Origin: Liolophura sinensis
Lineage: Eukaryota; Mollusca; Polyplacophora; Chitonida; Chitonidae
Length of the DNA stretch: 64,000 bases
Direction: 5' to 3'
Assembly (NCBI RefSeq): GCF_032854445.1
Contig: NC_088296.1
Location: 18,281,485 to 18,345,484, forward strand
A model generated the notes under the pieces. It saw nothing but the letters and a program-made list of their open reading frames with translations. It did not search any database and had not been told where the DNA came from. Below are positions 1-64,000 of this stretch, piece after piece; positions within the stretch are counted from its first letter, which is position 1; each line of letters opens with the position of its first letter. Made by a program: the position numbers and the translations under genes.

Positions 1-119
1 GGTTGGTAAATTTCAGAGCTTCACAAAAAGTGTAATCATATTAGTCTACACAAAATAAAGCCTTAAGAATATGCCTGAATAAACACCTTGCAAACATGTG
101 AAAATGTTGAAGAGTTACC

Positions 120-530
120 GTACAGTTTTTGCACATATAATATTGTGAGGCAACCATTCTGTCAGCACTGTGGGGCAACCATTCTGTTCAGCACTGAGAG
201 GAAAGCATTCTGGTCAGCAATGTGAGGCAACCTTTCTGTCAGCACTGTGAGGCAACCAAGCTGTTCAGCACTGAGAGGAAAGCATTCTGGTCAGCAATGT
301 AAGGCAACCATGCTGTCAGCAATGTGAGGCAACCAATCTGTTATGAATGTGAGGCAGCCATTCTGTCAGCAATGTGAGGCAGCCATTCTGTCACCACTGT
401 GAGGCATCAATTCTGTCAGCACTAAGATGCAACCATTCTGGTCAGCAATGTGAGGCAACAATTCTCTTCAGTAAACTGAGGGAAGAATTCTGTTCAGTAA
501 ATTTTGTTCAAGTTTCAGAGTAGACCATTC
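120..530. repeat. Degenerate minisatellite, unit about 28-30 bp
   Basis: The unit resembles GCAACCATTCTGTCAGCA then NTGTGAG, repeated imperfectly. It grades into the 66-bp array to the right, which reuses the same words. Confidence 0.9.
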
Positions 531-533
531 TGT

Positions 534-1032
534 TCAGCACTGTGAGGCTGATTTTGTTAAATTCTCCGAGTAGACTATTCTGTTCAACACTGTGAGGCAA
601 CAATTCTGTTCAGTAAATTTTGTTAAATTCTCTGAGTAGACCATTCTGTTCAGCAATGTGAGGTAACACTTCTGTTCAGTAAATTTTGTTAAATTCTTTG
701 AGTAGACCATTCTGTTGAGCAATGTGAGGTAACAATTCTGTTCAGTAAATTTTGTTAAATTCTCTGAGTAGACTATTCTGTTCAACACTGTGAGGCAACA
801 ATTCTGTTCAGTAAATTTTGTTAAATTCTTTGAGTAGACCATTCTGTTCAGCAATGTGAGGTAACAATTCTGTTCAGTCAATTTTGTTAAATTCTCTGAG
901 TAGACCATTCTGTTCAGCAATGTGAGGTAACAATTCTGTTCAGTCAATTTTGTTAAATTCTCTGAGTAGACCATTCTGTTCAGCAATGTGAGGTAACACT
1001 TCTGTTCAGTAAATTTTGTTAAATTCTCTGAG
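534..1032. repeat. 66-bp tandem repeat (about 7.5 copies)
   Basis: GAGTAGACCATTCTGTTCAG recurs every 66 bp (568, 634, 700 and on), each copy ending in AAATTTTGTTAAATTCTCT. As 66 is a multiple of three, the - strand holds an uninterrupted 22-residue repeat ORF. I read that as a by-product, not a gene. Confidence 0.95.
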
Positions 1033-1465
1033 CACAATATACACATGCATATACATATACAACTATAAATTTATTAAAAATAACAGCATGCAACAACAGA
1101 AAAAACATCACCACCGTCAGCATTCTGTCAAGCATAAAATTTTAATGACACTGCTTCTAGGCTGCATTCTAGGCGGAATCTAATATCGCCCGACTCACCC
1201 AGGTATGTTAAATAGATGGTACCCTTATACATGTGTGCCAACGTCACCCCCACCCCCCCCCCCCAACCCCCCAACCCCCAAGACCCTGGAGAAAGCCTCA
1301 CATGCACCACTGATCACCGATGCATACTGTCCTGCTAAGCCTTGTTAAAGTACAAATAGGGAAAACATAAACCCACACTTGATATACAATGTACATACAT
1401 GTACATGTATCTGGTACAGTCTAATTTTTAATCCTCTAAAGGCGACTGCTTTTTTTTTAAATATT

Positions 1466-1862
1466 TCTCTTGTTCTCAATATTAAGCTTTTGTATTAGCA
1501 TTATGTCTCTTGTTCTCAATATTAAGCTTTTGTATTAGCATTATGTCTCTTGTTCTCAATATTAAGCTTTTGTATTAGCATTATGTCTCTTGGTCTCAAT
1601 ATTAAGCTTTTGTATTAGCATTATGTCTCTTGTTCTCAATATTAAGCTTTTGTATTAGCATTATGTCTCTTGTTCTCAATATTAAGCTTTTGTATTAGCA
1701 TTATGTCTCTTGTTCTCAATATTAAGCTTTTGTATTAGCATTATGTCTCTTGTTCTCAATATTAAGCTTTTGTATTAGCATTATGTCTCTTGTTCTCAAT
1801 ATTAAGCTTTTGTATTAGCATTATGTCTCTTGTTCTTAATATTAAGCTTTTGTATCAGCATA
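1466..1862. repeat. 40-bp tandem repeat, nearly identical copies
   Basis: About ten copies of a unit with TCTTGTTCTCAATATTAAGC and TTTTGTATTAGCATTATG. Only three or four substitutions are seen in the whole array, which points to very recent expansion or homogenisation. Confidence 0.97.
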
Positions 1863-2085
1863 CCCGGGAGCTATTTTCCAGACTTGGTGCAATGTTGGAT
1901 CCAGAAATTTTTGTATAATCCTTATTCGAATTTTGGGAAAAATGTTCACTCAGTGCAATGAGATTAAACAGTCCGAGACCAAAATAGCCATCAGTCTGGA
2001 GACTACAGATTATGTGTGTGCCTGCATGGGAATCAATTTCAGCCATTTTATTTTTATATTATTTCTGTACACATTTTATATAAAA

Positions 2086-2322
2086 TGGGGGGTTTCCGTG
2101 GATCAGTTGGTTAGAGCACTAGTGCAGTGTATTGACCCAGGATCCAGTTCCTGCTGGTTTCCTCTCAGGGCGTACGTGGGAAGGTCTGCTAGCAACCTGC
2201 GGATGGTCATGGGTTTCCCCTGGACTCTGCCCGGTTTCCTCCCCCCCACCATGATGTTAGCCGTTGTCGTATAAGTGAAATATTCTTGAGTACGACGTAA
2301 AACACCAATCAAATAAAAAAAT
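2086..2322 (+). mobile_element. SINE-A, nearly full length
   Basis: This is the main SINE family of the window. It has a tRNA-like head (A box near GATCAGTTGGTTAGAGC), then CCTGCGGATGGTC, a body ending TATTCTTGAGTACGACGTAA and an A-rich AAAT tail. Confidence 0.9.
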
Positions 2323-2584
2323 ATGTAGAAACATTTTGGTTCCGGTACACCTTTGGGCTTTCAAATAAACTTCTGGGCACTCAAACTAATCTGTTACGTA
2401 TTAAAACTATCAAGAAAATTGAACAAGAATAAGATGGTGTACCAATATGATTAACCTTTTACACAAATTTCATTCACAGACTTAAAAGCTGTCAGAGAGC
2501 TCATCTTCGTAAGATTTCTTTAGGCACCGTTACAATGTCACCTTTATAGTTTGGGACACAAGTGTGATCATAAAGCTTGAACCA

Positions 2585-3365
2585 CTAGAGTCTGTTCCCA
2601 CCCCACCCCTGACCTCCACCCCCTGACCCCTACAACCTGCACCCCCCAGGCCCTGACCTCAACCCCCTGACCCCTACAACCTGCACCCCCAGGCCCTGAC
2701 CTCAAACCCGTGACCCCTTAACAACCGCCCCTTGACCCAAATCCCTAACTCCCACTCCGTCATCCCACCCCTAACCTCCACCCCGACCCCTACAACCTGC
2801 ACCCCCCAGACTTGCTGACCCCACCCCTTAACAACCGCCCTTTGACCCCACTCCCTAACTCCCACTCCGTCATCCCACCCCTAACCTCCACCCCGACCCC
2901 TACAACCTGCACCCCCCAGACTTGGCGACCCCACCCCTTAACAACTGCCCCTTGAACCCACTCCCTAACTCGAACTCCATCACCCCACCCCTGACCTCCA
3001 CCCCCTGACCCCTACAACCTGCACCCGCCAGGCCCTGACCTCAACCCTGTGACCACACACCCTGTCTTTGTGGCCCCACCCCTTAACAACTGCCTCGTGA
3101 GGCCTTAAAGCTTTTTTTTCTCAATATGACCCAATATGGGTGAACCACTAGAGTCTGTTCCCACCCCACCCCTGACCTCCATCCCTTGACCTCCACCCCC
3201 TGACCTCCACTCCCTGACCCCTACAACCTGCACCCCACAGGCCCTGACCTCAACCCCGTGACCGCTTAACAACCGCCCGTTGACCCAAATCCCTAACTTC
3301 CACTCCATCACCCCACCCCTGACCTCCACCCCATGACCACACTCTCTAACCAACTGTGAACCCCA
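2585..3365. repeat. C-rich, G-poor minisatellite
   Basis: Units of CCACCCCACCCCTGACCTCC, CCCCTGACCCCTACAACCTG and CCCTTAACAACCGCCC alternate. A block beginning GAACCACTAGAGTCTGTTCC occurs at 2578 and again at 3142, so the array itself is duplicated. The strand asymmetry is extreme. Confidence 0.93.
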
Positions 3366-3689
3366 CCAACAGGAAATGATAAACCCTTTCTTTATTATAG
3401 CATCCTTCATTACGACACATACAGGCTTCAGCAAAACACGGTTTATTCAGTGAAAGTCATTCATTCAGATAATAAGCTGTCTGGGTGCCCAAACTACATG
3501 TAATACAGCTGTATTAAAACTAACTGGTACAAGTAAATATGATGGTTAAGCAATAAAAAGTTTAGTTTTTATACAATTTTCTTTCATTCACAGACTCAGA
3601 AGCTGCCAAAAAAAAAAAGAGTCATTTTTTTGCGTTTTACAAAATTTCTTTATGCAGCCAGCACAATGTCACCTTTCCTATACTGCATG

Positions 3690-3840
3690 CACGTACATGT
3701 ACGTCTGTTCCTATATGGCACATATGTACTATACATGTACGTCTGTTCCTATATTACATGTATGTCTGTTCCTATATTGAATGTATGTACATATATGTCT
3801 GTTTCTATATTGCATGTACATGTATGCCTACATTTATGTG
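3690..3840. repeat. Minisatellite rich in ACATGTACGTCTGTTCCTAT
   Basis: Four or five loose copies of about 30-37 bp, with units such as TGTACGTCTGTTCCTATAT. Confidence 0.8.
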
Positions 3841-3841
3841 T

Positions 3842-3955
3842 ATGATTGATGTTTAACGAGGTACTCAAGAATATTTCACTTATACATGTACAGCAGTCAG
3901 TTTTATGATGTAAGCGTGGTGGGAGCCTGGAGGAAACCCACGCCCATCCTGTTCA
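3842..3955 (-). mobile_element. SINE-A fragment, degraded
   Basis: The - orientation tail is recognisable as GTACTCAAGAATATTTCACT, followed by TGGGAGCCTGGAGGAAACCC. Confidence 0.6.
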
Positions 3956-4009
3956 TCCATGCAATGGACACCAATAGGGAAACCCCTTTAGTTGCAGCAA
4001 GAAAACCAA

Positions 4010-4420
4010 TGAAGACATCTAATCAATCAGGTACAAGAAACAAAGGGAAACCCAATCAATCACGCTCAGGACACCAAAAGAAACACCCCATCAGTCTTGT
4101 CCAGAATGTCACAAGGGAAACTCCATCAATCATGTCTAGAACACCAAAAAACACCCATCAATCATGCTCAGGACACCAAAAGTGAAACTATCAATCATAC
4201 CCTGGACACCAAAAGCGAAACCATCAATCGTTCCCAGGACACCAAAGGGAAACCCATCAATCATGCCCAGGACACAAAAAGGGAAACTCATCCATCATGC
4301 CCAGGGCACAAGAAAGGGAAATCCATCAATCATGCCCAGGGCATAAAAAAGGAAACCCATCAGTCATGCCCAGGATACCAAAAGGGAAACCCATCAGTCT
4401 TTCACAGAATCCATAGCTTT
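4010..4420. repeat. Minisatellite, unit about 29-31 bp
   Basis: The unit is close to CATCAATCATGCCCAGGACA followed by CCAAAAGGGAAACC, with 12 or so copies that diverge more at the left end. Confidence 0.93.
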
Positions 4421-4699
4421 GTCTAATGGTAATCCAATTTTACCTTCCTGTGTTCAAGCTGTTCTTCAATTCCTTTTGTCAAGGTCAAAAGTAAAATGTT
4501 ACAAGCTCTATCAGGGAGATGTACCAGTACCTGTACTCAATTATTCCCATACAAGTAGGTACATTACAGGCTTTCTGATCACTTTATCCTATCTTATTTT
4601 TTCTTTACAGGGATCCAGACAGATTCTCACAACTTTTATTTATGACAAACTGGATGAACAGATTTCGTACAAAAAAAAAAAACAAAAAAAAAATGAGCA

Positions 4700-6900
4700 C
4701 TGAAAGGACATCCCATCACTCATGCCCTGGCCTCAAAACAAAAAGGAACCCCACCCACCAAATCACTTGAATTATTATGCTAATGCTGTCTGGGTCACTT
4801 AACCACTGACCCACAAAACAATGACGAGGACCTGTGACTGATACATACATCTATGTATATGACCTAAGTATCGGACATATTGCTGGGTTACTTGTCACAT
4901 GACTTGATTAGCAGAACTTTGACCTAGTTCACTGATACTTGACCTAGTTACATTGACCTCACATACATGCAATGCCTACTTACTTGGATCCAGTGATACT
5001 TGTTTTCGTTGTTTTAGATCCACATTCCAGAGTGGAAATCTCTACCCAGTTCCACCGAGAATAGAATCCGCATGACTTTACAATTAATCTTCTGCTATTC
5101 AAGCAGGGTTGTTATGATATTTATTTATTTATCTGACTGGTCATGGCCTTACCACTTTTCATCAAAAAAAAAAAAAAAAAACATGGAAAAAAAAAAAAAC
5201 AAATCAAACCAATTTAATGGCGACCAACAAAAAGGAGGTCCATACACACACACACATGCACTGTAGAACTGTAAAACTACAATGAATCTACGTGAAGAAT
5301 AAAAACCCCAAAATACGATTTTAAGTCACATCCAGCTGTCTAACACCTCATAGATTCCGGGGCATAGTGGGCCCCAGGACCCCCGCTGTTTGTGCTGAGA
5401 CACTGGATCGATGGCCGTATGACGTCCACCTAGGTTGAACAGAAGCTGTTTCAAGCCTGTGTTTGGTCTATCTGACTTTTTAATCCCTAGTGTATCTTTT
5501 TAAAGCTTTGAGAACGTGATGTGTGGCATAGTACAGACTGCTGCCCAAGACAGCAGGATTTGAAATCACCACTTTCACAGAGGTCTACCCTAGGTCACCC
5601 CAAATTTCGTCCATGAAAGTGCATTTTTACAGAGAAATAACTGCCATAAAATGTCATTTTTGATGCTGAAACGAAGATTTTTCCAGCAGGATAACATAAC
5701 ACCTTCCAAACCAGCCTTAACACACTTTTCTAAAAAAAAAATATATACAATTGTCAGAATACAGTAAATGTTAAGTCATTTAGGGTAGATCTAGCAGACT
5801 CATTATTGTAAATAAACTGCAAAGTTTATTTTAAAAATTGTTAGCAACATGTTTGAAGAGGTCCACATTGTGTTACTAAAACCTGGCACAAACAGTCAGT
5901 CAGTGATGTTGAAGTCTGTCCACACTGGAACAGAGCAAGTACTGGTAACTTCATAAAATCTTGATGCAGTTAAGCCTTTTTAAACCCTGTAATCACTTTG
6001 TATTTTTACAAGGTTCATATCATAAGAAAATTGATTTTTAAAGCTTTGAAAATAAATGCCATTCTTGAAAATCTAAAAAATTGAATTCAAAAGCTTTAAA
6101 AATGATTTTCAAATCTTTGAAATAGTTGTTAAAAATCTTCTTCAAGCCTTAACACAATTTATTTTTAGAGCTCTGAATTTCAAAGCTTTGGAAATCTTTT
6201 GGAAGCTTTCAAAATATGGTATAAATAGCACAACTGCACCTTACAGGCCACTACACACCAGCCACCCAGGTTAAAGAAATACATGCATTAATTCTTCCTG
6301 TTGATATTCTTTTTTCTTTTTATTTTTTTGAAAAATACTAAAAAAAGAAATGTAATCCATGTGGTATATCAGTAAACTTAATATCTTCACCTTTTGCTGA
6401 TCTTTTGTAACAACAGTATCCAGTAATTGAAATAAATATTGTGGTGGAATACTTAAAAATATAAAATTAATATTCATTAATTCTTCCAACTTGTATTTTC
6501 TGTCTTTTGGAAATATACAATATATATATATATATATATATTTCTTTTAAATACCTGTACTATAGTTATTGTTAGAAAAGATGTAGCATATATGTCAAAT
6601 TAATCTGTTCACCTTTCGCTAATCTTTACCCCAAACAATATCCCGCAAGAAATACGTGTTTGTTTGTTTATAAAATAAAACAAATTAACAATAACTCACG
6701 CTGACCTATATATGGGACAGGTGACCTACTTATCTGATACATTAATACATTGTTAATATTATTGTATGGTCACTGACCTCATTTTCCGTGACCCCGGAGC
6801 CTGCATCCCTGCCGAATAGTTGCAGAAGAACACAGGTCACAATCGTCTGGTTTTCTAAAAGTCAAACATCGAATCTTGCTTCACGGCTCTTGTCTATTTT
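4700..6900. other. No gene seen
   Basis: Apparently unique, AT-rich sequence with short A runs (5164, 5190), a small (TA)n at 6520-6541 and loose repeats of AAAGCTTTGAAAAT at 6040-6215. No coding exon is recognised. Confidence 0.6.
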
Positions 6901-7167
6901 TTAAAGGCTACTGGACTTTTTTAAATTGTCGTTTTTTCTCAGAAAACAGATGTATTCCGCAATGTCTTCAACCTGCTTGAAAGCGAACGCCGAGTTTCCC
7001 TCTAAAACACCCCAGAGGTTCTCATCCACTGGTTGACCCAGATGCGAATAACACAAAGCCACCAAACGTGCTAAATCTCTCCGCTTTGCAAAAAGCAAAA
7101 GTTTGAGAATTTCATAAAAAGGAGAACTTACCCGAATGTTTTTGCTGACCTTTGCACGTGCAGGCAA
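6901..7167 (-). CDS. Hypothetical small protein or first exon, 88 codons
   Basis: This ORF starts with ATG at 7167 and encodes MPARAKVSKNIRVSSPFYEI, then leucine-rich helical sequence (LKLLLFAKRRDLARLVALCY) and DENLWGVLEGNSAFAFKQVE. Composition looks more like coding sequence than the AT-rich surroundings. I do not recognise the family. A near-palindromic GTTATGACGACGTCATAAC (CRE-like) lies about 40 bp upstream at 7204-7222. It could be a complete small protein or the first exon of a - strand gene extending below 6900. It could also be chance. Confidence 0.4.
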   Translation of the reverse strand: MPARAKVSKNIRVSSPFYEILKLLLFAKRRDLARLVALCYSHLGQPVDENLWGVLEGNSAFAFKQVEDIAEYICFLRKNDNLKKSSSL

Positions 7168-7261
7168 GGAGTGATGCCGTTTGCAAAAGGTTTTCGATGA
7201 TACGTTATGACGACGTCATAACGTTCTAGCTGTTAGTCTAAAACGAGGCTTGTAAACAAAG

Positions 7262-7838
7262 CCAGACGGATAACTTTGACAGGTGTTCGAGTAGATTCGC
7301 TGACATGTCATGTCGCTTACCTACTTTTGTCTTTCCATCACCACGATTGTTCCAAAAGACGATTGTTTCATGTTTTTGTCTCAGCAGTAGTTTGCTGTAC
7401 ATAGATTGTTTATGCTAGCAATGGTTCATTTATAAATGCTTGAGGAGCGGTAGATAGGATGCATTCACACATCCAGCAATATGCCGTGTTTTCTGGCCCG
7501 GTTTACACGGCGCCATTTTCCAGTCAAATTCGGTGTATGGGCTTTTTCGTGCGCTTGTACCGGTAGCTTACAAAATAGACTTGTCGTGTTTCTGATGTGA
7601 CTTGTCGAATTCGACCAATCGCATTGTCTGAACACGGATTTAATTAGTGTTTTCAGTGATTAAGATATCCCAGGTTTGTACAAATGTGTTTTGTCGTTTT
7701 TTGGTTGTTTTTCTTTTGCTTTTTTTTATTTTTTCTCTTAGCACTACAGATTTTTATACAAAAATTATACTGACATCGGTTCACTAAAAAAGATGGAGTG
7801 TTCGCATCTTCACATCACATTCGTATACGAGCCGTTAA
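7262..7838. other. No gene seen
   Basis: Unique-looking sequence between the hypothetical ORF and the retroelement tail. It may include the promoter of the - strand ORF at 6901-7167. Confidence 0.5.
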
Positions 7839-7839
7839 C

Positions 7840-8100
7840 CAATAAGGACGTTCCAGGTCAGTAATCGCAAAGCCAAGTCCCAAAACGGCGTTTAACACAT
7901 ATCACCAAAGAACTGAGAAAGCATACAAAGTTCGAAAATGGGACGGAATCATGAAAAGAGAAGAGCTTTCAATGATGTTCATATATCCAACGTGGAGATC
8001 TAATTCTATACTTAAGTACAAAAATTAAGACTGATTCATGCAGAGAAGCAGTCGACAGTTCTCAGTGTTGTTGTACAGGCGCAAAGAACGTAATGTATGG
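7840..8100. mobile_element. Retroelement tail fragment, shared with 61.1-61.4 kb
   Basis: AACCAATAAGGACGTTCCAG, then GGACGGAATCATG and TTCATATATC.AACGTGG, occur in the same order at 61106-61410. That second copy adjoins a decayed reverse transcriptase, so this is most likely the 3' part of the same element. Confidence 0.7.
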
Positions 8101-8672
8101 AATCCCACGAGAGGATCACGCTAGCCTCTCAATCAGCAAAAAGCCAGCTTAGCAAGAATCAAGTGCATTTACCTTTTTTGAATCAAATAAATGTCACAAG
8201 ATATTACCTCTAGTGCTAAAGTTTACATTTTCCCATTAGGATATCATGTTACCTTCCAAACAGCTCTCAAAGCACTTTTTCTAAAATCAACAGAACTCCC
8301 AGAATCAGGACAAATGAGTAACTCTGCTATGAACGCAATTTTAGGTCTTTTAGGTTAATTGGATTTCTTAAATGACAAATCTGCATTATTTCGGGTCGTT
8401 TTATCATAGGAGTGTACGATACCATAAACATCTGCTGAGTGTCTCTGATATTAAGTGGTCAAACGACTCAAAATTAGAAGATGACTTCGACATGCAAGAG
8501 TGTTTGTCCACCACTCAACTGAGATGCGGGCATGTGATGTCACTATCTCTAATTAACCTATAAATGATTTTTTTCTTTTAGTGCATGTCTAAACTTTCTG
8601 GGTCAGTGAATAAATACAGATCTGTATGTATTAAGTGATAATATTAACAGCCACTGCAAACGCCACCATAAA

Positions 8673-8985
8673 ACCGGCCCCGATAGCACTGTTGGTAGAG
8701 CGTCCTTTTCGGAACCGACAGATTCGGGGTCAATCCTGAGTCGAGTCACACCTAAGACCTTAAAAGAGGAAGTTGTAGCTTCCTTGCTTGGCGTTCATCA
8801 TGAAGGGGATAGTACAACCACTGGTTGACCCGTATCAGTATAATGGCTCGGGCGGGGCCACTTACTTGCCTTCGGTAAGGCGTCTGAGTGAAGTAGCACT
8901 AGATAAATCCGAATAGCACAGGAAATCCTCCTGTAACAAGGAGGCAAATTACACACACTCTAAGGATTCCTTCGTAGTCATATGA
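8673..8985 (+). mobile_element. SINE-B (tRNA-derived, conserved-core type)
   Basis: The head is GATAGCACTGTTGGTAGAGC, the B-box-like part GGGGTCAATCC, then CTTGCTTGGCGTTCATCAT, ACTGGTTGACCCGTATCAGT and ATAATGGCTCGGGCGGGG. The core resembles one widespread in molluscs (recalled, not searched). Diverged copies on the other strand lie at 18725 and 44425. Confidence 0.85.
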
Positions 8986-9467
8986 AAAATTGTTATATAC
9001 GACGATAAACCTCAAGCACTCATTCACTCACCACCATAAAAATCGATAAAAATCGTCACATAAATAAAATTGTACAGGTTGGAATTTGGTGCTCTACATA
9101 CATTTGAGCTATACATTTGAGATAATCCAACTCAGAAAAATGTGTTGTTGCATTCGATGTAAACCAGCAATGAAATAAATAGATAAATGAATCAAACTTC
9201 ACCTAATTTCCCATTAAATCAAACATAGGTAGAATATCAGCCAACCGATGACAGATGACAAACAGACAGCTAGTGATAGGCCCATTTACTCCTGTTAATG
9301 GAGAATTACTCCACAAAACAAAATCTGCATGGTTTTGTGTTTCTCTGCTAAAGGAAAAGAAGATGTTTTGTGAGTGACCCCGACAAACCACTGACCTTTG
9401 GCACGTTACTGACGAACTTTCCCACGTGTGCGGTACAGTTACGTACACCAAGCAATTTGGTGGAAGA

Positions 9468-9832
9468 CATACACAAAAAAAAAAACACTTGTGCTGAGAT
9501 CTAAACACAAAAACTTGTGTTGTTTCATTCAACACAGAAATTTGTCACCCCAACACAAACGTATTTAATAAAATGTGAAATGCACATGTTTGAGTTACAA
9601 AATAACAAAACAGAAAAACAAAAAGTTTGTGATGAGCCAAAATGTGTTAATTTATGCAACACGACAAACACGTGTGTGTTTTGCAACAACAAACATCAAA
9701 CACATCTTATGTGTTCAATTCTTTAAACACAAGTAAGACCTTGTGTTAATTCAACACAAGATGGAGTTGTTTAAATTTGACATAAAACTTTTGTTGGAAA
9801 GATCATAAGTGTTTTTTTTTGTGTGTACTGGT
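9468..9832. mobile_element. MITE-like element with ACACAAG / CTTGTGT palindromes
   Basis: The ends form an imperfect inverted repeat of about 20 bp (ACACAAAAAAA..AACACTT at the left, AAGTGTTTTTTTTTGTGTGT at the right). The interior is packed with AACACAAG and CTTGTGTT in both directions. No transposase is present. The small ORF at 9517-9726 is a by-product. Confidence 0.55.
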
Positions 9833-9997
9833 GGTGAACGTTTGCCTGCGCATGCGTACGGCTATATGCATCCCAGAGCTGTCAATCGTTTATTCACAAC
9901 AAAATCTCACAAGCAGCGAGAGGGCGTAGGGCCGAATTTTGAAGACAATGGGGCAGAGTTTTGGGGTAGTGCTTAAAACTTCTATATATAACGCTGT

Positions 9998-10072
9998 GTT
10001 TGCAGCTTTCGTGTAAGTGAAATATTCTTGAGAACGGCGTAAACACAAATGAAATAAATAAATAAATAAATC
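9998..10072 (+). mobile_element. SINE-A 3' fragment
   Basis: AAGTGAAATATTCTTGAGAA, then CGGCGTAA and an AAAT tail. Confidence 0.75.
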
Positions 10073-10131
10073 TATAGTCCTGTGTCTGTTAATGTCCTTG
10101 CCCTTGCATCTAACCTATATATAGATCTAAA

Positions 10132-10133
10132 CA

Positions 10134-10186
<53 letters not shown>
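10132..10186. repeat. (AT)n microsatellite
   Basis: About 25 uninterrupted AT dinucleotides. It lies next to a short copy of ATCTATATAT. Confidence 0.97.
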
Positions 10187-10188
<2 letters not shown>

Positions 10189-10762
10189 TCAGTTTTTAAA
10201 GAAGATCGATAAATCAGTAACTGTTACTCCAGTTATTCTGTGACTGAAAATTTGTTGAAAACAAACCGGAAAATATACGATAGACTATCGTAAAGAAAAA
10301 CTCACCATATGGCATCAACCTTTGAAAACGCCTATGCAAGTAGTTCTGTTGAGTTGGAACTGCCCTAGATGTACATACACAAGGTCCACTGCACATTCAT
10401 TATGCTGTTGTAATTTAAAACGACACAGTAGTTTAGCACCATGGGTGAACTATCGAATGCCATATTTCACTGTTGTACGAAGACCCTAAGCAGACAAACG
10501 ATCCATTCAAACCTGGAAAAGCTACTATATACATTCTACCAGTTTTTTTGTTTATTTTTTGTTAAGCGTCTGTTCTATTTTTACAAGTATGTGTATAAAC
10601 GGGTTTCGTACAATTGCCAGAAGATTCACCGGTATTTAACATATGCCGATTAAATGAGATGTACCTCGTATGTCAGCTGAATGTAAGGGACTCACTTGCG
10701 CAGATGGTTGTTATGGGAAGGCTATACATATGTATCGGCTTATGTGAAAGGAGGATGTGTTG

Positions 10763-10789
10763 TGGGGGGGGGGGGGGGGGGGGGGAGGG
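10763..10789. repeat. Poly-G tract
   Basis: A run of over 20 G. Length is likely unreliable in the assembly. Confidence 0.9.
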
Positions 10790-10829
10790 AATCATTGTTG
10801 CCGAGGTAGTTTGCCTGATAACACAGATC

Positions 10830-10998
10830 GAGCCTTTCGGTCGTTGTGAATTCACGTCCTCTCCAGCCGTAATGGGGAAGTCTTCCATCAACCTGTGGAT
10901 GGTCGTGGGTTTCCCACTGGTTTCCGGTTTCCTCCCACCATAATTCTGGCTGCCGTCGTTTAAGTCGAATAAGGAGTAAAACACCAATCAAAATGAAT
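10830..10998 (+). mobile_element. SINE-A, 5'-truncated and diverged
   Basis: Contains CCTGTGGATGGTCGTGGG, CGGTTTCCTCCCACCATAAT and AAAACACCAATCAAAAT. Confidence 0.85.
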
Positions 10999-11184
10999 CA
11001 AATAACGTGTATCAGGCCCCTGACCCAAGAGATCGCGAGTTCATTCCCAGCTTTTGCTGTTCTGATTGCACCTTTGAGTGAGAAAGTCTACCAGGTACGG
11101 CATACCTGCCAAAGACGGTGAATTAATCCGCGGGCACTGTGTTCCTACCCATAAACCAGAGCTTCATCGTATATAAGTGAATTC

Positions 11185-11316
11185 AAGACCAGCTCATGCT
11201 GGCGTTCTCTCTGGCCGTGCATGGGAAGGCCTCAGCAGCCTGCGGATAGCTGCGCCCGATTTGCTCCTACCGTAATGCTGGCCGCCGTCGTTTAAATGAA
11301 ATATTCTTGATGAATA
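11185..11316 (+). mobile_element. SINE-A, cut by the assembly gap
   Basis: Runs from AGCTCATGCTGGCGTTCTCT through CCGCCGTCGTTTAAATGAAA and stops at the N run. Confidence 0.85.
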
Positions 11317-11516
11317 NNNNNNNNNNNNNNNNNNNNNNNNNNNNNNNNNNNNNNNNNNNNNNNNNNNNNNNNNNNNNNNNNNNNNNNNNNNNNNNNNNNN
11401 NNNNNNNNNNNNNNNNNNNNNNNNNNNNNNNNNNNNNNNNNNNNNNNNNNNNNNNNNNNNNNNNNNNNNNNNNNNNNNNNNNNNNNNNNNNNNNNNNNNN
11501 NNNNNNNNNNNNNNNN
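11317..11516. other. Assembly gap (200 N)
   Basis: Exactly 200 N, so a placeholder of unknown real size. It truncates a SINE on its left side. Confidence 0.99.
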
Positions 11517-11764
11517 ACGTGCTTTCACAAAACATAACTATTTTCAAAATGTTTTAAGAACAATTCAAAGATTATTTTTTCTATGAAAAAAGTGATTTTA
11601 TCGCTATATCGCTTGCATACATGTGATCTGAAAATGACATCGTATTTTAAATGTTTTATACATAGGGCAGAAAAAAATCGACCCTGATCTAGACTACTCG
11701 TTCATGTTCACGTTAGAGGGAGTTTATATACTTAAGAGTTTCGATTTGCTGCCCAAAAGAAATT

Positions 11765-11935
11765 TATTTACTTATTTATTTGAATGGTGTTTACGCTGTA
11801 CTCAAGAATATTTCACATACCATGTCAGCCAGCATTATGGTGGGAGGAAACCGTGCAGAACCAGGAGGAAACCCACGACCATCCGCAGGATGCTGCAAGA
11901 CCTTCCCATGGCCATCCGCAGGTTTCCAAAAGAAA
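11765..11935 (-). mobile_element. SINE-A, 5'-truncated
   Basis: On the + strand it starts with TTTATTTGAATGGTGTTTAC and passes GTACTCAAGAATATTTCAC and CCACGACCATCCGCAGGATG. Confidence 0.9.
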
Positions 11936-12321
11936 TATCATCCCTTGTAAATATGCGTGCTAGTAGGTTTCATTTGTATAATTAAGAGGGAAAGGCAATT
12001 AAATTGAATCAGAGATAGCAGATCGCACGAAGACGAAATGGCCCATTTAGCTAACTCATCTTGACCAGTGAGGTCTAAGGATCGAATCCAGATCTGGCTT
12101 ATTAGGTTACTTCCCATATGTTTCTCTTGGTCCTGTCGTACAAATTTCACTCACCCAAAAAGTTCTCTGACCACAGGTCAGCTTTGTACAAAACAACATA
12201 AGAGAAACTCTGAATATTAAGGTCAGCAATTTGGCATATATTTTTTTCACTCTGAATGATGCCGACTTCTTTTGGATTAACCACCGCGCATGGCTTCTAG
12301 TTTTCTGTCATCTTTGCTATC

Positions 12322-12507
12322 CGGAGTTCAAGTCCGGATGCTGGCTTACTCTCCGGCCGTAAGTGGGAAGGTCTGCCAGCAACCTGCGGATGGTCGTGGG
12401 TTTCCCCCGGGTATTACCCGGTTTCCTCTCACCATAATGCTGGCCGCCATCGTATAAGTGAAACATTCTGGAGTACGGCGTAAAACACCAATCAAATAAA
12501 TAACTAA
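12322..12507 (+). mobile_element. SINE-A, 5'-truncated
   Basis: Starts at the B-box region GGAGTTCAAGTCCGGATGCT and runs to AACACCAATCAAATAAATAA. Confidence 0.93.
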
Positions 12508-12600
12508 AAAAAGCTTTGCTATCCTGTTATTGCTGGCACATATCCTTGTACTCTCTGTTGGTGTGTATATAAGCCTGAACGTTTCTTTCTGCGATACTAT

Positions 12601-12856
12601 TGCCTCAGGGACCGAGTGGTCAGATTGCTAGCGCAGCACAATGACCCAGGAGTCTCTCACCAATGCTTTAGTTGCGAGCTCCAGTCCAGCTCATGCTGCA
12701 TTCCTCTCTGGTCGTACATGTACGTGGTAAGGTCGTTCAGCAACCTGTAAGCAGTTGTGGTATTCCCCGATATATATCCGTTTGCCAACCAACCTATATA
12801 ACGCTGGTCGCCGTCGTAAAATTGAAATATTCTTATGCAATTAAATAAATAAATCA
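12601..12856 (+). mobile_element. SINE-A, full length but diverged
   Basis: Head CCTCAGGGACCGAGTGGTCA, then ATGACCCAGGAGTCTCTCAC; the 3' half is strongly mutated. Confidence 0.85.
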
Positions 12857-12989
12857 ATCCTCTCGCACTTTTCCTATAATCTCTTTAAAGTAAAATCTTA
12901 TATATAACATTATCAATGTTATATCTAGCATTTAGAGTCATTGTGCTGCGCTGACACGGTAACAGGCTCAGCCACGCCACCTCACCCCA

Positions 12990-14260
12990 ACCCTACCCCA
13001 CCCCACCCCCTCCCTGTCGTTTAATACTTGGAAAATGTGAGCAATTTAAAGTTTTCGTTTCAAGATATAATACAGTTAGCTGAGATGCCAAAATGTTGAT
13101 TTCCGAGTTCTCTCCGAGAGGTTTTAAAGTTGACTATATCGCCATTCTGTTATAAAATTATTATGAATACCGTATTAAACTGAAATAAATTATATCATAA
13201 AGTCTACTAAATAATGCATTAGTTTGAACATATAGGAAAAATTTGCATGACTACCTTAGAAATCTATTTACACACATCTGACTGAACTTAGTTTGGGAGT
13301 GATATTCTATACTGTTCGTCTGTTTTATTCTGTGCTTGTGGCTGGAAAATAGCATGAAGATGTCGAAGAGGTTGGTTATTTACGATAGGTGTGCATGCGA
13401 CACCTAGTAAGACGTAACTTTATGCCAAGTAATCAAAGCCCCCCCCCCCCCACAACCCCCCACCCAACCCACCGGTCAAAGGACACACACCAATAAATTA
13501 TGGAAAAACAAACAAAAAAATAAAAAATACCCAAGACAAAAAAAAAAAATGACATGTGAACAGACGTATAAGCTCTATTGTGAATTATAGAATGTAATAT
13601 TTGGGATACCACTGTGAAAGTATTACCGTTAACGAGCAGTATCTCTTAATTTACCTAAACATATACATTGCTACAATCAAGTGAATAATAGATTTATCAA
13701 GAAGTCCACAATAATTAAGCAAATTCTGTGAACAGCTAATACCACTGCAATAGGATTGAGAACTTCGATGTTTTTTCGAGATGCAAAGGAATTTGAGGGC
13801 TGTACCTCGTTACCTGGTGTACGTGTGCCCGGAATGACAAGTAACGAGCGATTGCAAGGTATCACGACACTTCAGCCGCGGGACGAAATTGTACGGCGCT
13901 AGTGCAGGCGAACTGACGCTGCGCGCGGAATGAGGTTATCTTTCATTTGTTGTGACCGTCGGAAGATAATAAGTCTGCCATTGTACACACACGTCTGTCT
14001 ACTATTGACGGCAGCAGATTAGACAAGGCTGACTGGTGTTGAGTGGGTACAGGGGAAGAGAAGAACAGGGGAGGGGAAATGAGGAGGGGGAGCCACAGGG
14101 GGGGGTCAGGATAGTTAACGTCGTTTTGAATCTTGTATGATAACTCTATCTCTAACTAACTTTTTATCAATTCTTCCCGCTGATCACAGACTTTGCATTC
14201 TCTTTATTTTTAATATAAAACATCGACATATATACATATATGTATAGAATACTACATTTA
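12990..14260. other. No gene seen
   Basis: Mostly unique sequence with C-rich runs at 12970-13015 and 13440-13475 and a G-rich stretch at 14040-14110. The - strand ORF at 13677-13865 has no recognised similarity. Confidence 0.5.
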
Positions 14261-14264
14261 TTAT

Positions 14265-14490
14265 TTATTTATGAATTCATTTATTTATTGCGTTTGATGT
14301 TTAAAGCTTTGCTCAAGAAAGATTGACGGTCTGGGTTTTTAACATAAGCGGTAGAAACCCGGGCTACCCCCCTCCCCCCCCCCCCCCCCCCCCCCCGTGC
14401 TCTGCTCGCTATCCTCTCACCATAATGCTGGCCGCCGTTGTGTAATGGAAATATTTTTGAGTATGGCGTAAAACAAATATCAAATAAATA
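14265..14490. mobile_element. Two SINE-A fragments around a poly-C tract
   Basis: 14397-14490 (+) holds CATAATGCTGGCCGCCGTTG and TTTTTGAGTATGGCGTAAAA. 14275-14365 resembles a decayed - strand copy. A run of C lies between them (14372-14395). Confidence 0.65.
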
Positions 14491-14499
14491 ATAGAAACC

Positions 14500-16290
14500 G
14501 GATTACCAATCAGCAAGAGCCAGCTTCGAAACCGCGACCTCATTGGTCAAGGGTCGATCGGCTGTGCCGTCGAATACAGTCAGGGTGTCATTCCGGATGG
14601 CGGTATACAATGGATAGATCGACTACGTTCATTGTCCCACCACCCCTCTTCTCGTGACATCGTTACTTTTTATTCTATTCCGATGAAAGCCGTTGTCACG
14701 TCATGACCTAAAGGAAATATTGAACATTTGTTACCAATGTGTGGGAACATCCGGCTGACCTAATTGCACAAATTGATTAGGATTTCTTTAATGTGTGTTC
14801 TTGATTGACATTTCGAAAAGATCTATTAGGCACCGGGCAGAATATCCGTTACTCCTAGGGAAACTATGAATAAATAATATTTTCAAAAATTAACCAATTA
14901 AATTCATCAAATATTTCTAAATCAAGTCGGTTCCAATATAAGCAAAAAAACAACCGATACGGGGTGCTTGCTTAGAAACTGTTGCGTAGAACGTCAAAGT
15001 TTTATGAGCTCGAAAACAGAAATGTTATGACGAATCAAAAGAAAGGACAAAGGAGAATAAAACTTGGGAATCCCGCGTTCAGACGGAAGTATGTTCTCAA
15101 TTCCGGAAATGCAGGATACCATAATTTAGTGTTAGTATATTATTCGTATGGAGTAAATTGTTACACAAGTAAACCACAGGGAAACACGCCATTCCCAACC
15201 AAAACAACAAGTTATGACAAATTTATTCACAAGGATGGTGGACGTTTACCAATTCCCATACACGTTTTGCCGCCAAAAGCACGCACCTTTCTTTGGCTTA
15301 TGGCAAAACGATCTATGATTCTAGTTTTGTCTTTTTTTTGTATTTTGAAAAGTTAAAAATTGAATTGGTTACTTGTCAGTTGACAAAAAGTCATACTGGT
15401 AAAAAGAGCTAAGAGTTGGAATTGAACTCTTTGTTGCAAGGCACATAAAATTATTCATGTGCTTGATAATTATGCTTTTGTACGTCTTACTGGAGCGTAT
15501 TCCATATGTTTCACTTTGCGATTGACGGCGTTCAGATTTGTACATTCGAGTGAAAATGAAACAGCCCTAACCACCGCACTTCCCATGGTATCCGACACAC
15601 CTCCTGATTTAAAGCCGAACCTACCGAACACCAGAATCCGAGCAGGCGAACTCGTTAAGATACGGATTACAGGCCTGTTGTACCCGCGGGAGAGCGCACC
15701 GATCATAAAGCGAGTGCATGTCAACTTAGAGTCTACTTTAGCGTGTTGACATAGAGAAGCTCACGAGGCGTACATGAATGAAAGAGCTTTATTAGGGAGT
15801 ATAAGCTGCGGAGTACGCTTTGCAGCGCTATAGCAGGTTCCAACGCATCTCCTGTATAGCGTGGAATGTCACTGCCGTCAGTTCGTCTCCTCGAAAACAA
15901 AAGAAGATCAGGCCAAATTTGTTTACATTGTCGGTGGGAAGAAGCAAATCGTCAGGCTCCAACAGAATTGATCCAGGCCTGTAGCGTAAACAGCGGGTCA
16001 TGTGACTAAGCCGGCTGTTGAGGCCACAAGTGTTTCACTCTCACGCGTGCGTGTACAACCGTCATCCGTTATAGTGAAGAAAAAAGAAAGAAAAAAAAAA
16101 AGAAATAGGAACGAAAAAATTAAATGGGGAATTTATTTCACATTGGCAGGAGTGCTACAGTAGCCCGTGTGTACAGCGTTATGGATGAATTCACTGCCGG
16201 TCCAATCACACTGAAGCGAGCGTGATCTGCGCGGTGATTTACCTGGTTGCCATGGGATATGGGAGGCGGAGCCTGGAGTGTGTTTACGCT
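14500..16290. other. No gene recognised
   Basis: Two open frames (14982-15356 and 15459-15749, +) lack any motif I recognise and have no splice context. The last 500 bp, with GC-richer sequence and a purine-rich run at 16078-16110, is upstream of the sulfotransferase promoter. Confidence 0.5.
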
Positions 16291-16298
16291 TTCGAGAC

Positions 16299-16306
16299 TA
16301 TATATA
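16299..16306 (+). promoter_or_regulatory. Putative TATA box of the sulfotransferase gene
   Basis: TATATATA lies about 500 bp upstream of the start codon at 16805 and below a GC-richer stretch (GGGAGGCGGAGCCTGG at 16261). The start point is not proven. The stretch 16330-16804 would be 5' UTR. Confidence 0.4.
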
Positions 16307-16804
16307 CGAGACCGACGGTCAGGCACGGTGTGTGGAGATGAGTAGCATTTACAGATGAGAAGCCGTACATATTGCGGAGAAAAGGAAAACAGCCCGCAGT
16401 TTTGTGGAAGCTAAAATCGGGAAACTTTGCAGGCGGAAATCATTGGCATATTTTTACACCCGGCAACTGTCTAGCCTCCGACTGGAAAGGTTGTTGTTTG
16501 TTCACGCTGTGTTGTTTTAGCGAAAGTCACGAAGCAGCGTCAAGGCTTCGAAACCTTAAAGAGTGTTGTAAAGAGATGCGAACGCCGAGCAGTTGCAATG
16601 GAAACGAATTAATCTTTGACTTTCCGAGGTATCCATTATTTTAGTAATGTCAATCTGAACGTAGACATTTTTGAAGACGTTTTGGAGTTCCTGTGAGGAG
16701 AAATAACACCAAAACTTGAAAACTGTCAAGCAGGAAAACAAATTTTTAGGAAAAGTAGAACATTCCTGTTTTTGAATAATATTTGGAAGGTGCTAAAAAT
16801 CAAT

Positions 16805-17456
16805 ATGGCAACCAAGAAATTTTTTTGCGATGGAATTTCAGGATTTTGTAAGAAGACAATTCCAAAATCGTTCCTCCAGTCCAGCACAGTGCTCAATGGG
16901 CAACGCAAATCGCAGTTTTCTGATGTGACTTTGTTCAAGTCAGCGTTCCTACGTTCCACCAATAGGCATGGTAACGGCGGAATGCTGTCGACGAAGAGTG
17001 GAAACTTTTATCCGTACAATACGTTCGCGACCAAAACGGACAGGATCGAGCTGGGCAGGGGGCTTTTGGCGTTGGGAAGAAAAAATCGGCTAACGTGCCT
17101 TTCTGAGAATTCTTTCCCCATCCGGCTTGACATTTTTTCCACTTCTGAACGCAGATACATCAGCGAAGGTCAAGGTTTCGTGTTCCCCCGGAAGCAAAAG
17201 TGGTGGTGCTACTTCGGGGGGGTTGTGCTCGTACTTGGTGTAGGGGCTTGGGCCCTCTTCCAATACAAGAAAATAAGCCTCCAGAGCCGAGGCGTCAGTT
17301 TGTTTTATATTCCACATCTTCCCTTCCAAGTGATGTACCCTTTTGGGAGTTACAAAGGCATCGCCATCAACACGACAATGTTAAACAGCTTAGAGCAGGT
17401 GGAAAACTTCGAGGTCAGGAAGGACGATATCTTTGTGGTCAGCTTTCCAAGGTCAG
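16805..17456 (+). CDS. Sulfotransferase exon 1 (N-terminal extension, TM segment, PAPS loop start)
   Basis: This exon encodes residues 1-217 plus the first base of Gly218. The first 60 or so residues carry many Lys, Arg, Ser and Thr and few acids. A hydrophobic stretch WWCYFGGVVLVLGVGAWALF begins at 17201, with PRKQK before it and QYKK after it. The SULT domain then starts with the typical SYKGI and DDIFVVSFPRSG. The donor is GTGAGTG at 17457. Two further copies of the donor region follow at 17494 and 17531. Reading past the first donor meets TGA at 17462-17464. Confidence 0.9.
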
Positions 17457-20400
17457 GTGAGTGAATTTACAGTGTAGAACTTTATGAGGTCAGGTGAGTG
17501 AATTTACAACGTAGAACTTTATGAGGTCAGGTGGGTAAATTTATGATGTAAAACTTTATGGTATAGAAAGACTGAAGCGTAGAGTGTAATAAGCAGAGCA
17601 GCGGCAACAGTGTGATAGTTCGCAAATTGTTACCGGTAAGATCCGGTTTCTTGTCTGTTTATCTCAGTTCATGTAAGTGCTGAAATATTGACAACATTAG
17701 ACGTTCCCAAGGTCCATAGCTAGGGCAGGATTAGATACACGACATGCAGTGATATTAGATGTAATTTAATAGACTTCACTGGTCTAGAATTACCGGAAAT
17801 GTTGCGTTATTGTCACGTTTAATAAACAATAATGTGCAAAACATTCGCTCCTTTCTAGAAACAGGCTCCTTTCTATTCACATGACCTGCAATATTTCGGT
17901 AATAAAATTCATGGCGTACTAAAACCAGGTCCGCTGTTAATCTGTGTCAAAGGATAAGATGTTAACAATTTCATCGACGGAAAGACTGACAGACAGATAG
18001 ACAGACAGACGAGACAGACTTGGAGACAGAGCGTCGTGTAGAGATGTTTGTTGACACAGAAAACAACGACTTATACAGCAGCTGATTGCAGTTAAGAACT
18101 TGTCTGTCTCACCCAAAACTACTTCCTTGTGTGTGCATTGTACTGGACATTCATGTTATTGCTTTGTAAGAAGACCAATCTGCTACTTTTTAAGTGCACA
18201 AAAAGGCCGGCCTTAAGTCGCGCATAAAAGCACTTCATTCTTTCCCGTGACGCTCCACTTCGTGCGACTAGATCGAAAGCCATTCATCGCCTCATGTTTT
18301 CACCTTGTTCTCGCCACCATATGGCTGGAATATTGCCGATGTGGCGTTAAACCATAATAATTTATTAATTCATTCATTTATTCATCCCAAATCCTGTGCC
18401 GTTTTTATCCTAATTGCTTTAAACTGATAACTACATGTTGTAACTTAAAGTGCATGAAAGAGCCAAAGCATACTACGACAGCTCGGGGCTGTATTTTTTC
18501 GGCATAGAGTTGTCAAATAGCTGCGCATGCCCGGTGCACATTGTGGCTCAGATATGCAGGATTCAGTGGACCTTAATGTGAAACCAGATATCAGATTTAC
18601 GTTAATTTTTACACATGAAATAAAGAGAGTAGGTCATGTGTTCATTCAAATAGTCACAGGCGACGATTTTGCTTTCGGCAAATGGTACCGTCTTAACAAA
18701 GCTATACCTCTTGTGGCAGGGCGACTCCATGCCGCTAAAGTGCTGCCGCTACTAAAGTATTATGAAGAAGACACCAGACAAGACACCGAACCCAGTCACA
18801 TTATACCGACATCGGGCTAACTAGTGGTGTTTCCTTGTACTAGCGTCACCAATTACTATTTTTAAAGTCTGATATGATGACCCAGGTTAGTCCAAGGTCT
18901 CCCGACTTCGAAGTCGTCGCTCTAACCACAAGGCAACCGAAGCGGTCCGTTACCTTGCTAAATGCGCATGACACAACGATAGCTTATTAAAATGGGCCAT
19001 TGGATTGGACTCGCTCTCCGGGTCAAAAGCGGCCGGGGCGTATTACGGAGCAACGGCATTATGGCAACACATGGTGAAGAGATACCCATCATGGTACATG
19101 GGGGGCCTCTGTGGCCGAGTGGATTAGACCGCCAGCACGACGCAATGTTCCAGGAGTCTCCTATAAATGGGGCCGCTGTGAGTTCAAGTCCAGCTCATGC
19201 TGGCTTCCTCTCCCACCGTACGTGGGAAGGTATGTCAGCAACCTACGGAAGGTAGTGGGCTCAGCCCAGTTTCCTCTCATCATAATGCTGGCGGCCGTTG
19301 TATAAGTGAAATATTCCTGAATACGGCGTGAAACACCAATCAACTAACTTAATAAAATAAACTATGGTAAATGCGCTTGACTCTGTGCGCCCTTGGAAGT
19401 CTACATGGGACTGATCGAAGTGATTTTGATTTAGTTTATGGGAAGCTCGAATCAAATAAAAGTCTTCTTTTCTTACTCATGGAACATTTTGTAGTTGATA
19501 TCTAAGTTTTACTGCCTTTGTAGCGACTGGAAAACGCTGAGAAACTGTATTTTTGTAATATTAGGATGTAATGCACTCCCCATTAAGAATAAAAATAAAG
19601 CGTTTCACGTAGCCGAATTAATGTGAAACGTTGGGGTTGATTTCTCGCTCTTAGTGTAACGTTAACGTAACGACGTACCAGTGCCTGTTGTATTGGGTTA
19701 CTAAAGTATATAGTCACGCGCACTAACGTTACCAAGAACGTCTTGTGAAATATATACTTTCTGGCAGCATCCTGAAATAATGTCAGGGGATACTAGGTTT
19801 CTACCCCAAACAAGTAAACTAACAAAACAAAATATTATCCTAAGACCGCAATCCTCATCTGTATCTGTAAAAGTGAAAGCTTATTCAGCACGGCGTTTAA
19901 CATGGATAGAAAAGAAATGAAGATACAAATTTTATAGTACATGCCATTTTGGTTTATGCTGCAGGTACCACGTGGACACAGGAACTCGTCTACATGGTAG
20001 CCAATGATGCTGACGTAGAGAAGGCCAGCTCCATGAACCTGGAGGCGCGCTTCCCGTACCTGGAAGACCATGAGAATAGCCCAGAGAACCTGAAAACCGC
20101 CGAGTCTCCGAGATTCATCAAATCTCATTTGCCCTACAGATTGTTACCAAAAGAAATAGAGACGAAGAAGCCCAAGGTAAGTGCGCATGCGCATTTCAAG
20201 ATGCTCCTATATTTCCAGACGTAAAACATCGACATTTTAAGTTTATGAATGGCGGAAATCGGAGGTAGAGCAGAACACCACCCTTTGCAAAATGTTTGAT
20301 AAACCTCCTGACTTAGGACATCGCAGCCGATTTAGCTGGAGCCGTAAGGTCCAACACATGATCTACTTTATGCATATTTTACGTCAGTGAACGGAAATGT

Positions 20401-23400
20401 TCGGAAATGGCGTCATCGATGTACATACTTTGAACGCGGACAAGCTTAATGAACCGAATTCGGGTTCACTCAGCAACAAAGTCGATGTGACCGTCCTCCA
20501 CAGCAAGCTACTTAATTTCCCGACTGACCGCTGGGGTCTGAGAAAAATTATAGCCACTTTTACGTCCCAAGAAGAAAGCTGAGAACCTTTTTCGTACTTT
20601 TTATGTTAGGCTACATCATATACTTCGTATTAAGAAATAAAAAAAGACAAGCGTTTCATGTATATATCCTTTAAAACACATATAAACATTGTTTATAGCC
20701 GGATATAAATTCTAGTGGATGACTTTTTTCATTTAAACATGGCCATAGTAGTGAAACATCTGTGAATTGTACAAACAAGAAAAAAGAAGAAGACATGATA
20801 CAAATGTGAGACAACTTACAACTCGACTGTGGTAATGTGAAATAATCTTTCGCTGAATCCTGTATAAATTGAATGAACGCCTCAGTTACTATGTACCCCT
20901 TTTCTGTGGTATAATGCTCTACATTACCGAGAAAATCGTCTCGCTCTGATAAACAAGCTCTAAGTAAATTGCACTGATCGCTTATATTCGTTGTGAATCG
21001 ACTCGATTGCTAATAACTGCCATATTTTCTCTCAATAATCTCAGCCGAGATATTACTGTCATACTTGACAGCAAGAGTTACGGTCCTTGGTTAAAGATGA
21101 CTGATATATGCTTCAGAGATAGTAAAACGCAGGGAAAGTTGTGCATACGCTGCAACTGATTGGAGAACGTGCTTTGGCCTTGACAACTTCATTTTAACTG
21201 GGGTTTTTTTCATTTGTCATACGCATCAGCACACAACAACCGCGTAATGACATGATGAATTAACTGCGGAGTAAGCACACGACCATAAATCTTGCTTTTT
21301 GGATTTAACTAGGTTACTCTTCTTCTCACTCTTTTCCCCTTTCTGCACTTATACGATGTTGATTTGTGATTGTTTTATTCAAAGCTACATGTAACAAAGG
21401 GGTGGGGAGGAAGGGGGAGGGAACCACCGTTGCTGAAAAGAAAACCCAAACAAAAACGAACAAACAGGAACAAACCTCAGTGTCGATTAGTGATTAGTGA
21501 TAGCATGCTATCTCACCGTGCCTAGTTAATAGTGCAATAATGAAACAGAGCATGCAATCCCATCGTGGCTAGCTAAGCAATGCAATAACCAAACAGAACA
21601 TGCAAAACTACTGTGGTTAGCTAATAGTGCGATAACTGAGTAGAACAAGCAATCCGACCGTGTCTAGCTTATAGCGAGAGAACTGAACGAACATGCGACC
21701 CAAACGTGGCTAGCTAATAATGCGACAACCGAACAGAACATGCAACCCAAACACGGCTAGGTAGTAGCTCGACAACCGTATAGGACATGCAGTTCCAATG
21801 TGGCGGGCTAATACTGCAACAACCGGACAGAACATGCAAATCTAAATATGGCTAGGTAATAGGCCGACAACCGTATAGGACATGCAGTTCCACTGTGGCG
21901 GGCTAATACTGCAACAACCGAACAGAACATGCAAATCTAAATATGGCTAGGTAATAGGCCAACAACCGTATAGGACATGCAGTTCCACTGTGGCTGGCTA
22001 ATACTGCAACAACCGAACAGAACATGCAGTCCACACATGGCTAGATAATACGTCGACAACCGTATATGACACGCAGTTCCAATGTGGTGGGCTTATACTG
22101 CAACAACCGAACAGAACATGCAAATCCAAATATGGCTAGGTAATAGGCCGACAACCGTATAGGACATGCAGTTCCACTGTGGCGAGCTAATACTGCAACA
22201 GCCGAACAGAACATGCAGTCCACACATGGCTAGATAATACGTCGACAACCGTATATGACACGCAGTTCCACTGTGGCTGGCTAATACTGCAATAACCGAA
22301 CAGAACATGCAATCCAAACGCGGCTAGGTAATAGGCCGAGAATCGTATAGGACATGCAGTTTCACTGTGGCGGGCTAATACTGCAACAACCGAACAGAAC
22401 ATGCACTCCAAACATGGCTAGATAATAGGCCGACAACCGTATAGGACATGCAGTTCCAATGCGGCGGCCTAATACTGCAACAACCGAACAGAACATGCAG
22501 TCCACACATGGCTAGATAATACGTCGACAACCGTATAGGAAATGCAGTTCCACTGTGGGTGGCTAATACTGCAATAACCGAACAGAACATGCAAATCCAA
22601 ACGTGGCTAGGTAATAGGCCGACAACCGTATATGACATGCAGTTCCACTGTGGCGGGCTAATACTGCAACAACCGAACAGAACATGCAAATCCAAATATG
22701 GCTAGGTAATACGTCGACAACCGTATATGACACGCAGTTCCAATGTGGCTGGCTAATACTGCAACAACCGAACAGAACATGCAATCCAAACGCGGCTAGA
22801 TAATAGGCCGACAACCGTATAGGACATGCAGTTCCACTGTGGGTGGCTAATACTGCAACAACCGAACAGAACATGCAATCCAAACGCAGCTAGGTAATAG
22901 GGCGACAATCGAACAGAACATGCAATCCAAAAGTGGCTAGGTAATACTGCGACAACCGAGCATAACATGCAATCCAAATGTGGCCTGCTAACAGTGAGAC
23001 AATCGAACAGAACATGCAATCCAAACGTGGCTAGCTAACAGTGAGACAACTCAACAGAACATGCAATCCAAACGTGACAAGGTAATAATCAAAAGCTAAT
23101 GAGCTCGAAGAACATTGATCGGTATAACTCAGTCCTGGATGAAAATAAAGCACACAAAATCCCATGCGAACTATCCGTGTCTTTATACCGAATACAGTTA
23201 ATTTATCGGATACAGTTAATTTACCGGATACAATTAATTTAAGGATAGCTGAAGTAAATAGCACTGATCTCTCACTGGAAGAACAGCATGTATCATCTGT
23301 ATAGGGTTTACTATAATATATTTAAACTTATCTAAAATATAGCTTGACAAAATTTTAAAACTACAAAAAAAAAATACTTTTTTCTCCCATTAACTCGTGT

Positions 23401-26400
23401 TAAGAACTAAAAGAATGCAATGAAAGGAACTCGTGATCAGAGCATTGCGTTAGACGTTATGAAGTTTCATGGTGAATGTAGTTCTACTAACCTTCCAAAT
23501 TATTTCATTTTTTTGGAATGATAAAAATACGATTGCGTGAACCAACATGATACTTCGTTATAGCTTACAACTCCCTAACTAGACATCAAACATGTGGAAA
23601 TAATTTTGGTTCAAGTAATGATAGCATAGTCTATTTTTGACCTTACTTTTGTCTTCTTATAAAATAAAAAGTGTAAACTCAAATCACCCCAAGTTTGCAC
23701 ACCCATGTTATTTAGTAATTGTACTTCAAAATCAAGGAATTCTTGCTTGTTTTCCGGCATGTACAAAATAACACCTCTCTTCTGTGCCGAAAAGATTTCC
23801 TATCTAGTTCCACGGAGTCCTTTACTAAATAAATCATACGGAAAACAATGCGCTCGTTAAATACATAGCTGTGTTTGCGTCCGTTAGCCATTGGTGAGTA
23901 GATTTACATGGCCTACTGAACTTCAAGGTCATCCACACGCTTTCTTAAATTAACTTACTTTCCTCTGACCTTATACCTACGTCATGGTCATGACTCAGTG
24001 AATTGGAAATAAAACAAACCACTTTACCATTACCATTGACGTCATTAGCTACAAATAAGTTAGTAAATGGTTTGCAATTGATATAGATGTTAATTAAAAC
24101 TGGTTATAAGACCATTTAATTTCCCCGCTTAAGCGATGACATATGCGTTCTGTCTACTGGAAACACTTTAAACGTACCTGGTTTTGTACAAAAATAGGAC
24201 CTGGTTTGAGGGTACTTAACTAACTCTGTGTGGAATGACATCTAGAATTGCACGTATACTAAAATATACTTGGCACATATCACTGTTCTTCCGCCAATAA
24301 GTTACTACATGTATATTACTGTCCGTCACCCGTGGGAAAGTTCGTTTGTAAGGGAAAGGTCGGAGGTTTATCCGGGGCGCCCACAAAGTTGACAACCATC
24401 ATGCGAGTGAAAATTATTAAATATAAATTATATGATTACATCAATCAAGTAATCAAACTATACCATCAAATTATACCATCATATTACACCATCAAATTAT
24501 ACCATCAAATTATACCATCAAATTACACCATCAAATTACACCATCAAATTATACCATCATATTACACCATAAAATTATACCTTCAAATTATACCATCATA
24601 TTACACCATCAAATTATACCATCATATTACACCATAAAATCATACCTTCAAATTACACCATCAAATTACACCATCAAATTACACCATCAAATTACACCAT
24701 CAAACTATACCATCAAATTATACCATCAAATTACACCATCAAATTACACCATCAAATTATACCATCAAATTACACCATCAAATTATACTATCAAATTACA
24801 CCATCACATTACTCCATCAAATTATACCATCAAATTACACCATCAAATTACATCATCAAATTATACCATCAAATTACACCATCAAATTATACCATCAAAT
24901 TATACCATCAAAACACACCATCAAATTATACCATCAGATTATACCATCAAATTACACCATCAAATTATATCATCAAATTATACCATCAAATTATTCCATC
25001 AAATTACACCATCAAATTATATCATCAAATTATATCATCAAATTACACCATCAAATTATGTCATCAAATTACACCATCAAATTATACCATCAAATTACAC
25101 CATCAAATTATACCATCAAATTATATCATCAAATTATACCATCAAATTATACCATCAAATTATACTATCACTTCATGTGCCTATTTCCATGACACTAACA
25201 AAACGAATAGTTCATAAATGGTCGGCGAATTTAGCCAATGAAAATGCATTTTTCTGTGTAAATCATGGGAGATATTCAGCCAACGATTTGTTTACGTTGG
25301 AAGCAGACCTTAGCGGAAGTCTTGGAATTTGTGAAAAACCGTTTGATGAAAACGTGTGTGCCCAGTTTCATTATTAACCTATATGAACAACTTTTATTAG
25401 CTTAGCTGAGGTCATACCCCGAGCGTCGGCGTCCAACAACACGGAAAGCAAAGTTAAAGTAAATGATCGTGATGCTATTTTGAAAAGTACTGCATGAATT
25501 GAGCATAGGTTTGCCGCTTGGTTCTATTCCCGATAATCAAAATAGATATAGTCCGAATAATTCTGAAATATACTTGATTCCAGTATTCACATTAATAAAG
25601 AAATTTCTGCATGAACAATTAACACAACTCGATTCATACCGAAAGAAACACATAATTTATTTATTTATGTCATGGGTGCTTTACGCCGTACTCAAGACTA
25701 TTTCACTTATACGACGGTGGCCAGCATTGTGGTGGGAAGAAACCGGCCAGAGTCCGGGGAAAACCCACGACCATCCGCAGGTTGCTGGCAGACCTTCCCA
25801 CTTACGGCCGGAGAGAAAGCCAGCATGAACTGGACTTGAACTCACAGCGACCGCATTGGTGAGAGACTCCTCAGTCATTGCGCCGTGCTATCCACCTTGG
25901 CCAGAAACACATAATGTATACACGCTTTATACATGTTCAAGTGTACATGTGCAATGTTTTTAATTAGTGACGTCAGTCTAATGTTTGTTAATTAACATCC
26001 GGACGAATTCACTTTTAAGATCTCGTAATAATCTACGTCATGGTATTTCAATTTTCCCCTGTCAATTCTGGGTTAATACTGTGACCAATGTTGCCTGCCC
26101 TTTTTTTATGAAGACTTAACCTAGATAGATTCGCCCACAAGGCCACTGATCTGATGTTCGGTCAACTGTGTCAAAGATGCACGATGTATACATTACGTTA
26201 TTGGTCCCAGGTTATCCTTCAGGGTATGCACATATAGAATAGGAGATAGATGGTTACGTCTCTAACGTAATTTGGACACAAAGATTGTTGCTGTTGAAAA
26301 CTGAGGTGGAAGCAAGCTGTGGCTGAACGGACCAGACGCAAAGCTTAGTTTTTAGTTATGGAAATTGAAATTTGGACACATTTGTCTTAAAATAACATTG

Positions 26401-29400
26401 CCGAGGTTAAGATTTTAAGTTACATGACATAAAAATAAGCTGTAAAATCATATTTCAGATTCTGATCTAAGTCAGAACTGGCTTTGTGGAATCGACCCCA
26501 GATGATGTACAGTTTATAAGCCGCAGATTGTTCAAATCTAACCTATCACCGGCAATCATCACAAGGACACTACCGCCATTAGAACATTCGCTGTGTTGAT
26601 TGACAGACCGCCTGGCGAGACTAGGCTTACTCAGAAATATCGGCAAACATAATATTGTATTCATTATTTCAGATTGAAATTTTAGAGGGACTTTTAAAAA
26701 AATCTGCAGATGCACAGCACTATACGTAAATATAATGTATAGTTTACCGGACCCCAGGGCTTTCCTAACCTCTGTCTATCTCTCGTGGAATTCGTGATTA
26801 ACATTTAGTTATTTGACTCGTGTTTTGCGCCGTATTCAAGAATATTTAACTTGTACAACGGCAACCAGCATTATGATGGGAAGGTGTGAATTATACGACT
26901 CAATTAGTCTTCGGAATTGAAATGCTAGTTTACGGATACCGAACTGATTTCACCATTTTATGATTAAAGTTTAGGTAATACCATTCACTCTGTTTCTGAT
27001 ATGCATATGCCTCGGATCGAATATTACGTTGGATCAGTTTTTGTATGTGAATCATTAAATAGGTCTTTAATCGGGAAAAAGGTGGTGGGAATTAGATTTC
27101 TGTTTTGTAAGTGTAGACAAGTTTCATAACACATATGTAACTTAAAGAAAAAAACCCCTGTTGTTTGCGTATTGCCTGTTCTTTATCAAACATAGATACA
27201 CCTAATCCCGTATCGCGGCCTCATTATACACCAAAGCCGTCGTGCGATGACGTCACACCTCGTGCGGACCCTTATCATTGACTTTACTTTTCCCAAAGGT
27301 CCTCACAAGCCTCCTGCACTCCTTGTCCCACAGAGTTACCTGTACATCACATGGCGTGATGAGAACACATGTAATTGATCTTCCTGAAGGTCAGAAACCT
27401 GCTCACCTTGTCCCACGAAGTTACGAAAGCTGCACCTATGAAGTCTGATGGCAATACAAGGGGAGTCAAGAGAAAACCTTATTATCTGTTTATGAAAGAA
27501 TTAATTTCAAATTTGAATTGACTTTCCTGTGTGTTTTACTCTTGTCTTCGAAACTACTTATTTTGTAACAATTTCGTGTACCAGTACCATTGGTAGAATC
27601 AGTTGATCAATCTTTGAACCAACCAACCAAACAACCAAACAACCAATCAACCAATCAACCTGGTGTCTTTTAAGAATCGTTTAATCCTCTTCTTACAGTT
27701 AAACATTCCGCGGCCCATGTTTTTAAAAATCTGCTGTATCTTAATTGTTGACTTGGCTGTTGGAGACCTTTGATCGCATTCTTTCCTCAAATTAATGTTT
27801 CTTTTTGTTTGCGGCTTTCCACAATTAAATTCACGCAATGCGGTCATGACTTTGCTTAACCGCATGCTCAGTGATACTATGGGACTATTTTTTTCAGTGT
27901 ATTCCACAGGCTCAGGGTATTTTTGATAGAACTGTCAGGAATCACTAAGATCGGGGTCATCAATCACTCGTAATGAATGTTAAGGGAACGCAATTACCAC
28001 AGGGACCAATAACAGGGGGGAGGTTGGAGTGGATGTTTGGTGTTTGGAGGGTGTTGTAGGGGTTAGGAGAAAAGGGAGGAAAGTTCTCCCGTACTGGTAG
28101 CGTACAGTTGCACTGAGACACACTCTTGCATACATAAGGGTTTCTGTCAGGTAAATCAGGCTATCATCCAACGGTCTGACACAACTCACCTGTAGATTAA
28201 TAATCGATCATATCAATGAAGCATTATCAAAGTGATGACATCGAAAGTTACGATATAGACTGACATAGCTCTGTATTCGCCCAGATAACGCAATATGGCG
28301 GAAATTATACGAACTTTAACCTCCTGATTTCGATTAATTTTTCTGTCGACGACGATAAATACTATTCATTGAAACTTGATCGATGAAAAGCTTGGGCTTT
28401 GAGACATGAAAGAAAGTCTGATTTTTTTCTATCAACAGTTCAATAGTTTAAGTGTCTTCAGAACCAAGGCTAAAGGTATTATACATGGGGATTTTGGTAC
28501 TTTCTAACTTGTCACTTACCTTAGGTAAGAGAATAGATCAAATCAGTGCTCGTACACTTCGTTTCTTAGGTTGAATCTTTTGGAATTGCATAACTTTAAA
28601 TTAAAGGTGCGTCGCAAAATGTGCAATTATTGCTCTGCGTAAGTTTTCTGTTTTGTACGAAATCGATTGAAAACAGGTAGAAAATAAAGATCAGATTAAA
28701 GTTAAGCTGGTTTATTTATTTATTTGATGAGTGTTTCACGCTGTATTCAAGAATATTTCACTTATGCAACGACGGCCAGCATAATGGTGGGAGGAAACCG
28801 GACAGAACCCCGGGGAAACCCCTTTGCTGGCAGACCTTCCCACGTATGGCGGGAGACGAAGCCAGCATAAACTGAACTAACACTCATAGTTACCGCATTG
28901 GTGGGAGGTTCCTTTGTCATTGCACTGTGCTGGCGTGCTAAGCCCCTCTGCAACGGAGACCTCCAACACTCAGGCTGATGAAAGCCGTTGTAAAAATATT
29001 CTCGTTAAATGTAAGACTGTCATAATGTGCGCCATCGACCGTTTGTTATCGGAAAGGCCCATACATATGGACAAAGACATCGGGAGAATCTACATATAAA
29101 AATTCCCGCTCAAGGCCAGGTTTGAACTCGTATATTGTAAGGTACACAATCATATGTTATCTGTAAAACAAAAGTACTGCATAATGAAATCTGGGGTAGA
29201 TGACGTAACCAATGCCATACCGGTTATACGTACTATGCCCCAGACAGCCTGTTTGTTTGTCTGTGTGTCTGTCGATTTCTGACAGTTATCGCGTCCTTCA
29301 ATCTCAGATCTTCATGTAATAAAGGAGGTCAGTGATCTGTATACATAGGCTAAAATCAACAACTGTCTAGCCAATACAGCTACTCAACGCCCACTTAATG

Positions 29401-32400
29401 TATCTCACCAAGATATGAAGTGAAAAGGTTTATATTGTACTGATAAGCAAAAAAAAAAAAAAAAAAAATCCGGTCAGTGGCCCTACATAACAGGAATTCT
29501 CAGACATTTAGTCTGTGAAACGCTGAAAGGGCCGAAGTCCATGACGTCATATACACCGCCGAGGCCGGCTACGGTTTGTCTGGGAGGCACACTGATGGGA
29601 CGAACGACCTTTTGTTTACAGTCGTTACGACGACTTTAGACTGTTGAAATATTCTTGTTTTTCCATGTAATAGTACGATATGTGGTTTTGACACTTCCAT
29701 TGTTTTATTGTGTCGACCTGTAGACTCAACCCGGAGACCGACAACTCCTCTCTTCACGACAGAAACATTCTAACCTATCAGTTATACATTCATCCAGCTG
29801 AAAGACGTTCCTTTCCCTGACATCCTCAGACAGTGACGTAGGCCCACGAGTATATAATTAGTGTTTTCGTAATGACCGCTCCGCACAAAGACTTGAAAAA
29901 AAGATTAAAAATTTTCTTTGGTGGAAGTGGTGGTGTGTCTTCATTAATATTCATGACTGACTCAGGAAATGAATGGCGTCGACCACCGAGCACGAAATCT
30001 TGGAAATAGATTTGTTAATATTATTTGTTGGAAACTCAGGGCCAAGCAGCTTTATATGTACATCGAAGACAACGTCTGCAAGGCACATTCTTCACGGGAT
30101 TTTTTCTTTGTACGCTGAAGACTGGAGTCAGGGAACCATTGTGCTGATAAACCCATCCTAAAATAGAGATGTACCTAATGCCACTTGTCTCGGTACCGTA
30201 GGATCACGTAGAAAGGCGCGTGATCTCGAATGCTGATAGGCCCCATCACGATAGCTCTATAATACCAATGCTGTGCCATTTTTGTGGTACGGTAGTTTCC
30301 ACTGGTCAGTCCGAAGCGCTATCTCTGCCTGTGTCAGAATTTACACGAGTTTTCATCAGAACGTAATACAAAGAAGGCTGCTGTCTTCCGCCTGAGGACA
30401 TTTAACAAGAGAAACAATTTGCTCATACTTTAAAATAAAAAAAAAATCCTTCGAATGCTCAAAACCCAGGTATGGCGATGTACAAAACAAAATTGCACTC
30501 TGAGCTGAGGAACATTTCAACTTAGCCTAATGTCATCCGGGGTAGCGCTTTGATTGACGACATCCTTTGCTGTTCACAACTATGTGAGAATTTTATCTCC
30601 CGTTTCGGTCATACCTCTTAGCAGGCCGATTTCAATTTTGAAATAATTCTGATGCTGTCTTACATGAATGCCATGCTGAAGACACCAGACATAAATTACC
30701 GCCTCCCCCCTCCACCCCAACCTCCACAGTCATCAGCAGTTATGGACCACATGTCAGTCAATAATACAATTTTGGAATTCTTAGGAATCACACGTTTGGG
30801 GGTTGAACCAAGATCCCTAGCTTTCAGATTTGCCGCCCGTGTGAAAGTTCGTCAGTAACTTGCCAAAAGCGGCTGGATTATACCGGCAAAAATTCTTGAG
30901 TATATAGTGTTAAACACTAGTGAAATAAACACATAAATAAATGAATAAACAAACAAATAACCAAATAAGTATATAAATAAATAAATAAATCTGGTAACTG
31001 AGAAGCTGATTCTATTAAATTTGCAAAGTTCGACGATCGTTCCACTCCGTAACTGTGCAGAGGTTTATTGTGTGTATGAACTCAAAGTTAATTGCTTCTC
31101 GTAACAGGTGATGGAAATATAGGGCAACCGAGAAGCATTCGTCTGTCTGTAATTTCTTTTCAATTTAAAATTTCCATTTATTACCCACCTGAGCTTTTCA
31201 AGTGTCTGTCTTGTGTTCTCTTTTGTTTCTTTGTTTGTTCATTTGTTTTCTCGTGAGGCAGAAAAATCTCCCTGTCACGTTAATGTCTCTTGTAAACAAG
31301 CCTAGTGACAAACACCTTGTTATCATTTGGGTTTATTAACATGTTCCTTGCCTTTCGCTAATTTATTTATGATGAAATGAGTGAGATAAATTGGAGCAAC
31401 ACTTACAAACTGTCTGATGGAACACATTTTTAGCCGAGGCAAACAGCGCTGTTTATGATTCTTTTTTCATAACAGCGAGGTCAAATTTCAAATGTGCATG
31501 CGTCGGAGCTTACGAATTTTGTGTTTCGTAAAACACAAATCAAGTAAATAGATACATTAAGCACCAGCACGATGGTGGGAAGAAACCGGGCAGAGCCCGG
31601 AGGGAAACCCACGACCGTCCGCAGGTTGATGGAAGACCTTCCCACGTACGGTATAGAACTATAGAGTTCATAAATCAAAGAGCAATGATGACTTAATATA
31701 TGGTAGGCTACCAAGGACAAAGTCAAACACAAGTTTTTTCCGCAAAAGGTTTATGAGGCATCTTCACTTTTAAATTTGATACAAGTTAAAACCACTTATA
31801 AATATTAAATTTAAGGAATAAAAGTGTCAAATTCTGTATCATACAGCCATCATTCATTCCTTTTGAAATCTTTTAGCTCAGAAGTATGAAAGTATCAGAA
31901 AAAACACTATTAGTTTTGCCACTCATGGACTCCAAAACTCCGTACATATGTGTAGCAAAGCAGGATTCGTTATTATTATTCTGTCTTTATTAAGGTACCT
32001 GTCATAAATCATTCATGTGTCCGATGACTTTTTGGCTTTTTCACAAGTTCGTGTCACTCTGAACAAATAATCTCACTTTACACGTTGACGTTTATTTGAC
32101 ATATATGACTCGCCCTTTAACCTCTGTTTGAATCATGCACATGTCAGTTAGCGTACTGTACCGTTGTATCAACCACCTTTCTTTAACACACCTGACATTT
32201 TTTTTCACCTGGCCGTTTTAGGTGACATGTATTTAAAGAATTGTGCATCCTCGGGAAATTTCTTTGCCATGGTTTTAGTGTTATGTTAATTACTGCACGA
32301 GTTACCGTGGGAAAAATGTTTTACGTGAAAAGAATATGGAAAGAAAATCGGTGTCACCTTTCAGATGTATGCTTATTCTGATCTGCTTTATGATATTTTT

Positions 32401-35400
32401 GGAGATTTAAGAATGAATAGGATTTTTTTATATTCACGTGAATTAGAATTTGTTTGAGAACTTTCGTTTAAATCTGACAAAAAGTTCTTAAAAGTCACCA
32501 CAGAAAGAAATGTTATTCGTTTGTTTACTGAATTGGTGTTTAACTTCACACTCAAAAATAGTTACCTTATCAAAAGGTTAATGGGTCGTACAGACTGAGT
32601 TCGGAGAAAACCACCGCCCTCTGGCAGACATCTAACTATGAATAACCTACTGATTTATAGACAAAACAGCTGACGACTAAAGCCACAAAACATATGAAGC
32701 GTGACAACAACAACAACAGTACATTTAGTCCTAGACATAAACAAGACAGGTAAACAAATGTTTACAAAACATATGAAGCGTGACAACAACAACAACAGTA
32801 CATTTAGTCCTAGACATAAACAAGACAGGTAAACAAATGTTGTTTTCTCCTTTCAGTTAATTAGAAATAATGGCAAAAAATGGTGCATAATAATGTACAT
32901 TGTAGCTTGAAACAAAATGTTATGTGTTGACTGTGCTCTATGTCGCGTAGTGAAAAGATTTGCACAAAGCAGTACACCATTGTACTTTAAGACATAGTAC
33001 TTCATGGTGTTGAGACAAGAATTAAATTATCTTTTGAAAGAATGCAAATCTTGCCTAGCTGAACGGTAAACAGTTACAGTAAACGGTGCAGTAAATGATA
33101 ACACTGAGACGGATAATATTATAGACAAAACAGCTGATGACCAAATTCACAAAACATATGAAGTGTGACAACAAGAACAAAAGTGCATTTAGCCCCGGAC
33201 ACAAACAAGGCACGGTAAACAAATGTTTTTTGCCTGTTTTCATTTCTATTAAATACAAATAATGGGAAAAAATGGCGCATAATTATGTAAATTATAGCTA
33301 AAAATAATATTGTATGTGTTGACCCTGCTCTATGTAGCGTAGTGAAAAGACTTGTACAAAGCAGTACACGATTGTACTTCATAGTGGTGTAACAAGCATT
33401 AAATTATCTTTTGAAAGAATGTAAATCTTGCCTAGCTGAACGGTAAACAGTTACAGTAAACAGTGCAGTAAATGATAACACTGAGACGGACAATAAGCAA
33501 GCGTGTTTTATGAAGAGTAATTCATCTTTCTGTAATGTTGTATGATCAGTAAATCATCGTAATGTAATGAACAGTGAACAACTCTGCTAAATTGGCAGTA
33601 TACAGTCGTACTGTTATGAACAGTGAACAACTGTTCTAAATTAGCTGAAAACAATCGTACTGTAATGGACAGAGGACAACTCTGTTGTATGAAAAGTAGA
33701 TGGTCGAACTGTAATGAACAGTGAACAACTCTGCTAAATTAGCTATAAACTATGTAGTATATTTTCTGTTTCAGATAACTTATGTCATGCGGAACCGAAA
33801 AGACGTGTAGTTTCTGTTTCAGATAATTTTTGTCATGCGGAACCTAAAAGACGTGTATTTTTTGTTTCAGATAATTTACGTCATGCGGAACCCAAAGGAC
33901 ATGGTCGTGTCGTTTTATCACCTGTGGCTAAAACTGAGGGCCCGATATCGGGGTCAGTTCTCCGATTTCTGTGAACTTTTTCTTCAAGACAACTGTAAGT
34001 ATAACAGTACATAACCGATCAGCTGTGTGTATATTTACATGTACGCAATGTGAGGCCATCTTTTTGCTTTATATGGGTTATAAGCTTATATTGGACTCCA
34101 CAAGGCTATTCATAAGAATGGAAATTGGTCAAAATTAAGTTGCAAGCTGCAGACCAACTCAGGCTTTTACGACTGTGGCTTTAAGTCAGACGATTTGTAT
34201 GGGCGTGCCCCTAGCAAAATGTGATGGTTTATTCTGGGTTGTCCGGTCTCCTCCATCCATAAACTTAGACACGGTTGTAAAGAATGAAAAACATTGATGA
34301 AAACCGCGTGCACCTGTCAGATAAATAAGTAAATGAATGAGTAAGTAACTAAGTAAATGAATAAGTAAGTAAATGAGTAATAAGTGAGTAATAACTAAAT
34401 AAGTAAGTAAATAAATAAGTAAATATGTAGGGGAGTAAGTAAACAAGTAAGTGAATGAGTAAATATGTAACGAAATAAATAAATAAGTAGATAAAGAAAT
34501 CTTCACACCGTTAGTCTGTAAGGCCGGAACACAACAGAAATCTCACCGTTCCGTATATGATTTTCAAACGTAGGAATCAAATTGTGGTTTCTGTGTCAAC
34601 TTGATAACACAGTATATGCCTATATTAGGGATCAAGCACATGTTCTGACGGCATGTGAGGGCAATATAAGCAACATACGCAAAGATACGAAAACCTTTGC
34701 TGTTAATTACGCACCATCGCCCTGCAACTTTGATGTGTTCAACATATTTCTTAATGTGTTTACTGATGTGTTTACCGATGTGTTGACGGTATTTATTGAT
34801 GTGTTTACTGGCGTTTTTAATGATGTGTTTACTGCTGCGTTGATTGGCGTGTGTACTGAAGTGTTTACTGGCATGTTTACTGATGTGTGTACTGAAGTGT
34901 TTACTGGCATGTTTACTGATGTGTTTACTGGCATGTTTACTGATGTGTTTACTGATGTGTTTACTGGTGTGTTTCACCAATGTGTTCTAGGTATTCACTG
35001 TTCACTGACGTTTTGTTTTTCAGTGATGTTTTCTCCTTGGACGGAACACGTAAAGGAATTCTGGGAACGACGAGACGAGGATAACATACTGTTTTTGAAG
35101 TACGAAGATTTACACATGGTACGTTGATTGCTATTATGACTTTTTTGATTGGTTGATTGGATTATTATAAAGTAATCCGTAATTCAGTTAAAATAATTCG
35201 GCTCGGATTATAATCTTGAAAAAATTCCACACGACTTTAAGCCACAGAAAAAAGACTGATGATAAGAAACAACTGAAATAACTGTCAGTGATTAAAATTA
35301 AGATTAAAATAAAATTGTTTTTTTTTTCGTGCTTTTCAGAATTTGTCGCACGAAGTAGAAAGGATTTCAAAGTTCCTGAACAAGCCTCTTACACCTGAGC

Positions 35401-36939
35401 AGGTGGTGACAATTGTGGATCACTGCTCGTTTGACAGCATGAAGAAAAACGACAAGGTGAACTACAGATGGTGGGATGAACGGGGAATTACGGCTAACAT
35501 CGGTACCTCCTTCATCAGGAAAGGTCAGAGCTCAACTTCACTCCCTCTGATCTTACCCGGGGGCCTCTGTGGCGTGCTAGTGCAGCGCAATGACCAAAGA
35601 GCCTGCCACAAATGCGGTCGTTGTGAGTTCAAATCCAGCTCATGGTTGGCTTCTTCTCCGGATCGTTAGTGGGAAGGTCTGACGGCAACCAGCGGATGGT
35701 AGTGGGTTTTCCCCGGTCTCTACCCGGTTTGCTCCCACAACAATGCTGGCCGCCGTCGTGTTAGTGGAATATTCTTGAGTACGGCATAAAACACCAATCA
35801 AATAAATAAATGAACAGATGCTGATCTGGCTCTGTTTAAATCATTTGGTTTATTGATTATTGTTAAACGCCACGCTGAAGAATATTTCATTTATGCGACG
35901 CCGGTCAATGTGACTGGTATTATAGAGAAAACCAAGGTCCTCGGAGTAAAACCAATGGCCCTTGGCAGTTATCTGGCAAACTTTCGGACGTCCAAGACTC
36001 ACCCACAAACCGAGCTTAGTGTGTGTGCTGAGGAAAACAATGATCTCTATTGACCTTCATGAATGACGACGTGAACAATTCATCGAGCACTGTCGACCGC
36101 TTGTTGCCTCCAAGGCCCCGGATCATGAGAGTCATAATTTTCTGTGGCGTTGCGAACATGCGCAGTCCGAGATTGGGATTGCACGTACACCACGTCTGCT
36201 TAATCGATCGAGAGATCATAACTTCGTGGCAATGGCGCTAAAACTTTCCTTGTTTTTAGGAGGAAAGAGGTGGGAGATTATGGGTATTTCGTCTTCATTA
36301 CCAGACATTTAGTATTCAGAATTCCTGCCTCCATTTTTTAAGAGAAAACATTTCTTTATTTAAGCGCTTAGCATACTTTTGCAAAAAAAAAAAAAAAACC
36401 ACAAAATCGTAACGGACTGGCACTAAGTAGATCTAAGCGGAGTACTACTTTCCTCTTAATAGTAGGCCTAATACGTTGCAGGTTCTATATATCTATGCTC
36501 TACATCTTTAATTATATTGTATTCCTACATTAACCCAGATTCTGCCGGTGAACTAAGCATTCCGCAAGCCTGGCCCCTTTGCTTTGTTTTAATGTGATTG
36601 TGTGTTAAATGTGATGACGACACATTCATTCACATTTAGTTGATCCCTTTGCATTGTTTTAATGTGATTGTATGTTAAACGTGATGACAATACAGCATTT
36701 AGAGTACGTGTACAAGTAATTCTAGACTAATAGCAAATATATAGACGGACTTGTTGAGGCACGAGATGTCCCCAGTTCGTTTAATGGTGTCGAAAACATT
36801 CCTAACACTTTCAATCTCGCCTTTCACAGGTCGTGTTGGGGACTGGAAGAACTTTTTCACGCCAGAGCTCGATCAGCGCATGTCAGAGAAGGTGGAGCGC
36901 CCTTTAGCGAACATGGGAATTGAAGTGAAGTATGAATGA
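16805..36939 (+). CDS. Membrane-anchored SULT-family sulfotransferase (six coding exons)
   Basis: The exons are 16805-17456, 19965-20176, 33871-33994, 35024-35118, 35340-35523 and 36830-36939. Phases agree at every junction, giving 458 codons plus stop. The family transfers sulfate from PAPS to hydroxyl or amine groups of small molecules. Visible motifs: 5'-phosphosulfate loop PRSGTTW (about residues 215-221, with Arg where SULTs usually have Lys), the catalytic His of KSH (about 272), the 3'-phosphate-binding RNPKD with its downstream Ser (294-302), and RKGxxGDWK (421-429). Human cytosolic SULTs are about 295 residues. This protein has about 165 extra N-terminal residues, basic and Ser/Thr-rich, followed by a hydrophobic segment (133-152) flanked by basic residues. 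I infer a membrane anchor, perhaps with a mitochondrial presequence. The start is the first plausible ATG, followed by MATKKFF; the frame stays open upstream to at least about 16740 without a better ATG. The substrate cannot be told from sequence. Confidence 0.9.
17457..17570 (+). repeat. Triplicated exon-1 splice donor (37-bp period)
   Basis: AGGTCAGGTGAGTGAATTTA occurs at the true donor (17457) and again with the donor at 17494. A third, diverged copy has its donor at 17531 (GTGGGTAA). Each copy ends with AACTTTATG. Confidence 0.95.
17571..18230. other. Sulfotransferase intron 1, unique part
   Basis: No exon or mobile element is recognised. A short AGACAGAC run lies at 17986-18015. Confidence 0.6.
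18290..18388 (+). mobile_element. SINE-C fragment
   Basis: ACCATATGGCTGGAATATTG, then CCGATGTGGCGTTAAACC and an AT-rich tail. This 3' end resembles SINEs common in marine molluscs (recalled). Confidence 0.7.
18725..18950 (-). mobile_element. SINE-B, inverted and diverged
   Basis: GAACCCAGTCACATTATACC is the reverse complement of the SINE-B core. It is followed by TTTTTAAAGTCTGATATGA and a mutated tRNA-like head near GGCAACCGAAGCGGT. Confidence 0.8.
19100..19361 (+). mobile_element. SINE-A, full length (intron 1)
   Basis: Head GGCCTCTGTGGCCGAGTGGA, B box GAGTTCAAGTCCAGC and tail ending AACACCAATCAACTAAC. Confidence 0.93.
19965..20176 (+). CDS. Sulfotransferase exon 2 (TTW to KKPK)
   Basis: The acceptor is TGCTGCAG ending at 19964 and the donor is GTAAGTGC at 20177. 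The exon completes Gly218 and encodes residues 219-288, including TTWTQELVY, RFPYLE and FIKSHLPY, which carries the catalytic histidine (codon near 20128). The exon ends in phase 0. Confidence 0.93.
20230..21480. other. Sulfotransferase intron 2, unique part
   Basis: No exon or mobile element is recognised. Confidence 0.55.
21500..23085. repeat. 94-bp satellite (dimer of two related halves of about 47 bp)
   Basis: The two halves are AACCGAACAGAACATGCAA with ATGGCTAGGTAATA, and AACCGTATAGGACATGCAG with TGGCGGGCTAATACTG. The two-half structure is regular from about 21740 to 22870. Outside that, single half-units diverge. The array lies wholly inside sulfotransferase intron 2. Confidence 0.95.
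23090..24430. other. Sulfotransferase intron 2, unique part
   Basis: No coding exon is recognised. Short tandem GATACAGTTAATTTA repeats occur at 23190-23240. Confidence 0.55.
24440..25172. repeat. 13-bp minisatellite ACCATCAAATTAY
   Basis: Over 50 tandem copies of ACCATCAAATTAC or ACCATCAAATTAT. The two forms are interspersed without obvious higher order. Confidence 0.97.
25656..25904 (-). mobile_element. SINE-A, full length (intron 2)
   Basis: Starts with TTTATTTATTTATG on the + strand, passes CGCCGTACTCAAGACTATTT and CATTGGTGAGAGACTCCTCA and ends in the tRNA-like head. Confidence 0.93.
26813..26888 (-). mobile_element. SINE-A 3' fragment
   Basis: CGCCGTATTCAAGAATATTT and ACCAGCATTATGATGGGAAG. 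Confidence 0.8.
26890..28705. other. Sulfotransferase intron 2, unique part
   Basis: No exon recognised. A short (CCAA)n-like tract lies at 27616-27660. The ORF at 27647-27907 (-) has no recognised similarity. Confidence 0.5.
28711..28950 (-). mobile_element. SINE-A, nearly full length
   Basis: TTTATTTATTTATTTGATGA then GCTGTATTCAAGAATATTTC, through CGCATTGGTGGGAGGTTCCT. The head end is mutated. Confidence 0.9.
28955..30690. other. Sulfotransferase intron 2, unique part
   Basis: No exon or mobile element is recognised. A poly-A run lies at 29450-29468. Confidence 0.5.
30790..30990 (+). mobile_element. SINE-like element with AAAT tail
   Basis: GGGGTTGAACCAAGATCCCT resembles a B box. The 3' end AAATTCTTGAGTATATAGTG, then TTAAACACTAGTGAAATAAA and AAATAAAT repeats, is related to the SINE-A tail but distinct. 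Confidence 0.55.
31525..31652 (-). mobile_element. SINE-A fragment with internal deletion
   Basis: CACGATGGTGGGAAGAAACC, then GGGAAACCCACGACCGTCCG and CTTCCCACGTACGG. The segment with the ATTCAAGAATATTT block is missing. Confidence 0.8.
31655..32650. other. Sulfotransferase intron 2, unique part
   Basis: No exon recognised. 32524-32640 may be a very old SINE-A relative on the - strand (TTGGTGTTTAACTTCACACT). Confidence 0.5.
32656..33496. repeat. Tandem duplication of about 464 bp with a nested 79-bp duplication
   Basis: TATAGACAAAACAGCTGA occurs at 32656 and 33120, and both units end in CACTGAGACGGA. Inside the first unit ACAAAACATATGAAGCGTGA is repeated 79 bp apart (32685 and 32764). The second unit lacks this inner repeat. 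Confidence 0.93.
33540..33770. repeat. 49-bp tandem repeat (four copies)
   Basis: ATGAACAGTGAACAACT begins at 33567 and 33616, in diverged form at 33665, and again at 33714, so the period is 49 bp. Confidence 0.88.
33763..33890 (+). repeat. Triplicated exon-3 acceptor and exon start (48-bp period)
   Basis: TTTCAG followed by ATAAYTTATGTCATGCGGAA or a close variant occurs at 33775, 33823 and 33871. The first copy meets TAG at 33808-33810. The second copy is open through the third, so its acceptor would add 16 in-frame residues. Confidence 0.95.
33871..33994 (+). CDS. Sulfotransferase exon 3 (PAPS 3'-phosphate site)
   Basis: The acceptor is TTTGTTTCAG ending at 33870 and the donor is GTAAGTAT at 33995. 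The exon begins in phase 0 with IIYVMRNPKDMVVSFYHLW, which holds the Arg and Ser that bind the 3'-phosphate of PAPS. It ends one base into the next codon. Two decayed copies of this exon's start and acceptor lie directly upstream at 33775 and 33823. Confidence 0.93.
34318..34500. repeat. Tetranucleotide-rich tract (TAAG, TAAA, TGAG mixtures)
   Basis: Runs of AGTAAGTAAATGAATGAG type. The - strand ORF over it is a by-product. Confidence 0.93.
34736..34977. repeat. 12-bp minisatellite GATGTGTTTACT / GGCATGTTTACT
   Basis: About 20 copies in intron 3, ending some 45 bp before the exon-4 acceptor. The unit is a multiple of three, so the + strand stays open and in frame with exon 4. Confidence 0.95.
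35024..35118 (+). CDS. Sulfotransferase exon 4 (WTEHVKEFWE)
   Basis: The acceptor is TTGTTTTTCAG ending at 35023 and the donor is GTACGTTG at 35119. The product MFSPWTEHVKEFWERRDED then NILFLKYEDLHM matches the SULT segment that normally reads xxxWxxHVxxWW and LYEDM. The upstream intron is open in the same frame from 34582 because its 12-bp repeat is a multiple of three. Confidence 0.92.
35340..35523 (+). CDS. Sulfotransferase exon 5 (HCSF, MKKN, RKG)
   Basis: The acceptor is GTGCTTTTCAG ending at 35339 and the donor is GTCAGAGC at 35524. The exon encodes residues 362-422 and the first base of Gly423, including LSHEVERISKFL, VDHCSFDSMKKN and FIRKG. A full-length SINE begins only about 35 bp after the donor. 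Confidence 0.93.
35559..35813 (+). mobile_element. SINE-A, full length (intron 5)
   Basis: GGGGGCCTCTGTGGCGTGCT through GAGTTCAAATCCAGCTCATG to CACCAATCAAATAAATAAAT. It lies 35 bp downstream of the exon-5 donor. Part of the tRNA-like head is deleted. Confidence 0.93.
35845..36000 (-). mobile_element. Decayed SINE-A relative
   Basis: TTGTTAAACGCCACGCTGAA, then GAATATTTCATTTATGCGAC, is a mutated tail in reverse. The rest is not alignable by eye. Confidence 0.5.
36573..36710. repeat. Tandem duplication of about 72 bp (intron 5)
   Basis: CCTTTGCWTTGTTTTAATGT, then GATTGTRTGTTAAAYGTGAT, occurs twice. Confidence 0.88.
36830..36939 (+). CDS. Sulfotransferase exon 6 (C-terminus)
   Basis: The acceptor is CTTTCACAG ending at 36829. 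The exon completes Gly423 and encodes RVGDWKNFFTPELDQRM through the stop codon TGA at 36937. GDWK closes the PAPS-binding RKGxxGDWK motif, and KNFFTPELD occupies the place of the SULT dimerisation motif. Confidence 0.93.
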
Positions 36940-37560
36940 AACCAGATGCTTCAACTACCAAGGAAGATAACATGGCTACACGTGCATCAATCGCATTCTA
37001 GCAGCATTGTCGAGCAGCTCTGTCAAAAAAGAAGCAGTGCTAGAAAAGACACATGCTTGGTTCGCTTTGCAAAGATGGTGCTTCTCGCCAAACTTACTGT
37101 TGCCAGGTGAACATTTATGATGCAACTTATGCTATTTTGCGCTAAGGGTTTACCATATGCTACCTGGGCAATTTCAAATGTCATTTATTACTGTGAATTA
37201 GGAGCTGGTTAGGAACCCTTTTTCATATGGGTTTCATTAATAATAACAATGTCATACGGCAGTCTCCTAGTATTTGTTAATGAGCAAATTGACCAGTTTT
37301 TAAATCTGAACCAGTAAACCAGCGGATCGTGACATGATAAGTTCAGGCCCATAAATATAAAAACGCACAATTCATTGATATTGTCTATTTTTCAGAATGT
37401 ACTAATTTTGAGGGATTATTTACAGCGGATGTGTTTGTAAGTTTTACAACATTATTTAGATTTCCGGCATAAGGCCTATAAATGCATACTGTACATAAAT
37501 GCAATGCCACAAAGCCGAGTGTTCATTGCCGTCCCTAAGAATTCTGATATACTTGTGAGA
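36940..37560. other. Probable 3' UTR / flank of the sulfotransferase
   Basis: Unique sequence with no ORF of note. The end of the transcript is not determined. Confidence 0.4.
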
Positions 37561-37563
37561 AAT

Positions 37564-37618
37564 AAGTGAAATATTCGAGGGTACGCCGTATAACACCAAT
37601 GGAATAAATAAATAACTA
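37564..37618 (+). mobile_element. SINE-A 3' fragment
   Basis: AAGTGAAATATTCGAGGGTA, then CGCCGTATAACACCAATGGA and an AAAT tail. Confidence 0.75.
37603..37608 (+). terminator. Possible polyadenylation signal AATAAA of the sulfotransferase
   Basis: An AATAAA lies in the A-rich tail of a SINE fragment (37564-37618), about 660 bp after the stop codon on the same strand. Its use is inferred only from position. Confidence 0.25.
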
Positions 37619-37679
37619 TTGATATACAATGCAAGCAAAAAGAAGGCAAAGAGTAATGAGGGTTTGAATCTTCCGTGGT

Positions 37680-38645
37680 CGATTCACTGATATGTATTAC
37701 AATATTTTGACCCAGTGGTATAGGAGATCATAACTTGATTCAGTGATATACAGTACTAGACTTTAGCTCAGTGGTGTATAGTGCCACACTTCGCTTCAGT
37801 GGTTCACCGTGCGACACTTTCATTCAGTGATATACAATATAAGATATTGATTTTTACTTGAGACATTGATTCTGTGGTATTCAATACCAGGCTTTGATTC
37901 AGTGAAATGCATTTTTTTCAGTGGTATACGATATGAGGCTGTTCTTCAGTGTTATACAATAACAGACTTTGATTCTGTGGTATAAGATATGAGGATCTTA
38001 TTCAGTGTTATATAATAACAGATTGTGATTCGGTGGAATACGATATGAATCACGTATTCAGTGTTATACAATAACAGACTGATTCAGTGTTATACAATAA
38101 CAGACTTATTCAGTGGTATATATTACAGACTAATACAATTGCATGTAATTCAAGACCTAGGTTCAAAGATTTTCAATACGAGATTTTGATTCAGTGGAAT
38201 AGAAGTATGATATGCAGGACGATATATTATGATTACGATACGACTTTGATTCAGTGGTATAAAATACGACTGATTCAGTGGTATAGGAGACTAGAATATG
38301 ATAATCCAATACTACACTTTGATTCAGTGATACTATACGAGACATTGCATCAGTGGTGTACACTATGAGAAATTGCATCAGTGGTACACAATACCAGATA
38401 TTACACCAGTGGTATACACAACGAGACATTGCATCACTGATATGCTATATGAGACAGAGCATCAGTGGTATGCAATACGAGACATTTCCTCAGTGGTATA
38501 CAATATGAGACATTGCATCAGTGGTATACACAACGAGACATTGCATCATTAATATGCTATATGAGACAAAGCATCAGTGGTGTACAATACAACCCTTTGG
38601 TTCAGTGACACACATTACATAACGTTGATCCAGTGGTACGAGACT
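37680..38645. repeat. Degenerate minisatellite, unit about 28-35 bp
   Basis: Variants of GATTCAGTGGTATACAATAC and GAGACATTGCATCAGTGGTA. Copies are most alike at 38330-38580. Confidence 0.9.
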
Positions 38646-38649
38646 TCGA

Positions 38650-39825
38650 CAATATGTCTTCCACGCTGCAAGACTTATTTATGTATGAAAGGTTACCTCA
38701 GGTTATTCAAAGTTTTTAAGCAGAAGCTTTGTGGAAAAGGTAAAGCAGCACACTTTAATATTTCCTTGAAAACACCAACTTAGCAAATTTGATAATTTGG
38801 ACAAAAATAAAAATTCAGTGATTTCTTATTGTATGTAGTTTTATCATCATATTTTTCTATGTTAATATATGTATTTATTATATACGGAATTATAAATGCG
38901 CTAAGCACATGTATTTTGTTCACAAATGATTATTTTCTTGTTTGATGTCAAATAACGTTTGGATAAAAAGGTGTTGAACGCTATGCTAACAAGTGAAGAC
39001 TGCTAAGACATATTAGCTTAGCTAAAGGTTTTCCTATTTTGTTGACGCAATATACTTAGTATTATTTGGTAATTTTTGAAAGCGGTTGTCAGCTGTAGTA
39101 TTTTCTTTTCTTTTTATGAATATGACAAAATATTACATTATTGCAAAATACATTTCCAGTGTGTAGAAAAACTGCAGTGTATGTATTGTTCCATTGCCAT
39201 ATACGTTTTTGAAAACAGGAACAAGGAGTTTAATTCGATTGTGTTCATCATGCTTTTAAACTATCCGGACGATTTATCCATCAGTCATGACGGCTTAATT
39301 CTTGATCAGCAAAAGAGATTAACTATTTCTACTGTGTAGGACACATCCGGGTATTTTAGAGGCGAGAACTGCACGTTTTCCTATGGTAAAGCGATTTAAT
39401 CCCCGGGTCCACGCACACTTCAAAAAACTTGCATTGAATTCTATTCTACGTCAGTCTTTGTGACACCGGGTTCAGGTTTCAAGAAACGTCTTAAATGTTT
39501 TATTTAAAAAATATGGGCCACTTTCACAAATCTTCGTAAATCAGCTTTCCATAACTTTTCTCGTAAAATGTCGTCGCCTTATGACACTATAACCTAAACA
39601 ACATCTTTGACGAAAAAATTACGAGAAATGTGAGTTACGAAGTTTTGTCAAAGTGATCCCGTAAATCTGTACTTATGAAGTTCTAATTAAGCTTTGTTGA
39701 GAAACACTCTAGGTTGGATTACTGGCAAAAAAACTACCGGCTTAAGTCATTTACTGAACTTAGGAAGTTTTTTATGCGGTAGCACATGCATATGTTGCCA
39801 TAAGTATTCATCTGCACGTACCTTG
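38650..39825. other. No gene recognised
   Basis: Unique AT-rich sequence. The ORF at 39076-39339 (+) has no recognised motif. Confidence 0.5.
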
Positions 39826-39839
39826 TGTCATCTGTTCTG

Positions 39840-40030
39840 CACATGGGATATCTGGTTTGTGGGCTCGCGAGTTCGAATCCAGTTCGTGCTAGTTCTGCTG
39901 CGTCTGACGCCATTGCTCTTCTCAGATATGAATCAACACAAGTTGGCTCTCTAAAGACACTGATAGATTTTAACCAACAGTCTCCTGTACATGCACGGAG
40001 TAAAACGTCAATGAAAATAAATAAATTTGT
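39840..40030 (+). mobile_element. SINE-like element
   Basis: A B-box-like CGAGTTCGAATCCAGTTCGT, then the 3' end GGAGTAAAACGTCAATGAAA with an AAATAAAT tail. It is a separate family from SINE-A. The open - strand frame over it (39734-40195) is a by-product. Confidence 0.55.
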
Positions 40031-40246
40031 AGTCGAAAATTTTGTAAGATTGTAAGCTTTATACATCGCCGTTTCTGGACCAAATTCACAAATCACCAGT
40101 GGAATCAACAGATCAGCTGATGTATTTTGTTTGTTTCCCAGAATAATCACACGTTTTTTTATGTTTTCCAGTGAACTATTTGAGTTTTCATCCACTTAGT
40201 TGTAGATAAGTGGATAAAGTCGTACTCAATGTTTTAAATTAGGGCT

Positions 40247-40520
40247 AGGGGCCTCCGTGGCTCAGTTGGTTAGCGCGCTAGCACAGCGTAATGACCCAAA
40301 TGCCTCTCACCAATGCGGTCGCTGTGAAGTCCAGCTCATGATGGCTTCCTCTCTGGCCGTAAGTGGGAAGGTCTCACAGCAGCCTGCAGATTGTCATAGG
40401 TTCCCCCGTCTCCGCCCGGTTTCCTCCCACCATAATGCTGACCACCGTCGTATAAGTGAACTATTCTTGAGTACGGCGTAAAACACCAATCAAATAAATA
40501 AATAAATAAATAAAAAAATA
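40247..40520 (+). mobile_element. SINE-A, full length
   Basis: GCCTCCGTGGCTCAGTTGGT, then GGTCTCACAGCAGCCTGCAG and a long AAAT tail. Confidence 0.95.
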
Positions 40521-40763
40521 ACAATAGAACTATGTCCAATCCAGCTTAGGGGCGAGTTGTCCTTGAACTAAGAATGGCATCCTGTTCACTGGTGGCCAAA
40601 ATGCATGGCCTATCTATTCATGGCAACTATGGACGTTTGAACTTTCTGTTTTAGCTTGAGACTTAACCCAGGTTCCTCGTTCATGGTTTTTGTTCTCGTT
40701 TATAGCCTTTGTTCTCGTTTATGGCCTTGGTCCTCATTTATGGTCGGTGGGGGGAAGGGGAGG

Positions 40764-41042
40764 GTCCTCCGTGGCTCAGTCGGTTAGAGCGCTAGCGCAG
40801 GGTAATGACCCAGGAGTCTCTCACCAATGCGGTCGCTGTGAGTTCAAGTCCAGCTCATGCTGGCTTCCTCTCCGGCCGTAAGTGGGAAGGTCTGGCAGAA
40901 AGCTGCCGATGGTCGTGCGTTTCCCCCCGTCTCCGCCCGGTTTCCTCCCACCATAATGCTGACCACCGTCGTATAAGTGAACTATTCTTGAGTACGGCGT
41001 AAAACACCAATCAAATAAATAAATAAATAAATAAATAAATAA
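40764..41042 (+). mobile_element. SINE-A, full length (duplication unit 1)
   Basis: TCCTCCGTGGCTCAGTCGGT, then GACCCAGGAGTCTCTCACCA and GAGTTCAAGTCCAGCTCATG with an AAAT tail. Confidence 0.96.
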
Positions 41043-41284
41043 CAATAGAACTATGTCCAATCCAGCTTAGGGGCGAGTTGTCCTTGAACTAGGAATGGCA
41101 TCCTGTTCACTGGTGGCCAAAATGCATGGCCTATCTATTCATGGCAACTATGGACGTTTGAACTTTCTGTTTTGGCTCGAGACTTAACCCAGGTTCCTCG
41201 TTCATGGTTTTTGTTCTCGTTTATAGCCTTTGTTCTCGTTTATGGCCTTGGTCCTCATTTATGGTCGGTGGGGGGAAGGGGAGG

Positions 41285-41546
41285 GTCCTCCGTGGCTCAG
41301 TCGGTTAGAGCGCTAGCGCAGGGTAATGACCCAGGAGTCTCTCACCAATGCGGTCGCTGTGAGTTCAAGTCCAGCTCATGCTGGCTTCCTCTCCGGCCGT
41401 ACGTGGGAAGGTCTGGCAGCAAGCTGCGGATGGTCGTGCGTTTCCCCCCGTCTCCGCCCGGTTTCCTCCCACCATAATGAATATATGAATATATAAGTGA
41501 TATATTCTTGAGTACGGCGTAAAACACCAATCAAATAAATAAATAA
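41285..41546 (+). mobile_element. SINE-A, full length (duplication unit 2)
   Basis: Same 5' part as the copy at 40764. Between CCACCATAATG and TATATTCTTGAG it has a replacement, so it was changed after duplication. Confidence 0.95.
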
Positions 41547-41557
41547 CATTTATGGTA

Positions 41558-41816
41558 GAGCCTCCGTGGCCGAGGGGGCAGCACACCTGCTCGGCGAAAC
41601 GATAAAGGAGCCGGACATCAATGCGGTCGTTGTGAGTTCAAGTCCACCCTACTGCTGGCTCCGGCCGTAAGTGGGAAGGTCTTCTAGCAGCCTGCGGATT
41701 GTTGTTGGTTCCCTGGGGCTCTGTCCGGTTTCCTCCGACGATAATACTGGCCGCCGTTATATAAGTGAAATATTCTTGAGTATAGCGTAAAACTCCAGTC
41801 AAACAAATAAATTAAT
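41558..41816 (+). mobile_element. SINE-A, full length but diverged
   Basis: GAGCCTCCGTGGCCGAGGGG, B box GAGTTCAAGTCCACCC and tail TATTCTTGAGTATAGCGTAA. It lies directly against the minisatellite at 41817. Confidence 0.93.
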
Positions 41817-43130
41817 TTATGATCTTCGTTCTTGTTTATGGTCTTTATTCTCGTTTGTGGCCTGTGTTCTCGTTTATGGTCTTTATTCTCGTTTGTAGTC
41901 TTTGTCTTCGATATTGGTGTTTGTCCTCGTTAATGGTCTATGTTCTAGTTTATGGACTTGTGCGGTTTTTGCTCTCGTTTGTGGTTTTCATGTGTGGTTT
42001 TTGTTCTCGTTTGTGGTCTTGTGCGGTGTTTGTGCTCGTTTCATGTGTGGTTTTTGTGCTGGTTTGTGGTCTTCATGTGTGGCTTTTGTGCTCGGTTTGT
42101 GGTCTTCATGTGTGGCTTTTGTGCTCGGTTGTGGTCATGTGTGGTTTTTGTGCTCGTTTAGTCTTCATGTGTGGTATTTGTGTTCGTTCATGGTCTTCAT
42201 GTGTGGTTTTTGTACTCGGTTGTGGTCTTCCGGTGTGGTTTTTGTGTTCGTTTATGGTGTTCATGTGTGGTTTTTGTGCTCGGTTGTGGTCTTCATGTGT
42301 GGTTTTTATGCTCGTTTATGGTGTTCATGAGTGGTTTTTGTGCTCGGTTGTGGTCTTCATGTGTGGTTTTTGTTCTCGTTTATGGTGATCATGTATGGTT
42401 TTTGTGCTCGGTTGTGGTCTTCATGTGTGGTTTTTATGTTCGTTTATGGTGTTCATGTGTGGTTTTTATGCTCGTTTATGGTGTTCATGAGTGGTTTTTG
42501 TGCTCGGTTGTGGTCTTCATGTGTGGTTTTTGTTCTCGTTTATGGTGTTCATGTGTGGTTTTTGTGCTTGTTTATGGTGATCATGTGTGGTTTTTGTTCT
42601 CGTTTATGGTGTTCATGTGTGGTTTTTATGTTCGTTTATGGTGTTCATGTGTTGTTTTTGTGCTTGTTTATGGTGATCATGTGTGGTTTTTGTGCTCGGT
42701 TGTGGTCTTCATGTGTGGTTTTTGTGCTCGTTCATGGTCTTCATGTGTGGTTTTTATGCTCGTTTATGGTGTTCATGAGTGGTTTTTGTGCTCGGTTGTG
42801 GTCTTCATGTGTGGTTTTTGTTCTCGTTTATGGTGTTCATGTGTGGTTTTTGTGCTTGTTTATGGTGATCATGAGTGATTTTTGTGCTCGGTTGTGGTCT
42901 TCATGTGTGGTTTTTGTTCTCGTTTATGGTGTTCATGTGTGGTTTTTGTGCTTGTTTATGGTGATCATGTGTGGTTTTTGTGCTCGTTTGTGGTCTTCAT
43001 GTGTGGTTTTTATGTTCGTTTATGGTGTTCATGTGTGGTTTTTGTGCTCGTTTATGGTGTTCATGTTGTGGTTTATATGCTCGTTTATGGTCTTCATGTG
43101 TGGGCTTTTTTCCTCGTTTATGGTCTTTCT
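41817..43130. repeat. 32-bp minisatellite TTCATGTGTGGTTTTTGTGC
   Basis: About 40 copies of a 32-bp unit that continues TCGTTTATGGTG. Variants alternate (GTGATCATG, GTCTTCATG, GTGTTCATG) in longer blocks. The seed GTTCTCGTTTATGG also occurs in the duplicated block at 40700 and 41220. The frames of up to 292 codons come from the repeat. Confidence 0.96.
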
Positions 43131-43393
43131 TGCACTGTTCAGCATGCAGCTGATTTGTTTACTGTTGCCTATTTCACCAATCGTGTGTCATTGGGGTGAC
43201 AGGAAATAAGCAATCGTTGATCACCACTAGTCTTCCAACCGGTATGTTGGGCATATCAGTAAGTCACATTTGGGACAGTTCCTCAGTAACCGAATAGCCA
43301 TATGACGGTAGTTTACCCAGGGCACTTTGATTTCCCACTAGGACGTAGTCTCGATGTGTTCCGGAGGTACAAATGAAAAATCTTTTCTTCCGG

Positions 43394-43653
43394 AGGCCTC
43401 CGTGGCTCTGTTGTTTAGCGCGCTAGCACAGTGCAATGACCCAGGAGTCTCTCACCAATGCGGTCGCTGTGAGTTCAAGTCCAGCTCATGCTGGCGTCCT
43501 CTCTGGCCGTAAGTGGGAAGGTCTGGCAGCAACCTGCGGATGGTCGTGGGTTTATCCCGGGCTCTGCTCGGTATCCTCCCACCATAATGTTGACCGCCGT
43601 CGTATAAATGATATATTCTTGAGTACGGCACCAATCAAATAAATAAATAAATC
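43394..43653 (+). mobile_element. SINE-A, full length
   Basis: GGCCTCCGTGGCTCTGTTGT through GAGTTCAAGTCCAGCTCATG to ACCAATCAAATAAATAAATA. Confidence 0.95.
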
Positions 43654-43761
43654 TTTTCTTCAGGAACTTTTAAAGTTCACAGACATTTAGGTTTTCAGTT
43701 TTCTCCATCGTTCGTCTATTCTAAATAACTTTTTGTGAAACTCTCTCCAGGCTCACATGTT

Positions 43762-43767
<6 letters not shown>

Positions 43768-43824
<57 letters not shown>
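43768..43824. repeat. (CA)n microsatellite
   Basis: About 27 CA dinucleotides. Confidence 0.98.
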
Positions 43825-43828
<4 letters not shown>

Positions 43829-44400
43829 TGCATTACTAAGAATTTTATTTAATTCTGCTAGGAATGGTACTGTAGTGATAAAATATGCATATGCAAAGGA
43901 CATTCTTCTAGGGGCTGTGATGAACAAAAAAAGCCCAATACCGACTGCAGTATCACACAATGTAAAATGACAAGTTTATACTCATGGAGGAAATTATTAT
44001 TACTCTCATACTTGTATAAATAGTAAAAAGCAGTATAAAGTGGTAACCAAAAGGTATAAATACCGTTTGCAATATCACAGAGTATAAAATGGCAAGTCTA
44101 TTCGTGAAGAGAAGAATTTTCACTTTTGCACTATAAATATTTTCACAAACAGAGTGAAGTAAACAGTGTTATACCCTTAGAGCTGTGGCCTGGTATAAAC
44201 GTCATATGAATTCATGCGTGAAGGAAATAAAATATCATTATTCTTACAAGTATTACGACGTTGTTACGGTAACAAGTGTAACGGTATGCTAGATAGTGAA
44301 ATAATACTTTTCTTGAGTAGGAAAATAATAAAAAATATATTAATTAATTAATTAATTTCACGTAATAATGATTAATAATATGCAGTAACCACATAGATTA
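43825..44400. other. No gene seen; imperfect duplication of about 120 bp
   Basis: TATAAAATGGCAAGTCTATT (44090) echoes TGTAAAATGACAAGTTTATA (43962), with similar TATAAATA context. Confidence 0.5.
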
Positions 44401-44424
44401 GACTCAGCCAGTTCACATTCAGCA

Positions 44425-44640
44425 GTGTCATAAGGCAGCAGTGCCAGCAATTTTATAGTGCTGCTTCACTGACGCACCATACTGAAGACACCCGAAAAAC
44501 ACTTCACATACGGCAGTGACATCATGATTTCCATGCCAGCAAGTTTATAGCGCTACCTCACTGACATGTCCTACTGAAAACAATCGAAAAGAAACTCATC
44601 CACTTCACATGCGGCAGGTTCACCATGTAGCATGCTGATT
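44425..44640 (-). mobile_element. Two tandem SINE-B core fragments
   Basis: TTATAGTGCTGCTTCACTGA then ACTGAAGACACCCGAAAA, and a second TTATAGCGCTACCTCACTGA, match the reversed SINE-B 3' region. Confidence 0.6.
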
Positions 44641-44649
44641 TTAATACCG

Positions 44650-44811
44650 GTTGAAACCCTCGACCATCCGCAGGTTGCTGCAGCCCTTCTCAGGTTCGAC
44701 TGGAGACGAAGCCATCATAAGCTGAACTTGACCTCATATTACCGCATTTTTGGTAGTCTCCTGGGTCACTGTCCCACGCCAGTACGCTAACCACCAGACC
44801 ACGGAGGCCCC
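44650..44811 (-). mobile_element. SINE-A, 3'-truncated
   Basis: From ACCCTCGACCATCCGCAGGT to the head CCACCAGACCACGGAGGCCC. The oligo-A end is missing. Confidence 0.9.
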
Positions 44812-44814
44812 AAG

Positions 44815-45365
44815 TGCATTTATAAAAACAAAATGCCATGGCCGTAAATGCCTTAGTTCAAATGTTCTTTTTCTGTGCAGATAAATTATCATACGTCATA
44901 TGTGTATCGAGCCATCCAGCTCACAAATGCCGGAGGTGCTGGATGAACGATGGGACCATGAGAAGGTCTAGTAATCTGTGCTTTCCAGCTATACTTGGAA
45001 AAGCGAGCTACAGATGAGCTGTTATTCCGTTACGTACACGCATTAGCCTGAGGCGGTTACATTTTTTTAATTTACGCAAGCTTGCACTCTTAACAAAGTC
45101 GGTCAGCCATGCAAAAACAGTCCCTATCATACTGAGATTTTTCTCTTTCTGAGTTTTCAAGGTTACATTAGCTTTTATCGTTCGTTCAGTGTGTGAAACC
45201 CGAAAGATTTATTTTTATCCATATAATGATCTTAGTGCATTTAAATTAAAATCTCTTTTTTTTGAAGCAGCACAATTTATACGTGTTTTGCTTTAAGACA
45301 TGAAAATACGTTCCGCTTCACTGCACCGTCGCCTCGTGAATGGAAATAAGTAATTGGCTCATTCT
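44815..45365. other. No gene seen
   Basis: Unique sequence between SINEs. Confidence 0.5.
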
Positions 45366-45369
45366 TTTC

Positions 45370-45598
45370 TTATTTGACTGGTGTTTTACGCCGTACTCAA
45401 GAATATTTCACTTACACGACGGCGGCCAGCATTATTGTGGGAGAAAGTTTAAAGCCCGAGGAAAATTCACTACCTTCCGCAGGTTGATGGCAGACCTTCC
45501 CACCTATGGCCGGAGAGGAAACCAGCATGAGCTGGACTTGAGCTCAAAGCGACCGCAATGGTGAGGGGTCATTGCGCAGAGCTGGTTACGGAGGTCCT
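45370..45598 (-). mobile_element. SINE-A, nearly full length
   Basis: TTATTTGACTGGTGTTTTAC through CAGCATGAGCTGGACTTGAG. The head has a deletion before GTTACGGAGGTCC. Confidence 0.93.
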
Positions 45599-45617
45599 TA
45601 GTTGGCTCTTTACATTG

Positions 45618-45753
45618 ATTTATTTGATTTATTTATTTGATTGGTGTTTAACGCCGTACTCAAGACTATTTCATTTATACAACGGCGGCAAGCATAATGG
45701 TGGGAAGAAACCGGACAGAGCCCGGGGGAAACCCACGACCATCCGCAGGTTGG
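45618..45753 (-). mobile_element. SINE-A, 5'-truncated
   Basis: TTTATTTGATTGGTGTTTAA to CCACGACCATCCGCAGGTTG, then unique sequence. Confidence 0.92.
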
Positions 45754-45759
45754 TCTCAC

Positions 45760-46410
45760 GTCTTTACATTGAAGCTTGGTACTTGCCGGACAAAAGGATA
45801 CATACATAAATTTATATGGTAACTCCTTTCCATGGAATGACTTAAGCTAAGGTCATAAGATGTTTCTCTGGAATTCATGCTGTTCTAACAAACTATGAGA
45901 ACTATCGTCATAATCATTTGGGTTATGCCCGAACTAGCCCATATGACGCATCCTTCATAAATAATTAACCATGGTTTTAAAAACTAAACTTGCATTCATC
46001 GGTGGACAAAGCATAGCTCTTAGAGTTGATCGATTAACGATTCCTCGGTTCTGGCAAACATGACGCAGATCTGAATCTTTTTAAGTAACTATTTACTGGG
46101 GGATGTCCTGACCAAAGTTGAAGATTTCTGCTTTTCCGCTAGAAAAGGAAAAAAAATGGAGGATGCTATAAAGTCTTGCGGGATAGTCATTGGCCCCTTG
46201 TCATTGTTTACAGGACCTTGCCCCAAACCAAGATCTTGCTAGTTGGGCAGTACAACCTTATTAGCTCTATAACCTAATTACGTCATCTATTAATCGTCGC
46301 AAGGTAATGTGGGTAAAAGCCACATCCATGTTTGTCACAGAACAGTTAACTTGTGGCATGTTCACAGCGAAATTTAAGCAATCTCTCAAACAGCATGATA
46401 TAGGTGTTTT
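45760..46410. other. No gene seen
   Basis: Unique sequence between SINEs. Confidence 0.5.
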
Positions 46411-46415
46411 ACACG

Positions 46416-46688
46416 GATGACTGGAGAGGAAGCCAGCATGAGTTGGACTTTAACTCACAGATACCGCAATGGTGAAAAGCTTCTGTTTTTTTTTATTTAT
46501 TTGTGATTGGTGTTTAACGCCGTACTCAAGAATATTTAAGTTATACGACGGCGGCCAGGATTATGGTGGGAGGAAACCGCCTGGGGCAAACCCACGACCA
46601 TACGCAGGTTGCTGCAAAACCTTCCCACATACGGTCGGAGAGGAAGCCAGCATGAGCTGGACTTGAACTTACGGCGACTGCATTGGTG
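46416..46688 (-). mobile_element. SINE-A (46486-46688) next to another partial copy (46416-46476)
   Basis: 46486 starts with the T-rich end and runs to GACTGCATTGGTGA. Upstream GGAAGCCAGCATGAGTTGGA repeats the same inner segment, so two truncated copies lie end to end. Confidence 0.88.
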
Positions 46689-46957
46689 ATTTATTTATTT
46701 TATTTGATTGGTGCTTTACGCCGTACTCAAGAATATTTCACTTATACGACGGTGGCCAGCATTGTGGTGGGAAGAAACCGGCCAGAGTCCGGGGAAAACC
46801 CACGACCATCCGCAGGTTGCTGGCAGACCTTCCCACGAACGACCGGAGAGGAAGCCAGCATGAGCTGGACTTGAACTCATAGCGACCGCATTGGTGAGAG
46901 ACTCCTGGGTCATTACGATGAGCTAGCGCGCTAACCAACTGAGCCACGGAGGCCCCC
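46689..46957 (-). mobile_element. SINE-A, full length
   Basis: TTTATTTATTTTATTTGATT to GCGCTAACCAACTGAGCCAC and GGAGGCCC. It directly abuts the previous truncated copy and is followed by a poly-C tract. Confidence 0.96.
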
Positions 46958-46966
46958 CCCCCCCCA

Positions 46967-47052
46967 CCCCCCCGCATTGGAGAGAGGCTCTGAAAGGCTT
47001 CTGGGTCATTGCACTGCCTTAACACGCTTCAACCATTAGGCCACCGATGCCC
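46967..47052 (-). mobile_element. SINE-A head fragment
   Basis: CGCATTGGAGAGAGGCTCTG, then CTTCTGGGTCATTGCACTGC and ATTAGGCCACCGATGCCC: a head only, duplicated behind the full copy. Confidence 0.75.
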
Positions 47053-47059
47053 AACTTGA

Positions 47060-48690
47060 TCACATAAAACATAATGGTGTCTGGTTGTCTGACCTATTTT
47101 ATCTGTGACTGTTTCCTATTAAAAGGAGTTTGCGGATGAGAAAACTGGAAATGGGAAAGTTTGGAAGAAAAAAGCAAAAAAGAACTGGGTTTATATACCT
47201 TTCTTTTGTATTTTTTTTCTATTTTAATTGAAAAGCCAGACGAACCTGAAGCACGGAGAAGACGGTTGCAGTCAGGTTTCAAGGTCAAGGTCACTTCAGA
47301 GAAAATTAAATTTTTTGTGCTAGAAACTGTCTGTGAAATTTTGTGTTAACTGGACGTTTCAAAACTGCCCGGGCCAACGAAAGATGAGTAGGCAAGTTGT
47401 AGAGGCCATGAGCACTAAGTTGTGGCGTGTACGGCGCAACACTATTTGCGTGATCAAATCATGTAAGGAGGACCTACTTTTGAAGCCATCTCTTTCAGTT
47501 CGAACGCACCTATTTTTTTATGACACTAATTGTCAACATGGCCGGTTATAGTTTTGCGTATTTTTTGTTCTATTTTGTACTGACGGAGATAGCAACCCAC
47601 ACCTTAGTTCACGAGGAACAGATAAGCTGTGTGAAATAAGTAATATAAAAAAGATCTAAAAATATTAAGCTGGGAGAATTCAATATCAGCCTGCCTGTAT
47701 CAGCCTGTAATTTCTTGCCTTATCTCTAGTTACCTCGCGTCCTCGACTCCTCGCGTTCAATAAAAACAGATCAGCCGAACAGTTCCGGATGCAAATACAG
47801 TATCTACACATGACATGCATTTAAACATTTTCCTAATGTTCACATTTGTAAATCAATAAAATCAATCAAAAGTGTTTAGACTTGGGGCAGAATTCTTCAA
47901 GGAAAATCAGTGCATTTTAAAATCTTGTACAATAATTAATGTTATCCATAAACAATAAAATTTATTTCCTGAAATATTCAGTTTGACGGAAGATTTAGGC
48001 AGTTCAGTCAATTACAGTCATATTTTGTGGGTAATTTTGAATACTGTATATAACCGCATGACAATAACCACTGATTTACACTTATACAAGGTAAAATGGC
48101 AGAAAGAGACGTCACCATGATGTTGTAATGTTGAATCTCCAATTTCAGATTTTCACTTACGTCCTCGTTTTGGTCTGTCAAAAGTTTTGCTTGTGTACTT
48201 GAAATTTTTAAAAGTTTTCCTTGTCAGATTGTCCGATAGCCGTCAGGTCACACGACAAGCTTTTACAAGGCGTTCACTATATCATCCGCGTGACCCATAA
48301 ACTTCATTGCTGCGGTTGCATTTTGAAGAATTTTAGAGAGGCGTCATTCTAAGGGACGTAACTCATGCATAGTCGACTATACCTGTCCGTCAATGAATGT
48401 CACCACGATATTGTCTCCCGCTGGTGTAAAAAAAAAATCCTACTGCGCTTAATCTTAATTACTTCATTGTTTTCTCAAAACATTGCTGGTAAAAGCTGGG
48501 TTCATTTCTCGTTGATATTGGTCTCTTCATTAGCTGTGCTGAAATCTGACACAGATGGCTAATTAACATAGTTCGGAATGGCCGTCGTAAACTGTACCAT
48601 GTTGCTCCAGTTACTGTGACTGAACAAAGCGTGAATGTGGATAGGCCTACTGGCCATATTTTACTACAGAGATCGGGTTTTATTTATATA
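47060..48690. other. No gene recognised
   Basis: Unique sequence. ORFs at 47161-47349 and 47333-47551 (+) show no recognised motif. Confidence 0.5.
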
Positions 48691-48770
48691 TTTATTTAAT
48701 TGGCGTTATACGCCGTACTCGGGAATATTTCACTTATAGACCTACTACGACGGCCAGCATTGTGTTGGAA
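48685..48770 (-). mobile_element. SINE-A 3' fragment
   Basis: TTTATTTAATTGGCGTTATA, then CGCCGTACTCGGGAATATTT. Confidence 0.85.
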
Positions 48771-49121
48771 ATCGGGTTGTAACTATGGATACACTATGTG
48801 GTTCCTTTGCGGGCGATCGTGGCGCCAGCTACTGTAGATATGTGTATTGCCGAAGCAATTTTGTGTGTGTAGCTTATGTGAGTACTAATGAAAGCACACA
48901 TCCAGTACGACCAATAAAAAGTTGTACTCATTTGCAAAAGTGTCTTGGTCTCTAGTTGTACATTTCGTTCACTGGCTAAAACGCATGCGTCACTTTTTAC
49001 TAGTATCAGAAGCCACATGTCTTTCAACAGAGAGTAGTATCGATAGATTGACTAAACAGTATAAACTCCCGATGACAATTCGTTGCTTTTTTTTTGTAAA
49101 CATTGTACCTTATATTTTTGA

Positions 49122-49190
49122 CTTATTTGATTGGGGGAAATCCACGACCATCCGCAGGCTGCTGCAGACCTTCCCACGTACGGCCAAAGA
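49122..49190 (-). mobile_element. SINE-A internal fragment
   Basis: AAATCCACGACCATCCGCAG and CAGACCTTCCCACGTACGGC. Confidence 0.85.
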
Positions 49191-49545
49191 TTATACCTAA
49201 TTGTTTGAGGAGGATATAATAAATATTAATTAAGTTAACCGCTATCAAACAAATTAACAGGGGTGGGTAGATGGAAGAGATCTTTTTTTTATGAATGTAA
49301 TTTTTTGGACTGGAACTGGAATTACCCCTAATTCGAAGACTCACGAAAAGGCCTGACCGTCTTCTTGGCTAAATGAATGTACGCTCATGCCAAGTATACA
49401 AGCATGATTTTCTTCGCACTTCACTTCTTCTTCCTCATGAGACTTTTCTGATTTAGATGAGAATTCTGATATGTTATAAAAACGAACTTAAGCTCATTGC
49501 TTTCTAATAACAATGCCGTAATAAAACGAATATATTTGTACTTAC

Positions 49546-49659
49546 AAAACCAATAATCTGGATGGCGGCCACATCAAACGTGAGATTCACCGCCCTGGAC
49601 ATGTTGTAGAGAAGGCGAACTATGGGACTGTACGAGTGTTCTTCAAACGAGTATCTCCA
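49546..49659 (-). pseudogene. Inverted second copy of nAChR exon 2, cut by the gap
   Basis: On the - strand this reads WRYSFEEHSYSPIVRLLYNM then SRAVNLTFDVAAIQIIGF, followed by a GTAAGTAC donor (plus-strand 49540-49545). It is clearly homologous to 51237-51347, and the intron flank also matches for about 45 bp. It departs at usually conserved places: RPV is RLL and the final D of QIID is G. The frame is open. The 5' part is lost in the N run. I did not find the next exon downstream on the - strand, so it is either an exon remnant or the first part of a divergent paralogue. Confidence 0.75.
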
Positions 49660-49859
49660 NNNNNNNNNNNNNNNNNNNNNNNNNNNNNNNNNNNNNNNNN
49701 NNNNNNNNNNNNNNNNNNNNNNNNNNNNNNNNNNNNNNNNNNNNNNNNNNNNNNNNNNNNNNNNNNNNNNNNNNNNNNNNNNNNNNNNNNNNNNNNNNNN
49801 NNNNNNNNNNNNNNNNNNNNNNNNNNNNNNNNNNNNNNNNNNNNNNNNNNNNNNNNNNN
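49660..49859. other. Assembly gap (200 N)
   Basis: Exactly 200 N. It interrupts the inverted nAChR exon copy at 49546-49659. Confidence 0.99.
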
Positions 49860-50283
49860 GTAGGGGTATAGTCTTCAGAGGCATGGACCCGGAAATTAAA
49901 TAAAAACGTGATCTGAACCGGCAAAGCGCATATATAATTAAAACTGCATAAAGTTGAAAATGGCCGCCTACGAAAAAAGAGTTCGTATGGTGTCACTGTT
50001 CGGATTCTTATTTGCTTATTATTAATAAATATGGCATTTGCTAATATTCATTAACAGTTTACTATATTCACCAACAAAAAATTAATAAAATAACAATTTA
50101 TTTTCGTCTAACTTAATGGCATCCTTATACACTGATTTCAGACTCAGACTAATTTCAGATTATTCCACAAATCACAGGCATCAAGGAGGCTTATTGCAGG
50201 AACCAGTATTGCTGCAACAGAAGCGGTGGGCAGAGCACTTAAAACCAACCTCTTACACACTTAACGGTACGATTGTCTGGTAG

Positions 50284-50366
50284 ATGTGAATGGATTATCC
50301 TCTTCATAGCCGTCATCTACCTCGTGGTTTGTCACACGAGTGCTTTAGAGCAGAGAAATCCCAGGG
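50284..50366 (+). CDS. nAChR exon 1 (signal peptide; start unresolved)
   Basis: In the frame that joins the next exon (phase 1) the sequence reads CEWIILFIAVIYLVVCHTSA then LEQRNPR, a clear cleavable signal peptide. The donor is GTGAGTAAG at 50367. No ATG lies in this frame after the stop at 50240. The nearest ATG, at 50284, is one base out of frame. Either the Met is in an unseen upstream exon (possible acceptor CTGGTAG ending at 50283) or there is an indel. Confidence 0.75.
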
Positions 50367-53300
50367 GTGAGTAAGGTTCTGCCTAGTGAAGTGTAGAACA
50401 CATTGTTTTCGATAGTAATATCCGAGCACGGTTTGGCAATTCATTCTTCTCACCACCTCACAGTATAATGGAAAAAAATTCAAATACAATGCGCTACTGT
50501 GGCGTTCCTTGGTGGCCGAGTGGTTTAAAGCGTTGCACTGCGGAAGTGTGCTGCAGAACCTTTACTTCGCTGATTAAGGCCTTTCTTTTCTATCAAACAC
50601 TGACCATCTAAGTCATTTGAATACGCTGACTTAGCTGTGGTTTAACATCAGTCAGGGTGCCAGTTGTTCTGGGGCGATGCGGCGGTTTTCTTCGATGTTC
50701 TACCTTGTTTTCGTCATCCATAAAACTGAGCATTTCTCAGACAATTGAGAACTCCATGCGCTTAGTGTAAAACGACTTAAATAAATAACGTGCATGGCGC
50801 CTCTTTGTGTAAGGGTTTTGAACGTATGGCCTAAAATTGGTGTTGTTGAAAAACTGGAAAATTATTTAAACCCTCACTGTGAGGAGTATGAAAGTGTGTC
50901 GGAAAATGCAGATGTTAAAATCTAATAGTACATGGGGATATGGACAGAGTACTCTATTGTGAAAAGTATGGAAGCGTGGCCGGAAAATGCAGTTGTTGGA
51001 AAGTGAGCATTTGTGGAACATTGAAACTAAAACGTTTTCATTTTACAACACGGAAGGAAAACAGGGGACAAGAAAACAATCGGCACAACATGCACGGAAA
51101 ACAGGGGACAAGAAGACAATCGGCACAACATGGACGGAAAAACTGTCAAGACGCCACCAAAAGCTATTAATAGATACAGCATCCAATAAACCAACTCGCA
51201 TTTCTTCTTGTAGAAAATGAAGAGAGTCGGCTCTGGAGATACCTGTTTATAGAAAATTCGTACAATCTTAAGATTCGTCCTGTCTACAACACGTCCAGGG
51301 CGGTGAATCTCACGTTAGATGTGGCCGTCAATCAAATTATTGATTTTGTAAGTACAAATATATTCATTTTATTACGGTATTAATTATTAGCAAGCAACGA
51401 TCATAAGTTTGTGTTTATGACATACAGTATAGTATGATCATTTTATTGATTTTAAGTATAAAAAAAATGTAACAATTGTTTTATTATTAGCAAGCAGTGG
51501 TCCTAAGGCTATAGCTATGATATATAAAAATACGTATTTAAGCATCTAAAGTTTAATGTGGAAGAAGAAATAAGGGACATTTTTAAGAGAGCGGAGAAAA
51601 GTTATCTGCATGATTGTAGCGAAGAAAAATGCAGATTTGTTTGAAGGGTCTGGCTTAACGAATTACGGCAGATGTGATAACTGGCAGGTAATGGATACCA
51701 AGGTAGCAACACATGTGATAACTGGCAAGTAATTGATATGAAGATAGCTTCAAATGTGATAGCTGACAAGTAATGGGTATCAGGATAGCTACAGATGTGA
51801 TAACTGGCAAGTAATGGATATCAGGGTAGCTACAGATGTTATAACTGGCAAGTAATGGATATCAGGGTGGCTACACATGTGATAACTGGCAAGTAATGGA
51901 TATCGGGGTAGCTACAGATGTGAAAACTGGCAAGTAATGGATGTCAGGGTAGCTACACATGTGATAACTGGCAAGTAATGGATATCAGGGTGGCTACACA
52001 TGTGATAACTGGCAAGTAATGGATATCGGGGTAGCTACATGTGTGATAACTGGCAAGTAATGGATATCAGGGTAGCTACAGATGTGATAACTGGCAAGTA
52101 ATGGATATCAGGGTGGCTACACATGTGATAACTGGCAAGTAATGGATATCGGGGTAGCTATAGGTGTGATAACTGGCAAGTAATGGATATCAGGGTATCT
52201 ACACATGTGATAACTGGCAAGTAATAAATATCGGGGTGGCTACAGATGTGATGACTGGCAAGTAATGGATATCAGGGTAGCTACAGATGTGATAACTGGC
52301 AAGTAATGGATATCAGGGTAGCTACAGATGTGAAAACTGGCAAGTAATGGATATCGGGGTAGCTACAGGTGTGATAACTGGCAAGTAATGGATATCAGGG
52401 TAGCTACAGGTGTGATAACTGGCAAGTAATGGATATCAGGGTGGCTACAGATGTGGTAACTGCCAAGTAATGTATATCGGGGTAGCTACAGGTGTGATAA
52501 CTGGCAAGTAATGGATATCAGGGTAGCTACAGATGTGATAACTGGCAAGTCATGGATATCAGGGTGGCTACAGGTGTGGCAACTGCCAAGTAATGGATTC
52601 ACAGAATGAAACAACAAGTCAGAGAATCAAACAGTTAATAGTATTTAATTACATATTTTTCAGGATGAACCGAAAATGATATTGACAAGCGGGATTTGGG
52701 TGAGGCTGGTGAGTGAAAAATGCTACATTCTTGACATGCATGTATGTATAACCGAGTTTGAGGAACCATTCAATAAAGGATGCCACATGGAACAAGCATA
52801 TTTCAGAATCATGCCTTAGTCCACAGAATTTAATGTTTGAATCTAACCGTATAAAGTCTTGATGTCACACGTTGACGTCACAACTCTTGACGTCACAAGT
52901 TGTACAGGCCTAGGCATATAATACGATAGAAGCCGTTGAATCAAGGAAATGGCATAGGTTGCATTTCGTGACGGAAACGAACGCATAATATGAAACACAG
53001 ATAATTTCTTTCCGGTATTCTGGTAAAATTAAAGCAGTCCAGTGCTTGGCTGATCAATCAATCATGAAAAGTAAATAACGGCAGTTTTAGATAATTTAAA
53101 TTTTAGGTAAGATTTAAACAGAGATAAAAGAAAAGAAAATATTATATATTTTTGTTTTAGATTTAAGAGGGTAATCCAAACAATAAATTAGACCTTTGTG
53201 CGCCATCAAATCGTATTCCATTCGCTAAAAAGTAATACTGAATCACTGAGGAATAACTCTTGGTGCGTTTATTTCAGTAAAACGGACGTTGGGTAATTGA

Positions 53301-54438
53301 AATCCACTCTTCCTATGCAAAATTGGTTGACGCCATTTTATCAGAATGTGCAACATTGAAAACCTTATAGTAAATACATTTACGGACATAACTTGACATG
53401 TCATGTGGTTTCAACGACACTGAATTTAAAAATAGGGTAAAACTTTCTGTTTCGGAATGCTTTCAACAGAATGCTATAATGTCATTTCTCTTTTTTACGA
53501 CACTGCGTTTATGACTTGGGACACACTTTTTCACTGTTTAGCTCACAACGCTATGTTACGTTACGTTCTGTCCTGCAGTATTGGCGTGACGAGCTGCTGA
53601 CGTGGAACTCTTCAGACTTCGGCGGTCTGACGTCGATCCAGGTACCCGCACGTGATATCTGGCTGCCTGATCTCTGCCTGTACTCAAGGTCAGTATGTAC
53701 TTTGTGATTTATCTGGGGGATGGTCGTGGGTATCTGGCAGGTTTCCTCCCGCCTTCGTATCAGTGAAATATTCTTGAGCACGGCGTGAAAAACCAATCAA
53801 ACAAATAAAGAAAATAACTACTTGATTTTTATCTGTTATCCATTGCTTCACAATACAGTAGCCTGTGCGGCAGAACAGCATATAGCATGGCTTTGTTCAA
53901 AGCTCAAACCCTTTTCCTATGATTTTCCTATGTGGTTTTTCCCCTGGGCTTTACTTCCTTCCTGCTGTTGTGGTTTCCTTTGGGCTAGGTTTCTTTTACC
54001 TATAAACTTTAATGTTGTCATATCCATCGAAGTGAAATACTCTTGAGAACGCCTTCAAATACCAATCAAGCACATGAAATGAAATATTGAAACATATCGG
54101 TATGGACTACGTAACACAACCAGTAACGGACCTAAATTATGGCTTGCTGGATTGTTTGGAATTCCGGTGGTGTCACCCTAATATTACAACTGATCCGTCA
54201 ACTGATGGAACGAGTAACCAACATTGCAGGGGCGCGATGACCCGGGAGCCTCTCACCAATGGGGTCCCTGTGAGTTCACGTCCAGCTCATGCTGGCTTCC
54301 TCTTCGGAAGATCTGACAGCAACCTACGGATGACCGTGGTTTTTTTTCCAGGGCTCTGCCCGGTTTCCTCCCAACATAATGCTGGCCGCCGTCATATAAG
54401 TGAAATATTCTTGAGAACGGCGTAAAACATCAATCTAA

Positions 54439-54493
<55 letters not shown>

Positions 54494-57400
54494 AATGGTA
54501 GTCAAAAATAAGAATCAACTTATCCCGTGACTTATCACCATGACAACATGTCGGTTTTGTATGTGTCACCATTGTTATTCGAATCAACATTTTCTGTTGC
54601 AGTGTCGTCACGCCTACTGATGGCACCTTCGGCAATACCAACTTCATGGTCTTGATTTCATCAGAGGGCAACATCAGGTGGCTCTACCCTATCGTCATCC
54701 AGAGCCGTTGCAGAGTCGACATGGGGTTATTCCCCTATGACACGCAGTACTGCGTGCACGAATTTGGCTCGTGGTCGTATAGTGGCCATCATATAGACAT
54801 CTATCCCAAAAATCCTTTCGGCGACGCCGCGAACTACATTAGCAACGGCGAATGGGATCTTCTTGATCTACCGTGTCGGAAGAAAGTGACGACGTACGGT
54901 TGTTGCCCAGAGCCTTACCCCAGCGTCGTTTACACATACGTTCTGCAAAGGCGTCCTACTTTTTACCTTTTCAACTTGGCCCTGCCCTGCTTCCTCATCA
55001 CGTGTGTCAATCTTTTATCCTTTCTACTTCCGGTAGAATCGGGCGAAAAGATCGCCTTAAGCATCACCACTCTCCTTACTGTGGTTCTTTTCTTGAGGAT
55101 GATCGCTGATTCCATTCCACCACAAGGCAACGTCATCCCCATTATACGTAAGTCCCGAAAGATCGTCTGCGCTCTCTTTTAAATATACGCTAGATGTGTA
55201 TACTTACATTACCATGAACTTTTATTCCCGTTTGTAATAATTTCTTAACGCCGGCCAATGCTTAAATACTGTTATCTTTAAGTTTTGTTTGAAAATAAAA
55301 CACATAGCTGGAAAAAAGAATATTGAAGTATTGTTCACAAGACGTCAAAGAGCTTATTTTTTAAATTTATTTCATTGGTGTTTACGCCGTACTTAAGAAT
55401 ATTTCACTTTGTACGACGACGGCCAGCATTATGGTGGGAGGAAACCGGGCAGAGCCAGGAGGAAACCCACGACCATCCGCAGGATGCTGGCAGACCTTCC
55501 CACGTATGGTTGGTTAGGAAGCCAGCATGAGCTGCATTTTATCACACATAATCGTAGTGTCACGCCACGTGACTAAGTGTTGTTGCGTCACGTGAGTTTC
55601 CACCTGGGTGAAAACTTAACAAATGTCACAAAAAGTCAAAAAAAAAAAAAAAAAAAGGAGACTCATCACTTTTGTAAACTCATCAGAATGTAATAAATTT
55701 GTAGTTAGAGTGTTGATCGCAAATTGTAAATAAATTTGTACAAAGAATGAGTTTGAATTAAGAAATAGTGTGCAGTATACTGGTCATGAACATAATCATA
55801 ATTTCCCTGTTTGATTGCAGAGTGGTATTTTGGAGGATGCATGGTACTGCTCTGCTTATCTACAGCAGTAGCTATCCTTGTGTACCGGATACACTTCAAA
55901 GGCGAATACGGCACACCATTTCCAGTTTGGGCCAGACGGATATTATACGGACCCCTCGGACGGAAGTTGGGCGCATGTCCAGCCGTCAATCAAGTAGAAG
56001 AAAATAAGGTCTGTATGAACAGAGAATGTCGCTGAGGCCCAAATGCAACTTCCGATTACATTTTTCACTTGTACGGTCAGTTTTATAGGGGGGGGGGGGG
56101 AGGAAGCCGGAGTGCCCGGCGTACACCACCGACATTTGACAAGTGACTGTCGATCTTTAACGACCATACATGTATAAGCGTTGTCGATCGCTTATTATCA
56201 ACAGTGCCCAGTGAGCGCCGGGAGTGGTGGGGGAGATTTGATTGGTGTTTTACTCCGTAGGGCCTACTTAAAAATATTTCACTTGTACAACGGCGTCCAG
56301 CACTACCCTGTCCTAATAACTAAAAGACAATCGCACCTGAGCGCGAAATTACGGACCGCTCAATCCAAGATGTACATGTGTTTTCCAAGTTCAACCATGA
56401 TGATGGAAGAAGTTTTTTTGTAAAGGTCACGTGAGGAATAGTGCCTATCTTGTCTCCTCTCCGCTTTTTAGTGTTTATTTATTTATTTACATGGTGTTTT
56501 ACGCTGTACTCAAGAAAATTTCACTTATACGACGGCGGCCAGCATTATGGTGGGAGGAAACCGGGCAGAGCCCGGGGGAATCCCACGACGATACGCAGGT
56601 TCCGCTTTTTAGTGGCAGTTGTATAAATTTATTTGCGTTTAACGACTTAACATCTCGGAAATGTTTCACTTCTAAGACAACAGTAACGGAATATAGGTGG
56701 AGGCAAACTTCAGCTCTTTTCTTCAGTTTTCTGGCAAACTTCCTCACTTACAGCCGCTGCTGAACAAACCAGGCTTGATTTGAACCTACTACCTCATTTA
56801 CTGATCGGCCCGTGGGACCGGTTTTGATCTATAACGTTTAGTGACTACCATTTGTTATCTACCAGTTTGTCGTTCTGGCCTGTACGTCAGACTTGAAACA
56901 GTTCGTCAGTCAATCGCCTAAAGTCTAAGGTTTACCCTGAGCGTTATAGTCTTTTATAACCCATAAAAATGCAAAAAAGAAGTAAAAATGAGTGTGTTAA
57001 ACAGAGAATAAGTGTGTCAGACAGTAAATGACTGAGTCAGACAGTAAATGACTGGGTCAGACAGTCAGACAGTAAATGACTGGGTCAGACAGTCAGACAA
57101 TAAATAACTGAGTCAGACAGTAAATGACTGAGTCAGAGAGTCAGACAGTAAATGGCTGAGGTCAGACAGTCAAACAGTAAATGCCTGAGTCAGACAGTAA
57201 ATGCCTGAGTCAGACAGTCAGACAGTAAATGGCTGAGTCGGACAGTCAGCCAGTAAATGAATGAGTCAGACAGTCAGACAGTAAATGACTGAGTCAGACA
57301 GTCAGACAGTACATGACTGAGTCAGACAGTACATGAATGTGTCAGATAGTAAATGAGTGTGTCGGATAGTAAATAAGCGTGTCAGACAGTAAAGAGGTGT

Positions 57401-57692
57401 TTGTCACATGTTGTTCCAGGTGACCATCTTAAAGAAGAAACCCATTCTGGATCAAACGCCTGCCCCAGACAACAAAGTATTTTCCTTTTGTAACTACGAT
57501 GACGTGGAAAATCTGTCCGCCAACGACGACACCGTACCGGAAATGGAATCCAGAAACGTGGTGCCAAACTCCGGAAGTGATGGAAAAGAGTGGAGAGATC
57601 TTGGCCGCTGTATCGATAAACTCTTTTTTATTCTGTTTATTCTGGTTCTTGCAGCACTCAGTACCTTTGTGTTATTTTACTTTAGGACATAA
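50284..57692 (+). CDS. Nicotinic acetylcholine receptor alpha-type subunit (seven coding exons)
   Basis: The exons are about 50284-50366, 51214-51347, 52664-52708, 53579-53688, 54603-55147, 55821-56008 and 57420-57692. All splice phases agree, giving about 456 residues. It would be one subunit of a pentameric ligand-gated cation channel in the plasma membrane. Visible parts in order: signal peptide; N-glycosylation sites NTS, NLT and NSS; loop D around WVRLYW; loop A WLPDLCLY; the Cys-loop, two Cys 13 residues apart (codons 54709 and 54751); loop B GSWSYSG; loop C with vicinal Cys (54901-54906), which marks an alpha subunit; TM1, TM2 (GEKIALSITTLL), TM3; a short intracellular loop; TM4 and a short C-tail. 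Glu -1' suggests cation selectivity. M2 carries Arg at 16' (55096). The start codon is not resolved. Confidence 0.94.
50503..50792 (+). mobile_element. SINE with tRNA-Leu/Ser-like head (nAChR intron 1)
   Basis: CTTGGTGGCCGAGTGGTTTA, then AAGCGTTGCACTGCGG, is a tRNA-like 5' part. The 3' end GTGTAAAACGACTTAAATAA carries a short A-rich tail. The family differs from SINE-A. Confidence 0.6.
51214..51347 (+). CDS. nAChR exon 2 (first extracellular helix and strand)
   Basis: The acceptor is TTTCTTCTTGTAG ending at 51213 and the donor is GTAAGTAC at 51348. The product contains LWRYLFIENSYNLKIRPVYN then TSRAVNLTLDVAVNQIIDF, the standard N-terminal nicotinic pattern (RPV and V.L....QIID). A diverged inverted copy lies at 49546-49659. 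Confidence 0.93.
51670..52600. repeat. 41-bp minisatellite (nAChR intron 2)
   Basis: More than 20 copies of GTGATAACTGGCAAGTAATG, then GATATCAGGGTAGCTACAGA. Each unit contains GGCAAGTAATGG, that is, a GTAAT donor-like word. Confidence 0.96.
52664..52708 (+). CDS. nAChR exon 3 (45-bp exon, loop D region)
   Basis: This exon encodes 15 residues, DEPKMILTSGIWVRL. The acceptor is ATATTTTTCAG ending at 52663 and the donor is GTGAGTGA at 52709. A 45-bp third coding exon encoding DE...W..L is typical of nicotinic subunit genes. Both neighbouring junctions are phase 0. Confidence 0.93.
52710..53570. other. nAChR intron 3, no repeat recognised
   Basis: Unique AT-rich intron. A short GACGTCACA-type double occurs at 52862-52905. 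Confidence 0.6.
53579..53688 (+). CDS. nAChR exon 4 (loops D and A)
   Basis: The acceptor is CTGTCCTGCAG ending at 53578 and the donor is GTCAGTAT at 53689. The product has YWRDELLTWNSSDFGG, then IQVPARDIWLPDLCLYS. The 110-bp length is typical for this exon in the family. A SINE fragment begins about 25 bp after the donor. Confidence 0.94.
53712..53812 (+). mobile_element. SINE-A 3' part (nAChR intron 4)
   Basis: GGGGATGGTCGTGGGTATCT to AAAACCAATCAAACAAATAA, about 25 bp after the exon-4 donor. Confidence 0.85.
53935..54080 (+). mobile_element. Decayed SINE-A relative
   Basis: GTGAAATACTCTTGAGAACG, then CCTTCAAATACCAATCAAGC. The body upstream is hardly alignable. Confidence 0.55.
54208..54495 (+). 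mobile_element. SINE-A with a long (AAAT)n tail (nAChR intron 4)
   Basis: GATGACCCGGGAGCCTCTCA, then GCTCATGCTGGCTTCCTCTT and a tail of about 15 AAAT units that ends about 105 bp before exon 5. Confidence 0.95.
54603..55147 (+). CDS. nAChR exon 5 (Cys-loop, loops B and C, TM1, TM2)
   Basis: The acceptor is TTTCTGTTGCAG ending at 54602 and the donor is GTAAGTCC at 55148. The exon carries CRVDMGLFPYDTQYC (Cys-loop), GSWSYSGHHID (loop B), YGCCPEPYPSVVY (loop C), RRPTFYLFNLALPCFLI (TM1) and GEKIALSITTLLTVVLFL (TM2). TM2 continues into RMIADSIPP. All ligand-site aromatics expected for an alpha subunit appear to be present. Confidence 0.96.
55364..55545 (-). mobile_element. SINE-A, 5'-truncated (nAChR intron 5)
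   Basis: TTTATTTCATTGGTGTTTAC to GGAAGCCAGCATGAGCTGCA. Confidence 0.92.
55821..56008 (+). CDS. nAChR exon 6 (TM3 and start of intracellular loop)
   Basis: The acceptor is TTTGATTGCAG ending at 55820. The exon encodes QWYFGGCMVLLCLSTAVAIL (TM3), then FPVWARRILYGPLGRKLG, the amphipathic MX-like start of the loop. The donor is GTCTGTAT at 56009, a weak match. Read-through would stop soon after, near 56033. Confidence 0.92.
56235..56305 (-). mobile_element. SINE-A 3' fragment
   Basis: GATTGGTGTTTTACTCCGTA, then AATATTTCACTTGTACAACG. Confidence 0.8.
56470..56602 (-). mobile_element. SINE-A, 5'-truncated (nAChR intron 6)
   Basis: TTTATTTATTTATTTACATG to CCCACGACGATACGCAGGTT. The flank CCGCTTTTTAGTG occurs on both sides (56460 and 56601), which looks like a target-site duplication of about 13 bp. 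Confidence 0.93.
56995..57395. repeat. GTCAGACAGTAAATGACTGA minisatellite (nAChR intron 6)
   Basis: Copies of mixed length built from GAGTCAGACAGT and CAGACAGTAAATG. The array ends about 25 bp before the exon-7 acceptor. A related array lies at 59460-59790, beyond the gene. Confidence 0.94.
57420..57692 (+). CDS. nAChR exon 7 (intracellular loop, TM4, C-terminus)
   Basis: The acceptor is TTGTTCCAG ending at 57419, phase 0. The exon encodes the acidic loop end, then EWRDLGRCIDKLFFILFILV, which is the MA helix end and TM4, followed by LAALSTFVLFYFRT and a stop. The acceptor follows a 57.0-57.4 kb GTCAGACA-type minisatellite directly. Confidence 0.92.
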   Translation: MTILKKKPILDQTPAPDNKVFSFCNYDDVENLSANDDTVPEMESRNVVPNSGSDGKEWRDLGRCIDKLFFILFILVLAALSTFVLFYFRT

Positions 57693-57984
57693 CCAACGCT
57701 CTTTTTATCTTAGAAGCTACATGCCACTGAGATGAATCCAAAACGAGACTACTACAAGTTACTGCGCGCGCAGAATTATTTCCAGTGTCTGATCTCTGCA
57801 CCCTGCAAGGCGAAATTGTGTACATGTAAGATTTTTTAAACGCGTGGTAAAACTGTCTTAGCCTGAAGACTTGAAACAGAAAATTCTCTTTGACACAGAG
57901 ATAATTCAAAACAAATTCGTCTCAACACTCAAGGATATTCACAGTTTCAAAGAAATTCCTCCATTTTGTTGAATGCAGTGTGTG

Positions 57985-58830
57985 TAGGCCTATAAATTAT
58001 AATCTGGAGCCTCCAAAGGTCCAGGAAGTATTTTGGATCCTACTCCGCTGTACACACGTTTGACAAATCCCAGTGCGTGTAGGACTAGACTATCATCAGG
58101 GGCCGTGAAGGCCCCGGAAGCATTTGGGATCCTACTCCGCCGTACACACGTTTGACAAATCCCAGTGCGTGTAGGACTAGACTATCATCAGGGGCCGTGA
58201 AGGCCCCGGAAGCATTTTGGATCCTACTCCGCCGTACACACGTTTGACAAATCCCAGTGCGTGTAGGACTAGACTATCATCAGGGGCCGTGAAGGCCCCG
58301 GAAGCATTTGGTATCCTACTCCGCCGTACACACGTTTGACAAATCCCAGTGCGTGTAGGACTAGACTATCATCAGGGGCTGTGAAGGCCCCGGAAGCATT
58401 TGGGATCCTACTCCGCCGTACACACGTTTGACAAATCCCAGTGCGTGTAGGACTAGACTATCATCAGGGGCCGTGAAGGCCCCGGAAGCATTTGGTATCC
58501 TACTCCGCCGTACACACGTTTGACAAATCCCAGTGCGTGTAGGACTAGACTATCATCAGGGGCTGTGAAGGCCCCGGAAGCATTTGGGATCCTACTCCGC
58601 CGTACACACGTTTGACAAATCCCAGTGCGTGTAGGACTAGACTATCATCAGGGGCTGTGAAGGCCCCGGAAGCATTTGGGATCCTACTCCGCCGTACACA
58701 CGTTTGACAAATCCCAGTGCGTGTAGGACTAGACTAACATCAGGGGTCGTGAAAGCCCCGGAAGCATTTGGGATCTTACTCAGTCGTACACAGGTTTGCT
58801 GAATGCAGTATGTGTAGGCCTAGTGACTAT
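57985..58830. repeat. 92-bp tandem repeat (about nine copies) with an internal hairpin
   Basis: GGATCCTACTCCGCCGTACA recurs about every 92 bp from 58035 (58127, 58219 and on). The inner copies are almost identical. Most copies hold GGGGCCGTGAAGGCCCC, a 6-bp stem with a 5-base loop. The outermost copies are diverged. Confidence 0.96.
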
Positions 58831-58846
58831 CGTCTGGGAATGCACA

Positions 58847-58852
58847 AATAAA
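58847..58852 (+). terminator. Candidate polyadenylation signal AATAAA after the nAChR gene
   Basis: An AATAAA lies about 1.15 kb after the stop codon and just after the 92-bp repeat array. If it is used, the whole array is in the 3' UTR. A later candidate is near 60592. Neither is proven. Confidence 0.25.
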
Positions 58853-59186
58853 ACGCTTTACCAGTGGCAAAGAAAGCCAATGAAATGTTGAGGGGCCACT
58901 GTCTGAATCATGAAGTGCTGGCCCAGGAACTACCAAAGCCCCGAAAAATTGGGATCCTACTTAACTGTACATGCGCGTAGGAGTATTTTAAAACGGCCAG
59001 TAAAGGCTTTCGTTCTGAAATTTGTGGTTATCAGGCTTATGTTGTCACAACTTTTGTTCTCGGATACCTGTCGTGCTTATATATTTACTTTCCGTAAAAA
59101 ACAAATTTAGAAAATATGCCCAGTGTGTGTACTGCAAAGAGTTCAAACAGCGTATATAAGGGGTTGAACTGGACAATGTGTACAGT

Positions 59187-59444
59187 ATTTATTTATTTAT
59201 TTATTTGGTGTTTTACGCCGTACTCAAGAACGTTTCACGACGGTCAGCATTATGATGAGGAAACTATTCAGAGCTCGGGGGAAACCCACGACCATCCTCA
59301 GGTTGCTGGAAGACCCCTTCCCACTTACGGTCGGAGAGGAAGCTAGCATGAGCTGGGCTTGAACTCACGGCGACCGCATTGTTGAGAGGCTTCTGGGTCA
59401 TTAAGCTGCGCTAGAGGGCTAACCAACTGAGCCACTGAGGCCCC
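59187..59444 (-). mobile_element. SINE-A, full length
   Basis: TTTATTTATTTATTTATTTG to GGCTAACCAACTGAGCCACT and GAGGCCCC. Confidence 0.95.
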
Positions 59445-59459
59445 TGCCTATTGTAGAAT

Positions 59460-59790
59460 CAATTGATCAAATGAGTGTGTCAGATAGCAAAAAAGTGTGC
59501 CCGACAGTAAATAAGTATGTCCAAAAGTACATGAGTGTGTCCGACAGTAAATGAGTGTGTCCGACAGTAAATTAACTTGTCAGATATTGAATAAGTGTGT
59601 CCGATATTAAATGAGTGTGTTAAACAGTAAAATAGTATGCCCGAATAAAATGTGCTCGAGAGTAAAATAGTGAGTTAGACAGTCAATAAGTGTGTCCGAG
59701 AGTAAATTAGTGAGTTAGATAGTCAATAGGTGTGTCCGACACTAAATTAGTGTGTCAAACAGTAAATAAGTACATCCGATAGTACATAAT
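59460..59790. repeat. Minisatellite GTGTGTCCGACAGTAAATGA
   Basis: About 14 copies of a 22-23 bp unit, diverged, with the words GTCAGATAG and CGACAGTAAAT shared with the array in nAChR intron 6. Confidence 0.9.
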
Positions 59791-59849
59791 GAAGTTAGAA
59801 ACCTTAGAGGGAATATAACTAGACGGTGTTTATTGGAAACATCTAATGT

Positions 59850-60112
59850 GTATTTATTTATTTAATTGGTGTTTTACGCCGTAGTCAAGAATATTTCACT
59901 TATACGACGGCGGCCATCATTATGGTGAGAGGAAAACGGACAGAGCCCGGGGGAACCCACGACCATCCGCAGGTTGCTAAGACCTTCCCACGTACGGCCG
60001 GAGAGGAAGCCAGCATGAGCTGGACTTGAACTCACAGCGACCGCATTGGTGAAAGACTCCTGGGTCATTACGCTTCGCTAGCGCGCTAACCGACTGAACC
60101 ACGGAGGCCCCT
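59850..60112 (-). mobile_element. SINE-A, full length
   Basis: TATTTATTTATTTAATTGGT to CGCTAACCGACTGAACCACG and GAGGCCCC. Confidence 0.96.
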
Positions 60113-60114
60113 CT

Positions 60115-60640
60115 AATGTAGAGGACAAAGAACAATAAATTTTCACCACGTGGCTAAAACATCACATGGTTCATACCCTTGATGCGGGCCTAAGATGCGG
60201 TTCAAAGGTCTGCTCTGTTTTTACTCTCTATGCTGTACATCTTTAATTATGTTATAAGATTTGTTTTCGTAACTGCGTATGTTGTCAGCTTCACCTACTC
60301 TTAATGCGAAAAGTACATTTGTGATCTTATTCGTTCGTATTTAATGTACAGTTACATTTATGACCGAGTGTATAACTGATGTGCTTTATTTTGTTCCCAC
60401 TGACCACAGATGCGGTCTAGGATGTTTGTAGATTCCCTCGGACACGTGCTATATAAGTCATAGCTATATATTCCATTTTTCTTTGAAGTCTTTGATGGTA
60501 ATTACGATAAAAAGCAATATTTTGCCACATGTGTGCTTCATGATTTTTTTTCAATTTAAGGACTATGTAGTATTTACATACTAAAGTGTGTGAATAAAAA
60601 CATGAAATTACACAACTGTGATGTCTGTCTGAGTGCTTAA
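60115..60640. other. No gene seen
   Basis: Unique AT-rich sequence with an AATAAA near 60592. Confidence 0.5.
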
Positions 60641-60654
60641 TACATTAAAGGTTT

Positions 60655-61040
60655 GTCCCGGTTGTCTGATTGTCCTTGTCGGCGGACTGTACTGGTTAGC
60701 GGACTGACCTGGTTGGTGGACTGTCCTTGTGAGCGGTCAAACCTAATTGGCGGATTATCGTCATTGGCGGACTGTCCTTGTTAGCGCTCTGACCTAATTG
60801 GCGGACTGTCGTGATTGGCGGACTGACATGACCGAACTGTCCTGGTTGGCGTACTATCCTGACTGCTCAATGCTTTCATTGGTGGACTGTCCTTTTGAAC
60901 GGTAAAACCTAATTGGCGGACTGTCATGATTGGCGGACTTATATGACCAAACTGTCCTGGATGGCGTACTGTCCTGACTATTGTTTTGATTGGCGGGCGG
61001 GCCTGGTTTGCTGATTGTCCTGATTGACAGACTGTCCTGC
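60655..61040. repeat. Degenerate minisatellite GGCGGACTGTCCTGATT
   Basis: Some 18 copies of a unit of about 20-24 bp. A larger block (CCTAATTGGCGGACTGTC, then GTGATTGGCGGACT) occurs at least twice. Confidence 0.88.
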
Positions 61041-61099
61041 TTTACAGGAATAGTTGAATCTATGCAACCGACAATCGCAACCGACATTCTTATAACAGC

Positions 61100-62800
61100 A
61101 GTCAACCAATAAGGACGTTCCAGGTTAACAATCGCAAGGCCAATTCCCAAAACGTTGTATAACACAAACCACAAAAGAACTAAGAAAGTGTATAAAGTAC
61201 GAAATTAGGACGGAATCATGCAAAGAGAAGCAGCCAACAGTTTTCTGTGACGTTGGAAAGAAGCAAGGTATGTTCTAGGCGACTGAGTGAAACCAGTATT
61301 CAAATCGTGAAGCATGCTGGGATATCAGCTGTCGATAACAAATATATGGATCTCAGTTGCGCTTTCATTGCTACTGTTCATATATCGAACGTGGTGATTC
61401 TAATATACAACCCCTATAGCCCGAGTTATGCGGAATTAGACACAATCACGAAGCAGAGGGCAACAGATTCTGAACAATCTGTCCATATTCACTTACATGA
61501 GAATTATGCTTATTGTAAAAATTAAGAAACCTACAGTGAAGGCGTTTGATGGAACCTTGACACACTAGTTTTTTACAGTGATAACTGTGACGTTCATTGA
61601 AATCGTGACACAACACACAGGATCTAACAAATGCTAGAAGACGAGATATGTACACGCCATATACATGACCCTTCGGTATATTGCTGTTCTAGTAAGGATA
61701 ATTTACAATGTCAAAATAGAAATCTATCCCTCTGGTCGTAAAGTCTGTAAGAGAGGAAACCGTTTTGGTCTCTGTACAAATAAAGGCCCAGATAAGACGT
61801 ACCATCTGGAGAATCTGTGATTTCCTTTTAATCCAACGGCATTTGCTATATGGATTGTTTAAAACCAGCAGATCATCAATATACCGTTTAGTGAATGTGA
61901 AAGATCGGGACTGGTGAGCATTACCCCCGTAATAGTTTCTGCATATAGTCGTATTCATGTGATTTGTACCCATCAGAATACCTGCACTGTTGATATACGG
62001 TTTCCCCGAATATCACATGGATGTTATTAACGAGAAATTCAAGCAACTCAATGAACATGGAAATATCCTATGAATGGCAGTTCTTGTATGCAATAGAACA
62101 GAAGAAGGCTTTGTTGACTCTGACGTTAATATAGCGGTAATCGGTTTTATTAAATACCGAAACAACTAGTGATGGAATTTTGTCAATTAAATACGTGTGA
62201 GGAATCGAAGTATAGACAGCGGAGAAATCTCAAGCAGATATGCTTCTTCTTCACTGAGACATTTACAGTTTATAAGCATCCACATACGGCGTACGCCTGA
62301 AATTGTTTGCATTTGTACAACATTACTTGTTCCAGAAACACTACTACTTCTTGTAGTGCTTTCCTTAAGACACTTGATACAAGTTTGGTGGTACAGCTTT
62401 TTGGCCCCGCACTAAAGCGACCTTTGTATGGGGATTAATGCATTTTTGGAATCCATTAACAGATATACCCCTCTGTTTGAGAAAGGACTGAAGTTTTTCA
62501 AATAGTTCCTGTAGACTATATATCGTTATGGAATATGTTGAAGCTGCGGCAGTTGTGCTATTAAGCTCCTTCACAAGAACCTGACAGTAATGATTCTTGC
62601 GCACAAATATAATATTAATAGGAGGTTTGTCCGTAGGAACAATGACTTATTTTCTCAGAAGGCCATCAAGCAGGATTCTTCAAAACTTGCTTGACTGTCA
62701 CTTGAGCATTAGTATTGAACTGGTTTATTGCATAATAACCTTTTTCTTAACTAGATCAAGACAAATGTCAAAGGCTGAACGTTTTACAGGGACATCTGAT
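61100..62800 (-). mobile_element. Decayed retroelement with reverse-transcriptase fragment
   Basis: On the - strand the region 61689-61973 reads FTKRYIDDLLVLNNP, the YxDD-type catalytic box of a reverse transcriptase. After a frame change it reads TSYLGLYLYRDQNGFLSYRL then YDQRDRF, a pattern I know from Penelope-like or related retroelements of molluscs. Frames are broken by stops and shifts, so the copy is dead. The part at 61106-61410 is shared with 7840-8100. Upstream ORFs (62365-62604, -) may belong to the same element. Confidence 0.7.
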
Positions 62801-62849
62801 AGAAACTCTGACATAACACTGTAGGGGCATCGACAAAGACATTCAGATT

Positions 62850-64000
62850 CCTTGTCAGAATGCTATACACGACAATGCTCTGATAGAACATTCCGGCTGT
62901 CTGACAGAATACCGCACCGACACATCTGACAGAACATTCAGACTCTCTGACAGAATACCGCACCGAGACATCTGACAGAACATTCAGCCTCTCGGACAGA
63001 ATGCTGCACCGAGACATCTGACAGAACATTCAGGCTCTCTGACAGAATACTGGACGGAGATATCTGACTTAACATTCAGGCTCTCTGACAAAATGCTGCA
63101 CCGAGACATCTGACAGAACATTCAGGCTCTCTGACAGAATACCGCACCGAGACATCTGACAGAACATTCCGGCTGTCTGACAGAATACTGGATGGAGATA
63201 TCTGACTTAACATTCAGGCTCTGTGACAAAATGCTGAACCGAGACATCTGACAGAACATTCAGGCTCTCTGACAGAATACCGCAACGAGACATCTGACAG
63301 AACATTCCGGCTCTCTGACAGAATACCGCACCGAGACATCTGACAGAACATTCCGGCTGTCTGACAGAATACTGGACGGAGATATCTGACTTAACATTCA
63401 GGCTCTGTGACAAAATGCTGCACCGAGACATCTGACAGAACATTCAGGCTCTCTGACAGAATACCGCACAGAGACATCTGACAGAACATTCAGGCTGTCT
63501 GACAGAATGCTGCACCGAGACATCTGACAGAACATTCCGGCTGTCTGACAGAATACCGCACCGAGACATCTGACAGAACATTCCGGCTGTCTGACAGAAT
63601 ACTGGACGGAGATATCTGACTTAACATTCAGGCTCTGTGACAAAATGCTGCACCGAGACATCTGACAGAACATTCAGGCTGTCTGACAGAATGCTGCACC
63701 GAGACATCTGACAGAACATTCAGGCTCTCTGACAGAATGCTACACCGAGACATCTGACAGAACATTCCGGCTGTCTGACAGAATACCGCACCGAGACATC
63801 TGACAGAACATTCCGGCTCTCTGACAGAATACCGCACCGAGACATCTGACAGAACATTCCGGCTGTCTGACAGAATACCGCACCGAGACATCTGACAGAA
63901 CATTCAGGCTTTCGGACAGAATGCTGCACCGAGACATCTGACAGAACATTCAGGCTCTCTGACAGAATACCGCACAGAGACATCTGACAGAACATTCAGG
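62850..64000. repeat. 46-bp satellite, continuing past the window end
   Basis: About 25 copies of CGAGACATCTGACAGAACAT followed by TCAGGCTCTCTGACAGAAT. Variant units (TGGACGGAGATATCTGACTT) are spaced 138, 184 and 230 bp apart. The overlapping - strand ORFs of 80-90 codons are by-products. Confidence 0.97.

Follow-up and report, generated by a model that had tools for sequence, protein, structure and literature searches.

Tripled splice sites in a sulfotransferase gene of Liolophura sinensis resemble the mirages of lancelet genes

The acceptor of exon 3 in a predicted sulfotransferase gene of Liolophura sinensis lies in a short tandem array that carries it, together with the start of the exon, three times over. 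We read this array as a mirage-type minisatellite, in which the exon-proximal acceptor at 33871 would still be the one that makes the enzyme and the upstream copies would be intronic, and we place the probability of this reading at roughly 80%. Coordinates given without a contig name refer to the window, that is, the whole stretch of 64,000 nucleotides that was analysed. Exon 1 has a tripled donor as well. Both types of boundary are affected in one gene, the 5' splice site of exon 1 and the 3' splice site of exon 3, and at both junctions the additional copies lie on the intron side.

The gene occupies the + strand of the window and has six exons; all five introns are of the GT-AG type and the frame is open throughout. 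Exon 1 (16805-17456) has an uncertain start codon, with in-frame ATGs at 16805, 16982, 17333 and 17378, and is followed by exon 2 (19965-20176), exon 3 (33871-33994, beginning IIYVMRNPKDMVVSFYHLW), exon 4 (35024-35118), exon 5 (35340-35523) and exon 6 (36830-36939, including the stop codon). The predicted protein matches Sulfotransfer_1 (PF00685) with 258.8 bits over profile positions 1-253 of 255, which is the whole length, and its best relatives among the solved structures of the PDB are SULT1C2 and SULT4A1. A paralogous sulfotransferase lies head to head with it at C2:18266890-18271587 on the minus strand, with an exon 3 that is 68% identical and no repeated acceptor within 150 bases upstream of that exon. 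Comparison with this neighbouring opposite-strand paralog (C2:18.27 Mb) over 201 codons of exons 2-5, with 16 codons left out where the match edges were translated from intron, gave pN 0.175 and pS 0.794; since pS is near saturation, these values show constraint but not how strong it is. The predicted gene is an intact sulfotransferase gene. Its exon 1 lies inside a long open frame (16697-17456) whose N-terminus is basic and which includes a hydrophobic segment resembling a membrane anchor (WWCYFGGVVLVLGVGAWALFQY); we take this to be unexpected for a cytosolic-type sulfotransferase. Elsewhere in the window, an open frame at 54544-55182 carries the Cys-loop neurotransmitter receptor domains PF02931 and PF02932.

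Intron 2 is closed by the acceptor array, which Tandem Repeats Finder reports at 33763-33900 with a period of 48, 2.9 copies, 90% matches and a score of 220. Each 48-bp unit holds TTTCAG, an exon-like start and the motif VMRN.KD, so that TTTCAG is followed by exon-like sequence starting at 33775, 33823 and 33871, an exact 48-bp period. Unit 1 (33763-33810, + strand) has its acceptor ending at 33774, and its exon-like part translates as ITYVMRNRKDV before an in-frame TAG at 33808-33810, a stop after 11 codons. Unit 2 (33811-33858, + strand) has its acceptor ending at 33822 and an open, in-frame exon-like part from 33823; the translation, IIFVMRNLKDVYFLFQ, runs directly into the IIYVMRNPKD of exon 3, and use of this acceptor would add 16 residues. 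Unit 3, in the extent given by Tandem Repeats Finder (33859-33900, + strand), contains the authentic acceptor, ending at 33870, and the first 30 bases of exon 3. An exon start at 33871 agrees with those of the paralogs, several of which begin an exon at the matching position of the PF00685 profile, 92-93.

The two inner units are closer to each other than to the exon unit, in an array of three units only: there are 4 differences in 48 positions between units 1 and 2, and 9 in 48 between either of them and unit 3. Three of these nine differences occupy the final three positions, at the duplication joint, where unit 3 continues into the exon. Copies 1 and 2 both read KDV, as do four of six paralogs (L031, L034, L035 and L036), the other two having KDL (L032) and KDI (L033), whereas exon 3 reads KDM, which is found in none of the six. 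The copies are therefore probably older than the change in the exon, and copies 1 and 2 appear to keep the earlier exon state. A query of 301 bases around the array has one full-length match in the assembly, which is itself, so the locus is single-copy there. The sole other match covers 40 bases about 150 bases upstream, within a neighbouring array; this is a separate 49-bp minisatellite with a different unit (33547-33750, + strand), directly upstream of the acceptor array. Intron 2 also contains an exact 79-bp tandem duplication at 32685-32841 and, by eye, a longer diverged direct repeat within 32600-33500, in which about 32600-33100 corresponds to 33120-33500.

At the other affected junction, a 37-bp unit is repeated at 17450-17560 (+ strand) and places the GTG of the exon 1 donor at 17457, 17494 and 17531. 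Read-through beyond the first of these donors meets a TGA immediately. Much of this anatomy had been described in the initial annotation, and the description holds: the TTTCAG triplet and its spacing are borne out by the sequence and by Tandem Repeats Finder, the stop in copy 1 and the open copy 2 repeating the motif as RNLKD by translation, the gene type by the PF00685 score and the tripled donor by its 37-bp period, and the choice of 33871 as true exon start is supported by the exon starts of the paralogs.

We propose that a segment of about 48 bp, reaching from the last bases of intron 2 into the beginning of exon 3, would have been duplicated in tandem toward the intron, and then once more. 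The exon-proximal copy at 33871 would have stayed the acceptor that yields the enzyme, leaving copy 1 as an intronic, potentially poisonous acceptor that leads to a premature stop and copy 2 as an intronic, cryptic acceptor in frame. The same process of duplication, again toward the intron side, may have acted at the exon 1 donor. Mirages are minisatellite-like tandem duplications of exon-intron boundaries, 5' or 3', described in lancelet genes (PMC3087553), and the mRNAs of those genes are reported to be normally spliced (PMC3087553, PMC3902484). Given the shared anatomy and these normal mRNAs, the extra copies are most likely by-products of duplication, with splicing at 33871. We infer that the array arose by tandem duplication, that 33871 is predominantly used and that 33823 is used little or not at all.

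The three acceptors were scored with a matrix built from 29 acceptors of the host genome, of which 28 are distinct (the acceptor of window exon 2 was counted twice); 19 came through a motif-and-pyrimidine filter and 10 from elsewhere, and a set so mixed and roughly compiled makes the matrix only a rough yardstick. Copy 1 scored 15.0 and outscored all 29 compiled acceptors, copy 3 scored 12.6 (23 of 29) and copy 2 scored 11.1 (20 of 29). None of the 664 AG sites of intron 2 between 20300 and 33700 reach copy 1 or copy 3, and 0.45% reach copy 2. Branch-point-like matches were scored over seven positions against a consensus: copy 1 has the best of the three, 5/7 at -26 and -38, copy 3 has 4/7 at -24, located inside copy 2, and copy 2 has 4/7 only at -41 and -45, the poorest at the usual distance. 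If 3' splice sites are chosen by scanning, the most upstream acceptor should be favoured. With copy 1 also scoring highest, use of 33871 needs an explanation, for example through exon enhancers or through a branch point that lies in copy 2. The sequence alone leaves the preference for 33871 unexplained, and it argues least for copy 2.

We also compared motifs genome-wide, three in all (one donor and two acceptor). The 5' splice-site consensus CAGGTGAGT occurs in triples with gaps of 20-45 bases in 644 matches (243 + 401), against 25 (10 + 15) for the same motif read backward; with 10,097 single sites against 2,731 for the control, this amounts to 7.0 times as many triple matches per single site, figures that count matches rather than arrays because matches within one array are not independent. 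Neither acceptor motif behaves in this way. TTTGCAGG gave a ratio of 0.69 (144 triples against 97; 23,383 single sites against 10,794) and TGTTTCAG a ratio of 0.98 (839 against 507; 50,447 against 29,780), and with neither motif enriched we reject the idea that acceptor arrays form a class across the genome. Accordingly, nothing at the acceptor points to more than background formation of minisatellites. Two of four TTTGCAGG loci were read at the sequence level; in one (L074) the array enters a short open frame, and the other (L076) showed nothing.

Among the donor matches listed, all on contig C1 below 54 Mb, we distinguished 15 arrays by our own grouping, and six of these begin where a coding exon with a homology match ends. 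One of them is L067 (C1:4.18 Mb), where, from base 1387 of the sense strand, the exon end and donor of a Mot1/BTAF1-like helicase are expanded into an array with over 35 copies of a 48-bp unit. The other five start at exon ends of 2-oxoglutarate dehydrogenase (L088), an MRP/ABCC-type transporter (L082), an iron-hydrogenase-like protein (L079), an SPT3 homolog (L084) and alpha-L-fucosidase (L078), the last with a match (E 0.0003) that falls short of the curated cut-off. One further array (L087) has a weak deoxyribose-phosphate aldolase match in NCBIfam (E 0.0022, far below cut-off) and no match in Pfam or the PDB. In two (L080 and L086) an open frame ends at the donor, with no match in Pfam, the PDB or NCBIfam. 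At the remaining six (L068, L070/L072, L073, L081, L083 and L085) no junction was found at the array start; L068 has a long open frame for which a Pfam search gave no match, and L073 has an exon-like donor about 100 bases ahead of the array. Overall, peptides from array starts, which possibly carry a few intron-derived residues at their own start, had matches for 3 of 10 queries in Pfam, 5 of 8 in the PDB and 1 of 4 (weak) in NCBIfam.

The background against which these junctions must be seen is rich in repeats. Arrays of period 20-120 make up 16.5% of the window; in the sequence flanking 30 sulfotransferase loci their share is 10.4%, and in that flanking 22 cytochrome P450 loci it is 3.4%. 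One of the 30 sulfotransferase loci has a junction array: at L012 (C7:4166272) an exon end and donor lie in a 35-bp array of 17.3 copies that runs into the intron (L012:924-1536). These 30 include exon 2 of the window gene itself (L027), and in several (L001-L004) the match is a long open frame with no obvious junction, so the junctions sampled number fewer than 60. No junction array was found at the 22 P450 loci, of which three (L046, L056 and L059) have short repeats of period 12-18 near the match edge. The repeat of L059 is intronic, about 20 bases past the donor, that of L046 is likewise intronic and past the donor, and that of L056, which is weak (period 13 bp, 73% matches), extends over the acceptor without repeating the AG; none of the three is a junction array. 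A separate observation in this genome is a run of eight tandem haemocyanin domains at C8:37880506-37891931 (PF14830). The domain is of molluscan type, so the run indicates a mollusc, and a number of eight units would suggest a gastropod.

Several other explanations may be weighed against the mirage-type reading. The initial annotation had pointed to a longer isoform; in this reading 33823 would serve as an alternative 3' splice site in some tissues and give a sulfotransferase whose 3'-phosphate-binding strand is repeated in 16 additional residues. In its favour, 48 is divisible by three, copy 2 contains no stop codon, the acceptor of copy 2 beats 20 of the 29 compiled sites, and the longer predicted protein still reaches 257.9 bits with Sulfotransfer_1, split into two stretches. 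Against it, neither of the other two acceptors scores as low, and the best branch-like matches of copy 2 are 41 and 45 bases away on the upstream side. Within its first 11 exon-like codons, copy 2 departs from exon 3 at four, of which three change the amino acid and one is silent, and in RNLKD it has lost the proline of RNPKD that the closest paralog keeps. Among the matches listed, moreover, the period is divisible by three in 5 of the 15 donor arrays, which is the chance expectation and gives no sign that copies are read in frame, and the lancelet analogues are reported to splice normally (PMC3087553, PMC3902484). We regard such an isoform as unlikely, and the claim for it as unsupported. 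No better placed, in our estimate, is a role in regulated unproductive splicing, by which use of 33775 under some conditions would produce a truncated transcript targeted for decay and so tune the level of the enzyme, the extra donors of exon 1 acting alike. The stop after 11 codons that this would exploit, which has a counterpart in the TGA just past the first exon 1 donor, is equally expected of an unused copy, and the normal splicing reported for lancelet mirages (PMC3087553, PMC3902484) again speaks against it, although copy 1 does outscore every compiled acceptor and its branch-like match is the best of the three at the usual distance.

That the copies are an artefact of assembly or sequencing is very improbable. 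Minisatellites are prone to misassembly, and one lancelet mirage was mis-assembled in a draft genome (PMC3087553), but the units here differ by 8-19%, copies 1 and 2 hold the apparently older KDV codon, and several unrelated junction arrays stand in the same assembly. Chance deserves more attention, as a minority possibility of some substance: in a genome so rich in arrays, these might happen to cover two of the ten junctions of one gene for reasons unrelated to splicing. When all arrays of period 20-120 are counted, the probability of at least two in ten is 0.49; it drops to 0.047 with arrays of up to 250 bp and to 0.024 with arrays of up to 150 bp, all of them figures calculated after the fact. 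The absence of over-representation of acceptor motifs in arrays fits with chance, while donor motifs are about 7-fold over-represented and the exon 1 array belongs to this donor class. Chance and the mirage-type reading differ only in the cause of the duplication, and both can hold. The repeat itself is beyond chance; its overlap with the junctions is less remarkable. It is doubtful that a tripled donor together with a tripled acceptor is unusual, as had been suggested, for a genome in which junction-spanning tandem arrays recur, and the earlier interpretation as a whole is partly supported.

Taken more widely, the data incline us, if only slightly, to think that mirages extend beyond lancelets and that in this genome 5' rather than 3' splice sites are hot spots at which tandem arrays start, placing exon-donor junctions of ordinary genes in arrays whose copies, as many as dozens, the spliceosome would have to pass over. 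The acceptor triplet would then be the rarer 3' form, and with the same slight inclination we count 2-oxoglutarate dehydrogenase, the MRP-type transporter, the Mot1/BTAF1-like helicase and the SPT3 homolog among the ordinary genes concerned. The class and its donor bias in this genome are more interesting than the single locus. Genes with near-identical splice sites in series are natural tests of how the spliceosome chooses its site, and in a genome rich in them the effects of proximity, exon enhancers and branch-point use could be read from ordinary RNA data. Enrichment confined to donors raises the question of why 5' splice sites would initiate tandem duplication. Mirages have also been proposed, in the lancelet globin paper, as a route to new introns (PMC3087553).

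Other known systems share single features with the window gene. NAGNAG and other close tandem acceptors also offer two or more usable acceptors in succession, but NAGNAG sites are 3 nt apart, whereas those of the window gene are separated by 48 nt through a duplicated acceptor and exon start, and by this spacing the array is not a NAGNAG acceptor. Tandem exon duplication, as in mutually exclusive exons, likewise repeats a coding segment behind its own acceptor; here the repeat takes in only about the first 36 bases of the exon and copies 1 and 2 lack a donor at their end, so the array does not belong to this kind either. Intron gain by internal tandem duplication has in common a duplication that carries splice signals, but the window gene has no new intron, and several paralogs start the exon at the same profile position. 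The closest likeness is to the lancelet mirages, which are described in Adh, the globins BflGb6 and BflGb9, troponin C and PGBD5, with unit numbers that differ between haplotypes and homogenised inner units (PMC3087553, PMC3902484). There, as in the window, a short tandem unit spans the exon-intron boundary and many units carry splice signals; in lancelets the inner units are more alike than the boundary unit, where the three units here give 4/48 against 9/48, and BflGb6 is an acceptor-side mirage like the array of exon 3 (PMC3087553, PMC3902484). Unlike the lancelet cases, the present arrays belong to a genome with mollusc-type haemocyanin, have 48-bp and 37-bp units and affect two junctions of one gene. 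Among open-licence papers in PubMed Central we found no description of mirages outside lancelets, which does not prove that none exists. With units that cross the predicted exon-intron boundary and retain their AG or GT splice signals, the window arrays match lancelet mirages in anatomy, and the locus is an ordinary member of this little-known class.
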